A stretch of 64,000 nucleotides of DNA from NCBI GenBank assembly GCA_001600055.1, contig BCIV01000016.1, positions 268,477-332,476 of the forward strand, written 5' to 3'. Positions within the stretch are counted from its first letter, which is position 1, and each line of letters starts with the position of its first letter. Positions 1 to 64,000 of this stretch are shown piece after piece. This DNA is from Filobasidium wieringae. Taxonomy: Eukaryota; Basidiomycota; Tremellomycetes; Filobasidiales; Filobasidiaceae. A program made the position numbers and the translations under genes. Under the pieces are notes generated by a model. That model was not told the DNA's origin and did not search any database. It was given only the letters and a program-made list of their open reading frames with translations.

Positions 1-984
1 TGGGAAACGAAAGAGAACTCGGGATAATGACGACGATGTGTCCGTTGAGGACGAACCAGCTAGAAAACAGTAAGTCTTTCGTAACGAAGACTGTCTGGCT
101 ATGCTGAGTATCGTGAACTGGTGAACTCTCATACTAGACCCAAAACTACCGCTGTAATTCCAGAAGAACCTCTACAAGCTACAGAGGTTCCGCCCATTGC
201 ACCGCCTCCTGTTGAAAGGGAAGCTTCGCCTGCTCAGCCTGTCGAAGTACCACCTCAAGATGCGTCGGCCTTACAAGAGGCTTCTGACAAGCAAAAGCAA
301 GATGACGATGACGTGGTGCAAGAAACTCCACCTGAAGAGCAGCGCGCGAGCGTTCCCGAAGAGCACAATGTTGAACAGGGGGATCGCCAGCCTCAAGCCG
401 ACCTGCTACAATTCATGCAGGAGGTAGTTCAAACCGTTAGTGAGGTCGTTCAACCTGTCATGGTAGATGCGCAGCAAGAAAACACAATGAGAACCGAGGA
501 GGGAGACGACGAGATAGAAGACGATGACGAGATGGTGGATGATTTCCTGAATCATTTCCAGCGAAAGCGCCTGGACAAGGGCAAAGGCAAGGCCGTCGAT
601 CGCTCTCTATCGCCTCAGCCGGAGGTTGAAAGACCGCCTTCAGTCCAGCGAAAGAATAAGAGGATCTCGACGGCCAGTGAGCGAGAAGTACAGGACTTGA
701 TCAACGAACCAGAAGAGCAGACTCCAGACCCTGTCCCTCCCCAGAGAGCGACCCCTGAGGTTGTCAGAAATGAAGAACCCCCTGAATCGAGGATGGGACA
801 GCAGAGGTTGAAGCCCATCGCTAGCAGGTCGAGAGCTGAAGAACTGTTCGAGAGTATGATAGCAGAGTTTGGTTGCACACATAAGGATGTGTTGGAATGC
901 ATGAAGCTCTGCGCGCGGGAAAACAAAGGAGTAATCGGGATTCCGGAACTTAAAATTATTTTAGGCAAGAGATTCAAGAGATGA
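1..984 (+). CDS. C-terminal part of an unrecognised acidic, disordered protein (5' end outside window)
   Basis: The gene enters from the left edge. A coding stretch at 1-69 ends at a GTAAGT donor (position 70), and the frame continues after a TAG acceptor at 138 to a TGA at 982-984. The visible protein is about 305 residues, rich in Pro, Glu, Gln and Asp, with a basic KRKR patch at the very start and an acidic DDEIEDDDEM run near the middle, so most of it is probably disordered. Only the last 50 residues look folded: a predicted helix pair around ELFESMIAEFG and VLECMKLCARENKG, ending in a basic tail (GKRFKR). That layout of a long acidic linker and a small C-terminal helical domain resembles telomeric RAP1 proteins, whose RCT domain sits there, but this is only a guess from pattern; a BRCT or Myb domain would have to lie upstream. 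It converges on CMR1. Confidence 0.6.
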
Positions 985-1150
985 GCATTTAAATTATCTT
1001 CGTTTTCGCTACTCATGTAATAACATTTAGAATTCGTAATGCCGGTCCATTGTATTCGCGCCTCTATCCTTCTAAGTCAGCTGACGCCTTTCAAGTTATT
1101 CATTATGATACTATCGATGTTCCGTTCCATACAATCATCTCATTCGCTCT

Positions 1151-3511
1151 TTACTGGTCACCAGGTATCGCGAACATCATGATCTTTCCACTTGCGTTGG
1201 CACCTAATACAGTGCCGGGACGTCCGGGATGCATGGCATGAACTGCTGGGACCGCCGTAATGCTATGACAACGGTGACTGTCAGATATCATGAACAAGTG
1301 GAAATCAACGTATGACTTACTCTCCATGCGAAAGATCAACTATCGATTTCCCGGACAACCCGCTCAATATAGTGATCCGTCTTTTCATGTTTCCAACCTA
1401 TATCTCACCCGTGGAATCTTAGCCAGACATCATCTCCATCAAACCTGATCACAAGCTTACCATTACATGCGGCGCCAGATCCGTATATGGACTCCATTGA
1501 GCCTTGAACACTGTAACCCATCTTCCAACTTGCGTATCGTGTTTCGCGGCCCAGATCTCTTTGAGCTCCACGGCAGGAGAGTCAACGATAAATTTGGATG
1601 GCTGGGCGTTCCAGACTGGGTCGACGAGCATAAGTCAGAGCAGTGCGGATCCACGTCACACAATCTTCTCACCTCGGATCCTGTCATCGTAGCTCGTAGT
1701 GAGAATCCGCTTCCCTTCTAGATCCCAGTAGGCGGAGCTACAGCTTAAACCGTGCTTGGCTCGCGCTCTGAGGACTTTTGGATTGTTCTTCTTTTCTTCG
1801 TACTTCTCGATGATTCCCCAATCACAGTCTTTTGTAGGATAATTTTCCCGGTCATGTGGCGGGACCAGATCACCAGGAAGAGATGTGTCCTGTGTATATG
1901 CATATGGCTCCATTCTCAATTTGTCGAAGTTTCGAAGATCCCATATTCTGATTGACAGGAAACAATTCAGATCATGAGAGCGCAGTCGCGAATCAAAGAA
2001 AAAACTCACCGCATTGTCCGGTCATTATGCGCACTACAGACAAGCCATGGATTTACAGCTATATCATATCTCTGTCAATTTGAGCTTAATCATCTGCATC
2101 CTAACGCTTCACTTACGATTTATGCTGAATCCCCCGACCTTTCTTCCGGCAGCCGCCTGTCCCTCGGCAATCTCAAAGCGCCGTCGCACCCGCTTTCCTT
2201 CTCGCATGTCCATGTGATTCATCCCTCCTTCAGAATCTACTAGCCATATTTGATTGCCGTCTGGAGTCAGGTCGAAGTGGTTGAACAAGGCGTCAGGATC
2301 CGGTGAAGCTAGTACTTCGGTTGATGTGGATGTGGCGAGGTCGAAGCGACGTAAAGAACAGTCGTATGAAGCAGTATATAACTGGTATCATTTTCTTAGG
2401 CACAACATACTTGTAACGAAAAGGTAACGAACGATACTCACAGTTTGTGCGTCTACGGGATTCCATCGAAGACAGCTCACTGCACTCGCTTGATGGGCTT
2501 GGACTCGCCAGACATTACTAATGGGCGAGCCTGAGATCGTCTGCCCATCCTCATCGGTCACGTCCTGGATGGGCCCTTCAGCATCCCAGCTGTGCGGAGT
2601 AAATTATCTATCATAGCCTATATTCAACCTGGAATGCTTCAGACTTACATTGCAAGCATTCCTCTCTTGTCTCCCATAATAGAGAGGCACTTGGTTTTCT
2701 CTGGATGGACAATCAAGCTGTACGCCCTATCCGTAGAAGCCTTGATCTCGTCGATGAACCGGACTTTGCCGTAGTGCTGCCGGAGAGCTAAATCAGAAGC
2801 TTCAATCGCAGCAGAAGCGGGTGACTGATCGTCCGGATCTGTCTGATCTTCTCTAGGGGTGAGAGTCTCTCGGGGATACGTTTTGAGCGATAAACCATGG
2901 AACAGCGTTCCCTATAAATCGTTGTTCTGAGGGCATCAGACTTGACTGCCAATTGGGTAAAGAAATGTGCACTAACCAGCGCTTCGACCTTCTTCGTACC
3001 TCCATATTTATCGTCGTCGATCATTTCGGCTAGCTCCATTGTAGGTTTCCGCACTTTTCTTGCAAGCCGCCTCTCTACTGCTCTTGCCTTCTCCTCTTCA
3101 GCATTATATTCCTATTAGCGGAGCATGCATGGTCAGATCCGCTCTGGCCTAGATGCTCCATATAACGTACCGCTACGGCTGCAGCGTCTTCTTCGGTCTG
3201 GGCTAACATACCCCTTAACCTCATACTTGTTCGAGCTGGAGGAGCTACAGTCACTTTCGGTTTCTTCTTGGTCCTATCCCCCTTAGTATCGCCAGCTGCT
3301 TTCCGTTTGGAAGCAGGACCTGAGCTAGATGCTCTAGACGAAGCGGCTCTTGAGGATGTGACATCGTTCAACCCTAGTGAAGCGAGTAGAGCTTGATTAT
3401 CAGCAATAGTCTTGAGCCGCTCTTGCTCGCTGTGAATACATAATTAGTTCGAATGGGCTAGGCCTTGATCCGGCGAAATAAGGCTCACTATTTGTTCTCA
3501 AGCTCGTCCAT
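1151..3511 (-). CDS. CMR1: DNA damage-binding WD40 protein CMR1 (WDR76 family)
   Basis: A nuclear seven-bladed WD40 protein that in yeast and animals (WDR76) binds chromatin and damaged DNA and gathers at sites of protein quality control. Eleven exons (3511-3489, 3429-3171, 3111-2977, 2911-2649, 2589-2442, 2381-2117, 2058-2010, 1947-1673, 1615-1461, 1397-1321, 1277-1151) sum to 1776 nt in frame, giving 591 residues, close to the family length. The N-terminus carries the family signature YEQERLKTIADNQALLASL, then a Lys/Ser-rich nuclear segment. WD repeats follow, including SAHNDRTMRIWD, SYDDRIRVWN, VGNMKRRITI, and the typical C-terminal blade ITAVPAVHAMHP...GANASGKI. The start Met at 3511 is the first in frame and lies six codons before the signature. 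Its neighbour upstream is the 3' end of pyruvate carboxylase, 330 bp away; no functional link is evident. Confidence 0.95.
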
Positions 3512-3839
3512 CAGGATATGGGCTGTCGACGATGCTTCTGGGATATCTCGGGTATAGTATAGTTTCGACAATATCAAGAGCTGAACAACCCAGTATCTCC
3601 TGCGATAAAGAAGCGCTGGAGATGAAGCATGAGATGTATAGCCATCCATGACTAGTTCTGATTTGGATCGATCGGATATGGCAAACGCGTCGCGCGACGG
3701 GCAAGAACGCGTCATTAGCGGAAAGTATGAATATGAACATGAAGCTTCTATCTTTGAACAATTTGACCAGAATTCAGACAATGTGTCTACCTCTCTTCCT
3801 ATTTATTACACTGCTACCGAGCAGGTCTTACCACTAACC
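3512..3839. other. Intergenic: CMR1 promoter side and PYC 3' end
   Basis: About 330 bp between the start of CMR1 and the stop of pyruvate carboxylase, both on the minus strand. It must hold the CMR1 promoter and the PYC polyadenylation region. No repeat, RNA gene or clear core-promoter element was seen. Confidence 0.5.
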
Positions 3840-6800
3840 TCAAGATCCGATCTCAGCGATCAGATCTCCTTGAGAGATAGAGTCGCCTTCATTGACACCA
3901 ATCTTCTTGACCTTGCCGGATACTGGGGACGAGACAACCGACTCCATCTAGTAAGACAAAAACACAAAGATATTAGTAAAGACGCCGTAAGATTGTACCG
4001 TGGTTACAGCTAACTCGCCTTCATAGCAGAAAGGACACAGAGAGGGTCACCAGCCTTGACTTCGGAGCCTTCCTTGACTCGGACTTCGACAACGACACCG
4101 GCCTGAATTGGGATTCTTGTTAGGACTGGTTAATGGCTTTATTACACAGGCATACTTACCATAGGGGATCCAACCGAGCCAGGTTCGCTAGTAGCCTTCT
4201 CTCGGCTGACCTTGGAGACGGCGGCCTGACGGTCATCAATGACGACGACTCGGGTCTCGGCGTTGACCTCGAAGAAGCACTCTCGAGTACCAGTGTTCTC
4301 GTTGAGCTTTCCAACGGCGAGGAGTCGGACGATCAAAAGCTTTCCGGCTTCAATCTCGATGTTGATCTCCTCATTGATCTTAGGTTTTCCTAGGAAGTGT
4401 CGAGTAGGAACAACACTGAACGATGAGCGGAAAGATGAGAAGCTGTCACTCAGTCGCTTGTAAGGCAGTTAGACTTACCTGAGGTCTCCATACTTGTCGA
4501 CAAAGCTCTGGAACTCTTCGAATACCTATTAAGATATTGAACAGATCAACTGATGCTTCGACAGTTCATGAGTATTAATGGCGCACCTTAGGGTACATGT
4601 AGTAACCTAGAAAAGGAACGTATCAGTAATCGCTCATCGGGATGACTACAGTTCGGTACTCACTTGCTACATCGACGTCAGTAATATTCTTTCCGAACTT
4701 CTCCCTCAACTCGGTCTTCAACTTCTTGAAGTCCAAGGGCTTCATGTTGAGACCGGGACGAGTGTCGATCTTGGGTCGTCCACGAATGATCTTGGTCCTG
4801 AGGGGCTCAGGGAATCCACCGGGAGGTTGTCCGAGATAACCCTGGAAGTACTCGATGACGGACTCGGGGAAGTCCAACTTGTCAGCTCGTTCGGTGACGT
4901 CTTCAGCGGTCAGCTGGTTGCTAGTCATGAACTGAGCAAAGTCCCCAACGACCTTGGAACTGGGAGTGACCTTGACGATATCTCCACACAACAAGTTTGC
5001 CAGAGCGTAGTTCTTCTTGACCTGGTTCCAGTTCTCTCCGAGACCCAACTGTTGGGCCTGGAAGAAGAGGTTACTGAATTGACCTCCAGGCATCTCGTGC
5101 TGGAAGACACTAGAATCGCTCGACATGGCAACGGCCTCGCTGTGAAGGGATTGATATCAGAACTGTTGAGCGAATATGAGGCAGAGAGAGTGTCTTACAA
5201 TGGCTTGTAAAGAACCCTGACCTGAGTCCAGTACAAGTTCAAAGCCTGAATGTCGTCGAACCTGATCCCGGTTCCGAGTTCGGTCTGTTCCAAAGCAGAG
5301 CACACGGCACCCATGGCGGGCTGAGAAGTACATCCACTCATACTGTCGATCGCACAATCGACAACGTCGGCACCCGCAGCGGCACATGCCAACATAGAAG
5401 CGACAGCCATACCAGCGGTATCGTGAGAGTGCACGTGGATGGGAAGGTCAGGGTGAGCCTTTCGGATGGCGCCAACAAGCATGGTAGCAGCCTGAGGCTT
5501 CAAGAGACCGGCCATATCCTTGATAGCCAATACGTGAATACCCTCGGCGACCAGCTGATCGACAAAGTCAAGGTAGTACTGCAAGGTGTACTTGGTCTTC
5601 TTTGGGTTGGCAATATCACCAGTGTAACAGACGACGGCCTCGACCACACCACCAGCCTTCTTGGCGGCATCGATTCCAAGCTTCATGTTGTCGATGTAGT
5701 TGAGCGAGTCAAAGACACGGAAGATGTCGAGACCATTCTCAACAGCCTTCTTGCAGAAGTCGTAAATGGCGTTGTCAGGGTAGGAAGTGTATCCGACAGC
5801 GTTGGCACCACGAACAAGAGCCTGGAAAGGAATGTTGGGTACCAGCTTTCGCAGGGTCCTGAGACGCTCCCAAGGATCCTCGTACAAGAATCGCATAGCG
5901 ACATCAAAGGTGGCACCTCCCCAACATTCCAAAGAGTAGGCGTTGGACAGAGCGTAACTGGTCTCCTTGGCAATGTTGGCCATATCGATTGTTCGGAGTC
6001 GAGTAGCGAACAAGGACTGATGGGCATCTCTCCAAGTGGTGTCCATGATAAGACAACCAGGGTACTCTCGGACTGCCTTGGCGAATCCAGCAGGACCCTT
6101 CTCCTTGATGATGTTCCTCCATCCAGTCTGACAAGGTACAGAAGTATCGATGGACTTGTTCGAGTCGCTGGGATCCTCAAGACGAGGAATAGGAATCTCA
6201 GAAGTCAAACCGGGTTCTCCAACCTGACCCTTGATGGAAGATCCGTTGACGGCGATATCTCCCAAGTAAGCCAAGAGCTTCTGAGCTCGGTTCTGACTGG
6301 TCACGAGCTTGAAAAGATCGGGTGTATCGTCAATGAAGGTGGTCCAGGTCTTTCCGCTCTCGAAGACTGGGTGAGTAAGCAGTCGGATAAGGAAAGGAAT
6401 ATTAGTCTAGAGGAAATAGCTTGCTCAGCTAATTAACTACCTCTCAAGGAACGGAGCGGTACACACCTTGACACCTCTGATACGGAATTCGACTAAAGCT
6501 CGAAGGGTCTTTCGGCGGGCGACCTCGTAAGTGGTTCCACGAACGGTACATTTGACCAACAACGAATCATAATGAGGCTGTAATACGGGTCCCGATCTGA
6601 TTCAGGCAACCGATCGACCACTAAAACGGTGGCTCTCAGCTACTCACAGTGATCTGAGCTCCGGCGAATCCAGAACTAGCGTCCAACCTCACACCGTTTC
6701 CTCCCGCACTTCTGTAGACCTCGATCTTTCCAGTATCTGGTTGGAATCCGGCCGCAGCATCTTCGGTAGTGATACGACACTGAATAGCGAATCCTCGCTT

Positions 6801-8370
6801 GGTGATAGCGTCCTGAGTCAAACCGAGGGAAGACAAGGAAGCTCCTGCGGCGATCTGGATTTGAGCGGCAACGATATCGATTCCGGTGATTTCCTCTACC
6901 CGCGTCGTAAAGGATTGCATCAGCCATACGTACCCGATATCTGCTGCGAGACTATACTCACCGGTAATGGTGTGCTCGACCTGGATACGAGGGTTGATTT
7001 CGATAAAGTAATGACGACCCTGTTGATCGACCAAGAACTCGGCGGTACCGGCGTTACGGTACTGAACGGCGTTGGCAAGCTTGATAGCGTCGTTCAAGAT
7101 GGCCTGACGGATATCTTCGGAAAGGTGAGGTGCAGGGGCAACCTCGACTACCTGTATTAACACGAGGGAGGTATCAGAAATTATACCTGGAAAGAGAAGC
7201 AAGGATGGAGATGTGTACCTTCTGGTGACGACGCTGAACGGAACAATCACGCTCGAAGAGATGAACACAGTTGTTGTAGCTGTCAGCCAACAACTGAACC
7301 TCGATGTGACGAGGACGGTCCAAGAAACCTATTGTACCAGGGCTGTCTAATCAGTTCATGTTTCATGCCAATCTTCCCGGCTCCTGTACTTACGCTCGAT
7401 GAAAACAGTTCCATCTCCGAAGGCCGCTTTGGCCTCACTGACCGCCCTCTCAAAGTTCTCCTTGAAACTGGCTTGGTCCCTGACGACTCTCATTCCCCTT
7501 CCTCCTCCTCCCATAGCGGCCTTGATGATGACGGGGAATCCATGCTCCTTGATGAATCCCTCGGCGAGATCGTAGGACTCTACAGGTCCGGGCGTTCCGG
7601 GGACGACGGGGACACCGGTCTTCTGAGCCAGGGTACGGGCTTTGGTCTTGTCACCTAGAGCATCGATGGTTTCGGGTCGAGGACCGATGAAAGCGATCCC
7701 AGCGTCCTCGACTTTCTTGGCGAATCCGTGGTTCTCCGAAAGGAAACCGTATCTGACATCGTGTATTCGATCAAACCGAGAACCCAAATCAAGTGAGATC
7801 GAATCATGCTCACCCAGGGTGGATCATATCGACTCCGTGCTCCAAAGCGATCCTGATGATATCATCCTGAGCCAAATAAGCTGCCACGGGAGTTAGCCCC
7901 TTTCCAACTTGATAAGCCTCATCAGCCTTCTGCCTGTGAGCACCCATCTTATCCTCGATAGAGTAGATGGCTACGGTCTGCATGGCCAATTCGTGTGCGG
8001 TTCGGAAGACTCGAATGGCGATTTCTCCTCGGTTCGCTACCAGGACCTTTTTGAGGGGTCCAGCATGTCCTGCTTGTTTCTTTCTCAACGTTTGGATGCT
8101 GGGTATACATTACGGGGGAAGGTGAGTCCAAGGGAGCATGAGAGGAGAAACGCATTCCGCACTCACGTGTGGGCTGCAGGGGTGCTGGTTCCGGTCTGAG
8201 CACTGCCTGGAGATCCAGCACCAGTTCCAGCACCGGCCGACGCAGATGTCATAGCGGACACGACACTGTGCATCTGTGATGTTGGTTTGACATATCGTAA
8301 GCTTCGGAGTGTCAAAGGGATGAGGGTTCGTTTGAGAAAGGTGACATACCGGGTTGCTATCAGATGACAT
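3840..8370 (-). CDS. PYC: Pyruvate carboxylase
   Basis: Biotin enzyme that carboxylates pyruvate to oxaloacetate with ATP and bicarbonate, the main anaplerotic step feeding gluconeogenesis, amino acids and lipid precursors; cytosolic in most fungi. More than ten exons encode about 1190-1200 residues, the normal length. In order: a short Ser/Ala-rich leader over two small exons (start MSSDSNP at 8370); the biotin carboxylase half with [17 protein letters not shown], the ATP-grasp glycine loop GGGGRGMR and [10 protein letters not shown]; the carboxyltransferase half with [31 protein letters not shown] and [11 protein letters not shown]; the allosteric/tetramerisation segment; and the biotin carrier with AMKME, the lysine being biotinylated. 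The last intron (4018-3948) begins with GC, not GT (GCGAGT...CTAG), and falls exactly between the biotinyl lysine and the following Met; splicing it restores [14 protein letters not shown]. It is divergent from the DMT transporter across a 764-bp promoter. Confidence 0.97.
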
Positions 8371-9134
8371 CTCTGTGTGATCTTGTAGTTACTCTATAGC
8401 GATAGAGCGATTCGTGATGTGATGCTCCTTCTGTGTGTACAATAATGTACAGGGCGATCGAGAGCGAGGGTGCGTGAGCGAGATGTCAAACGTTTCGGGT
8501 CAAGAGGTACGGTACGGGCCATCGCTTAGAGCGAGATAAGGTGAACCGGTACGTCACTTACCGAGTGAACCGGCAGAAAGAAGTGTGTAGATCTGACAGT
8601 GGTCGATGAGGATGCACTGTAGAGTCTAGAGTTGTCTGTGGTGAGGATCCCAGAGTCAAGCTGTGCACTATGAAAGGGGAGCTGTATCGACCAATATCAA
8701 GGAAACGGGACCGGCGCTTTATCGCTGCTGGCTGCTTGGCTGTATCCGTATCGACCGAGCGAGACGATCGGAAGCAATTATGAAGATTGTGACGCGTCCG
8801 TTCTGATTCGATCACTCGTTCTCGCTCGTGTTGAAATAATCAAATTCCGTATTCCGTCTCATCTCATCGTCACAACAACGACCTCAGCGTAGAAATCGTA
8901 GCAATAATATTTACCTTGGATGGATCGTGTTCCCTGCGGTAGACCAGTCCACACATCAAATGTCCACTGAATCTCACTCCCATACCACTCGTTGATCCAA
9001 CCAGTAGCCGTCACTTACCGGCTAAATCGCTGCGGCCCGTCGATCCGGCTTGTCATTTGAATTGAAATTCGTAACACCCACCTCGAAGCCATCCCGTCCG
9101 ACGTGAATGGTCAATCACTTGGCGGTGTAACATC
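8371..9134. promoter_or_regulatory. Divergent promoter region, PYC / DMT transporter
   Basis: 764 bp without a credible gene, between two divergent start codons. It should hold both promoters and 5' UTRs. Short open frames here are not spliceable into anything recognisable and no strong TATA box stands out. Confidence 0.5.
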
Positions 9135-10943
9135 ATGCCACCCCTCTCCAGAGCTAAACGAACACTATCATTCCTCGTCCTAGGTCTGATCGTTGTAGCT
9201 TCTGCCACTCAGACTGAAGTTGCCAACGTGAGGAGATATTCAGGAGGTCAGGATCAAATATTGTGATCGCTAATTGCGACTCGTTTCCGCTCGTTCGTGA
9301 TAGTATGTAACAGCACAAAAGGGTTGGTCAACCCTGTTCTATAATGTACATCTAAATGAGAACCCTAATACCGCTGCTTCTTGGTTTTTTGAGGCTATAG
9401 CAAACCGTACTTCACCTTGTGAGACAGACCGTTCATTCCCCATACATGTCCCCAACTCATGCTGAGACCCATACTGTCAGCTTCCTTACACATTCGTTCT
9501 TCTCTATAATCTTTCCCGTACATCTCCTCTTACTGAGGTTCATCAAGCCAAACCTATCGACGAAAGAAGCTCTGAAAAGGTTGAGGATCGTGGTTGCTGA
9601 ACAGGTGCGTCCGCACGACAAACCATTCACGAGTGAGATCGAACGTTTCTCATTCCGAGCAACGTTTGAGATCACTTCAGTTGGACGTGAATTCGGAAGA
9701 TGGGAGAGCGTTATATAGGAAACTTGCAAGGGTTATCTGCAAGTTGACAGCTCTTATATCACTGTGAGTCGAGAGCCGGCAGTACTAAGAAACGGCTCAT
9801 CTTGACACCCTTTCATACTGATATCACAGACCTTCTATATGCTGGTACATCGCCGTACCTCTGACAGGGTGAATTCGAATTCATGACAACCTGTTGACCT
9901 GTCACTGACATCCAGACGCGTTCTTCAGAGTGACAGATCTCACCACTATCTACGCCACAGCAACGTGGTGGACCTATCTCTTCAGTCTTATCCTGCTCCG
10001 TACACCTCTATCCCGAATAGTAGTTCTTTCCATCGTCATCGCCTTTATAGGGACGATCCTGATAACCTATTCAGGCGTGGAAGAATCCAAGCATCGAGAA
10101 GAATCAGGAGAAGTCCCGGACAAGGCATTCAAGGAACCGCCTCATAGGATCGTTGGGGATTTGGTCATGCTCACTGGAGCGATCATCTTGGGGTTCTATG
10201 AGGTGATTTACAAGCTGGCCCTTCCCGAAGGACATGGGGGTGTCAACGTGGAGGAAGATGAAGAGGAGACTACCGCTGAGGTAGGGTATCAGGCCGTCTC
10301 GACTGGAGAGGAGGAGGAATCGATACATCATCCAGGGCATAGGAGATCGTACTCCAACTCGTCCCGACCTGCCAACTCGAGCATCATCCCTCTTGACTCG
10401 GGAACTCAGTTGTTCCGCTCGGACCCACTCGCCACGACCAAGACGAAGTTACCTCTAGCACTGCATGCTAATCTGCTTACGTCGCTGATCGGGATTACCA
10501 CCATGGCCTTGTTCTGGATACCTATTCCGCTGATTCATTGGTTAGGGTGGGAGCCTTTCGAATTGCCTTGGGGTAGTTGGGGCCTTATGATGCTTATCTG
10601 CGCAACTGGAGCGATTTACGTGAGTTTCGAGGGTTTCTGATCGGGAACGAAAGGCTTTGCTTAGCTTCGACTGTAATACTCAGAATGGGGGATTCATGGT
10701 AAGGTTCACAGCTAGTCTCTCTCGATGACTCACCTTGTTAACGACAACTCCATTCTTCTACAGATCCTCATCGGTCTATTAGGACCAACAACAGCTTCTG
10801 TGGCTAATCTCCTGACAATCGGTCTGGTCGCGCTGATAGACTCGTTCTATCTAGGACGAGCGATACCTGGCTGGACACTTGTAGGGGCGAGTCTAGTCGG
10901 CTCCGGATTCGGAGTTCTGCTCTGGGCGGGAGAAGATGGTTAG
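9135..10943 (+). CDS. DMT-superfamily membrane transporter (EamA/SLC35F-like, YML018C type)
   Basis: Polytopic membrane protein of the drug/metabolite transporter superfamily; its yeast relatives (YML018C, THI74) sit in the vacuolar membrane and their substrates are mostly unknown. Start ATG 9135 begins a hydrophobic first helix (LSFLVLGLIVVASA). Exons: 9135-9227, 9304-9345, 9467-9604, a short exon beginning TTGACAGC near 9744, one encoding SICWYIAVPLT near 9850, the large exon from about 9926 to 10620, a 15-nt exon encoding NGGFM near 10686, and the last exon to the TAG at 10941-10943. Family hallmarks are the TDLTTIYATATWWTYLFSLI helix (compare DVTAIYNC in relatives), an acidic loop in the middle, and the final LLGPTTASVANLLTIG and FLGRAIPGWTLVGASLVGSGF-like helices. 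The small 5' exons are the least certain part. It converges with the next gene. Confidence 0.8.
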
Positions 10944-11604
10944 ATGGATATGGGTGTGATTAGAGTGACATATTGCATAGCATTTAGAGCGTGTACGACT
11001 GGCTTGGATCAATCGAGGAGGAGGATCGTGCGTAAAGCAGGTTGAGCAGCGGGCCAGCTTGTAGTCATTATTGTCATCCCCCACCCTATAGACAGGAACG
11101 CAAGCGAGATAACAATGCGTTTGATAAGGATTCATAGATCCATAGTGCATCCCATCACACTGTCAGATCATTCAGAGTGCTCCCATTATACTGCTGTAAT
11201 GTGCGTCATCCAATACTCTGTGGCGGTAGACTTCTCGATATTGTTTTGGTCTGATCATTTCCGATGAGGGGAAGTCTCCGAGCGAGGCGTGTCCCACCGA
11301 GGTGTGACCAGTGCATGCCAGGTGCCAATGTAGACCCTACGGTTGCCAACACTGATTCATGGTCTGGTCTGGCCTAGCAGAGCGTGTACCCAATAAGAAC
11401 AAGACATCACCCAAAGTTTTCATCAGGTCCAAGATCGACAGTACACAATTTGCATGATCATCTAAATAAAACCCCATGTTACAACTGATTTGAGAAGTTT
11501 GTTTTTCGGCTAATGAAGCGACTAGATTCGACTACAAGGTTGACACGATCTAAGAACTTGCCCATTGAAGGGTATTTTTGGTTTGGTAGGGTTTTTCATT
11601 TCTT
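10944..11604. other. Intergenic between two convergent genes
   Basis: 660 bp between the transporter stop and the stop of the next, minus-strand gene. It contains two 3' UTRs. No RNA gene, repeat or open frame with coding character was found. Confidence 0.45.
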
Positions 11605-12651
11605 CTAGCTCTTGACTATCCGCACACCTCTCCCGTATGTGATATCTTCGCCCTTCTTGCTGCCAATCATCCTCATGTTCATTGATTCTTCCAGAGACCC
11701 GTAAGTGGAGTCGAAGGAAGTGGAAAAGTCATCCAAAACGTCTTCGGTAGGAGTGGCGAGGAGTTGATCCGGTGACTCGTTGTCTTCAGTATCAGACTCA
11801 AAGTCGGGTACTTCGTCGTCAAACTCGCTGAGGAAGGAGCTGTTGTGGGTGAGCTCAGGTCGGTCCGTGGCTGACTGAACCATGAGATCGATCTCTTCTT
11901 CTTCATCGAAGATATCGTAGACCTCTAGGATCTCGTCCACCGTCATTGCGGATTCAAGGGAGGGGGGAAGGGTATTGATGTCCATCGGTCCTTCGAGTTT
12001 GTCCGCGACGAGAGTTGGCTTCAATCGAGGAGGAGGAGGAGGAGTGAAAGACAAGGAAGTCTCGAAAGGGGGTGGAGAAGGTGTAGTGGATCGAGACGAG
12101 CTGGACATGTCAGTGTCATCGACCGCGTAGATCTCGACTCGGGTGTCCTGAGGAAGCATGTTGTCCACGACCATGGGAGATGTTTGAGGGGACGACGATG
12201 CAGAGGATCCAGTTTCAGAGCTGTGTAGTTCGTTCCATGTCTCCTCGAACCAAGCTTCTTGTCCCTCTTCTTCTGGAATGTAAGGGGTAGGGTCGATGAC
12301 AACTCCGTCGTCTCCACCGGCACCCTGTTCGTCGGCTTCGAACAGGGCATCCATGCCTCGCTCGAAAGCAGGTCCGTTCCAGAGAGAAGAGAGGGAGCGA
12401 GATGACGGTTTAGTCGATCGACGAAGGAAGACACTCTCCTCGGTCTTCCTCTTCCGTTCCTTTTCGCGCTCGATGAGGCCCCAGTCGAGTGCGTTCTGGA
12501 TGAGGATTCCTTTACGAAGGAAATCGGGAGAGTCTCGGTTGGTAGAGGCGATCGACTCGGAGAGGTATATGAGTTTGTTTTGAGACATTTGGATCAGAGC
12601 TTCCACGGAAGGGTGGAAGATCCGAGATTGGTAACGAGATGATGGGAACAT
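11605..12651 (-). CDS. Unrecognised acidic, mostly disordered protein
   Basis: An uninterrupted frame gives 348 residues from the ATG at 12651 (MFPSSRYQSRIFHP). The frame stays open upstream to about 13005, but that part is Thr/Asn-rich and holds a plausible intron (GTAAGC near 12810, TAG near 12740), so I take it as 5' UTR and choose the internal Met. The first 70 residues, with VEALIQMSQNKLIYLSES and a helix around NALDWGLIEREKERKRK, look like the only folded or conserved part. The rest is Ser/Pro/Asp/Glu-rich with a proline run (PPPPPRLK), several DEEEE clusters and repeated phosphorylation-like SP/TP sites. I do not recognise the family. It could be a regulator, because of its acid patches and Lys/Arg cluster, but nothing in the sequence proves this. 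Confidence 0.6.
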   Translation of the reverse strand: MFPSSRYQSRIFHPSVEALIQMSQNKLIYLSESIASTNRDSPDFLRKGILIQNALDWGLIEREKERKRKTEESVFLRRSTKPSSRSLSSLWNGPAFERGMDALFEADEQGAGGDDGVVIDPTPYIPEEEGQEAWFEETWNELHSSETGSSASSSPQTSPMVVDNMLPQDTRVEIYAVDDTDMSSSSRSTTPSPPPFETSLSFTPPPPPRLKPTLVADKLEGPMDINTLPPSLESAMTVDEILEVYDIFDEEEEIDLMVQSATDRPELTHNSSFLSEFDDEVPDFESDTEDNESPDQLLATPTEDVLDDFSTSFDSTYGSLEESMNMRMIGSKKGEDITYGRGVRIVKS

Positions 12652-13765
12652 TTCGATAACTGTGTTGCGGTTGGTGGTACCCTGGATAGTAGTAATAGGA
12701 CGAGTGCTTGTTTGAGCAGCGATAGTGCTTAAATTGATGTCTATTGGTAAAAACACGTGGAATGAGTTTTGTTGATCTGCAGAGCGATCTCGCACGAACG
12801 TGTGCTTACAATTCGGTTGGGATGGATCGGTAGATGTGCTAATCTCCAAACGGCGAGTGGTAGGCGAGTTCAGTTTGCTTTCCGTTGTCGGTTTGTGTTT
12901 GGTCGTATGTTTTGGTGTTACCGAGGGCAGAGTTTGATCGCAAGAGTAGTTGCTCGACGTGAACGTTTGATGTTTGTTCAGGTTGATTGTGATTGTTTGA
13001 TTCAAATATCATAATGTTGTGAGAAGGGAAAGTTGAAACGGTTGAATGGTTGTGGTAAAAGGGAAAGGACGTGTTGGATATGTATGGAAAATACTGGATG
13101 ATTCACTTAGCAAGCCATGTTGGATAGGTGACTGTGGTGGTAGTGAAGTATGATGGTTATCGAGGTGATGGTCAAGGTGCAGAGGTGACGGTGCGACTGA
13201 TCGTAGTGTTGTGGACTGTCAAGTATATAAGTACGGTCAGACGAGTGATGTCGTGCTGCGATAACGTATGAGTGAACGTGAGGATTATTGATGTATCGAG
13301 TCATGTCAGCTTTTTTGCTTGCTCAGCGTTGTTCGGAGGCCTCGATGGCGATGGCGCGATAACCGCTATTGCGCGATCAACGATGACTCGATCGTTCCGG
13401 CTTGTGCTTGAAACTCTCGCGTCGGTCACGGCCGATCCTAATCTTTTCCCTCTGAACGGGCGGTGACTGATACGAGCGATGACTTCGTCATCATCGTAGA
13501 GTACCTCGAACTGAGAAGGTCAAAGTAACAAGTAACAGCAACGAACCATCGGCAGCAGCAATTATACATACCAGTAGTGTGCTCCCGTCATCTTTGAAAG
13601 GCGTGAATCGCTGGAATCCGGAATGAACGATAAGACCTTATGACGTGATCGCTGGCAAGAGCTAGAAGCTTCGGACGGTACTGCGCTAGACTCCGAACGT
13701 CGACTTTTAGACCCATAAACCTTTTTACAGTTATGTCGCTTTTCATCGTGGCGCTCGACATCTAC
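12652..13765. other. 5' leader and promoter of the 11605-12651 gene; spacer to tRNA
   Basis: About 1.1 kb. The first 350 bp are the probable 5' UTR with an intron of the minus-strand gene. The remainder holds its promoter and the spacer before tRNA-Asn. Short open frames on both strands are low-complexity (His/Ser/Thr-rich) and not convincing. Confidence 0.4.
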
Positions 13766-13852
13766 TTCTGCGTAGCACAGTGGTAGTTGCACCGAGCTGT
13801 TATTAAATAACTTGCAACTCGGGGGTCCGAGGTTCGACCCCTCGCGTGGAAG
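13766..13852 (+). tRNA. tRNA-Asn (anticodon GTT) with a 14-nt intron
   Basis: All arms can be folded by eye. Acceptor TTCTGCG (13766-13772) pairs with CGTGGAA (13845-13851), with discriminator G at 13852. The D arm lies in TAGCACAGTGGTAGTTGCA, which also matches an A box. Anticodon stem CCGAG (13792-13796) pairs with CTCGG (13818-13822). The T arm CGAGG-TTCGACC-CCTCG matches the B box. The loop is CTGTTA-intron-A, so the anticodon is GTT at 13799-13801. The intron, 13803-13816, sits at the canonical position one base 3' of the anticodon. It carries AATAAC, which can pair with GTTATT and so forms the anticodon-intron helix recognised by tRNA splicing endonuclease. Reading the loop without an intron would suggest a TGC (Ala) anticodon, but that would put the intron in a non-canonical place. 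Confidence 0.93.
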
Positions 13853-13856
13853 ATTC

Positions 13857-13861
13857 TTTTT
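13857..13861 (+). terminator. RNA polymerase III terminator of tRNA-Asn
   Basis: A run of five T on the RNA-like strand begins five bases after the tRNA discriminator base. A second run of six T follows about 10 bp downstream as a back-up. Confidence 0.8.
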
Positions 13862-13979
13862 GTGCTTCTTTTTTGTGCTTTCCCCGGTGGCAAACTTGTC
13901 GATGTCGCGCGTGTTTCGTTGTGTGCATGCCCCCTTGAACTGGCAGAAGATATGGAATTCTCTGGCATGACCTGCAGAA

Positions 13980-14480
13980 ATGCTCGACAGTTTCCTTGAC
14001 GACGACCCAAGATTAGCGGATGCCGAGCTAGCGAGCTCAGTCCTGCTTGAAGATGTATTGCATGTGATGTGGACCGCCGCAATGATGTTCTCTCGTGCTT
14101 TCCTTCTATCGAGCGGGAAACATTCGAACAGGAGACTCCTGCTTGTCGACGTGTCTCAGAACTAAAGAGATTGACTCTGAATTGTCGGACGCACCGATAC
14201 ACCTGTAACACAGAGGTGATCGATTCAAGCTTCTCCACTCCTCTTTCCAACATCTCCTGTAGATACGAAATTCATCATCAACAAGGCACTCTACAGTGTG
14301 CTAGCGAAAGTAGTGTCCCACTACGAGGAAAGGTTGGAAGACACAGAGACAAGATGGCAGAAAGAGTTGAAAAACAAGGTGGGAGGCAACTGCCAAGTGG
14401 GCAGCTACAGTTTAGAGGCCATTGAGGACGGTAAAGACAGTCATGAGGCAGCTGCAATAGAGGGAAAGTTCACAGACTAA
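13980..14480 (+). CDS. Possible small multi-exon coiled-coil protein, unrecognised
   Basis: Two stretches read like coding sequence. From ATG 13980 the frame gives MLDSFLDDDPRLADAEL and continues acidic. From about 14270, after a CTGTAG acceptor, a frame reads TKFIINKALYSVLAKVVS and then HYEERLEDTETRWQKELKNK, a strongly helical heptad-like segment, ending at the TAA at 14478-14480. I could not settle the middle exons: the frame between 14060 and 14270 changes and the phases of the obvious donors do not fit neatly. The size (about 120-150 residues) and the amphipathic helix would suit a small subunit of a trafficking or kinetochore complex, but I do not recognise one. Confidence 0.4.
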
Positions 14481-14784
14481 GCAAAAGACTGATAAGTGTA
14501 TACACGCTCATGGCCGACCATCACTGTATGTCTATCAATTCTTGAGCAAGCAATCCAAGGGCGCATTGCCCCTGTCATATGTATCGCTTGCACAACGGCA
14601 ACGACAGGAAACAACGTGACTCCGTCGATTGCGCCAGGATCATCCGCCTCGGATCCGAGCGCTACACATCGTCGAATCGGATTGAAGCATGATTATCATC
14701 GAGTAAGCGAGTAACAGAAGCGAGATTATACAACGGCCGTATATATTCAAATAAAGTATGTACAAAGCGAAACATTAGATCAAC
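14481..14784. other. Intergenic, no feature seen
   Basis: About 300 bp between the possible small gene and the 3' end of the MFS transporter gene. No gene, repeat or RNA was recognised. Confidence 0.4.
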
Positions 14785-17700
14785 CTAAGGAGAGCCTCCT
14801 TGACTCATACTACTACTTTTAACCCTCTTGGGCCTTCTGGGTCGGCCTCGTTCAGCGTCCACCTTGTAAGTCACACGGGGGAGTCGGATAAAGCTCAAGA
14901 AGATTTGTGCGATCACTAGGACGATGACTGCCACCCCGAACACGGTAGGTGAATAAGTTCCAACGGTCTTTGCAAAAACGAGGGAGAACACGAGGGGTCC
15001 CAAGAACGCTGAGCTCATCGCTTGAACAACGGAAAGACCACCGAAAAGACGGCCTGCATCCCGCGAGGAGTCGATCAAGTTCAAGGCCAAAGAGTTACCG
15101 GCTGGTCCCGCACATGATCCAAAGGAGACCAAACACGTCAACAGTACAAAGACTGGCGCAGGTACGAGGAAGGCCATTCCGATGTAACCGAAGATGTCGA
15201 CCAGCAGACTCAAACGAATGATCGACAAGTCAAAGTGGCTGTCTGCGGCTGCCTGAGCCGCTTTCACGTCTTCCTCGGTCTGGTCCGGTTGAGCCTTGAT
15301 TTTAGGTTTGAACAGTTTCACGACGACTGTGTTGTGGTAGGGGGTGAGCATTCGAAGGAAGACCTCTATATCAGGCGTACTCACGAGGCATGAATCCCAA
15401 AAGGATGATTCCACGAAGACCAGCCAAAACTGTCAGATAAGGACCCAACTGTCGAATGGCATCACGTTAGAATGACGCTCGAATGCCGTGATTAGCGTGC
15501 TCACCTCTGCCGAGCTCCATCCGTAACGGTAGATCAGGAATTGTGCCTTGAGCTGAAGCAAGCCCTGTAGGTCACAAATTGCAAGTCAGTAGTATGCTCC
15601 ACGTTTCGCGTGATTGTCAACGCTCCGTACCATCAGGATGCTCATGCAAGAGATGGAGAGGATCAAGAAGAGAAGATTGCAATCCTTTCGGGAAACCACT
15701 CGTCCGCCTTCGTGATAATCCTTCTTCTGGGGGATGAACAGCCGTAACGGCGAGAGGAAAGAGAACATCCGCCTTCGAAGCCGTTTCATCCTGCCTCGGA
15801 ACTTCTTCTTGTTTTTACTACTCCTGGCAGTCATTCCAGAAACTCTTGACCAGCTAGAGGCATTGGTATCGGCTTGATCCAGCTCGTCCTCTGATTCTTC
15901 CTCCCACGCGCGTTCAGCTGCCTCTCGCTCGGCAAGCTTGTGCTTTTTCAACGCCGCGGCCTGAGACAGAGCTGCTCTAGCTTCGGAAGACAGAGATTCT
16001 GGCAAGACGAATGCCACGAAGAGCACAAGGCAGCTATTGACTAGAGCCGCAAGATAAAATACGCTCATACTATTCGAAACGTGAACGAGTAAGCGATCGC
16101 CTAGGACCACATGCGGGGCCGCCTAGACTCACATGCTTCCCGTCATGCGGATGAGAGCACTTCCCAAGATGGGACCCATTGAAAATCCGCACATCATAAT
16201 ACCTCCCACTCGACCAAACACGTTGGCACGACTTCCGTCTGGTGTGACGTCGGAGAGATAAGCATGGTTGGTAGCAGTGATGGTAGAAAATCCTCCCAGG
16301 AGCCCATCCAACAAGGGTCCGAGAATGATGAACCTGTATCCGAACGGTACCTTGTGTGGATAAGTAGCGGTTAAGATAAGGATTACATCGCTGGAGGTAC
16401 AGCCGCCAGACAGTCAATATCGCGCATGCGCGTAGCACAGATAACGAGTAGACATACTTTGAGACCAAACCCAGAACAGCAATGCTCATCACTTTGGTCC
16501 TACCAAGGCGATCGGAGACGGCTCCCCAGAACCCGGTCGTCAAGGCGGATAAGATACCCATACTGAGCGTCATGACTATGCGAGATCGGATGATGAGCAA
16601 TCATATCTCGAATGCTGAGTGAAAAATCGAAACACACCCATGGTCAAGGTCGCAGCGGCTGCCAAAGTGTTGGGACTCTTCTTGCACAACCTAGGATCGA
16701 TGACCACCGGCTTTCGATCGTATTCGTCGTGCTTGTTCCCGTGCTTTCGATGACCATGCGGTCCGGAAGGGTAATCCTCGTCAGCGTCAGGGAGCGAAGG
16801 TCGGTCCTTCTCCGGGACGGATCCGACAGGTCGGTGAGGTACCTGTCCTCCTGGCAGGTCGTCTCCGTCAGAGGGAAGAGGTAGAGGGATTTGAGTCTGA
16901 GGAGTCTTGGGTTCCTTTCGCCTGGCTCTGTCTGCGGCGATTCTGTGCTGAACGTCGATCATCCATCGATCGGCAGGAGTGAGAGGAGGAAGATCAATCG
17001 TCTTGTTGATAGCATGACCGACGAAGCTATCCGCCAAGAAAGCTTGATTCGTCTCGTCGTCGTAAATTTCTGCGAGTTGCTCTTTGGAGATGGAAGGCGC
17101 ATTCCAAATCGACCGTGCCATGTGCATAGCGGTCATACCTCCTGCAGGATCGCTCGCGAAGCGCTCGGTATTCTGAGTCTGAGGTGGGTGGGCGAGACAA
17201 GCCAGATTGATCATGAGTTCCTGCTTGGGAGCGGAGCCCATTCCCATCGTCACGGCAAAGCAGGTCACAACGGGAAGTAGCCTATAGATGAGGACTGAGA
17301 TCAACGATCATCGGGCTTTCCGAACGGAGTGACGGGACTAACCAATTGAGGCCGGGCCTCCTCCATCTAGGCCTTCTAGCGATACTTCCTTCCCGGACGG
17401 TGTCATATTTGTGGGTGGAAGCATCTCGAATAGGAATCATACCGCTCGAGCCTGGGGTAGAGGTTTCACTGACTGCAATTTCATCTGCTGCATCAACGTG
17501 ACGGGATTTCGAATGTTCCGCGCCGGCTGACGGAGAGAAAGCGACTGATCTCCTCCTACGCTGATCAGCCTTGTCAATGTCGGCAGCTTCATCTTCTAGA
17601 TCGCTTTCCATTTGTTCTTGTTGCTCTGCCATGATCAACGCTTCGAGATCAGGAGCCATGTTCCCTCCGTGTCCAGCTACGAAGATGTCCCCATGCTGAT

Positions 17701-17908
17701 GATGGATGTGGTGTCCATTGGCCATCGTGTCCACTGCGAGCGTGGCAGAAGGGTCGTCGAGAGAGTAATGGGAATGATGAGCTTTCTGTGAATGGATCGA
17801 TCTGCCTGATTTGGAGGAGATCGCTGAATCGTTTCTTTGAAGAGTAGGGGGTCGTAGATGGTCATGGTCCTTGGACTTGGATTTAGATCGCGTTCGATCT
17901 GAACTCAT
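14785..17908 (-). CDS. Major facilitator superfamily transporter with long cytosolic N-terminus
   Basis: Twelve-helix MFS permease of unknown substrate. The first exon (17908-about 17345) encodes about 190 residues of hydrophilic, Ser/His-rich sequence (HHIHHQHGD) before the first membrane helix LLPVVTCFAVTMGMGSAP. A second long polar insert (about 150 residues, Pro/Lys-rich) sits in the first extracytosolic loop. Then come the MFS signature SDRLGRTKVM between helices 2 and 3, the GPLLDGLLGGFSTI helix, a typical large central cytosolic loop with Lys/Arg-rich segments, and six C-terminal helices including GPAGNSLALNLI. The stop is at 14785-14787. The shape with decorated N-terminus and loop resembles fungal general-substrate MFS proteins such as yeast YCR023C. 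A tetracycline- or folate-type relation cannot be settled by eye. Seven or more introns. Confidence 0.85.
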
Positions 17909-18784
17909 CGTGCGGTCGTAAGAATCACCGTTGGAGGGGGCCTGTAGGGTGTCGTGCTTTGAGTCGTTTCGAGTTGTGATGATCAGATGGCTGATGGTCC
18001 TTGGAAAGGCATATCCCGTGAAAGAAGCGACAGAGTGAAACGCCGTCGAGGTATGCAGGTGTGGTTTATAAGCGGGTTTTTACTGGTTGCTAATTGCAGG
18101 CTGAGCTAGGCTGATGGTGATGTTATTACTGTGCTTCACGACTTTATCGTCAGCCTCGTCCAATCACTTGACAAGTACCCGTTTGATACAACAATGATGA
18201 CCTGCTCAGCTGGACTCGAGTGAGCGAGTGATGAGGTCGATACGGTGTCATGCGTTCACCACTGGTTGGGCTTATCGTTCGCTACAACTCGCTGCTTGCT
18301 CGCGGGCCCTCCACTCGATCGAGATCTCACTTACGAGCGAGAGCCTCGTGTTGCGCGCAGAGTAAGGATGCGCTCACTTCGGATAACGCCTACCATGTTT
18401 CCCTCCCAATTCCAGCTCGAACCCTCAAACACATCCATCTTCCGCACATCTTTATCGCTCACCAGATGAGATCCAGAAACCGGTTCTTTACTCATCCAAA
18501 CAGCTCTTTGTTGAGATTGGAATGCTCCTCGGAAAGTTCCCATGCACCAAAACGTCATAGCCAAAGGAATCCAGGCACGATCCTCCACCAGGTATCGGCC
18601 ACCTCCGGAAATCGCCAAGCTAGGCGGAAATACAATTGCAGAACGGTAGCTAAAAGACGTGACAGATAGCGTTTCACCAGACACAACGTACGCATCTGAC
18701 TCTGCAGGCGATTTCAGGGTTCCCTTGTGGAGTGCATGTATACCTCGCTGATAGACTATGGATACTATACAATCGTTCATCGTA
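17909..18784. other. MFS transporter promoter and 3' flank of the next gene
   Basis: 875 bp between the start of the transporter gene and the stop of the next minus-strand gene. Open frames of 130-150 codons exist on both strands over 18250-18780 but they overlap each other antisense, lack introns and are not recognisable; I do not call them. Confidence 0.4.
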
Positions 18785-21700
18785 TTATGCTGCTCTTCCA
18801 GTCCTCATCAACCCCTTGACCCAACTCAAGGTCGACCCTCGAGCAGGCTCAACTCCACCGGAAGACGCTCGGGCGACAGGAGTCGAACGGACTCCTCCTG
18901 AAGGTCGACCACCCGCAGTTCTTCTAGGTGCCCTAGGGGGTCCAGCAGTTTGTACACGTTTAGGCCTTCGTGCTCTACCTACAGCCTGGGGATCGACAAT
19001 CACAGGTCCTGCCCGACCTCCTACGGCTTGAGTATTGTTACTCCTCCGACGTCGAGACTGAGGAATCACATCCGGTTGTCTGAAGCGCAGGATAAGCGAA
19101 ACGTAGACAGCGATTCGACGCGGATTCTCTTACCTTGCTGACCTATCGCCTCTTCCTCTTCTCCTGTTTGCTGGTTGCGAGCTTCTGAACTGTCCATATC
19201 CGAGAGGAGGTCCACTATACGAACCCCTATGCATGGGAGGCGACTGCATGCCCGATATGGGTCGAGGCGGTATCCATGCGCTCATTGTCGGAGGAGAAAT
19301 ACCACCTCTCCATCCGAAGGGTGGCATGGTCGGAGCCATCATGGGCATTGGTCTGGCTTGTGGCATCATCGGCATGATAGGGCCTCTACGGGGTGCCATC
19401 ATGCTCGGTGGAGTGGGGATAAAAGGGGGAACAGAAAGCATAGAACTAGGTGGAGGAGGAGGGAAAGGTCTTCCAACAACCATCATGCTGCTCGGGGGGA
19501 AATTGTTGCCTGCTCGCGGGGAAAGGAGAATTGGCGACGTTCGACGTCGTTCATCGGAACTATCCGTGCTGTAGCCACTTTCGGAAGAGCTTCTTTCCCT
19601 GATGGTCCGCCTTCTTCGACTACTAGGAGTACTGGCGGTCATCTGAGTTTCCGTCCAAGATCCATGCGATGAAGCTTTCTTTCTTCTCGCTTCTTCCGTC
19701 TGTATGCGCGACAAAGCATTCAAATCGGACGATGGCTCTCGCACAGACGTTTTAGATCGAGAGGTTCGTACACTCGCATCGTCCTGAGCCTGATGCTCCC
19801 TTGCATCCGAGTGCCGAACAACATCTTGAAGAGATAGTTCGGACGCTTTACTTCGTTTCCTGATGACTTGAGAGGCCGTTGGTTCCCTAACTTCATCATC
19901 ACGACCTTGATGGCTCGCTCTGGATACTGAGGAAGCACGAGATTCAGACCCAGCTCTCAAAATTAAGATTCGGCTCGCGAGTGCAGCTTCTATCCTGTCT
20001 TCGGGAGTAGCTGTCCGCAGGGCGCGGGAAGATTGGCGAGAAAGCTGTACAGTATCATCGTCCTCGGCATTTCCAACGCGGGCGATCGTTGTAGGGACGT
20101 TCGATGGGACTGTGCCTCCGGAAGGAGAGTTACCAGCTGCCGTGCTCAACGTCTCCTGGTTGAAGGATTGTTGACGAGAGACCGACGCGCGAGTCGTATC
20201 GCGGATAGCAACGGTTGGTTCATCCTGCTCAATCCGACCTTCAACGACGGTTTGTGGCACGAGCCGGGAGGTTTGTACGGTTCTTTCAGTTCTGAGGGAA
20301 GGAGTGTGTCGTTGTCTGATCTTTGGGGAGGGATGAGGATCAGGATATCTCTTTCTTTCGACCTGCGAGGGAAGTCTTTCCCTGTAGATCGAGGCGGGCG
20401 AAGGATTACATATTTCCGCGTTAGGAATACGCGTAGTCTGCTGAATGATCCGCTGTGAACAATCTAATCAGAGAACGGATCATCATGCATATAGACCGAC
20501 TTACCTGAACAGTCGATTCGCTATCGGGAGTGTTCCCGGATCCTATTACGCTTCGATCCTCATCTGGGACGCTTGTGGAAGCTCGGCTAGATGGCAGTAA
20601 TACATGACTGGGATAAGGGGTAGCTTGTCTGTAGCCAGGCAGTCTACCGGTAGCTGCAAGTCCCGTGTCTGGCATTTTGCTCCGTTCCATAATCGCATCT
20701 AATCTGTTCAGCGTATCCGCTGTATCGAACGAGTTGGTCAGAGTCACCGGATGGGGCCGAGGACGCAAGGACGGGGGAGGATTTGGCTTTGCCATGACTG
20801 GAGGAGGAAAATCCGAGGTAAAAGACGATGTTCTTGAAGCGGGTCGTGAGGAGCCTGTCCGCTGTCGTGAAGGAGGGGGCAAAGGGGGAAGGTCTCTGTT
20901 CAATGTAGAGGCGTTAGGTCTAGTATCATTTGTATATTGAGTAGGGTGGCGTGAGACGGGAAAAGCGATCCTGTAAGGGTTTACTATGGGCTGCAATTTG
21001 GAAGTCTGCCTTTCCGAATAGAAAGTCGCTTCGGAAGACGGCAGACGGATCCGAGTTACATCCCCGTCAAGGTCTGCTGCTCTAAGGCCGAGTTGATTGC
21101 CAGCGATCGCATAGGGATCTGCCCGTTCAGGAGGACTCCCTGGGTGCAATTTCGGCTGAGGGTTCAATCTTGCTTCGATCCCGTTCCCAAAATCATAGAC
21201 TCTCAGGGTTTCCATCCGTCCGTCATTCATGATCCTTGGTTCTTCCCGAAGAAGTGGATAACGTGGAGTCAGTTTCGGACTGGGACGGGCGGATATCGAT
21301 TCCTTTGGCGAAATCGTAAGGTCATCCTCATCATCGTCCTCAACGTTATTCCTATTCACTTGACTTCCTCCTAGAGAGAGACCTGCGTTAGAGGCACGGG
21401 GATCGATGTCGTTTCTCCAGTTGTCAAGGCGGTTGTACCATCTTCGGTTGACAGACACTTCTGATGCCGGAAGGGTGTATTCGGAGTAGGAATAGTAAGA
21501 GACAGCATCGTCATCCTGAGGCTTAGGCATGTTTACTGCATTTACTGATGTTATATATGGGGCGGTATGGAGGGGCTGGTATATGTCTGGGGGAACAGCG
21601 ACAGATTTAGCGGAAAAGACGAAGTCCACAACCAAGCCAATCTCACCTTTACGAATTGGATATAGCAAGCTCCTTGGATACCTTTCTTCGCCTCCATATC

Positions 21701-21956
21701 CATTTGGTTGGGTCGACGAGTGCTGTACTGAGCGATGAGCTCGACTAGGTCGAAGTTTTCGGGCGAGTTGTCGACCCGAATTATGTCCGGCGAGACAAAG
21801 TCAACTAATATAGTACGATGTCTCAAAAGCTTCCCCTTATATAACTGAAGTTCGCGGTCCAAGCTCAAGAGGCGCTGATGATCGGTGATGGGTTGCTGCT
21901 CTGGAATTTGCTATTCGACTCAAGTGCCCCAAAAGGGAGTCATCGGTAACCGACAT
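18785..21956 (-). CDS. Long, unrecognised protein: conserved-looking N-terminal domain plus disordered Pro/Ser/Arg-rich tail
   Basis: My model: ATG at 21956, a 6-nt first coding exon (M-S), a 40-nt intron (21950-21911), an exon starting QIPEQQPITDHQRLLSLDREL, then exons from about 21560, from 20450 and from 19065 to the TAA at 18785. The first 90 residues (LQLYKGKLLRHRTILVDFV, then IIRVDNSPENFDLVELIAQYS) look folded and under selection. The remaining 850 or so are low complexity: acidic NVEDDDEDDL, SRAS/SSR repeats, a Met/Pro-rich stretch (APTMPPFGW, PMMPQARPMPMM) and a basic C-terminus (ANRRRGRGDRSARK, then RRRRSN). The exon-2 junction works in phase only if the acceptor is the second AG (ACCAG) in the region. 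Alternatively the conserved part and the disordered part are two genes. No family recognised; RNA binding or scaffolding would fit the RG-rich tail. Confidence 0.6.
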
Positions 21957-22702
21957 TCTGATTAGCAGCTAGCAGATACGGTAGATCTCCTTTATGTGAA
22001 TCAAAATGATTGAGAGGCCTGAGAAGGAAGACAAAAATGATGGCACGCCGTGGCTTTGAGCAGGAAAGAGAATTGACAGGACGATAAGAGCGAAAGTGAG
22101 ACCGATGACGAAGAAAAAGGTCCCTAGAACGTCTAGAACATTCCTCTCTGCACGTTCTCAGGACAACAGGACAACAGGCATACAGGGTACAGGGCCTGGT
22201 TGATCTTGCTGTCTCACCGCCGGATCTACACATTCACACGGAACATCTGTTTCACATCCTTTCGCGCTATGGTTGTAACATATCACGTAATCGGTTCATA
22301 CTTCGGTTCCGAGGCAATCGCGCACGAGCCAAGGTGTTGCTCTGGATTTCAGCTGTCTTGAGGATTCAGGCCTCAAATCCCCCATTCTCATATCGCTCGA
22401 TCGATTCACAGCAATACAGTCGTTCGAATCCATGAACCTGCGCTTAAGAACGCCGCGGGATCATCAGAGCAGACCGCTCGATGAGTCCCACCGTAACGAT
22501 CGTCACAAGATTCTCAATTCCAGCTTCGATCTCTGCAACGCCGGATCTACTTTACAAAGACCCTGGAATGATGGATATGACCGTCCGTGTTTGTACAAGG
22601 CGGGATCATGAGCGAGATGTTTACAATTACACGTCCGACCACCATCGGTCAAGACATAACGGCTGCTCTACTTTTGCCGCATCTTCAACCCCGATCTAGC
22701 TT
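21957..22702. other. Promoter of the 18785-21956 gene and 3' flank of mL58
   Basis: About 745 bp. Short frames on either strand lack coding character. No tRNA, snoRNA or repeat was recognised. Confidence 0.4.
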
Positions 22703-23412
22703 CTACCACAGAGTCTTCCTGATCTCCCTCGCTTCTCTTGCAACACTCTTGTTGAAACCCCATCGTTTTTTCAGGTTAGATAGATCTTTCGATAGTTGTG
22801 ATCGATGCGAAGGGGGAGAAGGTGCTAGTCGTGCGAGATGAGCGGAGAGGGCGATAGGTATGTTGAACCTGTAGATCGGATCCGATAGCAAAAGTGATGA
22901 GTATTCAGCCTGAACAACCATTAGGAGTGAACGGGTCGAACTCACTTTTCACACAACGCCTTCCTTGTCCATCGAGCAGGATCATCTAACCTCAACCCTC
23001 TCATCTCCTGAATCACCTCCGCATTCAATCCAAGTCCCTCTTCAACTTTATCGACCCTTCTTCTCCTGACCAGAGGCGCTCCAGCCTGAGCACTTGCCCT
23101 GACGTTCCCTGACCCCTGAACCCATTTCAATACGTCCGGTACGGCCCCGGTATTGTAAGAGGGAGCAGAAGCGGGAGGTGCGTGATGAAAAGTTAATCCG
23201 GTATCCTTCAAAGCTACAGACGGAGGAGTTTGAGCGGGCGATCCAGGTCGGGGTCTCGATGTTCCTGCTGTTGGTTTCACATCGAGAGGTTTGAGAGGAG
23301 AGGGAAAGGACGGTCGTCGAGCTGGTCGAGCTCGGTGAAGGACTCCTCGAGTGTGAGGGATGCGGGGCATGAGATCGCTCACAGCGAAGGAAGAGAGTCG
23401 GAAAGATGGCAT
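22703..23412 (-). CDS. MRPL20: Mitochondrial ribosomal protein mL58 (MRPL20 family)
   Basis: Fungal-specific protein of the large mitoribosomal subunit. Exon 1 runs from the ATG at 23412 to the GTGAGT donor at about 22947. Exon 2 starts after a CTACAG acceptor near 22885 and ends at the TAG at 22703. The N-terminus (MPSFRLSSFAVSDLMPRIPH) is an Arg/Ser-rich mitochondrial targeting sequence. The diagnostic C-terminal part is intact: EVIQEMRGLRLDDPARWTRKALCEKFNI, where relatives have KFGCS, and the final basic helix with KKRWGFNKSVAREAREIRKTLW split over the end. Total about 210 residues, in the family range. It is divergent from the zinc-cluster gene across 458 bp. Confidence 0.85.
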
Positions 23413-23870
23413 GGCTGAGAAATTGTCGTCCTTGCGTGTAAAAGGTGTACGCCAGAGATGTGTTCGAGTCCGTCCTATGCATCATGCATCTTCGATCAGT
23501 AATTATACGAGGTGCCGTAGCAGTCCAAACGTCCAGGTCACGTGAAAAAACGCGCGACTTGGTCTCAATATACGCGAGAGAGAGACGACCTGAACCGGCC
23601 TTGACCTGCTAATTATCAGCTCTACCCTGCACCTCAACTCACTCAACGCTCCCTCGCCCTACTTTCCGCTCCTCGTGACCTCCCCATTAGCCTTACATGT
23701 CTGTCTCCATCAGGTTCCTCTCGACTACCCACCATATATAGCGAACACCCCAATCGTGAACGACTCAAATCGTTTCACATCGCTCGAAGCCTACGCCGCA
23801 CGTCAACACTGACGACAAGCTGTCTGTCTTTGAACCTTCAAGTAGATTCTGGTGAGGCAGACCGAGGCAA
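23413..23870. promoter_or_regulatory. Divergent promoter, mL58 / zinc-cluster gene, with TCACGTGA site
   Basis: 458 bp between two divergent start codons. It contains the palindromic octamer TCACGTGA at 23538-23545, the core recognised by CBF1/USF-type bHLH factors, 126 bp upstream of the mL58 start codon. A pyrimidine-rich stretch precedes the zinc-cluster start. Confidence 0.55.
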
Positions 23871-26800
23871 ATGTCGACTACCTCGTCTTCCTCACCTCGA
23901 CCTCCTCCGCCTCTTCAAGACCAGGGGTCACCGATGCAGGTCGATGACAAGCCCGCCCATGAAGCAGAAACATTCGACCAGCCTCATTTGGATGGGATCT
24001 TTCCACCAGAAATACAGCAGACTATCGATCAGGTCGTAAACGATCATGATCATGAGCTGGCGCAATCTATTGCGGCGGATTTGTTTGGCGGTGTCGTGCC
24101 GGAAGATTTGTTACAGGCGATCAATCAAGTTCAGCGGGAGGACGATGATCATGACGAGCTAATGGAGGGCGGAATGCAGGACGCTGCAGAGAGTATGATC
24201 AATTCGATATTCAGCTCAGACTTTCTGGACCAACTCAATGAGAATTCGGACAGCGTCTCGTTGGACATGCTGGAACATCACACGAATGCCACGAATTCCC
24301 CGTTCGTGCTCAATTTGGACCACGAACACCTCGCTTCGATCGCCAATTCGATCGTCAATTCTCCTCATGGTTCGGTCATGCAGGAACATACTCCCATACC
24401 ATCGCCAACACAAAACGGATTTGATAGACCCTTGCAGGCTCAGCCAGCCGGATTTCGACCATTCCATCCATCTCCTATTGCTACCACAGCCAGTCCTATT
24501 GTACCATCCCATCCTTCAACGGAAACGACACTGAGATCGACTTTCAACGGTGAATCTCATAATACCGTCCCCGTTATACCCACCGCAAGACCATCACCAC
24601 AATATACGACCACAACTCCGGAGACAGATCAGGCTCCCGCCATACCGAAAGCGTCCAGCGAGGTATCAAAGCCCTCTCCTTTCCCAGCAACTGTTCCGCC
24701 TAATGCTGCGCTCACAACCGTCCGGGCCGTTCCGAACGTACAATTGCAATCCAAATTGGCTACCAATCCGCAACCCAGTCCCAGTATCGGGCCAGACAAC
24801 TCGGTAAAGACGGCTGGAAGCGCAACTCCCACCCTTACGCATATCCCTGTCGCAGTGCCCTTGCCCTTAAAGCAGTCCTCGGCTTCAGTTAACGCAGCCT
24901 CGAGCTCTTCTAGAACGGATGCGATCGCCGGAAAGCCTCAAGACAATGACGATAGGCAGATCATCAAGAAGCGCCGTATCAATGAAGGCTTAGGCGAGAA
25001 AGCTCGAGTTATGGAGGGACTGGACGTTGCTGCTCTACAGGATTTCGAGGACATACTTTCAATCCCAGGTATCTCAGAGATCAGTGGAGATCTTAGGGAG
25101 GTGCTAGAAAGTGGTTCCACTGGAGAGAAGCCGCTCAGCCAAGCACAAATCGATGAGATCGTCGGTGAGTGCATTGGACAGGATACTTGTGGCGCGGGCT
25201 CACCTTTCATCTCGTTTTAGCTTCTCTCGGTCGTCCTGGTACTTTAGATCAGAAGAATCAGGAAGAAACCGTGCCAGCGCAATTTGCTCATCCGATAGCA
25301 TCAGCTTCAACAGTGTCAGGCAAATCCTCACAGGAGAAGATCGCTTCAGCCGGGGAAGATATTGACGAACTGGAAGATGACAACGATCCGGCCTCACAAG
25401 CTCAGGAACTTCTTGCCATGATCAGCGCTCTCCTTCCAGCTGGCGAAGATTATCAGGACGATGGTGCCCAATCGGAAGATGAGCTCGAGAATGACATAGA
25501 CGAAAATGCAGAATCTCCCGCACCCGCATCGCTACCGGACGGAAAGGTGAAAAAGGAAAAGGATACGCCCGCAGAGAAAAAGGAGAAAAAGCGACGGAAT
25601 CGGATGGTTCTGTGAGCAATTGAGACAGTATCGCCAGCTAGTTCGCCCTTCTAATCTAGTACCATACATAGGAGTTGTACCGAATGCCATAGACGAGTGA
25701 GTGTACTGCTCGTTTGCCCCATGTTTGGCCATGCTAACGCACCTCTTTCCTTGACCAGAAACGTAGGTTGCGTTAAAATTAGAGTAAAGATTGTTACTAA
25801 CGTCCTTCTGTCTGGTTGAATCTTGCTCATGACAGAAGCAGTAAGTCACTATTCCCTTCGCTTCTGTGCAATGTTCTCATGTTGCTTTCGCCATCAAAGT
25901 GCGATCGTAATATACCCTGTGCCCGATGGTCAGTCCGAAGAAACCAGTTCTCTATCACGAAGTTGGGTACTGACACCAAGTAAACAGTGTGAAGCGAGGT
26001 GTTCCGGAGCTCTGCCACATGGAAGCCCCCGTCATGCCAACAAGGAAAGGCAAGCGAAAGTAAGACGATAAGCTACTATCATGATGGATATACATTGACC
26101 GAATACTGATTACCTTCAGGCGGGAAGACGAAGCCTTCTATCAAGCCATGTCCGCTCCTGGGTTCGATTGGACCGCCCGAGTACGCGCGCTGGAAAGCTT
26201 GTTGCGAACAAATCCTGCCGCATTTGCCGATCTGGACCTGAACAACACCCTTGTTAGTGGCATGTCTAGCTTGCAGATGCCCTTATCTGAGGTGCCTACT
26301 GCGGACGAACAAGAGATGCAAAACCAGATCCAAGCGGTAATTAGTCTTATCAATCAAGCACAAGCTGCTCAGCATCAGCTTGAATTAGAAGGTACCTCTT
26401 CGAACTTAGTGACCGCACACCTCACGCCGACTGGGGCTCCACTGGCTAGACCGGTGGAACCCAACAACGCACTGAAATCTCCTGCATCTACGGCTTCAGT
26501 GGGGCCTAATCAGGCTTCAATAAAAGTGATATCACCTCTCACCCACGCTACTGATGCTCAACCCAGAACTGGTGGTGTGGGCGATGTGCAGTCCCCCAGG
26601 GCATCGCCTGGTCCAAGTTCTTTGCCTGCTGCAAGCTCACCTGGTGTTAGACCTGTGTCACAGACAAATCGTTCCAGCCCGATGCCATCTCCTTTAGGTG
26701 TATCGTCCTTCAGCAATAACTCTACCGCTACACCAAAGCCATCTTCATCGGTACCTTCAAGAATCATCTCCGCCAACGCTAACACGAAAGCGCCTACGAG

Positions 26801-29332
26801 TCCACTTGTGATCGCGGCCGGACCCGATGCAATACCGCAGCCCCTATCAAGCTTGCAACTCACACGATCTAGCTCAGTCGACGTTGTGCAAGAGCATGCG
26901 AAGCTCATCGAGGTGCCGAAGAGCGATCTGGTGCCTTTGACCGTAACAAACGTACTCCCGGCGACTGGTACGGATAAGCAGAGCACAACAGTGACAGAAG
27001 GACCAGACGGTGTAGCCTCAGCAGTGGTGCCAAAGGAGAACAATGGTATCATTTCCGACGTTCTTGAGACTTCTGTGGGTGGAGAGGGTTCCCATGGTCA
27101 TACGAATGAGAGAGCGAAGGTTTTACAACTAGCGAGCAAACCCGCTAGTCCTCCCCAACCTCTCAATGAAGGTGCTGATCCCCAGGACGTAGGGATGCAC
27201 GTCGACCTGATACCTTCGGGGTCGTCCCAACCTCCTGAAGTTATGACTGCCATCGAAAATGATACTAGTTCAGGCGACTCGTCCGAGATGAACACCAGTC
27301 ATACTGCCAAGGATTCTGGAGCACTTAATATACCTGCAAACCTACAGGCTGAATTGGCAAAGCTTGCTCAAGGAGTTCAAGACTCTGCCTTCACAGACGA
27401 TCTGCACGAATCGTTCGAGACCGACATAAATCTTAATGATCTTATCAATGGCGATACCTCAGCAATTTTAGCGCAGCTCGCGAGTTCCATAACAGTCCCT
27501 ATGGCTGTTCAGCCGTCGGAGACGGATGATGCTCAAGGAACGATCCTCATGGACATGATAACTCAACTGACGAATGGAGGGAATAAAGCGCAGACAGCTT
27601 CGTTGCTAAACATACTATCTGTTGCTCCACAAGCTGCTACAACCCCTACTAGCGAGCTCTGGGCATCAGTACCACAAGCGCCTGTCGAGACGTAAGAGAA
27701 TGTCTTTTGAAATGGTAACAAGGGAAACTCACCTTCTTCGACTTCTTTTAGCACGCAACAAGTGGCTCGTTCTTTCAGCACAGATATTGGTGTCCATAAG
27801 TTGAATTTAGGCCTAGCTGGGTTTCGAGAGGACGACGGACGAATATTCGTCCCACCTACAACTCGACAGGTTGAGCGCCAAATGCATCTCCGAGGAGGAC
27901 TGTCTCACGAAGCCCTTCCCATTGAGGGTCATGCTCCCTTCCTAGATCTCGCTCTCAAATTCGCCTACGGGAAAGATGGCTATGCGTACAAGGAGGGTAG
28001 GGTAGGTACTTTCCCATATCTATACGACTTGACCTAGCCTACACTAAGCCGTCCCGCTCTGCACAGATTGCTGCTGTTCAGACGATGTCGGTTACTGGTG
28101 CTCTGAAACTTGGCGCCACTTTCTTGTCACGCTTTCCTGCTCACCCTGCTTCGAAAGTAATTTATATTCCAAATCCAACGATTGAGGAGGAGGCTTGGGC
28201 ATTGCGCGAGGCAGGCCTGGAGATTCGCCTATATCGGTTCTTCGACAGAAGGACTGGAGGTGTGGACTGGGAAGGCATGCGAGAAGATTTGCAGAACGCG
28301 CCGCATCAATCGATCATTCTTATGCATGTCGGTGGAAGTACACCTACTGGCGCAGAGCTCACGGCTGCGCAGTGGCGGCTGATTACTGAAGTTATAAAGG
28401 TGCGTTCGTCCTTGACACATACATGCTTTTGGAACTGCGTGCTGAACAACAGACCATATTCGATTTAGCAACAACGCCATATCCCGTTCCTTATTTCAGA
28501 GTTCCAAGGCTTGTCCAGTGGCAACGTCGATCGAGATGCACAAGCCTTAAGAATTATGGCGCATAAACGGATCCCTATGGTCTTGGCTCAAAGTTTTGAT
28601 GCTGTGAGTCCGCAACTTGTTCCACATGGTGAAATCAACTCATACAAATTCATCAACAGGCCATGGGCTTGTACTCTGACAGTCCATCTATCGTGTCAAT
28701 CGTGGCCAATGCTCATGCAGATAAGGACAGAATTGAATCGCAGCTCAAGCATATGGCTCGCGCAATGCATTCACATCCACCACCCTGGGGAGCTCACGTA
28801 GCTGCTACAATACTCGGCACTGAAAGCGTTTATAATAACTGGCAAGTACGATAAGAATCATCTATCTGACTGAACCGCTTACGTTCGTTTCTTGGAACCC
28901 TGCAGGACACAAGAGGTCAAAGCGATGTCCGATCGTTTAAAAAGTATCCGTGAAAAGCTATTCGATCATTTGACCAACAAGCTCAGAACCCCTGGTAATT
29001 GGTCGCATATCCGGAAGACGCATGGCATGTATTGGTGAGCAATATTCCCTGAGCCGTCTTGCAAATATATATCTTAACAATTCTTTGATAGCAATACACT
29101 TCTAGCTCCACAGCAGCTACAGACGCTTTCTTATAGAGAACACATACACCTACTACCGGAAGGCTGTTTCTCTCTGGGTTGTCTGAATGCAGCCAAGATC
29201 GAACAGCTCGCCCGTGCGATCGACAGTGTGGTTCGAGATTCTCCTATGGAGGATGATGATCTAGCTGCCCAGGCTGCCATGCAAATCGAGATGGCACTTC
29301 GCCAAGGATTTGGGCCCGATGCTGGATTTTGA
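23871..29332 (+). CDS. Zn2Cys6 DNA-binding protein fused to a catalytically dead aspartate-aminotransferase-fold domain
   Basis: Fourteen exons (23871-25164, 25221-25611, 25672-25696, 25759-25762, 25836-25840, 25900-25928, 25988-26059, 26120-27691, 27752-28001, 28067-28399, 28469-28603, 28660-28841, 28906-29034, 29092-29332) sum to 4662 nt in frame: 1553 residues. Residues 1-545 are disordered and acidic. At 564-592 lies a canonical fungal zinc cluster, CTECHRRKQACDRN followed by PCARC and a sixth Cys (spacing 2-6-5-2-8), preceded by the basic KKRRNR. A second Ser/Thr/Pro-rich linker follows. From about 1135 to the end is a complete class I aminotransferase fold: NLGLAGFREDDGR, AVQTMSVTGALKLG, SEFQGLSSG, AQSFDAAMGLYSD, LLPEGCFSLGCLN. 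Every key catalytic residue is changed (see findings). Two exons of 4 and 5 nt supply three residues of the zinc cluster. The intron at 28842-28905 is GC-AG. Inferred role: a nuclear regulator that uses the fold for dimerisation or ligand sensing. Confidence 0.85.
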
Positions 29333-29524
29333 TCCACTGTAACAACATTACCAGCATGTTCAAGGAGGGTTTTAACATCGTTGTATCCATCACCATCTTT
29401 GATTTCGACTCTATTCATTAATTTGCATGTCCATACAGTCTCGTCCGCTGAGACTGATAAAGTTGCCGCACACTGAATCCATACCATCAAAACGTGTTGC
29501 ATACCTTTCACGACCATAGCTGAC

Positions 29525-30451
29525 CTACCTAATGATTCCAGCTAGTAGTCCAGCAGTGTTCTGTACCAGCTCTCTGTGAGTCTGAATGTTGAACACGGTG
29601 AAACCTGCCGGATCCGGGCCGTACTGGTGTCAACGAAGCACACATACGTCCTGCATGCGAGACCTACTAGCGAATGAAATATCACACAGAAGCTTCCGAT
29701 AGGTCCAGACTCTCGAATCCCTTTCTTTCTTTGTATATACGCCTTCGTCTGTCTCAACCTCAAGCTTGATCAATTGGTCCAAGCTTTTGATGAGCCATAG
29801 CCGGCTAACGATGACACGCGCTTGAGGTCGGCTATCATCCGGGTAACGCACAAATCGACTAAAGGAACTCACTTAGCCCATTTGTCCGCCCAAAGACCTG
29901 CCCTCTTCTCGACGATGCCCAGCCTTGACAGACAGAAAACATCGTCAGCTATGTTGCAAACGGAATCAATCGTCTTCTTAGTCTCGAAACGGAGAGTACA
30001 TCAAGCAAAGCTTACCGATTCCGTTTAAGAGTGCAACAAAGGCCGTTGCAATGCTGGACGTCTGTGTAAGCGGATCAGAGCGCAACAACACAAGAAGCGG
30101 GGCCAAGGGTGAGAAGAGAATCATGCATTTTCTTGACAGTATAATTGTAATGAAGTCAACGCACAGCCAGAGCTTCTAATTGTTGCGAAGCTACACTCAC
30201 CTGGCTAAAGAAAGGCTGCTAATGGCAGATGCGAGCTTTTGTAAATGATCTATTTTCATTATCTGTGAACCTAATATGATCTTTGCAAGGAAGATGTACA
30301 TCTTAGTACCGTATTGTATGCATTTCAAAGTTTTGTCTCTCCCAGAACTGGTTTCCACAATCGACGATAGGATTACCAGCCGGGTAAGGTTGCGAGATGA
30401 ATCGTCTTTGTGGTTGTCGTAGCCATCAATTTGTTTGCCTTTCTGCACCAT
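29525..30451 (-). CDS. PEX11: Peroxisomal membrane protein PEX11
   Basis: PEX11-family membrane protein that elongates and divides peroxisomes. The start Met at 30451 opens MVQKGKQIDGYDNH. The first exon holds the family hallmark GRDKTLKCIQYGTKMY and ends in SSLSLAR. Exon 2 (KCMILFSPLAPLLVLLRSD... FVALLNGI), exon 3 (ADDVFCLSRLGIVEKRAGLWADKWA) and exon 4 (RLWLIKSLDQLIKLEVE, then WTYRKLLCDISFAS) follow in matching phase. The last exon reads FTVFNIQTHRELVQNTAG and LLAGIIR, ending at TAG 29527-29525. About 235 residues, the usual size, with amphipathic helices and a C-terminal hydrophobic segment. The third intron only works with the CATAG acceptor, giving NGI-ADDVF. It converges with the zinc-cluster/aminotransferase gene 190 bp away. 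Confidence 0.85.
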
Positions 30452-30898
30452 GGTAAAAGAGCCGCTTTGGTGTAGAACTGGCGAAAGAACAACTCCATAT
30501 AGGTTCGTCGAGGTCTCGCCGAGCTGTCCGCTGCATGGGCGTATTACAGATATCCTGTAGGTGTCGACATAGCTAGCATCCGCACTTCAGAAGCGACGCG
30601 TATATGAGTCAGATTACTGTACCTGCTAATTGCTGATATCTGTTCAGTAGTATGGATGCCTTGTACTCTATGCTCCCACAAACCACAAATAGCACTTGGC
30701 ACCACTTTTAAGGTCGATCAAGTCAACATATCGAATTGCACCAGTATCGTTCAGCTGCTCAGCGCGTAATCCTAGAGCAAGCGTTTCTTGCATTTCACGG
30801 GAAGCAAGACGATCTTAGCTGCACCTGAAGAGCCACCTATCTAGCGATGAGATGCTAGTCCGAAGATAGTTGAACAATCCTTGCCGTTTCCCCTCGCA
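30452..30898. promoter_or_regulatory. Divergent promoter, PEX11 / CTK1-like kinase
   Basis: 447 bp between divergent start codons. No gene or repeat seen, and no specific motif recognised. Confidence 0.45.
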
Positions 30899-33800
30899 AT
30901 GTCAAACTGGAAACAACGGGGACGCCAGCATGATCCATATATCCGGGATGACGGGTGGAAGCGCAGGGAGGATCGACAAGCTGTAGCGGCATCGGTTCTG
31001 CCAGGAGATCCACGAAGGGACAGCGACCGAGCTATCAGGCAAGGTGAAGGTCTGGACTCGTCGCTTCGCAATATTCATGATGGTACTCCCCTCGGCACTC
31101 GAAGCTATGCTGACGAAAACCTCGACCAGCCTTCAGGAAGCCGCTGGAATCAAGGAGGTAGACCTATCCAACCACGCAAGTTTTTAGATACAGAAGATCG
31201 CTACAGTAATAGCAGATCAGGCTCTGATTACAACAGGTCATACCATGATGCTGTGAGGGAGGGCCGCAATCGAGATTCCTTTTCTCAGAAAAAATCTACA
31301 AGTAGGCAAGCTTACAAATCAGTTAGTTCTCGTGCACACCAACCAACTAGCCACCGGGTCCGCGCAGACAGACGGTCACCTGAACGCTCTTCAACATCGC
31401 CCGAGCCGCTACACAGAGATACTGAGCAAAAGCGTAGATCTGTATCCCGACATAGTTCTAGCTCAATAGAACCGGTGAGTGGAAAATCGTATCCACGCCG
31501 TCACACTCGGCAACCTCTTGGACAACCGGATAAGCACGATTCTTACGGCGGATCTGCTTATAAAGAGATACGTCGCAGCAACTCTCCGAGACCAAACGAA
31601 GCTACCCAATCTTATACTAGCAACTCTCACAAGCGAAGTGCATATGCGGATGATGACAGGGAAATCAACAAGCGACGGAGATTGTCCCGTTCACCTTCCC
31701 CATTGGCCCCGGCAACAGCCGCAGTCGGCTGGGACCGATGGCGTCGGCAACGTCTTAGCAACACGAAGCATCCCGACACAAATATCAACGAGGACATCGG
31801 TAAAACTGGCAACGCCACTCGACCAGACGATCATTCTTCTGTCGTGCGGAATGCGTATGAAAATCGTAGCCATACAAGCACAAGGGTCTATTCTGGCTCT
31901 AGTCGAGAAATCGGCAGAAAAGGCTCTGGTCGAGCTTTTCAAGACCGCAGAGATGAGCCCGATCGCGAACCCCGCAGCTATCAAAGATCTCCATCTAGAT
32001 CTCCTCGACGTTCTCAGGCAGATAGACCTTCATATCGTACTGAGCGAGTCAAACGGTCTCCTTCACCAGTCCGTGATATCAGACGGAGAAACGCAAGCGT
32101 CTCTTCCTTCTCATCTGACGAGTCGTCCGAACCTCAGGCACAGAGACCGAGTGCATATGTATCCAGCAGAGCTCGACGGAATACACGCTCGACATCGGTT
32201 TCTACTAGACGTGCAGTCGAACGGCTATCTTCTAGAGAGCGTTCCCCTCGAATCGATTCTGGGGGAGCTCCCGTCAGAAACAGATCGCGTACTCTGATAC
32301 CGACAAGTCCAGCCAGAAACCGCTCTCCCAAAGGAGTCCGTTGGGCATCGCAACGCGATGATGATACGAGTCCGGCGTCGCCCAAACCACCTATAGTAAT
32401 CCCTCCAAGGACAGGGCGTACCCCAACTGGACCTCGAAACACAAACTACGAAGGGAACCATTCTGGAGTGCATCATCGGTTTCTTACGAGAGTTTCTCCT
32501 ACTCCTACTCCTGCTTTTGCAGATCTGCCTGAAGTGAGCCCGAGGGCTTTAGCTGGTAGCCGCGCCTTTGTCAGTATCGCTCTTCCAAAGAAGCAATCGA
32601 TCGTTTCGCAGGCAGCTCGATCTCCCGAACTCAAACCCAAGCCTCAGGGTTTGAAGGCGGACATGCTAGCCAATAATTCCGAGCTTGAGGGAGTTAGACG
32701 ACAGCTGACAGCCGAGCAAGGACGATACTCACAGTTGCAACATCAAGCACACCCTTACATGAGAACGACTATCTCGCTGCTGCAAAGAAAGGATCCTAAC
32801 CTTGTCTGGAATGTCGAAGATTTTCTTCGAGACTCTTTTCGTCGAGAACCCAACGATCATGAACTCCACGCTATTGGTATGATGCATAGTCAGCTCAAGA
32901 TCATCAGGCTGCTCGAGGAGCGAGAACAAGCGCTTCTCAATCTTATCTCCACTGCCGACGAGGCAGGTCCTCCCAGCACGGCGGCTATCGCTTCACCATT
33001 CCGCTCCCCGAATGGTGGCAATCAACGTATTGTCGACAGGGAGTCAGCTCGATGTTACGAGCCACAAGGATCACATCCTAGTCCTACTGTACCATCGGAG
33101 CGGGACCTGAGGTCTCTAGACATAATATCCTCTCAACGCGTCCAGCCTGAGGACTTACCAGTCGGGAGTTCCAACAAGCCGTCCCCGAAAAACTTCTCTC
33201 TGCCACAGCAAGCACCTTTGGTCAAAGGAAAGCCTTACGAGAAGATTGTACAAGTAGGCGAGGGTACCTATGGGAAAGTTTATAAAGCTCGGAATCAAGA
33301 GGGGTGTGGAATTGTAGCCCTAAAACGAATACGAATGGAAGGAGAGAAGGACGGCTTTCCGGTGACCGCCATGCGCGAAATCAAACTACTTCAAGGGTTA
33401 AATCATGAGAATGTTATCAAGCTGCACGAGATGATGGTATCCAATGGTAAGCAACCTTGGCTTTCGAACTGGTGGATGTGAGGACTGACAGAAGGCTTGC
33501 AGGGTCGGTATACATGGTTTTCGAATACATGGAGCACGACCTTACGGGAGTGCTTAATCAACCGCAGTTCATTTTTTCTGAAGGGAATCTTAAAAGTCTA
33601 TCGGCACAAATGCTGTCTGGACTATCATATCTGCATCAGAAATCGATTCTACATCGAGACATGAAGGGCTCAAACATCTTGCTCAACAGCATGGGTATAC
33701 TTAAATTGGCAGATTTTGGTCTGGCCAGGTTTTACGATAGAAAGAAACGCAACGATCATACAAATCGTGTCATTACCCTTTGGTATCGTAGTCCGGAACT

Positions 33801-34477
33801 TCTCATGGGGGAGACTGTGTATGGAGCTTCGGTCGACATATGGAGCGCAGGGTAATTGATAGGCCTGGTGTCCCACTATTGTCGTTCTTTGCTCATCTGA
33901 AACAACCCTTTTAGGTGCATCATGCTCGAGTTATATGCTCGCAGGCCTGTCTTTCAGGGCAACGACGAGATTCATCAACTCGAGGTCATTACTGAGATAA
34001 TGGGAACACCTACTCATCATGATTGGCCAGCACTTGGCGGCCTGCCTTGGTATGAATTAGTGAAGCCAAAGGTACAGCGAACGAGTCGTTTGCTCAAGAC
34101 GTACGCCAAGTGAGATTGTTTCGTCTCTCCTCTTAAAGCGTTCGAGCAGCTCACACGCAGAATCAGTTCCATTAGTTCTAGCGGCTTAGCCGTGGTACAG
34201 GCATTGTTAGCCTACGATCCGAGCAAACGATCCAGTGCTGAGGAAGCACTATTAATGCCATATTTCACGCGAGAACTGCCTAGCCCAGAAGTGCCTTCGC
34301 AGTAAGCACCTCATTTCGCCTTTGCTATCGATTATTTACACTAAAAGTGCGCCTGCGGATAGTATCGCTGAAATCAAAGGAGAATGGCATGAAATGGAGG
34401 CGAAGCAGGACAGAGCTCGGCGTCGTCAGAAGGAAGGTCTGGCGAACGAGGGCATCATACCAGGAGTTGGGAAATGA
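30899..34477 (+). CDS. CTK1: Cyclin-dependent kinase of the CTK1/CDK12 type (RNA polymerase II CTD kinase)
   Basis: Catalytic subunit of CTDK-I, which phosphorylates Ser2 of the polymerase II C-terminal repeats during elongation. Start ATG 30899. The first 780 residues are RS/SR- and Pro-rich (many RSPSP-type sites), as in metazoan CDK12/13 rather than the shorter yeast CTK1. The kinase domain begins [17 protein letters not shown]. It has catalytic Lys in VALKRIRM, a C-helix [11 protein letters not shown], hinge VFEYMEHDL, catalytic loop [13 protein letters not shown] in [12 protein letters not shown]-loop [16 protein letters not shown], and the CTK1-typical [20 protein letters not shown]. 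Exon 2 starts near 33504 and exon 3 near 33915. The fourth exon begins inside ACACGCAG near 34162, and the last exon ends in EGIIPGVGK at the TGA 34475-34477. The domain appears complete and active. Its 3' end converges on the complex I subunit gene. Confidence 0.93.
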
Positions 34478-34672
34478 AAAGATGCCATGATTCAGCGATG
34501 AGGGTCACCATCCTCAATTTCACTTGCTTGTTTAATCAGCTCGGTTACTCGTGTCATCAATGGGTATTTGTACAATATTGGACAAGGGAGATGAGGAAGA
34601 TGTCCTTTGTCGGGAGCGACGCTTCTTCGCTGCGGCTGGCTCATCGTAATGCCACTGTATTTCCGGATCTGC

Positions 34673-34923
34673 TCAGTGGTGGTTACCGGATTTCTTGGTC
34701 GCAATAAAGTCATCGTAGATAACGTAAAGGGTAAATGCTCCGAGTCCCCACGTAAATCCAGGGAACAAGTTTCTATACCCAGAATCCCGCACGGTTTCTT
34801 GTTCAGCTTAGAACTGACCGGTATCCAGCAATTCTCTTACCTGAACATCGCCTTGTTCTGGAAGATGGGTGACTTTCTCCAAGCTTCCCGCTTTGCCCAT
34901 GGGTCTCGATATAACTTTGACAT
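34673..34923 (-). CDS. Complex I subunit NDUFB3/B12
   Basis: Small accessory membrane subunit of mitochondrial NADH:ubiquinone oxidoreductase. Two coding exons (34923-34840 and 34772-34673) give 60 residues: MSKLYRDPWAKREAWRKSP at the start, then FQNKAMFRNLFPGFTWGLG, a membrane helix AFTLYVIYDD and the end KKSGNHH. The DPWAKREAWR and MFRN.FPGF patterns are typical of fungal and animal B12 subunits. The ATG follows directly on an intron acceptor (CTTTAG-G-ATG), so the 5' UTR is probably spliced. It is too short for most automatic gene finders. Confidence 0.8.
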
Positions 34924-35269
34924 CCTAAAGGCAAACAAGCAGATATGCCCTCAAATTAGGAACGAAGTGGAGGAGTGTTTGGGGATGCATGGTCTCACTC
35001 ACTTGGTATCCACCAGAAGTTTCAAAAAGGGAGAGAAGTGGGGAGAGTCCAACGTTGGGTGCCGGGTGGTTACAATCAGTGCATAGTTGCGATTGGTATG
35101 AATGGTAACGGTTGCCTGTAAAGTGAAGCCCTAATAATTCACGTTCGCTCGAGCGAATAAAGTACCAATTCGAATTCGTCCGTCATACGGTGGGATATCG
35201 AAAGCATCCTCTTTCAATACTAATCCACACGTCCTAGGGCGCCAGCCTTTCCCAGCACATACCCAACCG
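34924..35269. promoter_or_regulatory. Divergent promoter, NDUFB3 / bZIP gene
   Basis: 346 bp, including a 5' UTR exon and intron of the complex I gene (GTGAGT near 34998). No further element recognised. Confidence 0.45.
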
Positions 35270-36984
35270 ATGCTAGTACCTCCGTCAGTTCCAACAGGGC
35301 AACATCACCAGTCTTCACAGCCGCTATCAGACCAGGATGTTCTGGGCTCGATCACTTTAGCTCTAGCGAGTACAGCGGATGGATTCGAACGAGATCTCAC
35401 AACGAACATGAATGTAGACCGCGGAAACAACGGCGATCTCGTTGACGAATCGAGGTCGACGGATAACCATATAGAGGAATCTAACAGGGGCTCTAGATCT
35501 ACTCTGGCAATCAAACGCGGACGGGGCCGACCGAAAGGATCTCTGGATAGGATGCCAAGAGCGTCTCGGGCAGGAAAGTCAGGGAGCGTGGATGATTTTG
35601 AGCTTGGGGAAGTCGGTCAGGATGTGTTCGATAATGACCCAGCATATACAGCTGCAAAACGTAGGCCGGGGCGACCACGAAAGCCAACCGGTGCAAGCGT
35701 CTCTGTGCATGAGGCGGCCGCGTCCAAACTCGGCAGTTCACTTCCACCCTATCAGTCAAGCTCGAAGAAGCCGTCACAAGGTGGAGAGGGTCCGAACCCA
35801 ATGAGCGCCGAGAGGAGAGAGGCTAATCGATTGGCAGCGGAGCGCAGTCGACTCCGCCAGGCAGAAAGAGCGACCATTCTAGAGACAATGGCCAAAGGAA
35901 TGACACAGGAGAACATCGAGTTAAAGAGTAAAATCAACGCTTTGATGGCACTGGCCGATAGTACCGATAGACCTGTCACTTCATCTCAACACCCTCAAGC
36001 TGCGGATTGGCAGCGTACTGGTCATAAATTAGCGTTGGGGACAAACGAAAATCGATCATCCGTCAGCGTACCAATAGGTTCTACTGTCATAGTCGAACGT
36101 ATGCCTTGTCTACAATCGGAGATAGAGGATGGTCTCCAACGCGATGCTAAGCAATTAGAAGCCTTGCTGAACGGAGGGGTCACGCAAGCAGCAGCTTCGT
36201 ACACAGAGGAAATTGGTTCTACCTTTGATGAGCGGGAGACACTCGAGGACATCGCTAGACGCTTAGAAACGGAGCGCCAGCAGTCTTTGCAAAAACTGTC
36301 TCGTTCTCGAGCGGGACTCCTCCAGTTACGTGTATCTGCTGATCATCCGGTGCCATCTGCGGAGCATGACGTTGACGCTGCGCAAGTTCATCTGGCATTT
36401 GCCGGCCTCGAAGCACACGTCGACCAATTACTTGCGGTAAGACAACAAGTTTCAAGTTCCGAACACATCTGACTTGGTTGCTGACAGCCAAATCGGATAT
36501 TTAGCATTACGATCCCGTTCCCAGTATGAAGTCCAGTCAGATGTTTACTTTACCGGCGAAGTTCTCTCCGATACCACTGCCTGAGCCTTTGAAAAGAGGG
36601 CGTCCTAGCAAGGTTCAAGAAGAGAAGACCGTTCGGAGACGCACAAACAGAGCTCTCAACAAGGTCTCCACGAACGAACACAAGCAAGGATCGCGTCCCA
36701 CGGAGCGCAAAGTGAAAAAACGTCCCGAGCAATTTCGGCGTTTCCGGGTTGAAGGGGACCCTGATAATATATACATCGAGAAGAGACAACCAGCTGCAGG
36801 AGCCCCTGGTGAGATCGTCGAAGTGATCAGTAGAAGAATTTATAATCCCCGACCGGATCTTTCAGGCTTCAGACACAAAGAGCGAAATCGGTCCAGCGAT
36901 TTAGAGGCTCATTTAAACCGAATTGAGCCGCACACAAACTCTAGTGTTCTGGAGGAGCGAGGTGCCCACGACTCATTTTTGTAA
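35270..36984 (+). CDS. bZIP transcription factor with three AT-hook motifs
   Basis: Two exons, 35270-36436 and 36505-36984, give 548 residues in frame. The basic region ERREANRLAAERSRLRQAER has the N-x7-R spacing of bZIP proteins and is followed by a helix (TILETMAKGMTQENIELKSK) that serves as a short zipper with Leu/Met at heptad positions. Two AT-hooks precede it (KRGRGRPKGS about residue 84, RRPGRPRKP about 131) and a third lies in exon 2 (KRGRPSKVQ). Each can bind the minor groove of AT-rich DNA. The middle holds long helical segments (LEDIARRLETERQQSLQKL) that could form a further coiled coil. The exon junction requires the TTTAG acceptor at 36504; the nearer GACAG acceptor leads to a stop. 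A nuclear DNA-binding role is strongly suggested; the target genes are unknown. Confidence 0.85.
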
Positions 36985-37224
36985 TGATACATATGTCTGA
37001 AGTCAGTGCTGGATGGCAAGCGAGAAAGTACGATAGTAGCTATGAAGCCGTCACGTCTAAGTTGAGGATTCCACCGGTGTAGTTCGTTGCACTTGAGGTT
37101 CTTTCACGACGCCTTTTGTCATTAAATGTCTGACATGCTCATGTGCTGGTCCGTTACGCCCACTTTGCACGTCAACGGATAGTTTATGTCAATATACGTA
37201 TAGTTGCATCACGAGGAACGAGAC

Positions 37225-38743
37225 CTACTCGAGGTAAAGATCCAGCACATCATGAAGAAGGGGACCCGCTTTGAAATCTAGTTTTTCTATACCAGGAAGA
37301 CCGTCAGCCCTGGTGGGTCCAGTCGATAAGATCAAAACCGGTTTCTTGGCTTCTACAGCCTGTTTGATGAGCCTGGACATTCTCATATCAGCTAAACACA
37401 TCAAGATCGACGGCGATTCACAGGGTCACGTACCGGAATGCGCTGTAAGTTGCAAGTGAAGTGCCAAGCACAAGCACGGACGACGCGTTTGTAACCATTT
37501 GATGTCTGACTGCCTTTGATCAGTCTGCTGCTGGTTATATCGTCTGGGCCTTGCACCTCACTCACGAGCGATCCTTGATATCCTCTTTGATGGTTTCACC
37601 GAAAAACACGACGTTCGGTTTCACTATGGATCCCTCTATTCCGATATCGTGACACTTTGAGCAAGATGGCACGATGAACTGCTCATATTGAACTTCTCCA
37701 AGGTCGACCTTTAAGCACGTTTTCAGAACACATTGACGGCTGAAGGCAATAGAATTCGACGAACATCTCCGTCTGGATTTGTCTTCAGCGGGCCTCCATG
37801 GGATTCTTCCACAATTTGCTGCCATCTCGGGTTTAGTTCCGCTAATCGTTCTTGCCATCTATCTCGAGGCTCGACGTGATGATGCAGAGGACAATGAACA
37901 TAATGCAAAGTTCCGTGTAATTCTAGCACTCTTCGATCCGTTTCTTCAGGCGTAAATGGAGAGGCTTTGTGATGTAGGCGATCCACCTGTTCATACTCCG
38001 TCAGCTTTTCCCAGCCTGATGGCTTTGTGGCTCTCACATTTTGCGTTATCAAAGATGGAGCTATACCAAGTCGTTGTAAAGAAGCGATATACATATGGGT
38101 AGGATTAGGTACCGCTTGCTTGACGGGTATATACTGCCATTTGATAGAGTATTCAGCGGGGCATCCCTTCGCTAGGGCATGTGATAATAGCTTACCCCAA
38201 TAAACGATCTTGCCCAGTCTTGAAGTCAAGTTAATGAGTACCAAGAATGCCTTCGGCGCAGCAATCTCGACTCACATCTTTTTCTATGAGACTCGCGCAT
38301 GTAAAATATGAGACACTGTCTCGGTGAGGCAACTAAGTGAGACGGCATACCTGTACAGGTCTCCTTTGGAGCCGGGATCAACCAGTTCGCCATAGAAAAT
38401 AGGACTGTTACCAGAACCTGGATGAGCGTTGTGAACGATAGACAAGGTAGAGACATGTACCGGAAATTTGGGTTCTGAGTATCTGCGAGTGATAGTGGTA
38501 AGGTAATAGCATCTCTATCTAGACTACAACACCCTTACAATGGCCTTCCGTCCCCCTGTAAGCCCTAATACCACTGTCGACGCTTACTCCAGCACCGGTC
38601 AAAATGGCTGTTTTGTACTGTCCTTTATCGAGAAATAGTTTCAATTTCTTGACAGCATCTGCATGTGAGAGTCCAGCTAAAGGGTTGACGAAAGCAGGAT
38701 GCTTGGCTGAAGGAAGCGGCAGATTAGGTATCGAGATCCGCAT
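37225..38743 (-). CDS. Sirtuin, mitochondrial SIRT4-like (class II) NAD-dependent deacylase
   Basis: NAD-dependent lysine deacylase or lipoamidase family. Start ATG 38743 (MRISIPNLPLPSAKHP, compatible with mitochondrial import). The Rossmann motif TAILTGAGVSVDSGIRAYRG is complete, followed by GHYTQNPNFRPIFYGELVD over two introns. PNPTHMYIASLQRL leads to ITQN-VDRLHHKASPFTP; the intron at 38037-37987 (51 nt) splits this NAD-site motif. The catalytic His is in LELHGTLHYV. The zinc site reads CPLH...CSKC: the usual second cysteine is His. Then KPNVVFFGE, VLVLGTSLATYSAFR, and the C-terminus GPTRADGLPGIEKLDF to the TAG at 37225. About 400 residues over nine exons. The SIRT4 assignment rests on the HYT.NP..RPI segment and the overall size. 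Confidence 0.88.
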
Positions 38744-38844
38744 GATAAACAAGCGTCTGAGTCTAGTTCAGAATTATGCCAGTTTGAAGGATACCCGCAT
38801 GCTCGATCGTAGATCGGAGTTGATAGCTCACTCTCATTTCGCAG

Positions 38845-38852
38845 TCACGTGA
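38845..38852. promoter_or_regulatory. TCACGTGA E-box palindrome upstream of the sirtuin gene
   Basis: Perfect 8-bp palindrome 102 bp upstream of the sirtuin start codon, matching the CBF1/USF-type bHLH site. The same octamer occurs in two other intergenic regions of the window. Confidence 0.5.
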
Positions 38853-39021
38853 TATCTCGAATCCATTATATTGCTGAAGCGAAGGTTGTCATGTATAGGA
38901 TACGTGCAAGCATACAAGGACCATGGTTGCGTCATATTCGCAGAGCGATGTACATCCACATAACAAACGCACTCCCTCTTCCAAAGTCCCTGCAACCCAG
39001 TTCGGGAAAGACTCCGATTCT

Positions 39022-40078
39022 TTACGAACGAGGCTTTTCCTATCAGATGAAGTAATATAATTTAAGCAACCACACAACGAGAAACGCGGAATCAGACCAA
39101 CCTTCTTCTCCTTCCACAGAGCCAACAAACCGACACCAGAGACCTTGACGACCTTGAATCGGACCTGTGATGATCGGATATGAGTGAAGGGGATCAGCTC
39201 CGAAACCGCCTTGCGAACTGTTAAGACCCACTTACTCCTGGGATATCTCCCTTAGCCTTTCCTCGTCGACCGAATCCGGAGATCAAGACCTCGTCGTTCT
39301 CGTCAACAAAGTTCAAACAACCGTCATTGGGAACGAAAGCGGTAACCTTCTTTCCGTTCTTGATGAGCTGGACACGAACACACTTTCGGATAGCGGAGTT
39401 GGGCTGCTTGGCCTCAACACCAACCTAGAATGACCCAGAAAATCAGTACCCATTGATGTGAACGACCATCGATTCTCCTTCTACAATCCTTCAGTTCAGA
39501 GTATGCTTTAGGTTCGTAATGAGATTGAGACTCGCTTGACGCCCGTTCCCGAATTCTAGACCAGTGCATCCCATCTTTAACAATTTGCATCCCATCCTGA
39601 GCCGAATGAAAGAGGTCGTTGACAGACGAAGGATCGCTTCGGATCCATCAATTTCTGGTCGCATCGCACTCGTTTGACTGATTCTGCATGATTTCCCGCA
39701 ATGTTCCAAACGAAACCCAATTGGCTGACACGTGTGCCCGACCCGATCAAACACACCCGAAAAGTGGCTAACCTTTTCCAAAACAATTCCCTTGGCATGA
39801 GAGGAACCTCCAGTGGGAGAGGTCTTGTAGATGTTTCCAAGAGCCCTCTTCTTGTAGCTTTTATCGGCCCATCGGTTGTCCCGACGAGCGACACGAAGCT
39901 TTCGAGCGGCTTGCAATCCACGAGGCTTTCCGGCTGGGGTTCCAAGTAATGTTAGATGGCATGAGGTATGTCGCAAGTGACCGCGGATGAAGGGACGGGA
40001 GGGAATCGTGAAACATAGCAATCCTCTTTCAGCGATTTATCCGAGCAGTACGAGCGCATCAAAGCACTCACAACCCAT
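39022..40078 (-). CDS. RPS23: Cytosolic 40S ribosomal protein S23 (uS12)
   Basis: Decoding-centre protein of the small ribosomal subunit, about 145 residues. Five exons. Exon 1 is only ATGGGTT (40078-40072) before a GTGAGT donor; spliced to exon 2 it reads [15 protein letters not shown], matching yeast MGKGKPRGL. Exon 2 covers [13 protein letters not shown] to GIVLEK (donor GTTAGC at 39772). Exon 3 holds [15 protein letters not shown], whose proline is the hydroxylated residue in yeast, and [14 protein letters not shown]. Exon 4 holds [17 protein letters not shown]. Exon 5 is EKPRS with TAA at 39024-39022. The intron at 39772-39425 is 348 nt, about six times the local norm. Confidence 0.97.
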
Positions 40079-40549
40079 CTTGTTGTTGTTGACTGTTGAC
40101 GAGTAGGGAATCTAAGCCAAAGTCACGCTCAGCTCGTCTGCCAATTAGTCCAGGTCGTCCAATTCGACAAGGCTGGACCTCTCCGCGCAGAAGCACTGCT
40201 CGGCGATATTGAGCAGCTTAAGCGCGCTCAGTCGACTTGCGCTTTTACATCGGTCGTACTACATCGACTTCTCGCTTCGCGCTTCCGCTTGCCATCGCCC
40301 CGGGACGTAAACACACGTCATTCATATACATACTTAGGCTGAGGGCTTGATAACGCATGCTCAGTCGTCATCGGGCCCCGTATCCTCTCTACACGTCGGA
40401 TCTGATTGACATATCGTGCGTTTGTTGCTCATACGCTATCATTCAATTGGACTTCTTGCACTATCTTAGTTTACGGAGTAGCATCTCACGTATCGAGCCA
40501 TTTGTGACCACCAGAAGCACGGCTCGAGGCTTACGTATACTCTGCTGGG
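40079..40549. promoter_or_regulatory. Divergent promoter, RPS23 / CAP2
   Basis: 470 bp between divergent start codons. GC-rich near RPS23. No element was assigned; short frames here are not credible genes. Confidence 0.45.
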
Positions 40550-41690
40550 ATGGATTCATATACCGCCGCCCTCGATCTTCTCCGTCGGTTACCTCCGACC
40601 AATGTTGCTGCCAATCTAGAAGCAATTTCGACTCTCTGTCCCGACCTTGCAGACGATTTGGCAGTCTCTGTCGATTCTCCGTTGCAAGTAAAGGTCGACG
40701 AAATTGATGCAAAGGAGTATCTGTGCTGCGATTACAACAGGGACGGCGAAAGCTACCGGTAAGTTTATCCACCTTGTACACCTAGAACAGACGTCAATGT
40801 GATCGGCGGCTGTCCTTTGCTTCTAAAGATCCCCTTGGACGAACAAATATGCCCCATCCCTATCGGACGGAGCTTTACCTTCTGACGATACGAGGAGCTT
40901 GGAGATCGCGATGAACAAGGCATTTGATGTCTACCGGGAGATGTGAGGAAGGCATTTTGTTCATGATAGTATCTTGGGACATTGTCTAAAGCATCCAGTG
41001 ATGTCCATCCCTCACCATAGGTACTATGAAGGGGGTATATCCTCGGTCTACTTGTGGGATCTGCCAAATGTTGGATTTGCAGGCGTAGCTCTGTTTAAGA
41101 AGGGTTAGTCGCTGGATGCAAAAGTGACCTTTGGAAGCTCAACCATACGTGCTCCACAACGTAGCACTACCATCAGAATCAGTGGAAGTCGGCTCGTGGG
41201 ATAGCATTCATGTTTTCGAAGTTCAGGACACCTCTCGCCAGGCGCACTACTCGCTGACATCGACTATCCTGCTATGGCTCGGTAATCAGGCTATGACAGC
41301 TGACGGGGACGGATATGTAAATCTTAGCGGAACTACAACTAGACAGGTGCGTGATCGCGTGGCAGCACCCTGGACCTCACTCAACTGTTCACTTGCAGAT
41401 TGAGCTTGATCTCACGGCCAGCACACCAGCTCAACACGTCATCAACATTGGAAAGATGGTGGAAGATGCCGAGTAAGGAATGGCCCATATCGACGTGATG
41501 ACTTGAGCATGACTGATAAGAAACCGTATCTAGGAACAAACAGAGAAACTCCTTGTCCGAAGTGTACTTCGGTAAGACTAAAGACATTGTCGGGGAGCTG
41601 CGATCGGCGGAGGGTAGCGAGCTCACACGTCGGGAAGCTGATCTGCGCCGTGAGCTGATGGGCGCTTTCGGGCGACGTGCCCCTCAATAA
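40550..41690 (+). CDS. CAP2: F-actin-capping protein subunit beta
   Basis: Beta subunit of the heterodimer that caps actin filament barbed ends and limits growth in cortical patches. Start ATG 40550: [16 protein letters not shown], then [22 protein letters not shown]. Exon 2 (acceptor AAAG near 40829) reads [18 protein letters not shown]. Exon 3 gives [14 protein letters not shown], the most conserved stretch. Exon 4 ([21 protein letters not shown]) depends on a CGTAG acceptor near 41163. Exons 5 and 6 give [18 protein letters not shown] and [18 protein letters not shown], ending RRAPQ with TAA at 41690. About 280 residues, normal length, with the C-terminal tentacle region present. Confidence 0.95.
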
Positions 41691-42072
41691 TAGGATATAC
41701 CCGAAATTTTATGTCTATATCTTGTTCAGCATGTGTAGCCTGCTAGCTTGTAGAGCTTTTAGTATGATATGTAATATATTGTACATGTGTATCTGTATAT
41801 CTGTATATCTTACGCTATACACTAATTGCGTGCGGCTGCGTGCATGCGTTATACGCACCGTTCGACCATACCTATGGGTTCTGACCGAGCTTCGTGCGGA
41901 TGCAAAAAGCTGTGGGACGCGGGGCCGCGCGACTCGACAGCACAGTGAACAGAGTGAGTAAGGTCGAACCGTAATTGTGTCTGATCATCCTAACGATTCC
42001 GATTCTTTTGACGGTTTCCTAACAAGCTCTCACCTCACCCTCACGCACCATTGTACTTTTCAAACGAGCATT
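41691..42072. other. Intergenic between tandem genes CAP2 and ERG9
   Basis: About 380 bp. The first half is AT-rich with TGTATATCTGTATATCT-type short repeats (about 41780-41815), probably part of the CAP2 3' UTR. The second half is the ERG9 promoter. No gene seen. Confidence 0.45.
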
Positions 42073-44011
42073 ATGGGAGCTTTGGACTATGCTCTCCTCG
42101 GTGAGTTTCGCTCAGGTGAATTAAAACTAATATGGGATTGACAGCTCTCCATTTCCTTCAGCGTTCACGCATCCTGTCAGTAGCCTCTCCCGCTGCTGAG
42201 CACTAGAGTATGAATGTTGAGCATTGTTGGTGTTTCTAGAGCGAGCTTCGTTCCCTTCTGACGTACAAGATCTATCATGACCCCAAGAGGGATATCACCG
42301 ATCCTAGTGAATACGAAACAAGCGGTTATGACCGGCAAACGATGAAGGAGTGCTGGAGGCTTCTAGACCTTACCAGTCGAAGCTTTTCTAGCGTTATCAA
42401 AGAGCTGGATGGGGAACTTGCTAGAGTGGTTAGCATCGCGATAAGCAAATTTTTGGACAATACGACGATGTTGACTTATCGAATTGGCAACTAGGTTTGC
42501 ATTCAGTATCTGGTGCTGCGTGCACTGGATACTGTCGAAGACGATATGACTTTATCAAACTCGGTGAAGCTTCCATTACTGGAAGACTTTCATAACAAAC
42601 TCAACCAATCTGGCTGGACTTTCGATCAGAGCGGCCCGAACGAGAAAGACCGAGAGGTCTTGCAGAAGTTTGACTTGGTCATCGACGAGTATCAGCGTCT
42701 TCAGCCAAAGTGAGCTGGTTTGATTTGCTCGTAATGAACGCTTGACGTTCGGTGGTCGTCAAGCTGATCGTGCTTCGTGTAGATATCAAGAAGTCATCAA
42801 GTCCATTACACAGAAGATGGGTAGAGGAATGGCTAGTTTCGCTGCACTGGCTACCCCTGAACAACCGGTAGCTGAAGTCGGCTCTATTGCCGATTACGAT
42901 CTTTACTGTCACTATGTTGCAGGTTTGGTAGGAGAGGGCTTGTCTGGGCTGTTCTCGGCTTCAGGAAAAGAACGTGAATTTATCAAGGACCAACTCACAT
43001 TGTCTAATCATATGGGACTATTGCTGCAAAAGACCAACATTCTACGGGACTATCGCGAAGACGTGGACGAAGGTCGTGGATTCTGGCCTCGTGCTATTTG
43101 GAGCAAATACGGCTTCGATAAGATGGGTGATCTGCGCGACGAGAACCGGGAGAAGGAAGCATTGTGGGCATTGAGCGAGATGACCTTGGATGCCCTAAGG
43201 CATGCTACATCGGCGCTGGACTACTTGAGTCTGCTTCGGAATCAAAGTGTTTTCAATTTCGTCGCCATTCCAGCTGTGATGGCTATCGCTACAATTGAAA
43301 GGTGTTTCATGAACCCTGATGTACTCCGCAGGAACGTCAAAATTAGAAAGGGAGAAGCTGTGCAGGCAAGTCTATGATCGCTTCACAGACACTTTCCAAA
43401 GGCTTACCCCCGTCAAATTGTTTCCGCAGCTTATGAACATTGCAGTCAATCCAAGAGATGTCGCATACTGTTTTGTCAAGTACGCCAAGCGTATCCATGC
43501 TAAAGTCAACGTTGAGGATCCCAACTTCATCAGGCTGAGTATTGCATGTGGAAAGGTACGATTGTTCGAGAAGGAATTTCCGAATTTACCCTGATTCACC
43601 TGTCTGTAGATTGAGCAATGGGCCGAACATCACTATCCTTCCTTCGTCATGGTTGGGGCTTCCGGCGGGCAGGTATCGTCTTCGATCAACGAAGAATCGG
43701 GAGATGCGCGTGCGGTAATTTATGCCAAGATCGCAGAAGAAGAACGCCAAAAGGCTCAAGTGAGGAAGCAGAAAGAGATTTATGACAGCATGGTTGAACG
43801 AGGGATCATCAAGCCCTATAAGGACTCTACTGGCACCACTGTTGTGCCTGACTTCGCTAAAGATGGCATGGGCGGTACTACTCAGCGTCAACAGGCTCAA
43901 GACCCAATCCCCTGGATGTTTTTGCTTAGTGTCTTGGCTGGAGTACTTCTTGCAATGGGAATTTTGGGAGGTCTTTTGGTATGGGTGTTGTTGACGTTCT
44001 TCAACGACTAA
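42073..44011 (+). CDS. ERG9: Squalene synthase (farnesyl-diphosphate farnesyltransferase)
   Basis: Joins two farnesyl diphosphates to squalene, the first committed step to ergosterol; anchored in the ER membrane. ATG 42073. Exon 1 (42073-42100) and a 14-nt exon 2 (42162-42175, coding the end of LLAFTHP) precede SELRSLLTYKIYHD. The first Asp-rich motif is DTVEDDM, the second DYREDVDEGRGFWP; YCHYVAGLVGEGLSGLF lies between. After KGEAVQ comes a GC-AG intron (43366-43429, GCAAGT...GCAG), then LMNIAVNPRDVAYCFVKYA and IHAKVNVEDPNF. The C-terminus has a membrane anchor (WMFLLSVLAGVLLAMGIL). Length about 480 residues, slightly longer than yeast because of a linker of about 80 residues before the anchor. 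All catalytic motifs are intact. Confidence 0.96.
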
Positions 44012-44166
44012 TGTAACATTTTAACACCTCTATATTCGGATGGACCTTTCATGATCAGGCCAAATATAATGCCGGTTTCGGTTACGAACTTTGCGACACA
44101 TTATTTGGTGAGCTATACTATCAACCTGTATTCGCGCTTGGTAAGTGCGGTCCTAGTGGCCTACAT

Positions 44167-44927
44167 CTATCTACGTTTTGTGGTGTTGGCCATAGCCTGA
44201 GCATGAGGCAGAGTAGCCTGATTTGGGATCATCAATGAAAAGGCTCGCGACACACTGGCGAACTCCACTTACCTGCCACCAGATCGCAAAGAACGTCGAT
44301 AACAGCCCGTGTCCGATAGCCCAACAGTTCTCAGGAGTAAGCTTGAGACTATTTAGGGGAACGACGGGTTGCGAACTCAATACCGTGTAAGACAGATTAT
44401 GTCGCTAGTGCTCACCTCTCCATGAGTGCTCCACCGGAGTGTGGGATAAAACGGGGCGCACTCAGTAGAACATACGAGCAGATCGCATGATACACGAGGA
44501 ACATCAAGCCCATGGCTCGTTTTCCAGGAAGCATCTCTGTTGTTCAGCCAAATCAGTATGTTCCGGGGACCGGTTGCTAAAGATACTGCTTACCCGGTAG
44601 AGAGAAGACTAGCAGTGCGGCTATACATCCAGCAAAATTAAGAGCAGAAAACAGCTAGGGCACATGATCACATGCATGAATACCTAATGCATGCCCTCTG
44701 ATTCTTGAAAACCTACCTTGACGACGACCACAGTTGTATTGGTCATGTCCAAAAATGGTAGATTTAGAGGGGAAAAGACTCCTTGAATCGCAAAAGGTAT
44801 CTCGAGCGCAATATGCAGCAGAAAAACCGTTGCCCTAAATTCGTTCTTGTCAGCGCTTGTATAAATCTATGTACTTCACTTGGACTCACAATGGTGACCT
44901 GGCACCGAGCAAGACTTGACCGGCCAT
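44167..44927 (-). CDS. Small four-helix membrane protein, unrecognised
   Basis: Five exons assemble in phase into about 165 residues: start MAGQVLLGARSPL (ATG 44927), helix 1 ATVFLLHIALEIPFAIQG, helix 2 LFSALNFAGCIAALLVFS, helix 3 AMGLMFLVYHAICSYVLLS, helix 4 CWAIGHGLLSTFFAIWWQ, and a short basic tail ending NTTKRR (TAG 44169-44167). One intron (near 44375-44415) is only about 40 nt and ends in TTGAG. The four-helix layout and terminal basic residues would suit an ER or peroxisomal membrane protein, but I do not recognise the family. It converges with ERG9 150 bp away. Confidence 0.65.
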
Positions 44928-45468
44928 TGATAAGATGGAGGCTGAAGTTCGAAGAGACGGATGCGACGATAGGGTTCACAAGTGGTTTATGAATTGCAGT
45001 CTGAAGCAGTGCTCCTGATTGCTATGGTATTATGTATGTATGAGACGTATGGGTATGCAGTATGCTTGACATCTATCTTTACCACTCTACTTGCTACTTG
45101 TATCCATGTGGTACATGTGCTACCCGCGATAATGAGTGACGGGTACAAATCTGTGAGCAATCGGATGCAAAACGCCTGACCATCAAACCCATTACTCCAA
45201 TCATCATTCGCATTGGCCCACACTGCGACTGAATCCAACTAGTGCAGCTAGCGGCTAGTGGTCCTGTCAGGGATCTTAAAGGTATTGATTCAGACGATAC
45301 ATTGTCGGTGTCACACGATGGCATATTCTCTTTGTTTTCTTTCTGTTCTTTCGCTATTACATTCTCGTTTGACAGAAACATGGCAGATTCCGTCCAGTAA
45401 TTCCAGTAGGTTCACCGGACATTTCGATTGATTTACTCGACTGGTTCGGAGATCTTTGCGACGATAGC
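44928..45468. other. Intergenic, promoter of membrane protein and HSP12 3' flank
   Basis: About 540 bp, AT-richer than the genes. No convincing open frame, RNA gene or repeat was found. Confidence 0.4.
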
Positions 45469-45857
45469 CTAGTTGGCTCCCAACGCGTTCTTGGCCTTGT
45501 CCATCATAGTCCTAAGGCATATGGTATGGTTAGGGTGCCGACTCAAAGATGCCTTTGAATAATGCGTCAACTCACTCCTGGTCCTGGTTCTTGTTGCCAG
45601 AGATGCCGTCAGCCAAGGCCTGGGTTCCGGACTTGTTTTCGGTGGGCTGACCAGCAGAGGCAGCATTGTCAGCCTTGCCCTTGACCATGTCAATTCCCTG
45701 CTCAAGATAGGTTTTCTGAGAGTCGGGCTGTACGCAGCCAAGCATGCGATAGACCGAAGTCAGTGACTCCCTCTAACCGATGTGAAGAGACAGTGGGACT
45801 TGCCTTAGCGGCAGAGGCAGCCTTATCACCGAGAGATTGACGTCCCATATCAGACAT
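45469..45857 (-). CDS. HSP12: HSP12-family small stress protein
   Basis: Small hydrophilic membrane-associated stress protein (HSP9/HSP12, WH11 family), intrinsically disordered in solution and helical on lipids. Three exons give 82 residues: MSDMGRQSLGDKAASAAK (54 nt from ATG 45857), then PDSQKTYLEQGIDMVKGKAD, TENKSGTQALADGISGNK, and finally ETMMDKAKNALGAN with TAG at 45471-45469. The first intron (45803-45728) starts GCAAGT, a GC-AG intron; the only nearby GT would break the frame. The PDSQK.YLEQ motif and the 80-residue length are typical. Its promoter is shared with another small hydrophilic protein and carries two CRE-like sites. Confidence 0.9.
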
Positions 45858-46231
45858 TGTGAAAGATCTATACGATTTGTTAAGAGGGAGATGAAAAGTA
45901 AGGTTGAGCGTTGAGCTTGATTGGAGGATGAGTTGGTGTAAGACAGTTGAGGAAATGATGAGGAGCTGATTTGCGGTGTTGAGCCTTTGTACTGTTTGAG
46001 ATCAACCCAGGTCAGATGATGAAAGACCGCGGTACGCCGAGCGTAGCGATTGAGCGACTACTGACGTCATTCGGCGACGTCACGAGACTGAAATCGACTC
46101 GCCAAAAAATCGCTCATAAGCGGGCACGCATTTTATTTAGCATGTTTAGCAAGAACACGTCCGAGCAACCTCTTCCTTCCAGCCTGTTGAGCCCTCTATA
46201 TTCCACAACCAAGAACATATATACATATACA
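45858..46231. promoter_or_regulatory. Divergent stress-type promoter with two CRE-like sites
   Basis: 374 bp between HSP12 and the 46232 gene. TGACGTCA, a perfect CRE/ATF palindrome, lies at 46062-46069, and GACGTCAC (GTGACGTC on the other strand) at 46076-46083, 14 bp apart and so roughly 1.3 helix turns. TATATACATATAC just before the 46232 ATG could serve as a TATA element. bZIP factors of the ATF/CREB type bind such sites in fungal stress promoters; that use here is inferred. Confidence 0.6.
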
Positions 46232-46789
46232 ATGTCCGAAGCTCAGAAAGCCAGTGCCCACGACAACGCCGGTGCCGTTGACCCCAAGGTAACTCGAGAT
46301 AACGTCGTCTGGCCACTTCGCTCGTACTCATATCTCTTTGTGTTGCTCAGACCGGCAACACCCTGTCTCACCACGACCCCAAAGGCGAGACCGCTTTCGA
46401 GCACGGAAAAGAGGGCGCTCACAACAGGTATGTATCCCCGATTCCTGCGACTGCTCTCTCAGACTAACGAGATGTTTCTTTCGGGAACCAATCAACAGGA
46501 TCGACGGGAAGGATGAGCGATCGTTCGCCAACAACATCCAGGACGCCAAGCGTATCGAGAAGGAGGAAGAGGAGGCTCAGGCCGCCAAGGACGCTATCAA
46601 GCCTACTGACATCGCAAGGTCCCACGGGAGTGAGTGCAAAAGACCCGATTACCTATCTCCCAGCAGATACTGATCTCGTTTCCTCTTATCTTTCTACGAA
46701 CGGCAGATGAGCCGAGCCGTGGAGCTAAAATAGACGAGCAGATCGAGGCAGAGGAGAAGGCGGAGCTCGAGAGGAAGGGAAAGGCATAA
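46232..46789 (+). CDS. Small hydrophilic, charged protein of unknown function
   Basis: Four exons give about 110 residues: MSEAQKASAHDNAGAVDPK from ATG 46232, TGNTLSHHDPKGETAFEHG, then RIDGKDERSFANNIQDAKR and a Glu/Lys/Ala-rich helix (EKEEEEAQAAKDAIKP), ending EEKAELERKGKA with TAA at 46787-46789. No hydrophobic segment and no cysteine. Composition and its divergent pairing with HSP12 suggest a late-embryogenesis-like or other stress-protective protein, but I do not know the family by name. Confidence 0.75.
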
Positions 46790-47421
46790 ATATCGTTCAC
46801 AAATTGCATTCAACCTTGTCGTAATCGCTTCATTGCGTGGCTGCTGTTAGGTTATGCGTAATTCGAAAGCTTCGCAAATAATACCATCATGAAATGTTTG
46901 TTGCCAAATGTTGGTGGTCTTTTTGGCACAAAGAGACAGGTCATTCTTAGTACAATTAGTATAGCATATCTTCTAATACTGTCGCGTCTACTCCATTTTG
47001 AGATCGTTCCCTCAGTTTCACAATTTTCAAGCAATTCTCTCACTCGGATGATCGAAACCCAAAGGAGGAGCGCTCAATTGGATACTAGTTCGATGAGCAG
47101 GAACCCCTCCTATGTCCCACCCAATATATAGCTATCCTACCACTCACGACAGTTCAGTTGCTTCCGCCCGCGACCGGGGGCCGGGAAATAGCAATTTAGC
47201 AATCGAGTGATGCGAGTGAGGGATGAGCGACATGAGCGAGTAATTCTTTGACAGTCGTCTATCGCTCCATCGACCACATCTCGAACCTTCGAGGCAGGAG
47301 ATACAAAGGTGTACCCATCAAGTATATGAGCCAGATCCCATACGCTATCAACCGAATTCAGAATTCCAGTCTCAGCAGCAAGACCAGTTCCTTCATTCGT
47401 CACCGAAGCAAACTCTCGACC
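46790..47421. other. Intergenic and probable 5' leader of REX4
   Basis: About 630 bp. The REX4 frame remains open upstream of its chosen start, with another ATG near 47328, so a longer N-terminus is possible. No RNA gene or repeat seen. Confidence 0.4.
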
Positions 47422-49060
47422 ATGGCTCAAAGCAGCGTTTCCAAAAAGGATTTGAACTCCGACAAACGTTCTCAAAACAGCAAGAGTCGAGACTCAATCG
47501 CGACGGAAGTCAAGCGCTCTTTTACAAAGACTGATGGAAAAGCTAAGGTTCTTGGTGTCGCTTCAGTTGCAACTTTATTGCGACCGGATCGTCATGTTGT
47601 GCCAAGTGCAAGAATTCCTCATGCGGGACCTTCAATGAAACGCAAGAAAAGTTCAATCGCTCCCGCAGCGAGGTCCAACTTGACGTGTGATGGAGATACT
47701 CCCCCAATAGTTACGGAAGACCGAAGTCACATGCTCAAACTGGCAGGTCAAGCTATCGCATCATCCAGCTGTGACAACACTGTCTACGAACATGAAGATG
47801 CTATGGATAACCCTTCGTCGGATCACATACAGAAAATGAGAAGCCTAGTCCCTCCTTCAAAGCAGGATCAATCCGCTGCACAAACGCTACACACTGGTTA
47901 CCCGCTCAAGCGAGCTGCCGCGTGAGTGAGCCGGAAAACATATTCATAGCTGATCTAGTCAGAGGTTGAAATGTCTGCGGTTTTGTTCTCCAGAGTAACA
48001 GGAAGCGAGATCGTGAACAAAGCCGCATCAGTCATGTCACCTACAACATCTGATTCTGCATTGCGCAACGAGTTACGCAGCATGGTTTTAGGGTTGACAC
48101 GTTACGACCGGGAAAGTCAAAAGCTGCCGGGTAATTAGTAAGTCTGAGTTCGTCGCCGTCCCAGCCAGCATAGCTGATCCATCGTTGCTATCGATTAGTC
48201 TAGCAATCGATTGTGAAATGGTCGGTCTCGGCTACAACGGAGAAGAGTCTTGCTTGGCAAGAGTTTCGATCGTCAATTATCATGGTTATATCGTTCTGGA
48301 TACCTTTGTCCGACCCAAGGAAAAGGTAACCGATTGGCGAACATGGGTCTCGGGTGTTCGGCCGCAAGATATGCAACACGCTCCATCTTTCGAGACTGTT
48401 CAGACTGAAGTTGCCAAACTTCTCGAGGGCAAGATCGTCATTGGACACGCCGTTGAGAACGACACAAAGGTAAAGCTTCTGATGCGACAAAATAGGGCCT
48501 ATCTTGCACTCTATCTTATCCGTCCTCTCGTGTGCTGTAGGCGCTTTTGTTGTCCCATCCTTCACCGCTATTGCGAGACACGCAAAGGAACACGGCTTTG
48601 CGACAAATTGCAAAAACCAAAATGCCAGGATTAAAGAAATTGACCGAACTGGAACTTGGACTGAAGATTCAGAGTGGAGCTCATAGTTCCGTAAGTGAAC
48701 ATACGAGAGCGATTCGATGATGCTTTTCAACACTAACGGAGAATCGCTTGGTTTCCATTATAGGTTACTGATGCTCGAGCAACTATGGCTCTATATCGCC
48801 TGCACAAAGCAGAATGGGAACAACAGATGTGGAAGGAGACCCAAGCATACTTGGCACGACAGAAGAGAGGCAATGGGGCTCAACTCAGACCCTCGAAATC
48901 CACCGCCGATACTTCCTTGCTTGACAAACCTTTGATCGCTGCGGAGTCCCGGCCGAGAAAGAGGAAGGATTCAAGCGAACCAGCAGGAGTTTCGAAACGG
49001 ACGAAGGTTCAAGGGATGCCGTCAAGAGGGTTGGGACACGCAAACTGGTGGGAGGATTGA
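47422..49060 (+). CDS. REX4: RNA exonuclease 4 (DEDDh family)
   Basis: 3'-5' exonuclease of the REX4/ISG20L2 group, involved in rRNA processing. ATG 47422 ([12 protein letters not shown]) opens a 170-residue basic, low-complexity N-terminus. After an intron and [19 protein letters not shown] comes the nuclease: [23 protein letters not shown] (the DE of DEDDh), [36 protein letters not shown] (D), and LRDTQ...[12 protein letters not shown] with [15 protein letters not shown] holding the last H-x4-D. The tail is basic ([18 protein letters not shown]), a likely nucleolar signal, and ends ANWWED at the TGA 49060. All catalytic acidic residues are present. Confidence 0.92.
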
Positions 49061-49120
49061 TGAGACTCTAGTGTAGTATATAGTATATGTGTCCAGTATG
49101 TGCATCGACCAAACGTGTGA

Positions 49121-49132
49121 AGTCACGTGACT
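49121..49132. promoter_or_regulatory. 12-bp palindrome AGTCACGTGACT (E-box)
   Basis: A perfect 12-bp palindrome lies 166 bp upstream of the CSL start codon and 61 bp after the REX4 stop. The core CACGTG with flanking T/A is the CBF1/USF-type bHLH site. Confidence 0.55.
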
Positions 49133-49297
49133 TTCTCGTCGTGGCGTCGAGGAGCGAGTCTGAAGAGGAGACCACGAATTGAAGCGTGTGAACGTGTAGA
49201 ACGTCGTTTCACCTTCCCAGACGACTGCCATCCAGCACTTACTGTGACTATCATTCAAATCTTGGTCACACCTATACACTCGCTTCCCGCTCGTCTC

Positions 49298-52200
49298 ATG
49301 GATCAAGCGTCCTTGAATCATTACTTCGAGAACAGTGACGAACTGCTGGACCATGGCCATGGCCACCATCATCACCATCACCATCAGCGTTCAGAAGATA
49401 CTGACAGATTAGAGGAACGGGACAAGGAAATCGATCGACCGAATGGTCATGGCGAGGTAGAAGTATGTCTACTTATGCGATGACATCTCTCGCATGGTAC
49501 ACCTTTATTGATGCATGACCTAATCGCATGTTTAGGCTGAACATGGACCCCTTGATCTGCTGCTGAACGCTATATCGGATCGACCTGGCCAATCACCTGA
49601 CCAAGTCGAAACGGACCAGCATCATAATAGAGACGACGAGAACGAAACATATCTCCCCTACGATACAGACGGAGGAATCCCGTCTCATACGGACCGAGAT
49701 GCACCCCCATTGGGTAACCGCGATCTCCTAGAGCCCAAACACAGCAATGATGATGTTGAATCGGGAAACTCTATACAAGGCTTACTTGCCGCAAGTCGCA
49801 TGATTGGAGGAGACAGTGAACGTACTAGATCCAACAATGCACGACATGTCAGTCATCCTCACATATTGCTAGGTCGATTCACCATTCCCTGATCAACTCC
49901 CTCTATAGTTACACCACCGATCTGGCGGCGATGTACCGTTCAGTGAACCAACTGTCACGCCTCCTATAGCGCATCGTCGGATCAACCCTAATCCCCTCAA
50001 ACGACGAGCCACTTCTCCGCCTCTTTCTGACGTTCGGAGAGCAAAGATCACGCGTATGTTTGCAGCAACTATTGGGCCGTCAGGGTCTCGGGTTCCGGAA
50101 CAACAGATGTCATTTTCCACCATCACGATCATGCACGGACATATAGCGCAAAAGTCTTACGGAAAAGAAAAGCGTTTCTTATGTCCCCCGCCTGTTGTCC
50201 GGATGACTGGAAATGTCAGCGACACTGTCGAAACCGCTGTTTTTAAGCTGGTCAACGAAGATATCGGGAACGATATACCTGTTATATCGAATACGCAAGG
50301 AGTAAGGTTGGACGTCCCTGATCGGGACCTCAACGCAAGGGCACACCTTCGCGAAGGAATTTCATTCCCGGGACTCTATGCTAGCCGAACAGGCAAGGCT
50401 AAGGGATTGAAACTACGGTTAGATGTATACCAACCTGGTGGAACGTTACCCAGAGAAAAGGACAGCGAGTCTGCTGACCCGATCGAAACTATGTTTGCTC
50501 AAGGCCGTATGGAAGTTCAGGATAATGGCGCCGACGGAATGTTTGGTTTGACCGCACTTGCCAACGAGACGAGCCAGGGTCCCGCTGAAGCGGGCCCTTC
50601 GGCTCCACCACAAAAGGGCGTGAACGGGGAGATTGTGCGATCACCTGATTATGTGAATCGTTCTGAGACGGGCTCAAGAATGCCTGGCGAAACAAGTACG
50701 GATGACCAGGTTCCGCCTGAAATACAAGACATGATACATCAGGAACAAGAAATGCAAACTGGAGGAATCAACGATGGCACCCAAAAAGGATACGTCTATG
50801 GCCTTGGCAATATCGTTGATAGGAGCAACGCCGCTGTTACGATGGTATTAGAGGAAGATCAAGCTATCCCGACAACCGGCTTGGTCGAAGATTTCAACCG
50901 ATTCCAGATTACTGACCGTCCATGGGCGACTTTCGAAGCATCTGGGATACAGATCGTTTCCAAGCCTTCGAAACAGACCATTGGGGTTTCAAAACCGAGT
51001 AAGAACAGTCGTGCCATTGGAATCAGAATCGGCGATCCCTTCGCATTATGGTCGAGAGTCTCGGCACAGACTGTGATGACTCGCTATCTCTACGTCGATA
51101 TCGACAGAGGACTGTTAGTAGGACGGAACGGAGATTGGTCTTCCTGGGTCGTAGACGTTGTCTCCCGTGGTCAACCCCCTCCTGGATCTGCCCCCCAAGA
51201 ATTTGCGCCAGATCCCGATATATTGACTTATGGAAGCGTGATAATCTTGCGTGACATTCACACGCATTACCGCTCTGAACCGTTATTGTTGTGCAAAGTA
51301 CTGAACGGAGCCGTTTATCTTCATGATTATGGCCCGGTCTCTGAATTGCATCGGATAGCGTTTGCTAAGACTGTGCCTGGACAAGGGAGGTGGTTCCTAA
51401 GATCACCAGTTATAGAGAGGGTACGGGACAAGCGTGGGCCTCGACCAGGAGCCAACAAAAAAGTAGCCAAGCGCAAAAAGCTAAGGGCAGACGGAAACGA
51501 ACACATGCCTGACGAAATGGACAACTATCCTGGTGACGGGACTGGAGGACTTGACGGTGCCGTAGAAGATAGCGAATCCCAAGGGATTTATCTGGCTGAT
51601 ATACCCTCCGAATTGGAACACGATGATCGGCCAAAGCAGTCGAGAGTCAACTCAAATCTTGAGCTTGAGGAAAGGGTCAATCTTTCACCAGCCCTTTTTA
51701 GCGCACCGCAAATCAGGTTAGAAGAGGGAGAGGATGGCATGGAGGAGAGAGAATATCTAGATGACTACCTGACTTGGACCATTAGCGGAATAAGTCAGTA
51801 CCCTTTTTTATGCGAAGACCTATTGGATTGATACCAACGACCTGACAATGCATCCTCATTCTAGCTGAGCACAACTTTACCTTTTTCGAAGGAAGGCATG
51901 AAATTGGAGATTATACGACAGTATTCAAGTTACCGTTGACTCCAATTCCACAGATAATCGAGGTGCCAGTCTATAATGCCCAGCACAATACCCTTACTAT
52001 GGCTGTTACAAACTACTTCTATGACGACGATAACGCAACGTTTAGGAACAAGCCCTTGTACCTATATTTGGGAGCTATAGGGCCTCTGAGGGTAAGGACA
52101 TATCAGTCAATCGCGCCTGAAGACAACTGGAATGTCGTCGACAGAGCGCCACATCGGTTTCCAGCTATCGCCACAGATGGAGGACAGGATGGCCCGCCTG

Positions 52201-53724
52201 AAAACCGACCATACTCCGCCATTCCTCGCCATATGGAGCATACACTACTCGTGATTAGCTGTCCCGATCCTCTCGACATGTGGAACGCAACAACAATAGA
52301 GCGTGAGCGTTATGAGAGGAAAGCTCAATTGGAATTGCTTTCTTATGAAGACATGGCATCGCATGACCAAGTCGATGACACTGTACATCCACCTGACCTT
52401 CCACCCTACCATGGACCTGATCATGTTCGGAAGCGGAAGAAGAAAGCGGAGGAGGATGACGAGGACGGAGATGCATTAGAGGACCATGCGAGCACGCCTC
52501 TGCCACCAGTACTGGCAAGCCTTCCTGACGAGCAGCACAATCATGCATCAGAGATTGATGAAGTTGCATCTCTACAACAACCTAACGGACTGGACCTGTC
52601 AGGAGGAGCTAGTAACGTGTTATCGGCCGTGGAAGAGTCGAATCATCATGTTCTCAATCTTGGAAACGCTGCAGAACCTGATCACCACGAAGTAGAGGAT
52701 CGAAGTGCGGAATTGCAGATCAATCACTTCCAGCAAGCAGAGTTTCAAGAACACGATCTCCAGCAACCAAACTTTGGCCCTGAACCAAGCGAGCCTCCAT
52801 CTGGACACCCTGAAAATGAGATCACGCGTGAAATGATGGAAAATTTAGTGCGACAAGCCCAGATGCAAGAGCAGGAAGGCGATCTTGGCGCTTTTAATGG
52901 TCTTATTCCCTTTGCGACAGAGGGCTTCAACTTGGACGATCAGCACCAAATCGCTCTGCTCGCGGCACAAGCTGCACGCTCTCAGGTAGACACCATGTTA
53001 CACAATGATATGTCGTTTGTACATGGCGTTGCGACTGACATTGGCATCTTCACTGCTCGAGCCCTTGAAGCTGCTGCCCAGGCCGCTCAAAGTGGTTCTG
53101 ACATGCTCGATCCGCAGGCGATTCTAGCACAACATCAAGCGACATTAGCCGATGCAACCCACATCGATGCTGTTGCCCAAGCAGCCTCCATTAGGGACCT
53201 GGAGGAAGGTCCAGGTCTTGTGCTTGGAGAACTTACGGGAATTGACTTAGAGGCGGAGGACGTGGAGTCATCAACACTTGCTCATCACGGTGACGCTTCC
53301 TCGACATCTAAAAAGGGCAAAAAGGCAAACAAAGAGAAGAAGCCCAAAGCTAGAAAAGAACGGATTCAGAAAGGAGGACCCAAGAAGCCTCGAGCTATCC
53401 CGGCTATTCCTACACTAGCCGTTTCACCGTTACAGCATCTTGAACCTCCAGCTGTCAGAATTACAAAACGGCCTTTTAGTGGTCGACTTGAAACTCAAGG
53501 CCATGTTCCCAGAGAGAAACAGCTTGGCGGATCTAGTCTACCACTCTTATTTTTGCGTCAAAGTGATAACACTGGATATCATACGGGGAAGAATTTGGTT
53601 GTCAGTCAGAGCCTGGACAACGGAGAACACAGTTGGGGTGAGTGGTCTGCTATAAATCTATATCGACGATCGACTATAGGCCGAGCTTAATCCTTTTCAA
53701 CATGCAGATATACACATCGTTTGA
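49298..53724 (+). CDS. CSL-family transcription factor (CBF1/RBP-J/Su(H)/LAG-1)
   Basis: Fungal relative of the Notch-pathway DNA-binding protein; fission yeast Cbf11/Cbf12 control adhesion, lipid genes and cell separation. Five exons (49298-49462, 49536-49847, 49909-51793, 51865-53637, 53708-53724) sum to 4152 nt in frame: 1383 residues. The N-terminus has a His run (GHGHHHHHHHQ). The LAG1 DNA-binding domain starts near residue 203: KITRMFAATIGPSG, SFSTITIMHGHIAQKSYG, EKRFLCPPPVVRMTG. The beta-trefoil follows, with long inserts (QGPAEAGPSAPPQKG region) and QIVSKPSKQTIG, FALWSRVSAQTVMTRYL, and VILRDIHTHYRSEPLLLCKV. The IPT/TIG-like C-terminal part begins around 900 and is interrupted by a 350-residue Gln/Glu/His-rich insert; the end is RPFSGRLETQG... 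HSWDIHIV. The size and inserts put it with the larger class F2-type fungal CSL proteins. Confidence 0.9.
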
Positions 53725-53793
53725 GTTGTCGGAAAGAGTCCAATTTTGTATTTGCCTGCCAAACACCATTGTAATCTCAAGTAATAGCCGAGC

Positions 53794-56700
53794 TTATTCT
53801 ACCCTGATAGAACTATACAGTTGTGTAACAACGAAATACGCAGCCAAAAATCCAACACTGCCTAGCATCAGGAAATTAAATGCTGAAAAGAGGAACCTAT
53901 GCTCGCAATATTTGGTTCGATCAATCACGTCTGTACATAATCTGTTAGGAGAAACTTACAGATATCCGAAATACAGGACTAAGCTGCTCAAGTTGTCGAA
54001 AGAGAGCTTCGAGCTCCAGTACCTATCAAGGGGATTATTGCCTATGTGTGAAATATTGCCAAAGACTGATGTATGATCATAGGCCTACCATATCCCATAT
54101 CCTGTAAACCATAGGCTACTTGACCCACCTATGACGAAGGCTCGCCAATGCCATCTGTTTCGAGCTTGGGTCAGTCGGGTTTAACCTGCCGCCGAATCTA
54201 AGAATGACTTACCTGTATTCTTCAGCACACAACGTGAAATCTGATGGAGACACGATTCGACTTCAGTCAGAAGTTAAGGAAGTGTCCGGAGGCTTACAAG
54301 TCAACAGGATCGTCACTGTGGCACTGGTCAATGTCACCACGCAAAAGGTTAGAAAGAGGAACCCGAAGGCGTAGCTGGCGGTCCGTACTGTCAATAAAAC
54401 CGTCCCCACAGTGTGCATCATGGTGAAAAAGTACTGACTAAGCTCGATGTCCGAATAAAGAGGTCAATACAAAGTATAGCTCGACAAATGCCGCTCCAAA
54501 TGGGAGGACACCACCCAACGCGGCAGATATCTATCGATCGATTGAGCGTCAGTCTCTGGCTTCGGCCATGTCACATCGATATGAAACTGACCCATTGATT
54601 GAGGAACTAGAATAAAACATCCCAGTGAGGTCACGTTGCACTTGTCTCAATTGGAATGCAAAGTATACGCACTAATGGAATAGGTGGAATCTGACGTGGT
54701 ATCGGATTCGTTCTAACGGGCTGGGCTACAGGCTTGAGGGGGAATCAGTCGAACCGCTTATAATGGTACCGTACGATCGCATTGAGACTTACACCATAAC
54801 GCATACCGTAAAAGTAACCGGTCACACATAGAGGGCCAGAGACCAAGAAGTATAACGCAGCAATTGTAAGCATTGTACCAAATGGCATCGCACCCGATGC
54901 GCCAGACCCAATCAAAAAGAGGTTGAGCAAGAATACCAGCGAGGAAACGAAGCTGAAGATACTGATTAGCAGGAGAAGACAAGCTGATCTGGCAGTGACA
55001 TACGTAGGGAAGCCCGTCGTGGTCAAGATTAGACTAGATTTCCAGTCGGTTCCGCCCATACTGGCGAACGTTCTTGCCGATACGTATCCAGCAATAGAAC
55101 TAAACAAGGTCCAGCCGATCAACAGCATCGTGGCGAGTGCTCCCCGATTGGCCGGCGATAAGAAGCCCAGAAGAGCAAAGACTGGAGGGAAGCTTGATTA
55201 GTGACCACTTTAGCATGATCGTTGATAAGGCCTCACGTAAGGTGACCGTCACAATGCATAGCAGCTGACAACCTGTTCCAGTAAGACTAGACAGAAGCAT
55301 TGGCCGTTGTGGCGCGCGAAAGACTTCCCCATGAACCAGCTGGTATGAGTAAACATGTATCAGCTAATCGGCAGATGACAGAGACTTTGAGACAATTCAC
55401 TTTCCATCCAATGTCTTCCTGTACCTGGAGCGAGAGTTAGTGCTAGTCAAAAGAAGAAGAAGAATCATCGTCCAGCATACCTCTTCAGCCAGGTCTATTG
55501 CATTGTATCTAGCGATGTCTTTGGTGACGTTGCGGGCGAGCATGCTTGCGACCACTTCAAGTGTGATGAACCTTTTCATCAATAAAAATGAAGTAACGAT
55601 GCAAATTCAATACTCACAGAGAACCAGAAAGACGGTAATCACCAACCCATTGACCAGCCAAAACCAATGGATCTTGGGATCGAACACATGTCTTGTCGCC
55701 GCATGGAGGGCTCCTTCAGTGTTCTTGTGTAAATCTCAGGTTGACGCTGATACTTACAGATACATATCCCACCTCAACGCCCATGGTATATCGCTCTGGA
55801 TCCAGCTTACACTGTAGCTAAACCAAACTTGGTTATCAACCTTTGTTGATAATTGTACTGGGGTTTGACTGAAACAGCTTGGTCGATCTGAAGTTGACTC
55901 CTGCTGCACACTCCTCGGTTGGACAACTATACCGACCACACGATATAGCCCTACGGCTGATTGATGATACTGTATGTAGACATCTGAGTATATCTCAAAG
56001 AATCAGCGGCAGGTAGAGGGAATATCGACTGGACGCCGTACCATAGTGGTTGTTAAAAGCTGGCAATTCTGATTGCGCTACGAGGTCGCCCCTGACTCAT
56101 GATTGACATCGTTAATAGTAGGATGTATCATACGTAGATCAGGAAACTTACAAGGCGAATCCTCCTACATCATAAAACAATTCTCCTGTACTCATATCGC
56201 GCTTCATTTCTGCTGCAGGCAGACCGTCCAACATCCAGTTGTAACCATAACCGTCGATCACGAGCTGCGACAGCCTCCAGCATCAGTAAGGTTCTACTTC
56301 CGGCCTTCGAACATCATCGCTTACTTGATTGATAAAGGTTGCATCCTGCGCAGAAATGGTAGTCTTACATAACGCTTTGCAGGTGATACTGTAGATTGAG
56401 AAGAGGTATGTGGTAGGACCTAAATTCGAGAAAGTCGGCGTTGTTTGGGTGAACCTACTTGTCCAACATAGAAATGTCAAAAGGACTGTCAAATATCCGG
56501 TCGCCCCAAATAATGGAACCCAAAGATTCCGGTTCCTTCTTGGGTCCTGCTTCTGGAAGACATAAATTCAGGCGGGCTGCATTTGATAGAATCAGTACAG
56601 TCCAACTTTCGTGGCGGACAGGGGTAAAAGAGGATTTATTCTTACGATCATAATAGTCATCTACAAAGATCAACAACCATCAATCAGCTTTCCTTGCGGG

Positions 56701-57021
56701 AATGTTCAGGTACATACAGCTGATAAGCGATTTCTGGTAACCAGTAGGTGATCTTTTCAGGACATGGGACCAACTTGGCTTGTAAGGGACGTACGCTATG
56801 CGAAGAGAAGCTGTTGACAAGCACTTCCACCCTCTGTTTCACTTTATAGTCATGAGGTGCAGTCTAAAACCATTGGAATTTAGCCGACCCATCACTTGAG
56901 ACTCAGCTGATGGGCGCATACTCACGCCTGGCAGATAAAACGCAGACGTTGTGCAAGACAGTCCTATACAGGTAAGAAGTCCGAAGCAAACTCGGACATT
57001 GATGCTCAATCCCGCCCTCAT
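53794..57021 (-). CDS. EMP70/nonaspanin (TM9SF) membrane protein
   Basis: Nine-helix endomembrane protein with a large lumenal N-terminal domain; relatives TMN1-3 and TM9SF act in sorting and adhesion in the Golgi and endosomes. ATG 57021 starts a signal peptide (VRVCFGLLTCIGLSCTTSAFYLPG) leading into the family motif FYLPG...PHDY. Lumenal exons hold NLCLPEAGPKKEPESLG, WGDRIFDSPFDISML and IDGYGYNWMLDGLP. Then SDIPWALRWDMYL, helix 1, HGEVFRAP, and the helix bundle with TGFPTYVTARSACLLL, GAMPFGTMLTIAALYF, RTNPIPRQIPP, ALGGVLPFGAAFVELYFVL, HRAYYAFGFLFLTF and LCAEEYRWHWRAF. The end SLVLYFGYL-FLFSAFNFLMLGSVGF lies in the last two exons, TAA 53796-53794. About 15 short exons; several donors are GTCAGT. 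Which TM9 subfamily is not clear. Confidence 0.88.
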
Positions 57022-57382
57022 GACAGGATCTAAGTAGGTAGAATTAAAATGAGTTTCCGGGCAACGTACGGAACGTACGGATCATAGTCAAGCTTGACGA
57101 CAAGCTACAAGCGAAACTGCAGGCTTCAAAGCGACAAGAACATCAATAACAATAGCGCTAGCGGGTTTACGTAATATTACGGTCCGCAAGCACTTGCAGT
57201 CAGTTGCACCAGTTGCCAGTAGTTGATTACTTTTCCCCTCCTGACAAATTCAATTTCGATCGATCCTCAGGTTGCCTGATGCTAAGCCGTCACTATCGAA
57301 TATCCGTCGAATCGATTGGACCCGAAGGCTCCCGGATTCAGTACCCGGATTCACGTAGTTGCATTTCTTGTGAAGCTTAGAT
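57022..57382. promoter_or_regulatory. Divergent promoter, TM9 protein / ERG8
   Basis: 361 bp between divergent ATGs. Contains ATTACGGTCCGC and short tandem AGTTGC units (57196-57222, TTGCAGTCAGTTGCACCAGTTGCCAGTAGTTG), no assigned element. Confidence 0.45.
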
Positions 57383-59244
57383 ATGCCCAGATCTACAGTG
57401 ATATCGGCTCCTGGGAAGGTATTGATTACGGGTGGTTACCTCGTTCTGGATCCTGCATATCAGGGAACGGTCATTTCCACCTCTTCTCGTTTCTATACCG
57501 TCATTTCGAACTCGCCAACTGTGAAGAAGAGGGAGGTCGTTGTGACGTCTCCTCAATTCCTTGATGCTCAATGGGAATATCACGTCCAATTTCCCCAGGA
57601 CAACTCGGGCATGCCTATACGTGTTACCCCTTCACCGCATGGTACCGCTGGCGACAACCGCTTTGTACATTTGGCCCTGAACGAGACGATGAAATTGGCT
57701 CAATCCATAGTCGGAATGCAGGGTATTGCGAATGCCCTTACGGAGGACGGCGAGGAGATGGGCCTTAGTATCGTTATTGTTGGCGATAACGATTTTTATT
57801 CTCAAAGGCGAAATGTCAGTAGAATGACTAACCAAATTGATGGATAATATTAAAATGTATAGCTCAATTCAGTTGCACGCCCGGGGTCTTCCACTCACCT
57901 TGGAAAGCTTAGCGAAACTAGACCCTTTCTGCTCTTTGGGTATTGACATTGGCTCTGTACACAAAACGGGACTTGGCTCTTCTGCGGCATTGATCACTTC
58001 CCTAGTGTCAGCGTTGTTGGTCCACTTTGGAGGGATACCTTCCAGTACAATCGGACCGTCCATTACAGGACCGCTGCCTTTCGTCGAGCACGAGAATACG
58101 CTTGTCAACGAACTCGCTATTGTCCACAACGTGGCGCAGTACACACATTGTCTGGCTCAAGGCAAGGTTGGATCCGGGTTTGATGTTTCTTCGGCCATGT
58201 ATGGATCGCAAGTCTACCAGCGTTTCGACAGCGACGTACTGCTACCACTCATGCAGCAGTCCGGAGATACTACGCTTGACTCGGTACGTCAACAAATCTG
58301 CTTATCAGGTCGTAAGCTGAACAAGCACGTTGCAGTTATCGGAAGTCCTTCAGCCCTCCGACAGTTGGACAAACAAAGTAAACCCAATAAGTCTACCCCC
58401 TCATTTGAGGCTGTTGCTAGCAGATGTCGATGCCGGAAGCGATACCCCAAGTCTTGTTGGTCGTGTTTTGTCTTGGCGTAAAAGCAACCCAGCTGAAGGT
58501 GAGCCTAGGCAATGGTAGTACAACGACCTTTAAGTAGTGCCAACAACGATCATATCGATAGCGAAACAAGTATGGGATAATATCAGCCAACTGAACCAGC
58601 AAGTGGCTATTGAGATTAACACCCTCCGTGAACTAGCTCATCAAGATTTACAAGCTTACGAATTTGGACTATTGGAGTATTTTGCCGGAAAAGAGGTTCA
58701 CGTATCCTTACAAGCACCAGGTATACATGACCAGACAAGATCAACGCTGCAACAGCTCAAATCCACTCTGCTAGTATGTGAATGTTATGCCTTCGGCGGT
58801 TTCGCGGCTCGGGTCATTGCTAACAGCCAAGGTTCAGGGAGTGCGCAAGCGAATGAAGCACATGGGAGATTTGGCCGACGTCCCCATAGAACCAGACGAA
58901 CAGACTGAATTGCTCGATAAATGCCTGACCATTGCCGGTGTGCTAGGAGGCGGTGTACCTGGAGGTCAGTCCAAAGAGGCTCAAGCATGCTAAATCAAAC
59001 TGACTAAAAGCAAATATTAGCGGGAGGCTACGACGCACTTTACTTGCTAGTTATCGATATGCCCTCAACTATTGCCGTACCTTCGGTCCTAGAACTGTGG
59101 GCTTCCTGGAAAAAGTTGAATGTTTCGCCGTTGACGAGTCGTGCCGATTGCGGTGGTCTGCGGTATTTCGATAGCCCTGAAAAAGTGGAAGGTCTTTCAA
59201 GGGTCATGCTGAGGCAAGGAATGATATCGACAAGAAGTACATAG
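57383..59244 (+). CDS. ERG8: Phosphomevalonate kinase
   Basis: GHMP kinase that converts mevalonate-5-phosphate to the diphosphate in the mevalonate pathway, upstream of ERG9. ATG 57383 opens MPRSTVISAPGKVLITGGYLVL, the fungal PMK start. Exon 2 (acceptor TTCAG near 57871) holds LHARGLPLTLESLAKLD and the ATP loop HKTGLGSSAALITSLV, and QGKVGSGFDVSSAMYGS, which carries the conserved Gly-Ser-Gly-Phe-Asp. Later exons give PLLLADVDAGSDTPSLVGRV, the AYEFGLLEYFAG helix and VPIEPDEQTELLDKC. The C-terminal glycine motif GAGGYDALYLL forms across the last intron (GTCAGT...TTAG). Stop TAG 59242-59244. About 500 residues, normal length; catalytic motifs intact. Confidence 0.93.
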
Positions 59245-59420
59245 TGCATGGTTGTAATCGTCTCTCTCTCTTGGGAATACAATACAAAACAGGGATATAT
59301 CACGTTACAAGCCAATACCCTTTCAGTCAATTTCATCTCACACACACCCTCGCATTGCAAATCCACAATACCTTGCCAATATCGAGTAAGTCAATAACTA
59401 TTGATTGCAACGGACTTGAT

Positions 59421-60412
59421 TTAGCTGACGGCATACGTCCAATCAGTCGCTAAGATACTTGCTGTACAGACAATCACAGACAAAGCAATCAGACGCGTAT
59501 TTTTCCACCACATTTGTCTTCGTACACCTAGAATCGGCAGAGGGCGAACATCACTCAGCGGTCGCGAGAAATGGTTGTCAGGCGGTCGTGATGACTGACC
59601 GCGAGCACCGCGTCTGAAAGCGTGGGCTTGATGGGCCATCGAGTCGGTCCGGTCTACCAAGACATCCAGTCGCTCTCCTCGACTTAAGATGGTATCAATA
59701 TTCTGTACCATAACATCCTTACTGTTCGAGAAATCTGGCATTATGAAGCATGGCCTGTAGTGCAATTCTTGTGTCAGACCTACACGTTGTTCATGTCTGT
59801 CCTAGCTTGTCTAAGCGGATCTTGCGATGTTTCCGAGCCGAACGTCTGCATTAGTTTGTATAGCTCCGGCTCAAAAACCTCTTGTAAGCAGTGATGATGA
59901 GAGTCCTCTACTGATAGCCTGAAGTCTTCGGATCGAAACTGTTCCAAATGTTTGTGCATGCAAGACGGCCATGAGAAAGGTGATGAAGCGGCATTTCTAC
60001 AAGCCGTACCTTGTCTTCAACCGCTTGAAGAAAGGCAAAGGGGACCCTCCGTCCGATCGCATCTTCAGCTATCACAAGATAGGTAACCCCGCCTTTGCAT
60101 TGGTAATGTATGAGCTTGTCTTTCCAAACATCTGAAGTGAAATCGACAGAGTATTGCTATGAACGATTCCGGTACTTGGTTCTTACAGCGCTGAGCTATC
60201 GAGCTGACATACAAGTAAGCCTGTTGTCCCTCTCGTTGGGTATTTTGCTAAGTATAGTGACTTGTGCAGCTTTGAATAAACCTTTTGAGTATTGGTACAT
60301 ATCTGGATACTAATGTGCTTGAGTACTAACATGTCCTAAACAGTTCTTCGGTAGCGTTGTGTTCGGCCAAAACTATAGTCCCGATTGCAACCAGAGCTGA
60401 AAGAAGACTCAT
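59421..60412 (-). CDS. VAMP7-type longin R-SNARE
   Basis: Vesicle SNARE with an N-terminal longin domain, for late endosome/vacuole or exocytic fusion. Six exons. Exon 1 from ATG 60412 reads MSLLSALVAIGTIVLAEHN and uses a GTTAGT donor after EELFRT. Then SAQVTILSKIPNERDNRLT, YVWKDKLIHYQCKGGVTYL, AEDAIGRRVPFAFLQAVED and the FRSEDFRLSVED segment complete the longin domain. The SNARE motif is VKDVMVQNIDTILSRGERLDVLVDRTD with the zero-layer Arg in SRGERL, then RRQMWWKNTRLIALSVIVC as membrane anchor. Stop TAA 59423-59421. It converges with ERG8. Likely the counterpart of animal VAMP7; yeast Nyv1 has a degenerate form of this layout. Confidence 0.85.
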
Positions 60413-60655
60413 GATGGCGTTTCAGTTACCAGGTTTATTAAGGCTCGTCGCAGAAATCGAAGGATTGAGCGGTGAGCTGATAAGCAGCGGTGAATAGAAG
60501 TGACATCCATCATTTACAGCGGAAGCGGATTCTTGTCGAGATAAGGGCCGCCGATCCCTTGCATCCTTGACGAATTCAATTATATATGTACAGGTATATA
60601 GCTATATAGATGGCCATGTCACTCTTGCCTTTCTGTCATTCTTAGATTGGCGTAA

Positions 60656-61330
60656 TCATAATCGATATCCACTGCCATTGAGCTCAGCATGTATGCCACT
60701 CCAAATACCTCTGGCAGGCTCTCCTCCTGGTCCAACCTCTACTTGTAGGTTCTTTAGGTGCTTGAGTTTCGCACCTGAGGCCGAAAGGATCAAGTCCATC
60801 TGAGAAGTTGCAAACGCTATCTCGTGAGCGAGAGATCGTTCGGAGGGCATGCGATACTGACTTTAGTAGCAACCTGTCTTGAGTCAAGACTGTTAACGCA
60901 CACAACCTTATCGCGACCGTTCACTGAGATTGACAGAGAGCGAAGAAAGCGAGATGAGCAATTATCGCAAGAGACTCTACGAGTCACGCATACCATAATA
61001 TCCCTTCAACAAAGCGGCTTTCCCTTGTTTGAGTTGTCTGACAACAAATTCGACATCAGGGTTCTCTTTTGCAAATTTAGGAAGATCCTTCCGGATGAAG
61101 TCTCTTTGCGTCGCAGAACCATTAGCGGGGTCGACCTATTAGGATACCGCTCGACTTTGAACATACCGAAGACCTCGTTGAGCTATACTGTCCGTGTGGT
61201 AGTCTAGCGTCACCTTGCGAACAGGCGTCAAGAAATGACCATAACCGGGAATAGAATCAGTTTTGCCTAATTGAAAATCTGCGCGTTGCAAAATCGAAGA
61301 GCTAAAGTATCGTTTCAAGGCAGTCGTCAT
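60656..61330 (-). CDS. Mitochondrial ribosomal protein mL43
   Basis: Large mitoribosomal subunit protein with the L51/S25/CI-B8 thioredoxin-like domain. ATG 61330 gives MTTALKRYFSSSILQRADF, a mitochondrial targeting sequence. Exon 1 continues PVRKVTLDYHTDSIAQRGLR. Exon 2, from a CAAAG acceptor near 61107, reads DFIRKDLPKFAKENPDVEFVV and KAALLKGYY. Exon 3 has VNGRDKVVCVNSLDSRQV, matching the family YVNGR.KVI motif. Exon 4 (MDLILSASGAKLKHLKN ...) ends LNGSGYRL with TGA 60658-60656. About 145 residues. An in-frame Met lies further upstream but would only lengthen the leader. Confidence 0.85.
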
Positions 61331-61479
61331 AGTCGTTTGAGAGATCTTGCTAATGGGTCGAGGGGGTTGTAAATTCGGAAGTTTGCGGGTCCTGGAATTG
61401 TGAGTTATATGCGATAGAACTGTTGCGGATATCACCCAAATTGTCCATAGACTTGTCGTACGTACTAGCGGGTCGCTGG

Positions 61480-62560
61480 GGTGTCATATGATACGACTGA
61501 CTTCGACTCCTTCTTCGACGATATATTTCTAGAGCTTGCTAATAACCTTAAGAGAGCGATGGAAGATGCCTCTGACTTCAAACTCGTTCCGATCGTCGGG
61601 AACGTGATGGACCATCTCCCTATAACGACGGTATCCTCATATCCTCGCTTCTGCCATCGACAAGAACAACTTAGAGTGGCCAGTGCTCACAGAACCTGGA
61701 AAACTACAGCTTCAGCGTTGAACAATGCACAACTGACGCTGAAAACAGTGAAAAGGCAGAGATTGACTCTACGCCAGAACCGCATAACGATGTCGAGGCA
61801 GATGAAGTCAGTTACACAGCACATGTCTGCGTTGCCAGCCAGCTAATCTGTGTGCTTGTCTCCATGTGCAAGGCCGTTAGCTTCGCAAATTACTGCCATT
61901 GATCCGTCAATCTCGCTAGAGTCTCAACAGGAACAGTCGATAGATATCGGTGAGTGCTTATATAGGGCATATCCGTCGTTATACACAGTTTGCTAAAGCT
62001 TTACGCTAGGGGTCAATCGGTCCTATGAGCACGAGCTATTCCTCAACAAGTTGACATGCGAAATTCGTGAGGTACAAGGGTCAGTCGAGATTGTTGTCTT
62101 AAAACGGGGTCAAAGCGAGATCATTATGGCGAGATAGCTCATATCTGTAACGTTACAGACGAGAAGCCCTTCTTCGACAGCTGAAACTCGAAGTTGCGCA
62201 TACGACATCGCTGAACAGTGATTCAAGGTATCAAGCAGTCGGGGTAGATGTTGCGTTTGCTGATTTATTCAAGGTCGGTCTTCATTGGCCCAGATCCCCC
62301 TGACGCGATTATTAATATTTATCGTTGCAAATTGCCAGGTGATGAAACGTGCAGAGCCGCTCATGCAAAGGGGCCAGTCGCAAGTTTCAAATTGACATTG
62401 CTGCTCTCAGCAATCGAATTTGTAAGTTGCGAAAGGCTCCCTGAATGCCGAGCGCATTTGCATTGGATCGGCCTGCATGGCCACCTGGATTTCGACCTAT
62501 ACGATAAATCAATATGCCGACATCGCAACGAGCCGTAAATCCTCCTAACGTGTCCAGAGA
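61480..62560 (+). CDS. Uncertain multi-exon gene, probably coiled coil
   Basis: Several exon-like stretches with good splice signals: DFDSFFDDIFLELANNLKRA to VGNVMDHLPITT (61490-61630); an acidic stretch reading CTTDAENSEKAEIDSTPEP in another frame (about 61720-61810); SQITAIDPSISLESQQEQ (61885-61945); YEHELFLNKLTCEIREVQG (62020-62080); and EALLRQLKLEVAHTTSL to GVDVAFADLFK (62160-62270). A last part beyond 62340 is open in two frames. The helical, Glu/Leu/Lys-rich segments suggest a coiled-coil protein such as a kinetochore or tethering subunit. I could not join all exons in consistent phase and could not find a sure start, so the limits are approximate and the gene may be decayed. Confidence 0.35.
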
Positions 62561-62599
62561 GGTTTGTTTGCTAAATTGCTGCAGACACCAAATTTGAGC

Positions 62600-63690
62600 C
62601 TGGCTATTGCACTGAGCAAGCCATGCTGGTCTAGACTATTGGTGCGACACATGTATAGGCTGATTGAACCGACGTTCCGGTCAAGCCGAGGACTGTCGCG
62701 TGCGAATGACAAATGTGATTCTAAGGGCAAGTGATTGCCTCGGCGTTCTCAGCATCAAGTCTGAATGTAGATTGTTGTAAGGGTGTGTTCGATAATACCG
62801 TTCACGTAAAAATTGTGCGCATGCGCGAGTGGAGGTTTCAGTCAGGTTTAGGAAGGTGCTTGACGGGTGAAAATTGTATAAATTACGCGCAATCTATGAG
62901 ATCTTGACATCGACCTAAATTGCTTGCTAGATTTTGTTTTTTGGATGGTTCAGGTCATAACATCAAGTCAACCTAGGGATCCACCTACAAATCATATCAA
63001 TATTGTTTTGAGATGTCTAGAGTATCAGACTTCCTCAACAATAAAGCTGATAGGTCAATTCCTAGTTGATCTGAACCTTCAGATTGAGACCCCTAAGGAC
63101 CCCCACTCTAGAGAATTATCTCAAACTATAAACCAATGTTTCCTTAATCACTGTTCCCCTTTTACTAATTCGTTAACAGTCCCTACTTGAGTCCTACCAG
63201 CTCAGACTGTTGCAATAGAGTATTACAGAAGCTATTTGCTCCAACTAAAAGAATAATTGGAACATCACTTGACTACCCAATATTACCTCCTTTAATTGAA
63301 CTGGATTGATTGATAAGCTGTTCTCAGAACCAAAGCTACAACTGGCCGGATCGAGTCAAACCAACCGACTTGAAAAACCAAGCGTGTTGGACTGGAACTT
63401 ATCAGGAACAAACCTAACGGACCTAAGTCTTTGACTTGATAGAGTTCACCCACCCCAGACCCAACAAATGAAGAGGATTGTGGAGTGACCAGGTGTTCAG
63501 AAGGATACCCAGTTGCTCTCACAGCTATCATCTGTCCAGGTTCTTGCAGTTGTCTTGTTTTTCCCTGAATCCCACTGATATTTCAACAAGTTGATGAAGT
63601 TGGTTGTGAAGTTGAAGTAAGCAACAAAGGTAGCTAGGCCTTGTTGTTGTAATTTGGTGATAAGTATGATAGAGCATCACTACTACAAGG
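62600..63690. other. AT-richer tail region without confident genes
   Basis: From about 62.6 kb the sequence becomes more AT-rich and loses the coding and intron pattern of the rest. An 80-codon minus-strand open frame (63531-63292, containing MIAVRATGYPSEHLVTP) has a fairly normal amino acid mix but no splice context and no recognised family. The region could be a decayed mobile element or the start of a gene-poor repeat zone; nothing in it proves either. Confidence 0.35.
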
Positions 63691-63697
63691 TAACATA

Positions 63698-63735
63698 CCT
63701 GTTGTGATTCAGTGATAAGTATGAATCACAACAGG
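63698..63735. repeat. Perfect 13-bp inverted repeat (hairpin)
   Basis: CCTGTTGTGATTC (63698-63710) and its exact complement GAATCACAACAGG (63723-63735) flank a 12-nt loop. The loop contains AGTGATAAGTAT; a near copy, GGTGATAAGTATGAT, occurs about 55 bp earlier, so the hairpin lies in a locally repeated stretch. Confidence 0.75.
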
Positions 63736-64000
63736 GAAACTAAAGTAAAGTAGTATGGAAGGTGAAGATGACTTGTACGGGAGAGTGTCAGAGAGAGGGA
63801 GGACGCGCGCAAGAGGAAGGGTATCACATGACACTAGGCTGAGGTTGCATAGCGCAATAGCGCATATCCAACAACATTGACTTGGGTGCGTGGGAACATA
63901 TGGATCACACCACGCACAGGTTCTTGACCTAGTTTGCAGACCGCAGACCTGTCACTGTGGGAGGTGGCCGTGTCCTCTGGTCCACTCATGTTGGCAAGGT

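Follow-up and report, generated by a model that had tools for sequence, protein, structure and literature searches.

Regulators that sense through an enzyme-derived part are already known from bacteria (MocR) and from fungal two-gene modules (QutA/QutR). The bacterial MocR/GabR proteins, which belong to the GntR superfamily, combine a DNA-binding domain, a linker and a C-terminal domain with the aspartate aminotransferase (AAT) fold in one protein, and in GabR PLP forms an aldimine on the active-site lysine (excerpts of PMC6917764). In Aspergillus, the zinc-cluster activators of the QutA/QutR, GaaR/GaaX and TanR/TanX systems are paired with an enzyme-derived protein; this is a repressor encoded by a separate AROM-derived gene and is hypothesised to be catalytically inactive yet able to bind inducer (excerpts of PMC10512348).

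Here we describe a gene of Filobasidium wieringae, located within a 64,000-nucleotide stretch of DNA that was analysed as a whole (the window), whose predicted product has the layout of the MocR/GabR proteins. Unlike them, it has a Zn2Cys6 domain in place of a winged helix and a linker of several hundred residues, its AAT domain is closest to eukaryotic AATs, and alanine stands where the PLP lysine would be. It resembles the Aspergillus systems in combining a zinc-cluster activator with an enzyme-derived part, but here the two form one polypeptide and the enzyme is an AAT instead of AROM. Pfam searches of the fusion protein at E values up to 1 found neither a GntR-type winged helix nor homology to the C-terminal AROM domains of the QutR type. 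In the PDB, the best match to the Zn2Cys6 domain with its basic flank is the HAP1/CYP1 DNA-binding domain (E 4.1e-6). In HAP1 of Saccharomyces the cluster is N-terminal and heme motifs are present, whereas in the fusion protein the cluster is central and the AAT domain lies behind it. To eukaryotic AATs (subgroup Ia) the C-terminal domain shows full-length homology, with 31-37% identity to the seven compared and two intron positions in common; unlike them, it is joined to a transcription factor and has lost the catalytic lysine along with most residues that contact cofactor or substrate.

A Zn2Cys6-aminotransferase fusion was not found in the open-access literature searched. The word 'aminotransferase' was absent from the main text of the C. 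neoformans transcription factor survey (PMC4391232) and occurred only as a single table entry in excerpts of PMC4192604. The original prediction that no fungal equivalent is described is in line with these searches, but enzyme-derived, presumably inactive proteins that control fungal zinc-cluster activators are known in the form of separate genes (QutA/QutR, excerpts of PMC10512348).

Gene model and zinc cluster

The spliced frame was rebuilt from 14 exons and runs from an ATG to a single terminal stop without internal stops, in agreement with the 1553-residue frame first proposed. Homology guided the exon models, both here and for the two AAT genes from the same genome that serve for comparison below. 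The features are as follows.

23871-29332, + strand: entire coding region, 14 exons, 1553 amino acids, open spliced frame
23871-25611, + strand: acidic low-complexity N-terminal region, residues 1-545, exons 1-2 (23871-25164, 25221-25611)
25672-26059, + strand: exons 3-7, Zn2Cys6 cluster (residues 564-592) with its basic C-terminal flank, from Pfam Zn_clus and PDB match
26120-27691, + strand: exon 8, low-complexity linker (about 661-1118) with the AAT N-terminal arm at its 3' end (about 1120-1130), from 1572 open nt and arm score
27692-27751, + strand: intron 8, within the AAT arm, codon and phase (2) identical to an intron of the genome's own cytosolic-type AAT gene
27752-29332, + strand: pseudo-AAT body (to about residue 1520) and acidic C-terminal tail, exons 9-14, from full-length AAT homology
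28842-28905, + strand: GC-AG intron 12, Trp codon and phase shared with an intron of the genome's own mitochondrial-type AAT gene

The introns are 56-73 nt long, 12 of them GT-AG and one GC-AG, and a CTNAY branch candidate is absent in 3 of the 13. At the GC-AG intron the frame is kept, whereas a GT donor for the exon 12 boundary breaks it. Exon 8 has no stop in its own frame over 1572 nt, where ~22 would be expected, and none of 2000 simulated sequences was open, so this frame is not due to chance; the other two forward frames contain 26 and 28 stops. The predicted exons support one gene that carries both domains in one frame.

The N-terminal 545 residues have a pI of 4.4 and are 63% disorder-promoting. 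Behind them, cysteines 564, 567, 574, 580, 583 and 592 are spaced CX2CX6CX5CX2CX8C. Fungal Zn2Cys6 clusters have the six-cysteine pattern CX2CX6CX5-12CX2CX6-9C, to which residues 564-592 conform. Pfam Zn_clus matches residues 563-588 with a modest score of 24.9 bits (cut-off 21), and the canonical cluster predicted at 564-592 is confirmed by sequence. This region includes a microexon of 4 nt at 25759-25762 and another of 5 nt at 25836-25840. When splice choices were enumerated for GT-AG introns no shorter than 45 nt, the pattern arose from six open combinations: 3 of the 77 that use a single microexon and 3 of the 24 that use two. It arose from none of the 18 without, and a cluster lacking microexons was rejected. 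CHRRKQAC, the usual form in Zn2Cys6 clusters, is obtained only from the combination used here. Pfam (E up to 1) matched only Zn_clus and Aminotran_1_2 in the protein, and the fungal-specific transcription factor middle domain was not found. That domain is common but not required, being present in 40 of 78 Zn2Cys6 factors of C. neoformans (excerpts of PMC4391232).

The AAT-like domain and its junction with the linker

Pfam Aminotran_1_2 matches residues 1146-1517 with 126.8 bits (cut-off 19.7), covering profile positions 2-361 of 361, so that both predicted domains score above their cut-offs. The last 428 residues match a mitochondrial AAT best in the PDB (E 7.1e-77, residues 1132-1522). This homology assigns the C-terminal domain to fold type I (the AAT fold). 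The predicted full-length domain is upheld, but its limits shift from about 1135-1553 to roughly 1120-1520, beyond which there is a tail of about 30 residues. When the same genome was searched in six frames, Pfam reported neither domain within the window (41 Zn_clus and 10 Aminotran_1_2 matches genome-wide); introns interrupt the two domains, and a six-frame search with an AAT protein does match the window. Elsewhere the genome encodes at least two ordinary AATs whose catalytic residues are intact, one cytosolic-type and one mitochondrial-type, so the duty of the enzyme is covered.

At the junction, no other 11-residue stretch of the protein matches the arm of genuine AATs as well as residues 1120-1130 do (score 18.5; runner-up 8.3). 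Two of the six introns in the AAT domain, introns 8 and 12, have precisely the codon and phase of introns in the genome's own AATs (probability by chance 0.004 for at least two such matches, 0.096 for at least one), although the donor of intron 12 was picked to keep the AAT frame, which makes this match less than fully independent. For the remaining four, the closest AAT intron is 8, 11, 12 and 51 nt away. The join has good support, because the AAT arm is encoded in the exon and frame of the linker and the next intron stands where an AAT gene also has one. The domain most likely derives from a eukaryotic housekeeping AAT: its closest relatives of solved structure are AATs of eukaryotes, and it has intron positions in common with the AATs of its own genome.

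Active-site residues of the AAT-like domain

Conservation was scored at positions invariant in seven genuine AATs, comprising five PDB rows (among them human, yeast and chicken) and the two from this genome, with no bacterial AAT included. From the eight PDB rows listed, 3hlm, 8skr and 6dnd were omitted as near-duplicates; the searches matched 81 sequences each, and the mitochondrial row 5ax8 is represented by its aligned part, without the first residues. Of the 98 invariant positions the pseudo-AAT keeps 57, with 4 of 15 kept in the active site versus 53 of 83 elsewhere (Fisher p 0.010), or 3 of 12 for a narrower active-site set (p 0.025), where the active-site and interface lists were compiled after the alignment had been inspected and R292 and S296 count in both. 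The 11 active-site positions that differ include K258A, D222I, N194T, W140I, Y225F, Y70A, R266S and R386C. K258 is the PLP lysine, D222 the aspartate for the PLP nitrogen and R386 the arginine for the substrate carboxylate. K258, D222, R386, N194 and W140 (standard AAT numbering), which have roles in the genuine enzyme, are all replaced in the fusion, whereas both AATs of the genome keep all five. S107, T109 and S255, presumably part of the phosphate cup, are present, as is R292.

Intron 11 begins right after the K258 position, and restoration of the lysine by other splicing was ruled out: of 17 donor/acceptor pairs six are open and five of these keep the AAT frame, and none places a lysine between QSF and GLY. 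The domain looks catalytically dead, a pseudoenzyme, which the original prediction had missed; the aminotransferase fold is complete by sequence, but its active site is not. The proposed MocR-like design is supported as a layout but not as PLP or amino-metabolite control: the position of the PLP-holding lysine is alanine, none of the six open splice choices supplies a lysine, and with 11 of 15 active-site positions changed control through a PLP aldimine is unsupported.

Possible roles of the fused domain

We consider it probable that the locus is a single zinc-cluster transcription factor gene whose C-terminal domain is a dead AAT, derived from a eukaryotic AAT gene and serving as a dimerisation and ligand- or partner-sensing module. 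The anatomy can be read from the sequence; the function is proposed on that basis. The Zn2Cys6 domain would bind DNA, and several acidic/hydrophobic segments of the N-terminal region could activate transcription. The pseudo-AAT would form an AAT-type dimer and so pair two zinc clusters, and its emptied pocket or its surface may sense a metabolite, without a Schiff base, or a protein partner, thereby tuning the activator. The shape of the enzyme thus appears to be reused as a regulatory part and not as a working enzyme. If true, a zinc-cluster factor and a dead AAT in a single chain would mean that the MocR-like layout had been invented independently, with the AAT fold retained for regulation after PLP chemistry was lost, and would offer a clean test of what the fold itself contributes (dimer, pocket or docking surface). 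More tentatively, the protein could be a PLP-independent eukaryotic counterpart of MocR: a housekeeping AAT would have been duplicated, fused to a zinc-cluster factor and stripped of catalysis, then retained as a dimer that senses either a dicarboxylate or amino acid, through the preserved R292 side of its pocket, or a genuine AAT with which it forms a heterodimer, with transcription following amino-nitrogen flux.

A narrower version, in which the pseudo-AAT pairs with the cell's genuine cytosolic- or mitochondrial-type AAT so that transcription depends on the level or state of that enzyme, seems unlikely. Candidate partners are encoded in the genome, the N-terminal arm is kept, and so are 8 of the 9 invariants in the stretch 285-303 (including R292 and S296), which we take to be part of the AAT dimer interface; identity to the two AATs is, however, only 31.8% and 36.6%. 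It is slightly less likely still that the domain is a functionless passenger in course of loss after the gene fusion. In a tree of eight rows its branch is long (2.25 changes per site), with no placement among mitochondrial versus cytosolic AATs, so relaxed constraint is conceivable; the catalytic residues are gone, and the comparison covers a single genome. Against decay, some 400 residues are free of stops and frame breaks in the spliced model, and the invariants are kept more often outside the active site than inside.

That two adjacent genes, a zinc-cluster factor and an AAT-like gene, were wrongly joined by the splice model is improbable. If intron 8 stays unspliced, the frame ends at a TAA in the donor (27693-27695), which would terminate the factor, and the in-frame ATGs of exon 8 at 27501, 27549 and 27555 could start a stand-alone AAT-like protein. 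Unspliced, the region 27600-27900 contains a single ATG in the AAT frame, which lies within the domain at 27882 and is preceded by in-frame stops at 27693 and 27708, so a separate AAT gene would need to start within exon 8 or in a separate unseen exon. The arm shares an uninterrupted exon with the linker that follows the zinc cluster, the intron at the junction coincides with one of an AAT gene, and an internal promoter would yield an extra product while the fusion was still made. A true eukaryotic MocR equivalent, with transcription controlled by AAT-bound PLP and an amino-metabolite aldimine, shares the layout, the full-length homology and the retained S107, T109, S255 and R292, but is very improbable with most PLP contacts gone and a Schiff base impossible at position 258.

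One further observation concerns the exact intron matches, which point to different AATs, one to the cytosolic-type and one to the mitochondrial-type gene.

A single frame joins a zinc cluster to an aminotransferase-derived domain

The original prediction of a 14-exon gene at 23871-29332 (+), in which a Zn2Cys6 domain is joined to an aminotransferase fold, was borne out when the gene was rebuilt from sequence, giving an open frame of 1553 residues. As read from the genome, this one frame encodes a zinc cluster and a domain derived from aspartate aminotransferase (AAT) that is devoid of its catalytic residues (pseudo-AAT, ~residues 1120-1520). The introns are GT-AG at twelve places and GC-AG at one (28842-28905), with a CTNAY branch candidate absent from 3 of the 13. 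Intron 12 modelled with a GT donor interrupts the reading frame, and that model was dropped. The proposed Pfam check of the spliced protein recovered both domains above cut-off, Zn_clus at 24.9 bits (cut-off 21) and Aminotran_1_2 at 126.8 bits (cut-off 19.7; profile 2-361 of 361), and no further family with an E-value of 1 or below. When the genome was searched with Pfam in six frames, the window was reported for neither family; each domain is split by introns, and a six-frame genome search with AAT protein did match the exons of the fusion gene in the window.

Continuity between the two parts is carried by exon 8, which reads through 1572 nt in one piece with 0 stops against ~22 expected (open in 0 of 2000 simulated sequences). 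The DNA-binding part ends in this exon, the linker follows, and the 3' extremity encodes the AAT N-terminal arm: residues 1120-1130 scored 18.5 against the arm of genuine AATs, compared with at most 8.3 for any other window of the protein, with profile columns drawn from the alignment itself. Within unspliced 27600-27900, the sole ATG in the AAT frame (27882) lies inside the domain, downstream of stops at 27693 and 27708. In-frame ATGs within exon 8 (27501, 27549, 27555) leave room for an extra short product besides the fusion. The intron 8 donor (27692-27695) contains an in-frame TAA, so that retention of this intron alone would yield a zinc-cluster factor that lacks the pseudo-AAT.

The six zinc-cluster cysteines (residues 564, 567, 574, 580, 583 and 592) are encoded across exons 3-7, and two microexons of the splice model lie within this region:

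25759-25762, +, microexon of 4 nt
25836-25840, +, microexon of 5 nt

Among open GT-AG combinations, the Zn2Cys6 pattern appeared in 0 of 18 without a microexon, 3 of 77 with one and 3 of 24 with two; only the adopted model, among those enumerated, gave CHRRKQAC. Missing or skipping a microexon would break the DNA-binding domain, and automatic annotation may therefore overlook the gene as a transcription factor. Among solved structures, HAP1/CYP1 DNA-binding domains come nearest to residues 1-765 (E 4.1e-6).

Loss of active-site residues in the pseudo-AAT

The closest solved relatives of the AAT domain are eukaryotic AATs (best E 7.1e-77), and its identity to seven genuine AATs (five PDB entries and two from this genome) is 31-37%. 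It retains 57 of the 98 columns invariant among these seven, distributed as 4 of 15 in the active site versus 53 of 83 outside it (Fisher p 0.010; 3 of 12, p 0.025, with a narrower list), the active-site residues having been compiled after the alignment had been seen. T109, S255, R292 and S296 (standard AAT numbering) are kept, and the replacements are K258A, D222I, N194T, W140I, Y225F, Y70A, R266S, R386C, G108V, G38A and N297H. Position 258, alanine here, is the PLP lysine of AAT. Intron 11 starts immediately 3' of it; among 17 donor/acceptor pairs in its vicinity, 6 were open and none supplied a lysine. Of the 9 invariant positions in stretch 285-303, part of the AAT dimer interface, 8 are retained.

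Elsewhere in the genome there are at least two further AAT genes of this kind, both with the catalytic residues. In the tree, one grouped with the human mitochondrial sequence (94/93), while two cytosolic sequences grouped with the other (95/95); the pseudo-AAT sat on a long branch and was not placeable. Intron 8 (27692-27751) is identical in codon and phase to an intron of the cytosolic-type gene, and intron 12 matches one of the mitochondrial-type gene. The chance of at least two exact matches among the six domain introns is ~0.004 and of at least one 0.096; the intron 12 match is not fully independent, since its donor was picked to preserve the AAT frame. For the remaining four, the closest AAT intron is 8, 11, 12 and 51 nt away.

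Proposed working and known systems

Residues 1-545 (pI 4.4) and the linker (pI 4.5) are acidic. The fusion protein is probably a transcription factor that dimerises and activates through acidic segments; the pseudo-AAT would pair the chains and might either bind a partner or sense a metabolite with no Schiff base involved. The suggested likeness to bacterial MocR/GabR regulators holds for the layout, which is common to both; two features of that family, the winged helix (no Pfam match at E up to 1) and the PLP lysine, are missing. With this lysine replaced (K258A), control by PLP-aldimine, the mechanism described for GabR (PMC6917764), is very unlikely. The nearest fungal idea is the QutA/QutR-type module of Aspergillus, which pairs a zinc-cluster activator with an enzyme-derived repressor thought to be inactive yet inducer-binding; there, activator and repressor are separate genes (PMC10512348). 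No Zn2Cys6-aminotransferase fusion was found among the matches listed from the main texts of one open-access library.

Neighbouring genes

On the opposite strand and transcribed away from the fusion gene, the adjoining frame at 22942-23481 (-) matches MRP-L20, a mitochondrial ribosomal protein (36.1 bits, cut-off 30.4). Downstream, an 876-aa open frame (30851-33481, +) has an arginine/serine-rich N-terminal part together with the opening portion of a protein kinase domain, matched over profile positions 1-70 of 263 at 51.1 bits; by eye, it looks like a CTK1/CDK12-type kinase. The 640-aa open frame at 49909-51831 (+) probably encodes a CSL (CBF1/Su(H)/LAG-1) type protein, with LAG1-DNAbind at 64.5 bits against a cut-off of 25 and a beta-trefoil match that falls short of its own (23.1 versus 25). 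An open frame at 35138-36472 (+) matches bZIP_1 (28.5 bits, cut-off 27.6).
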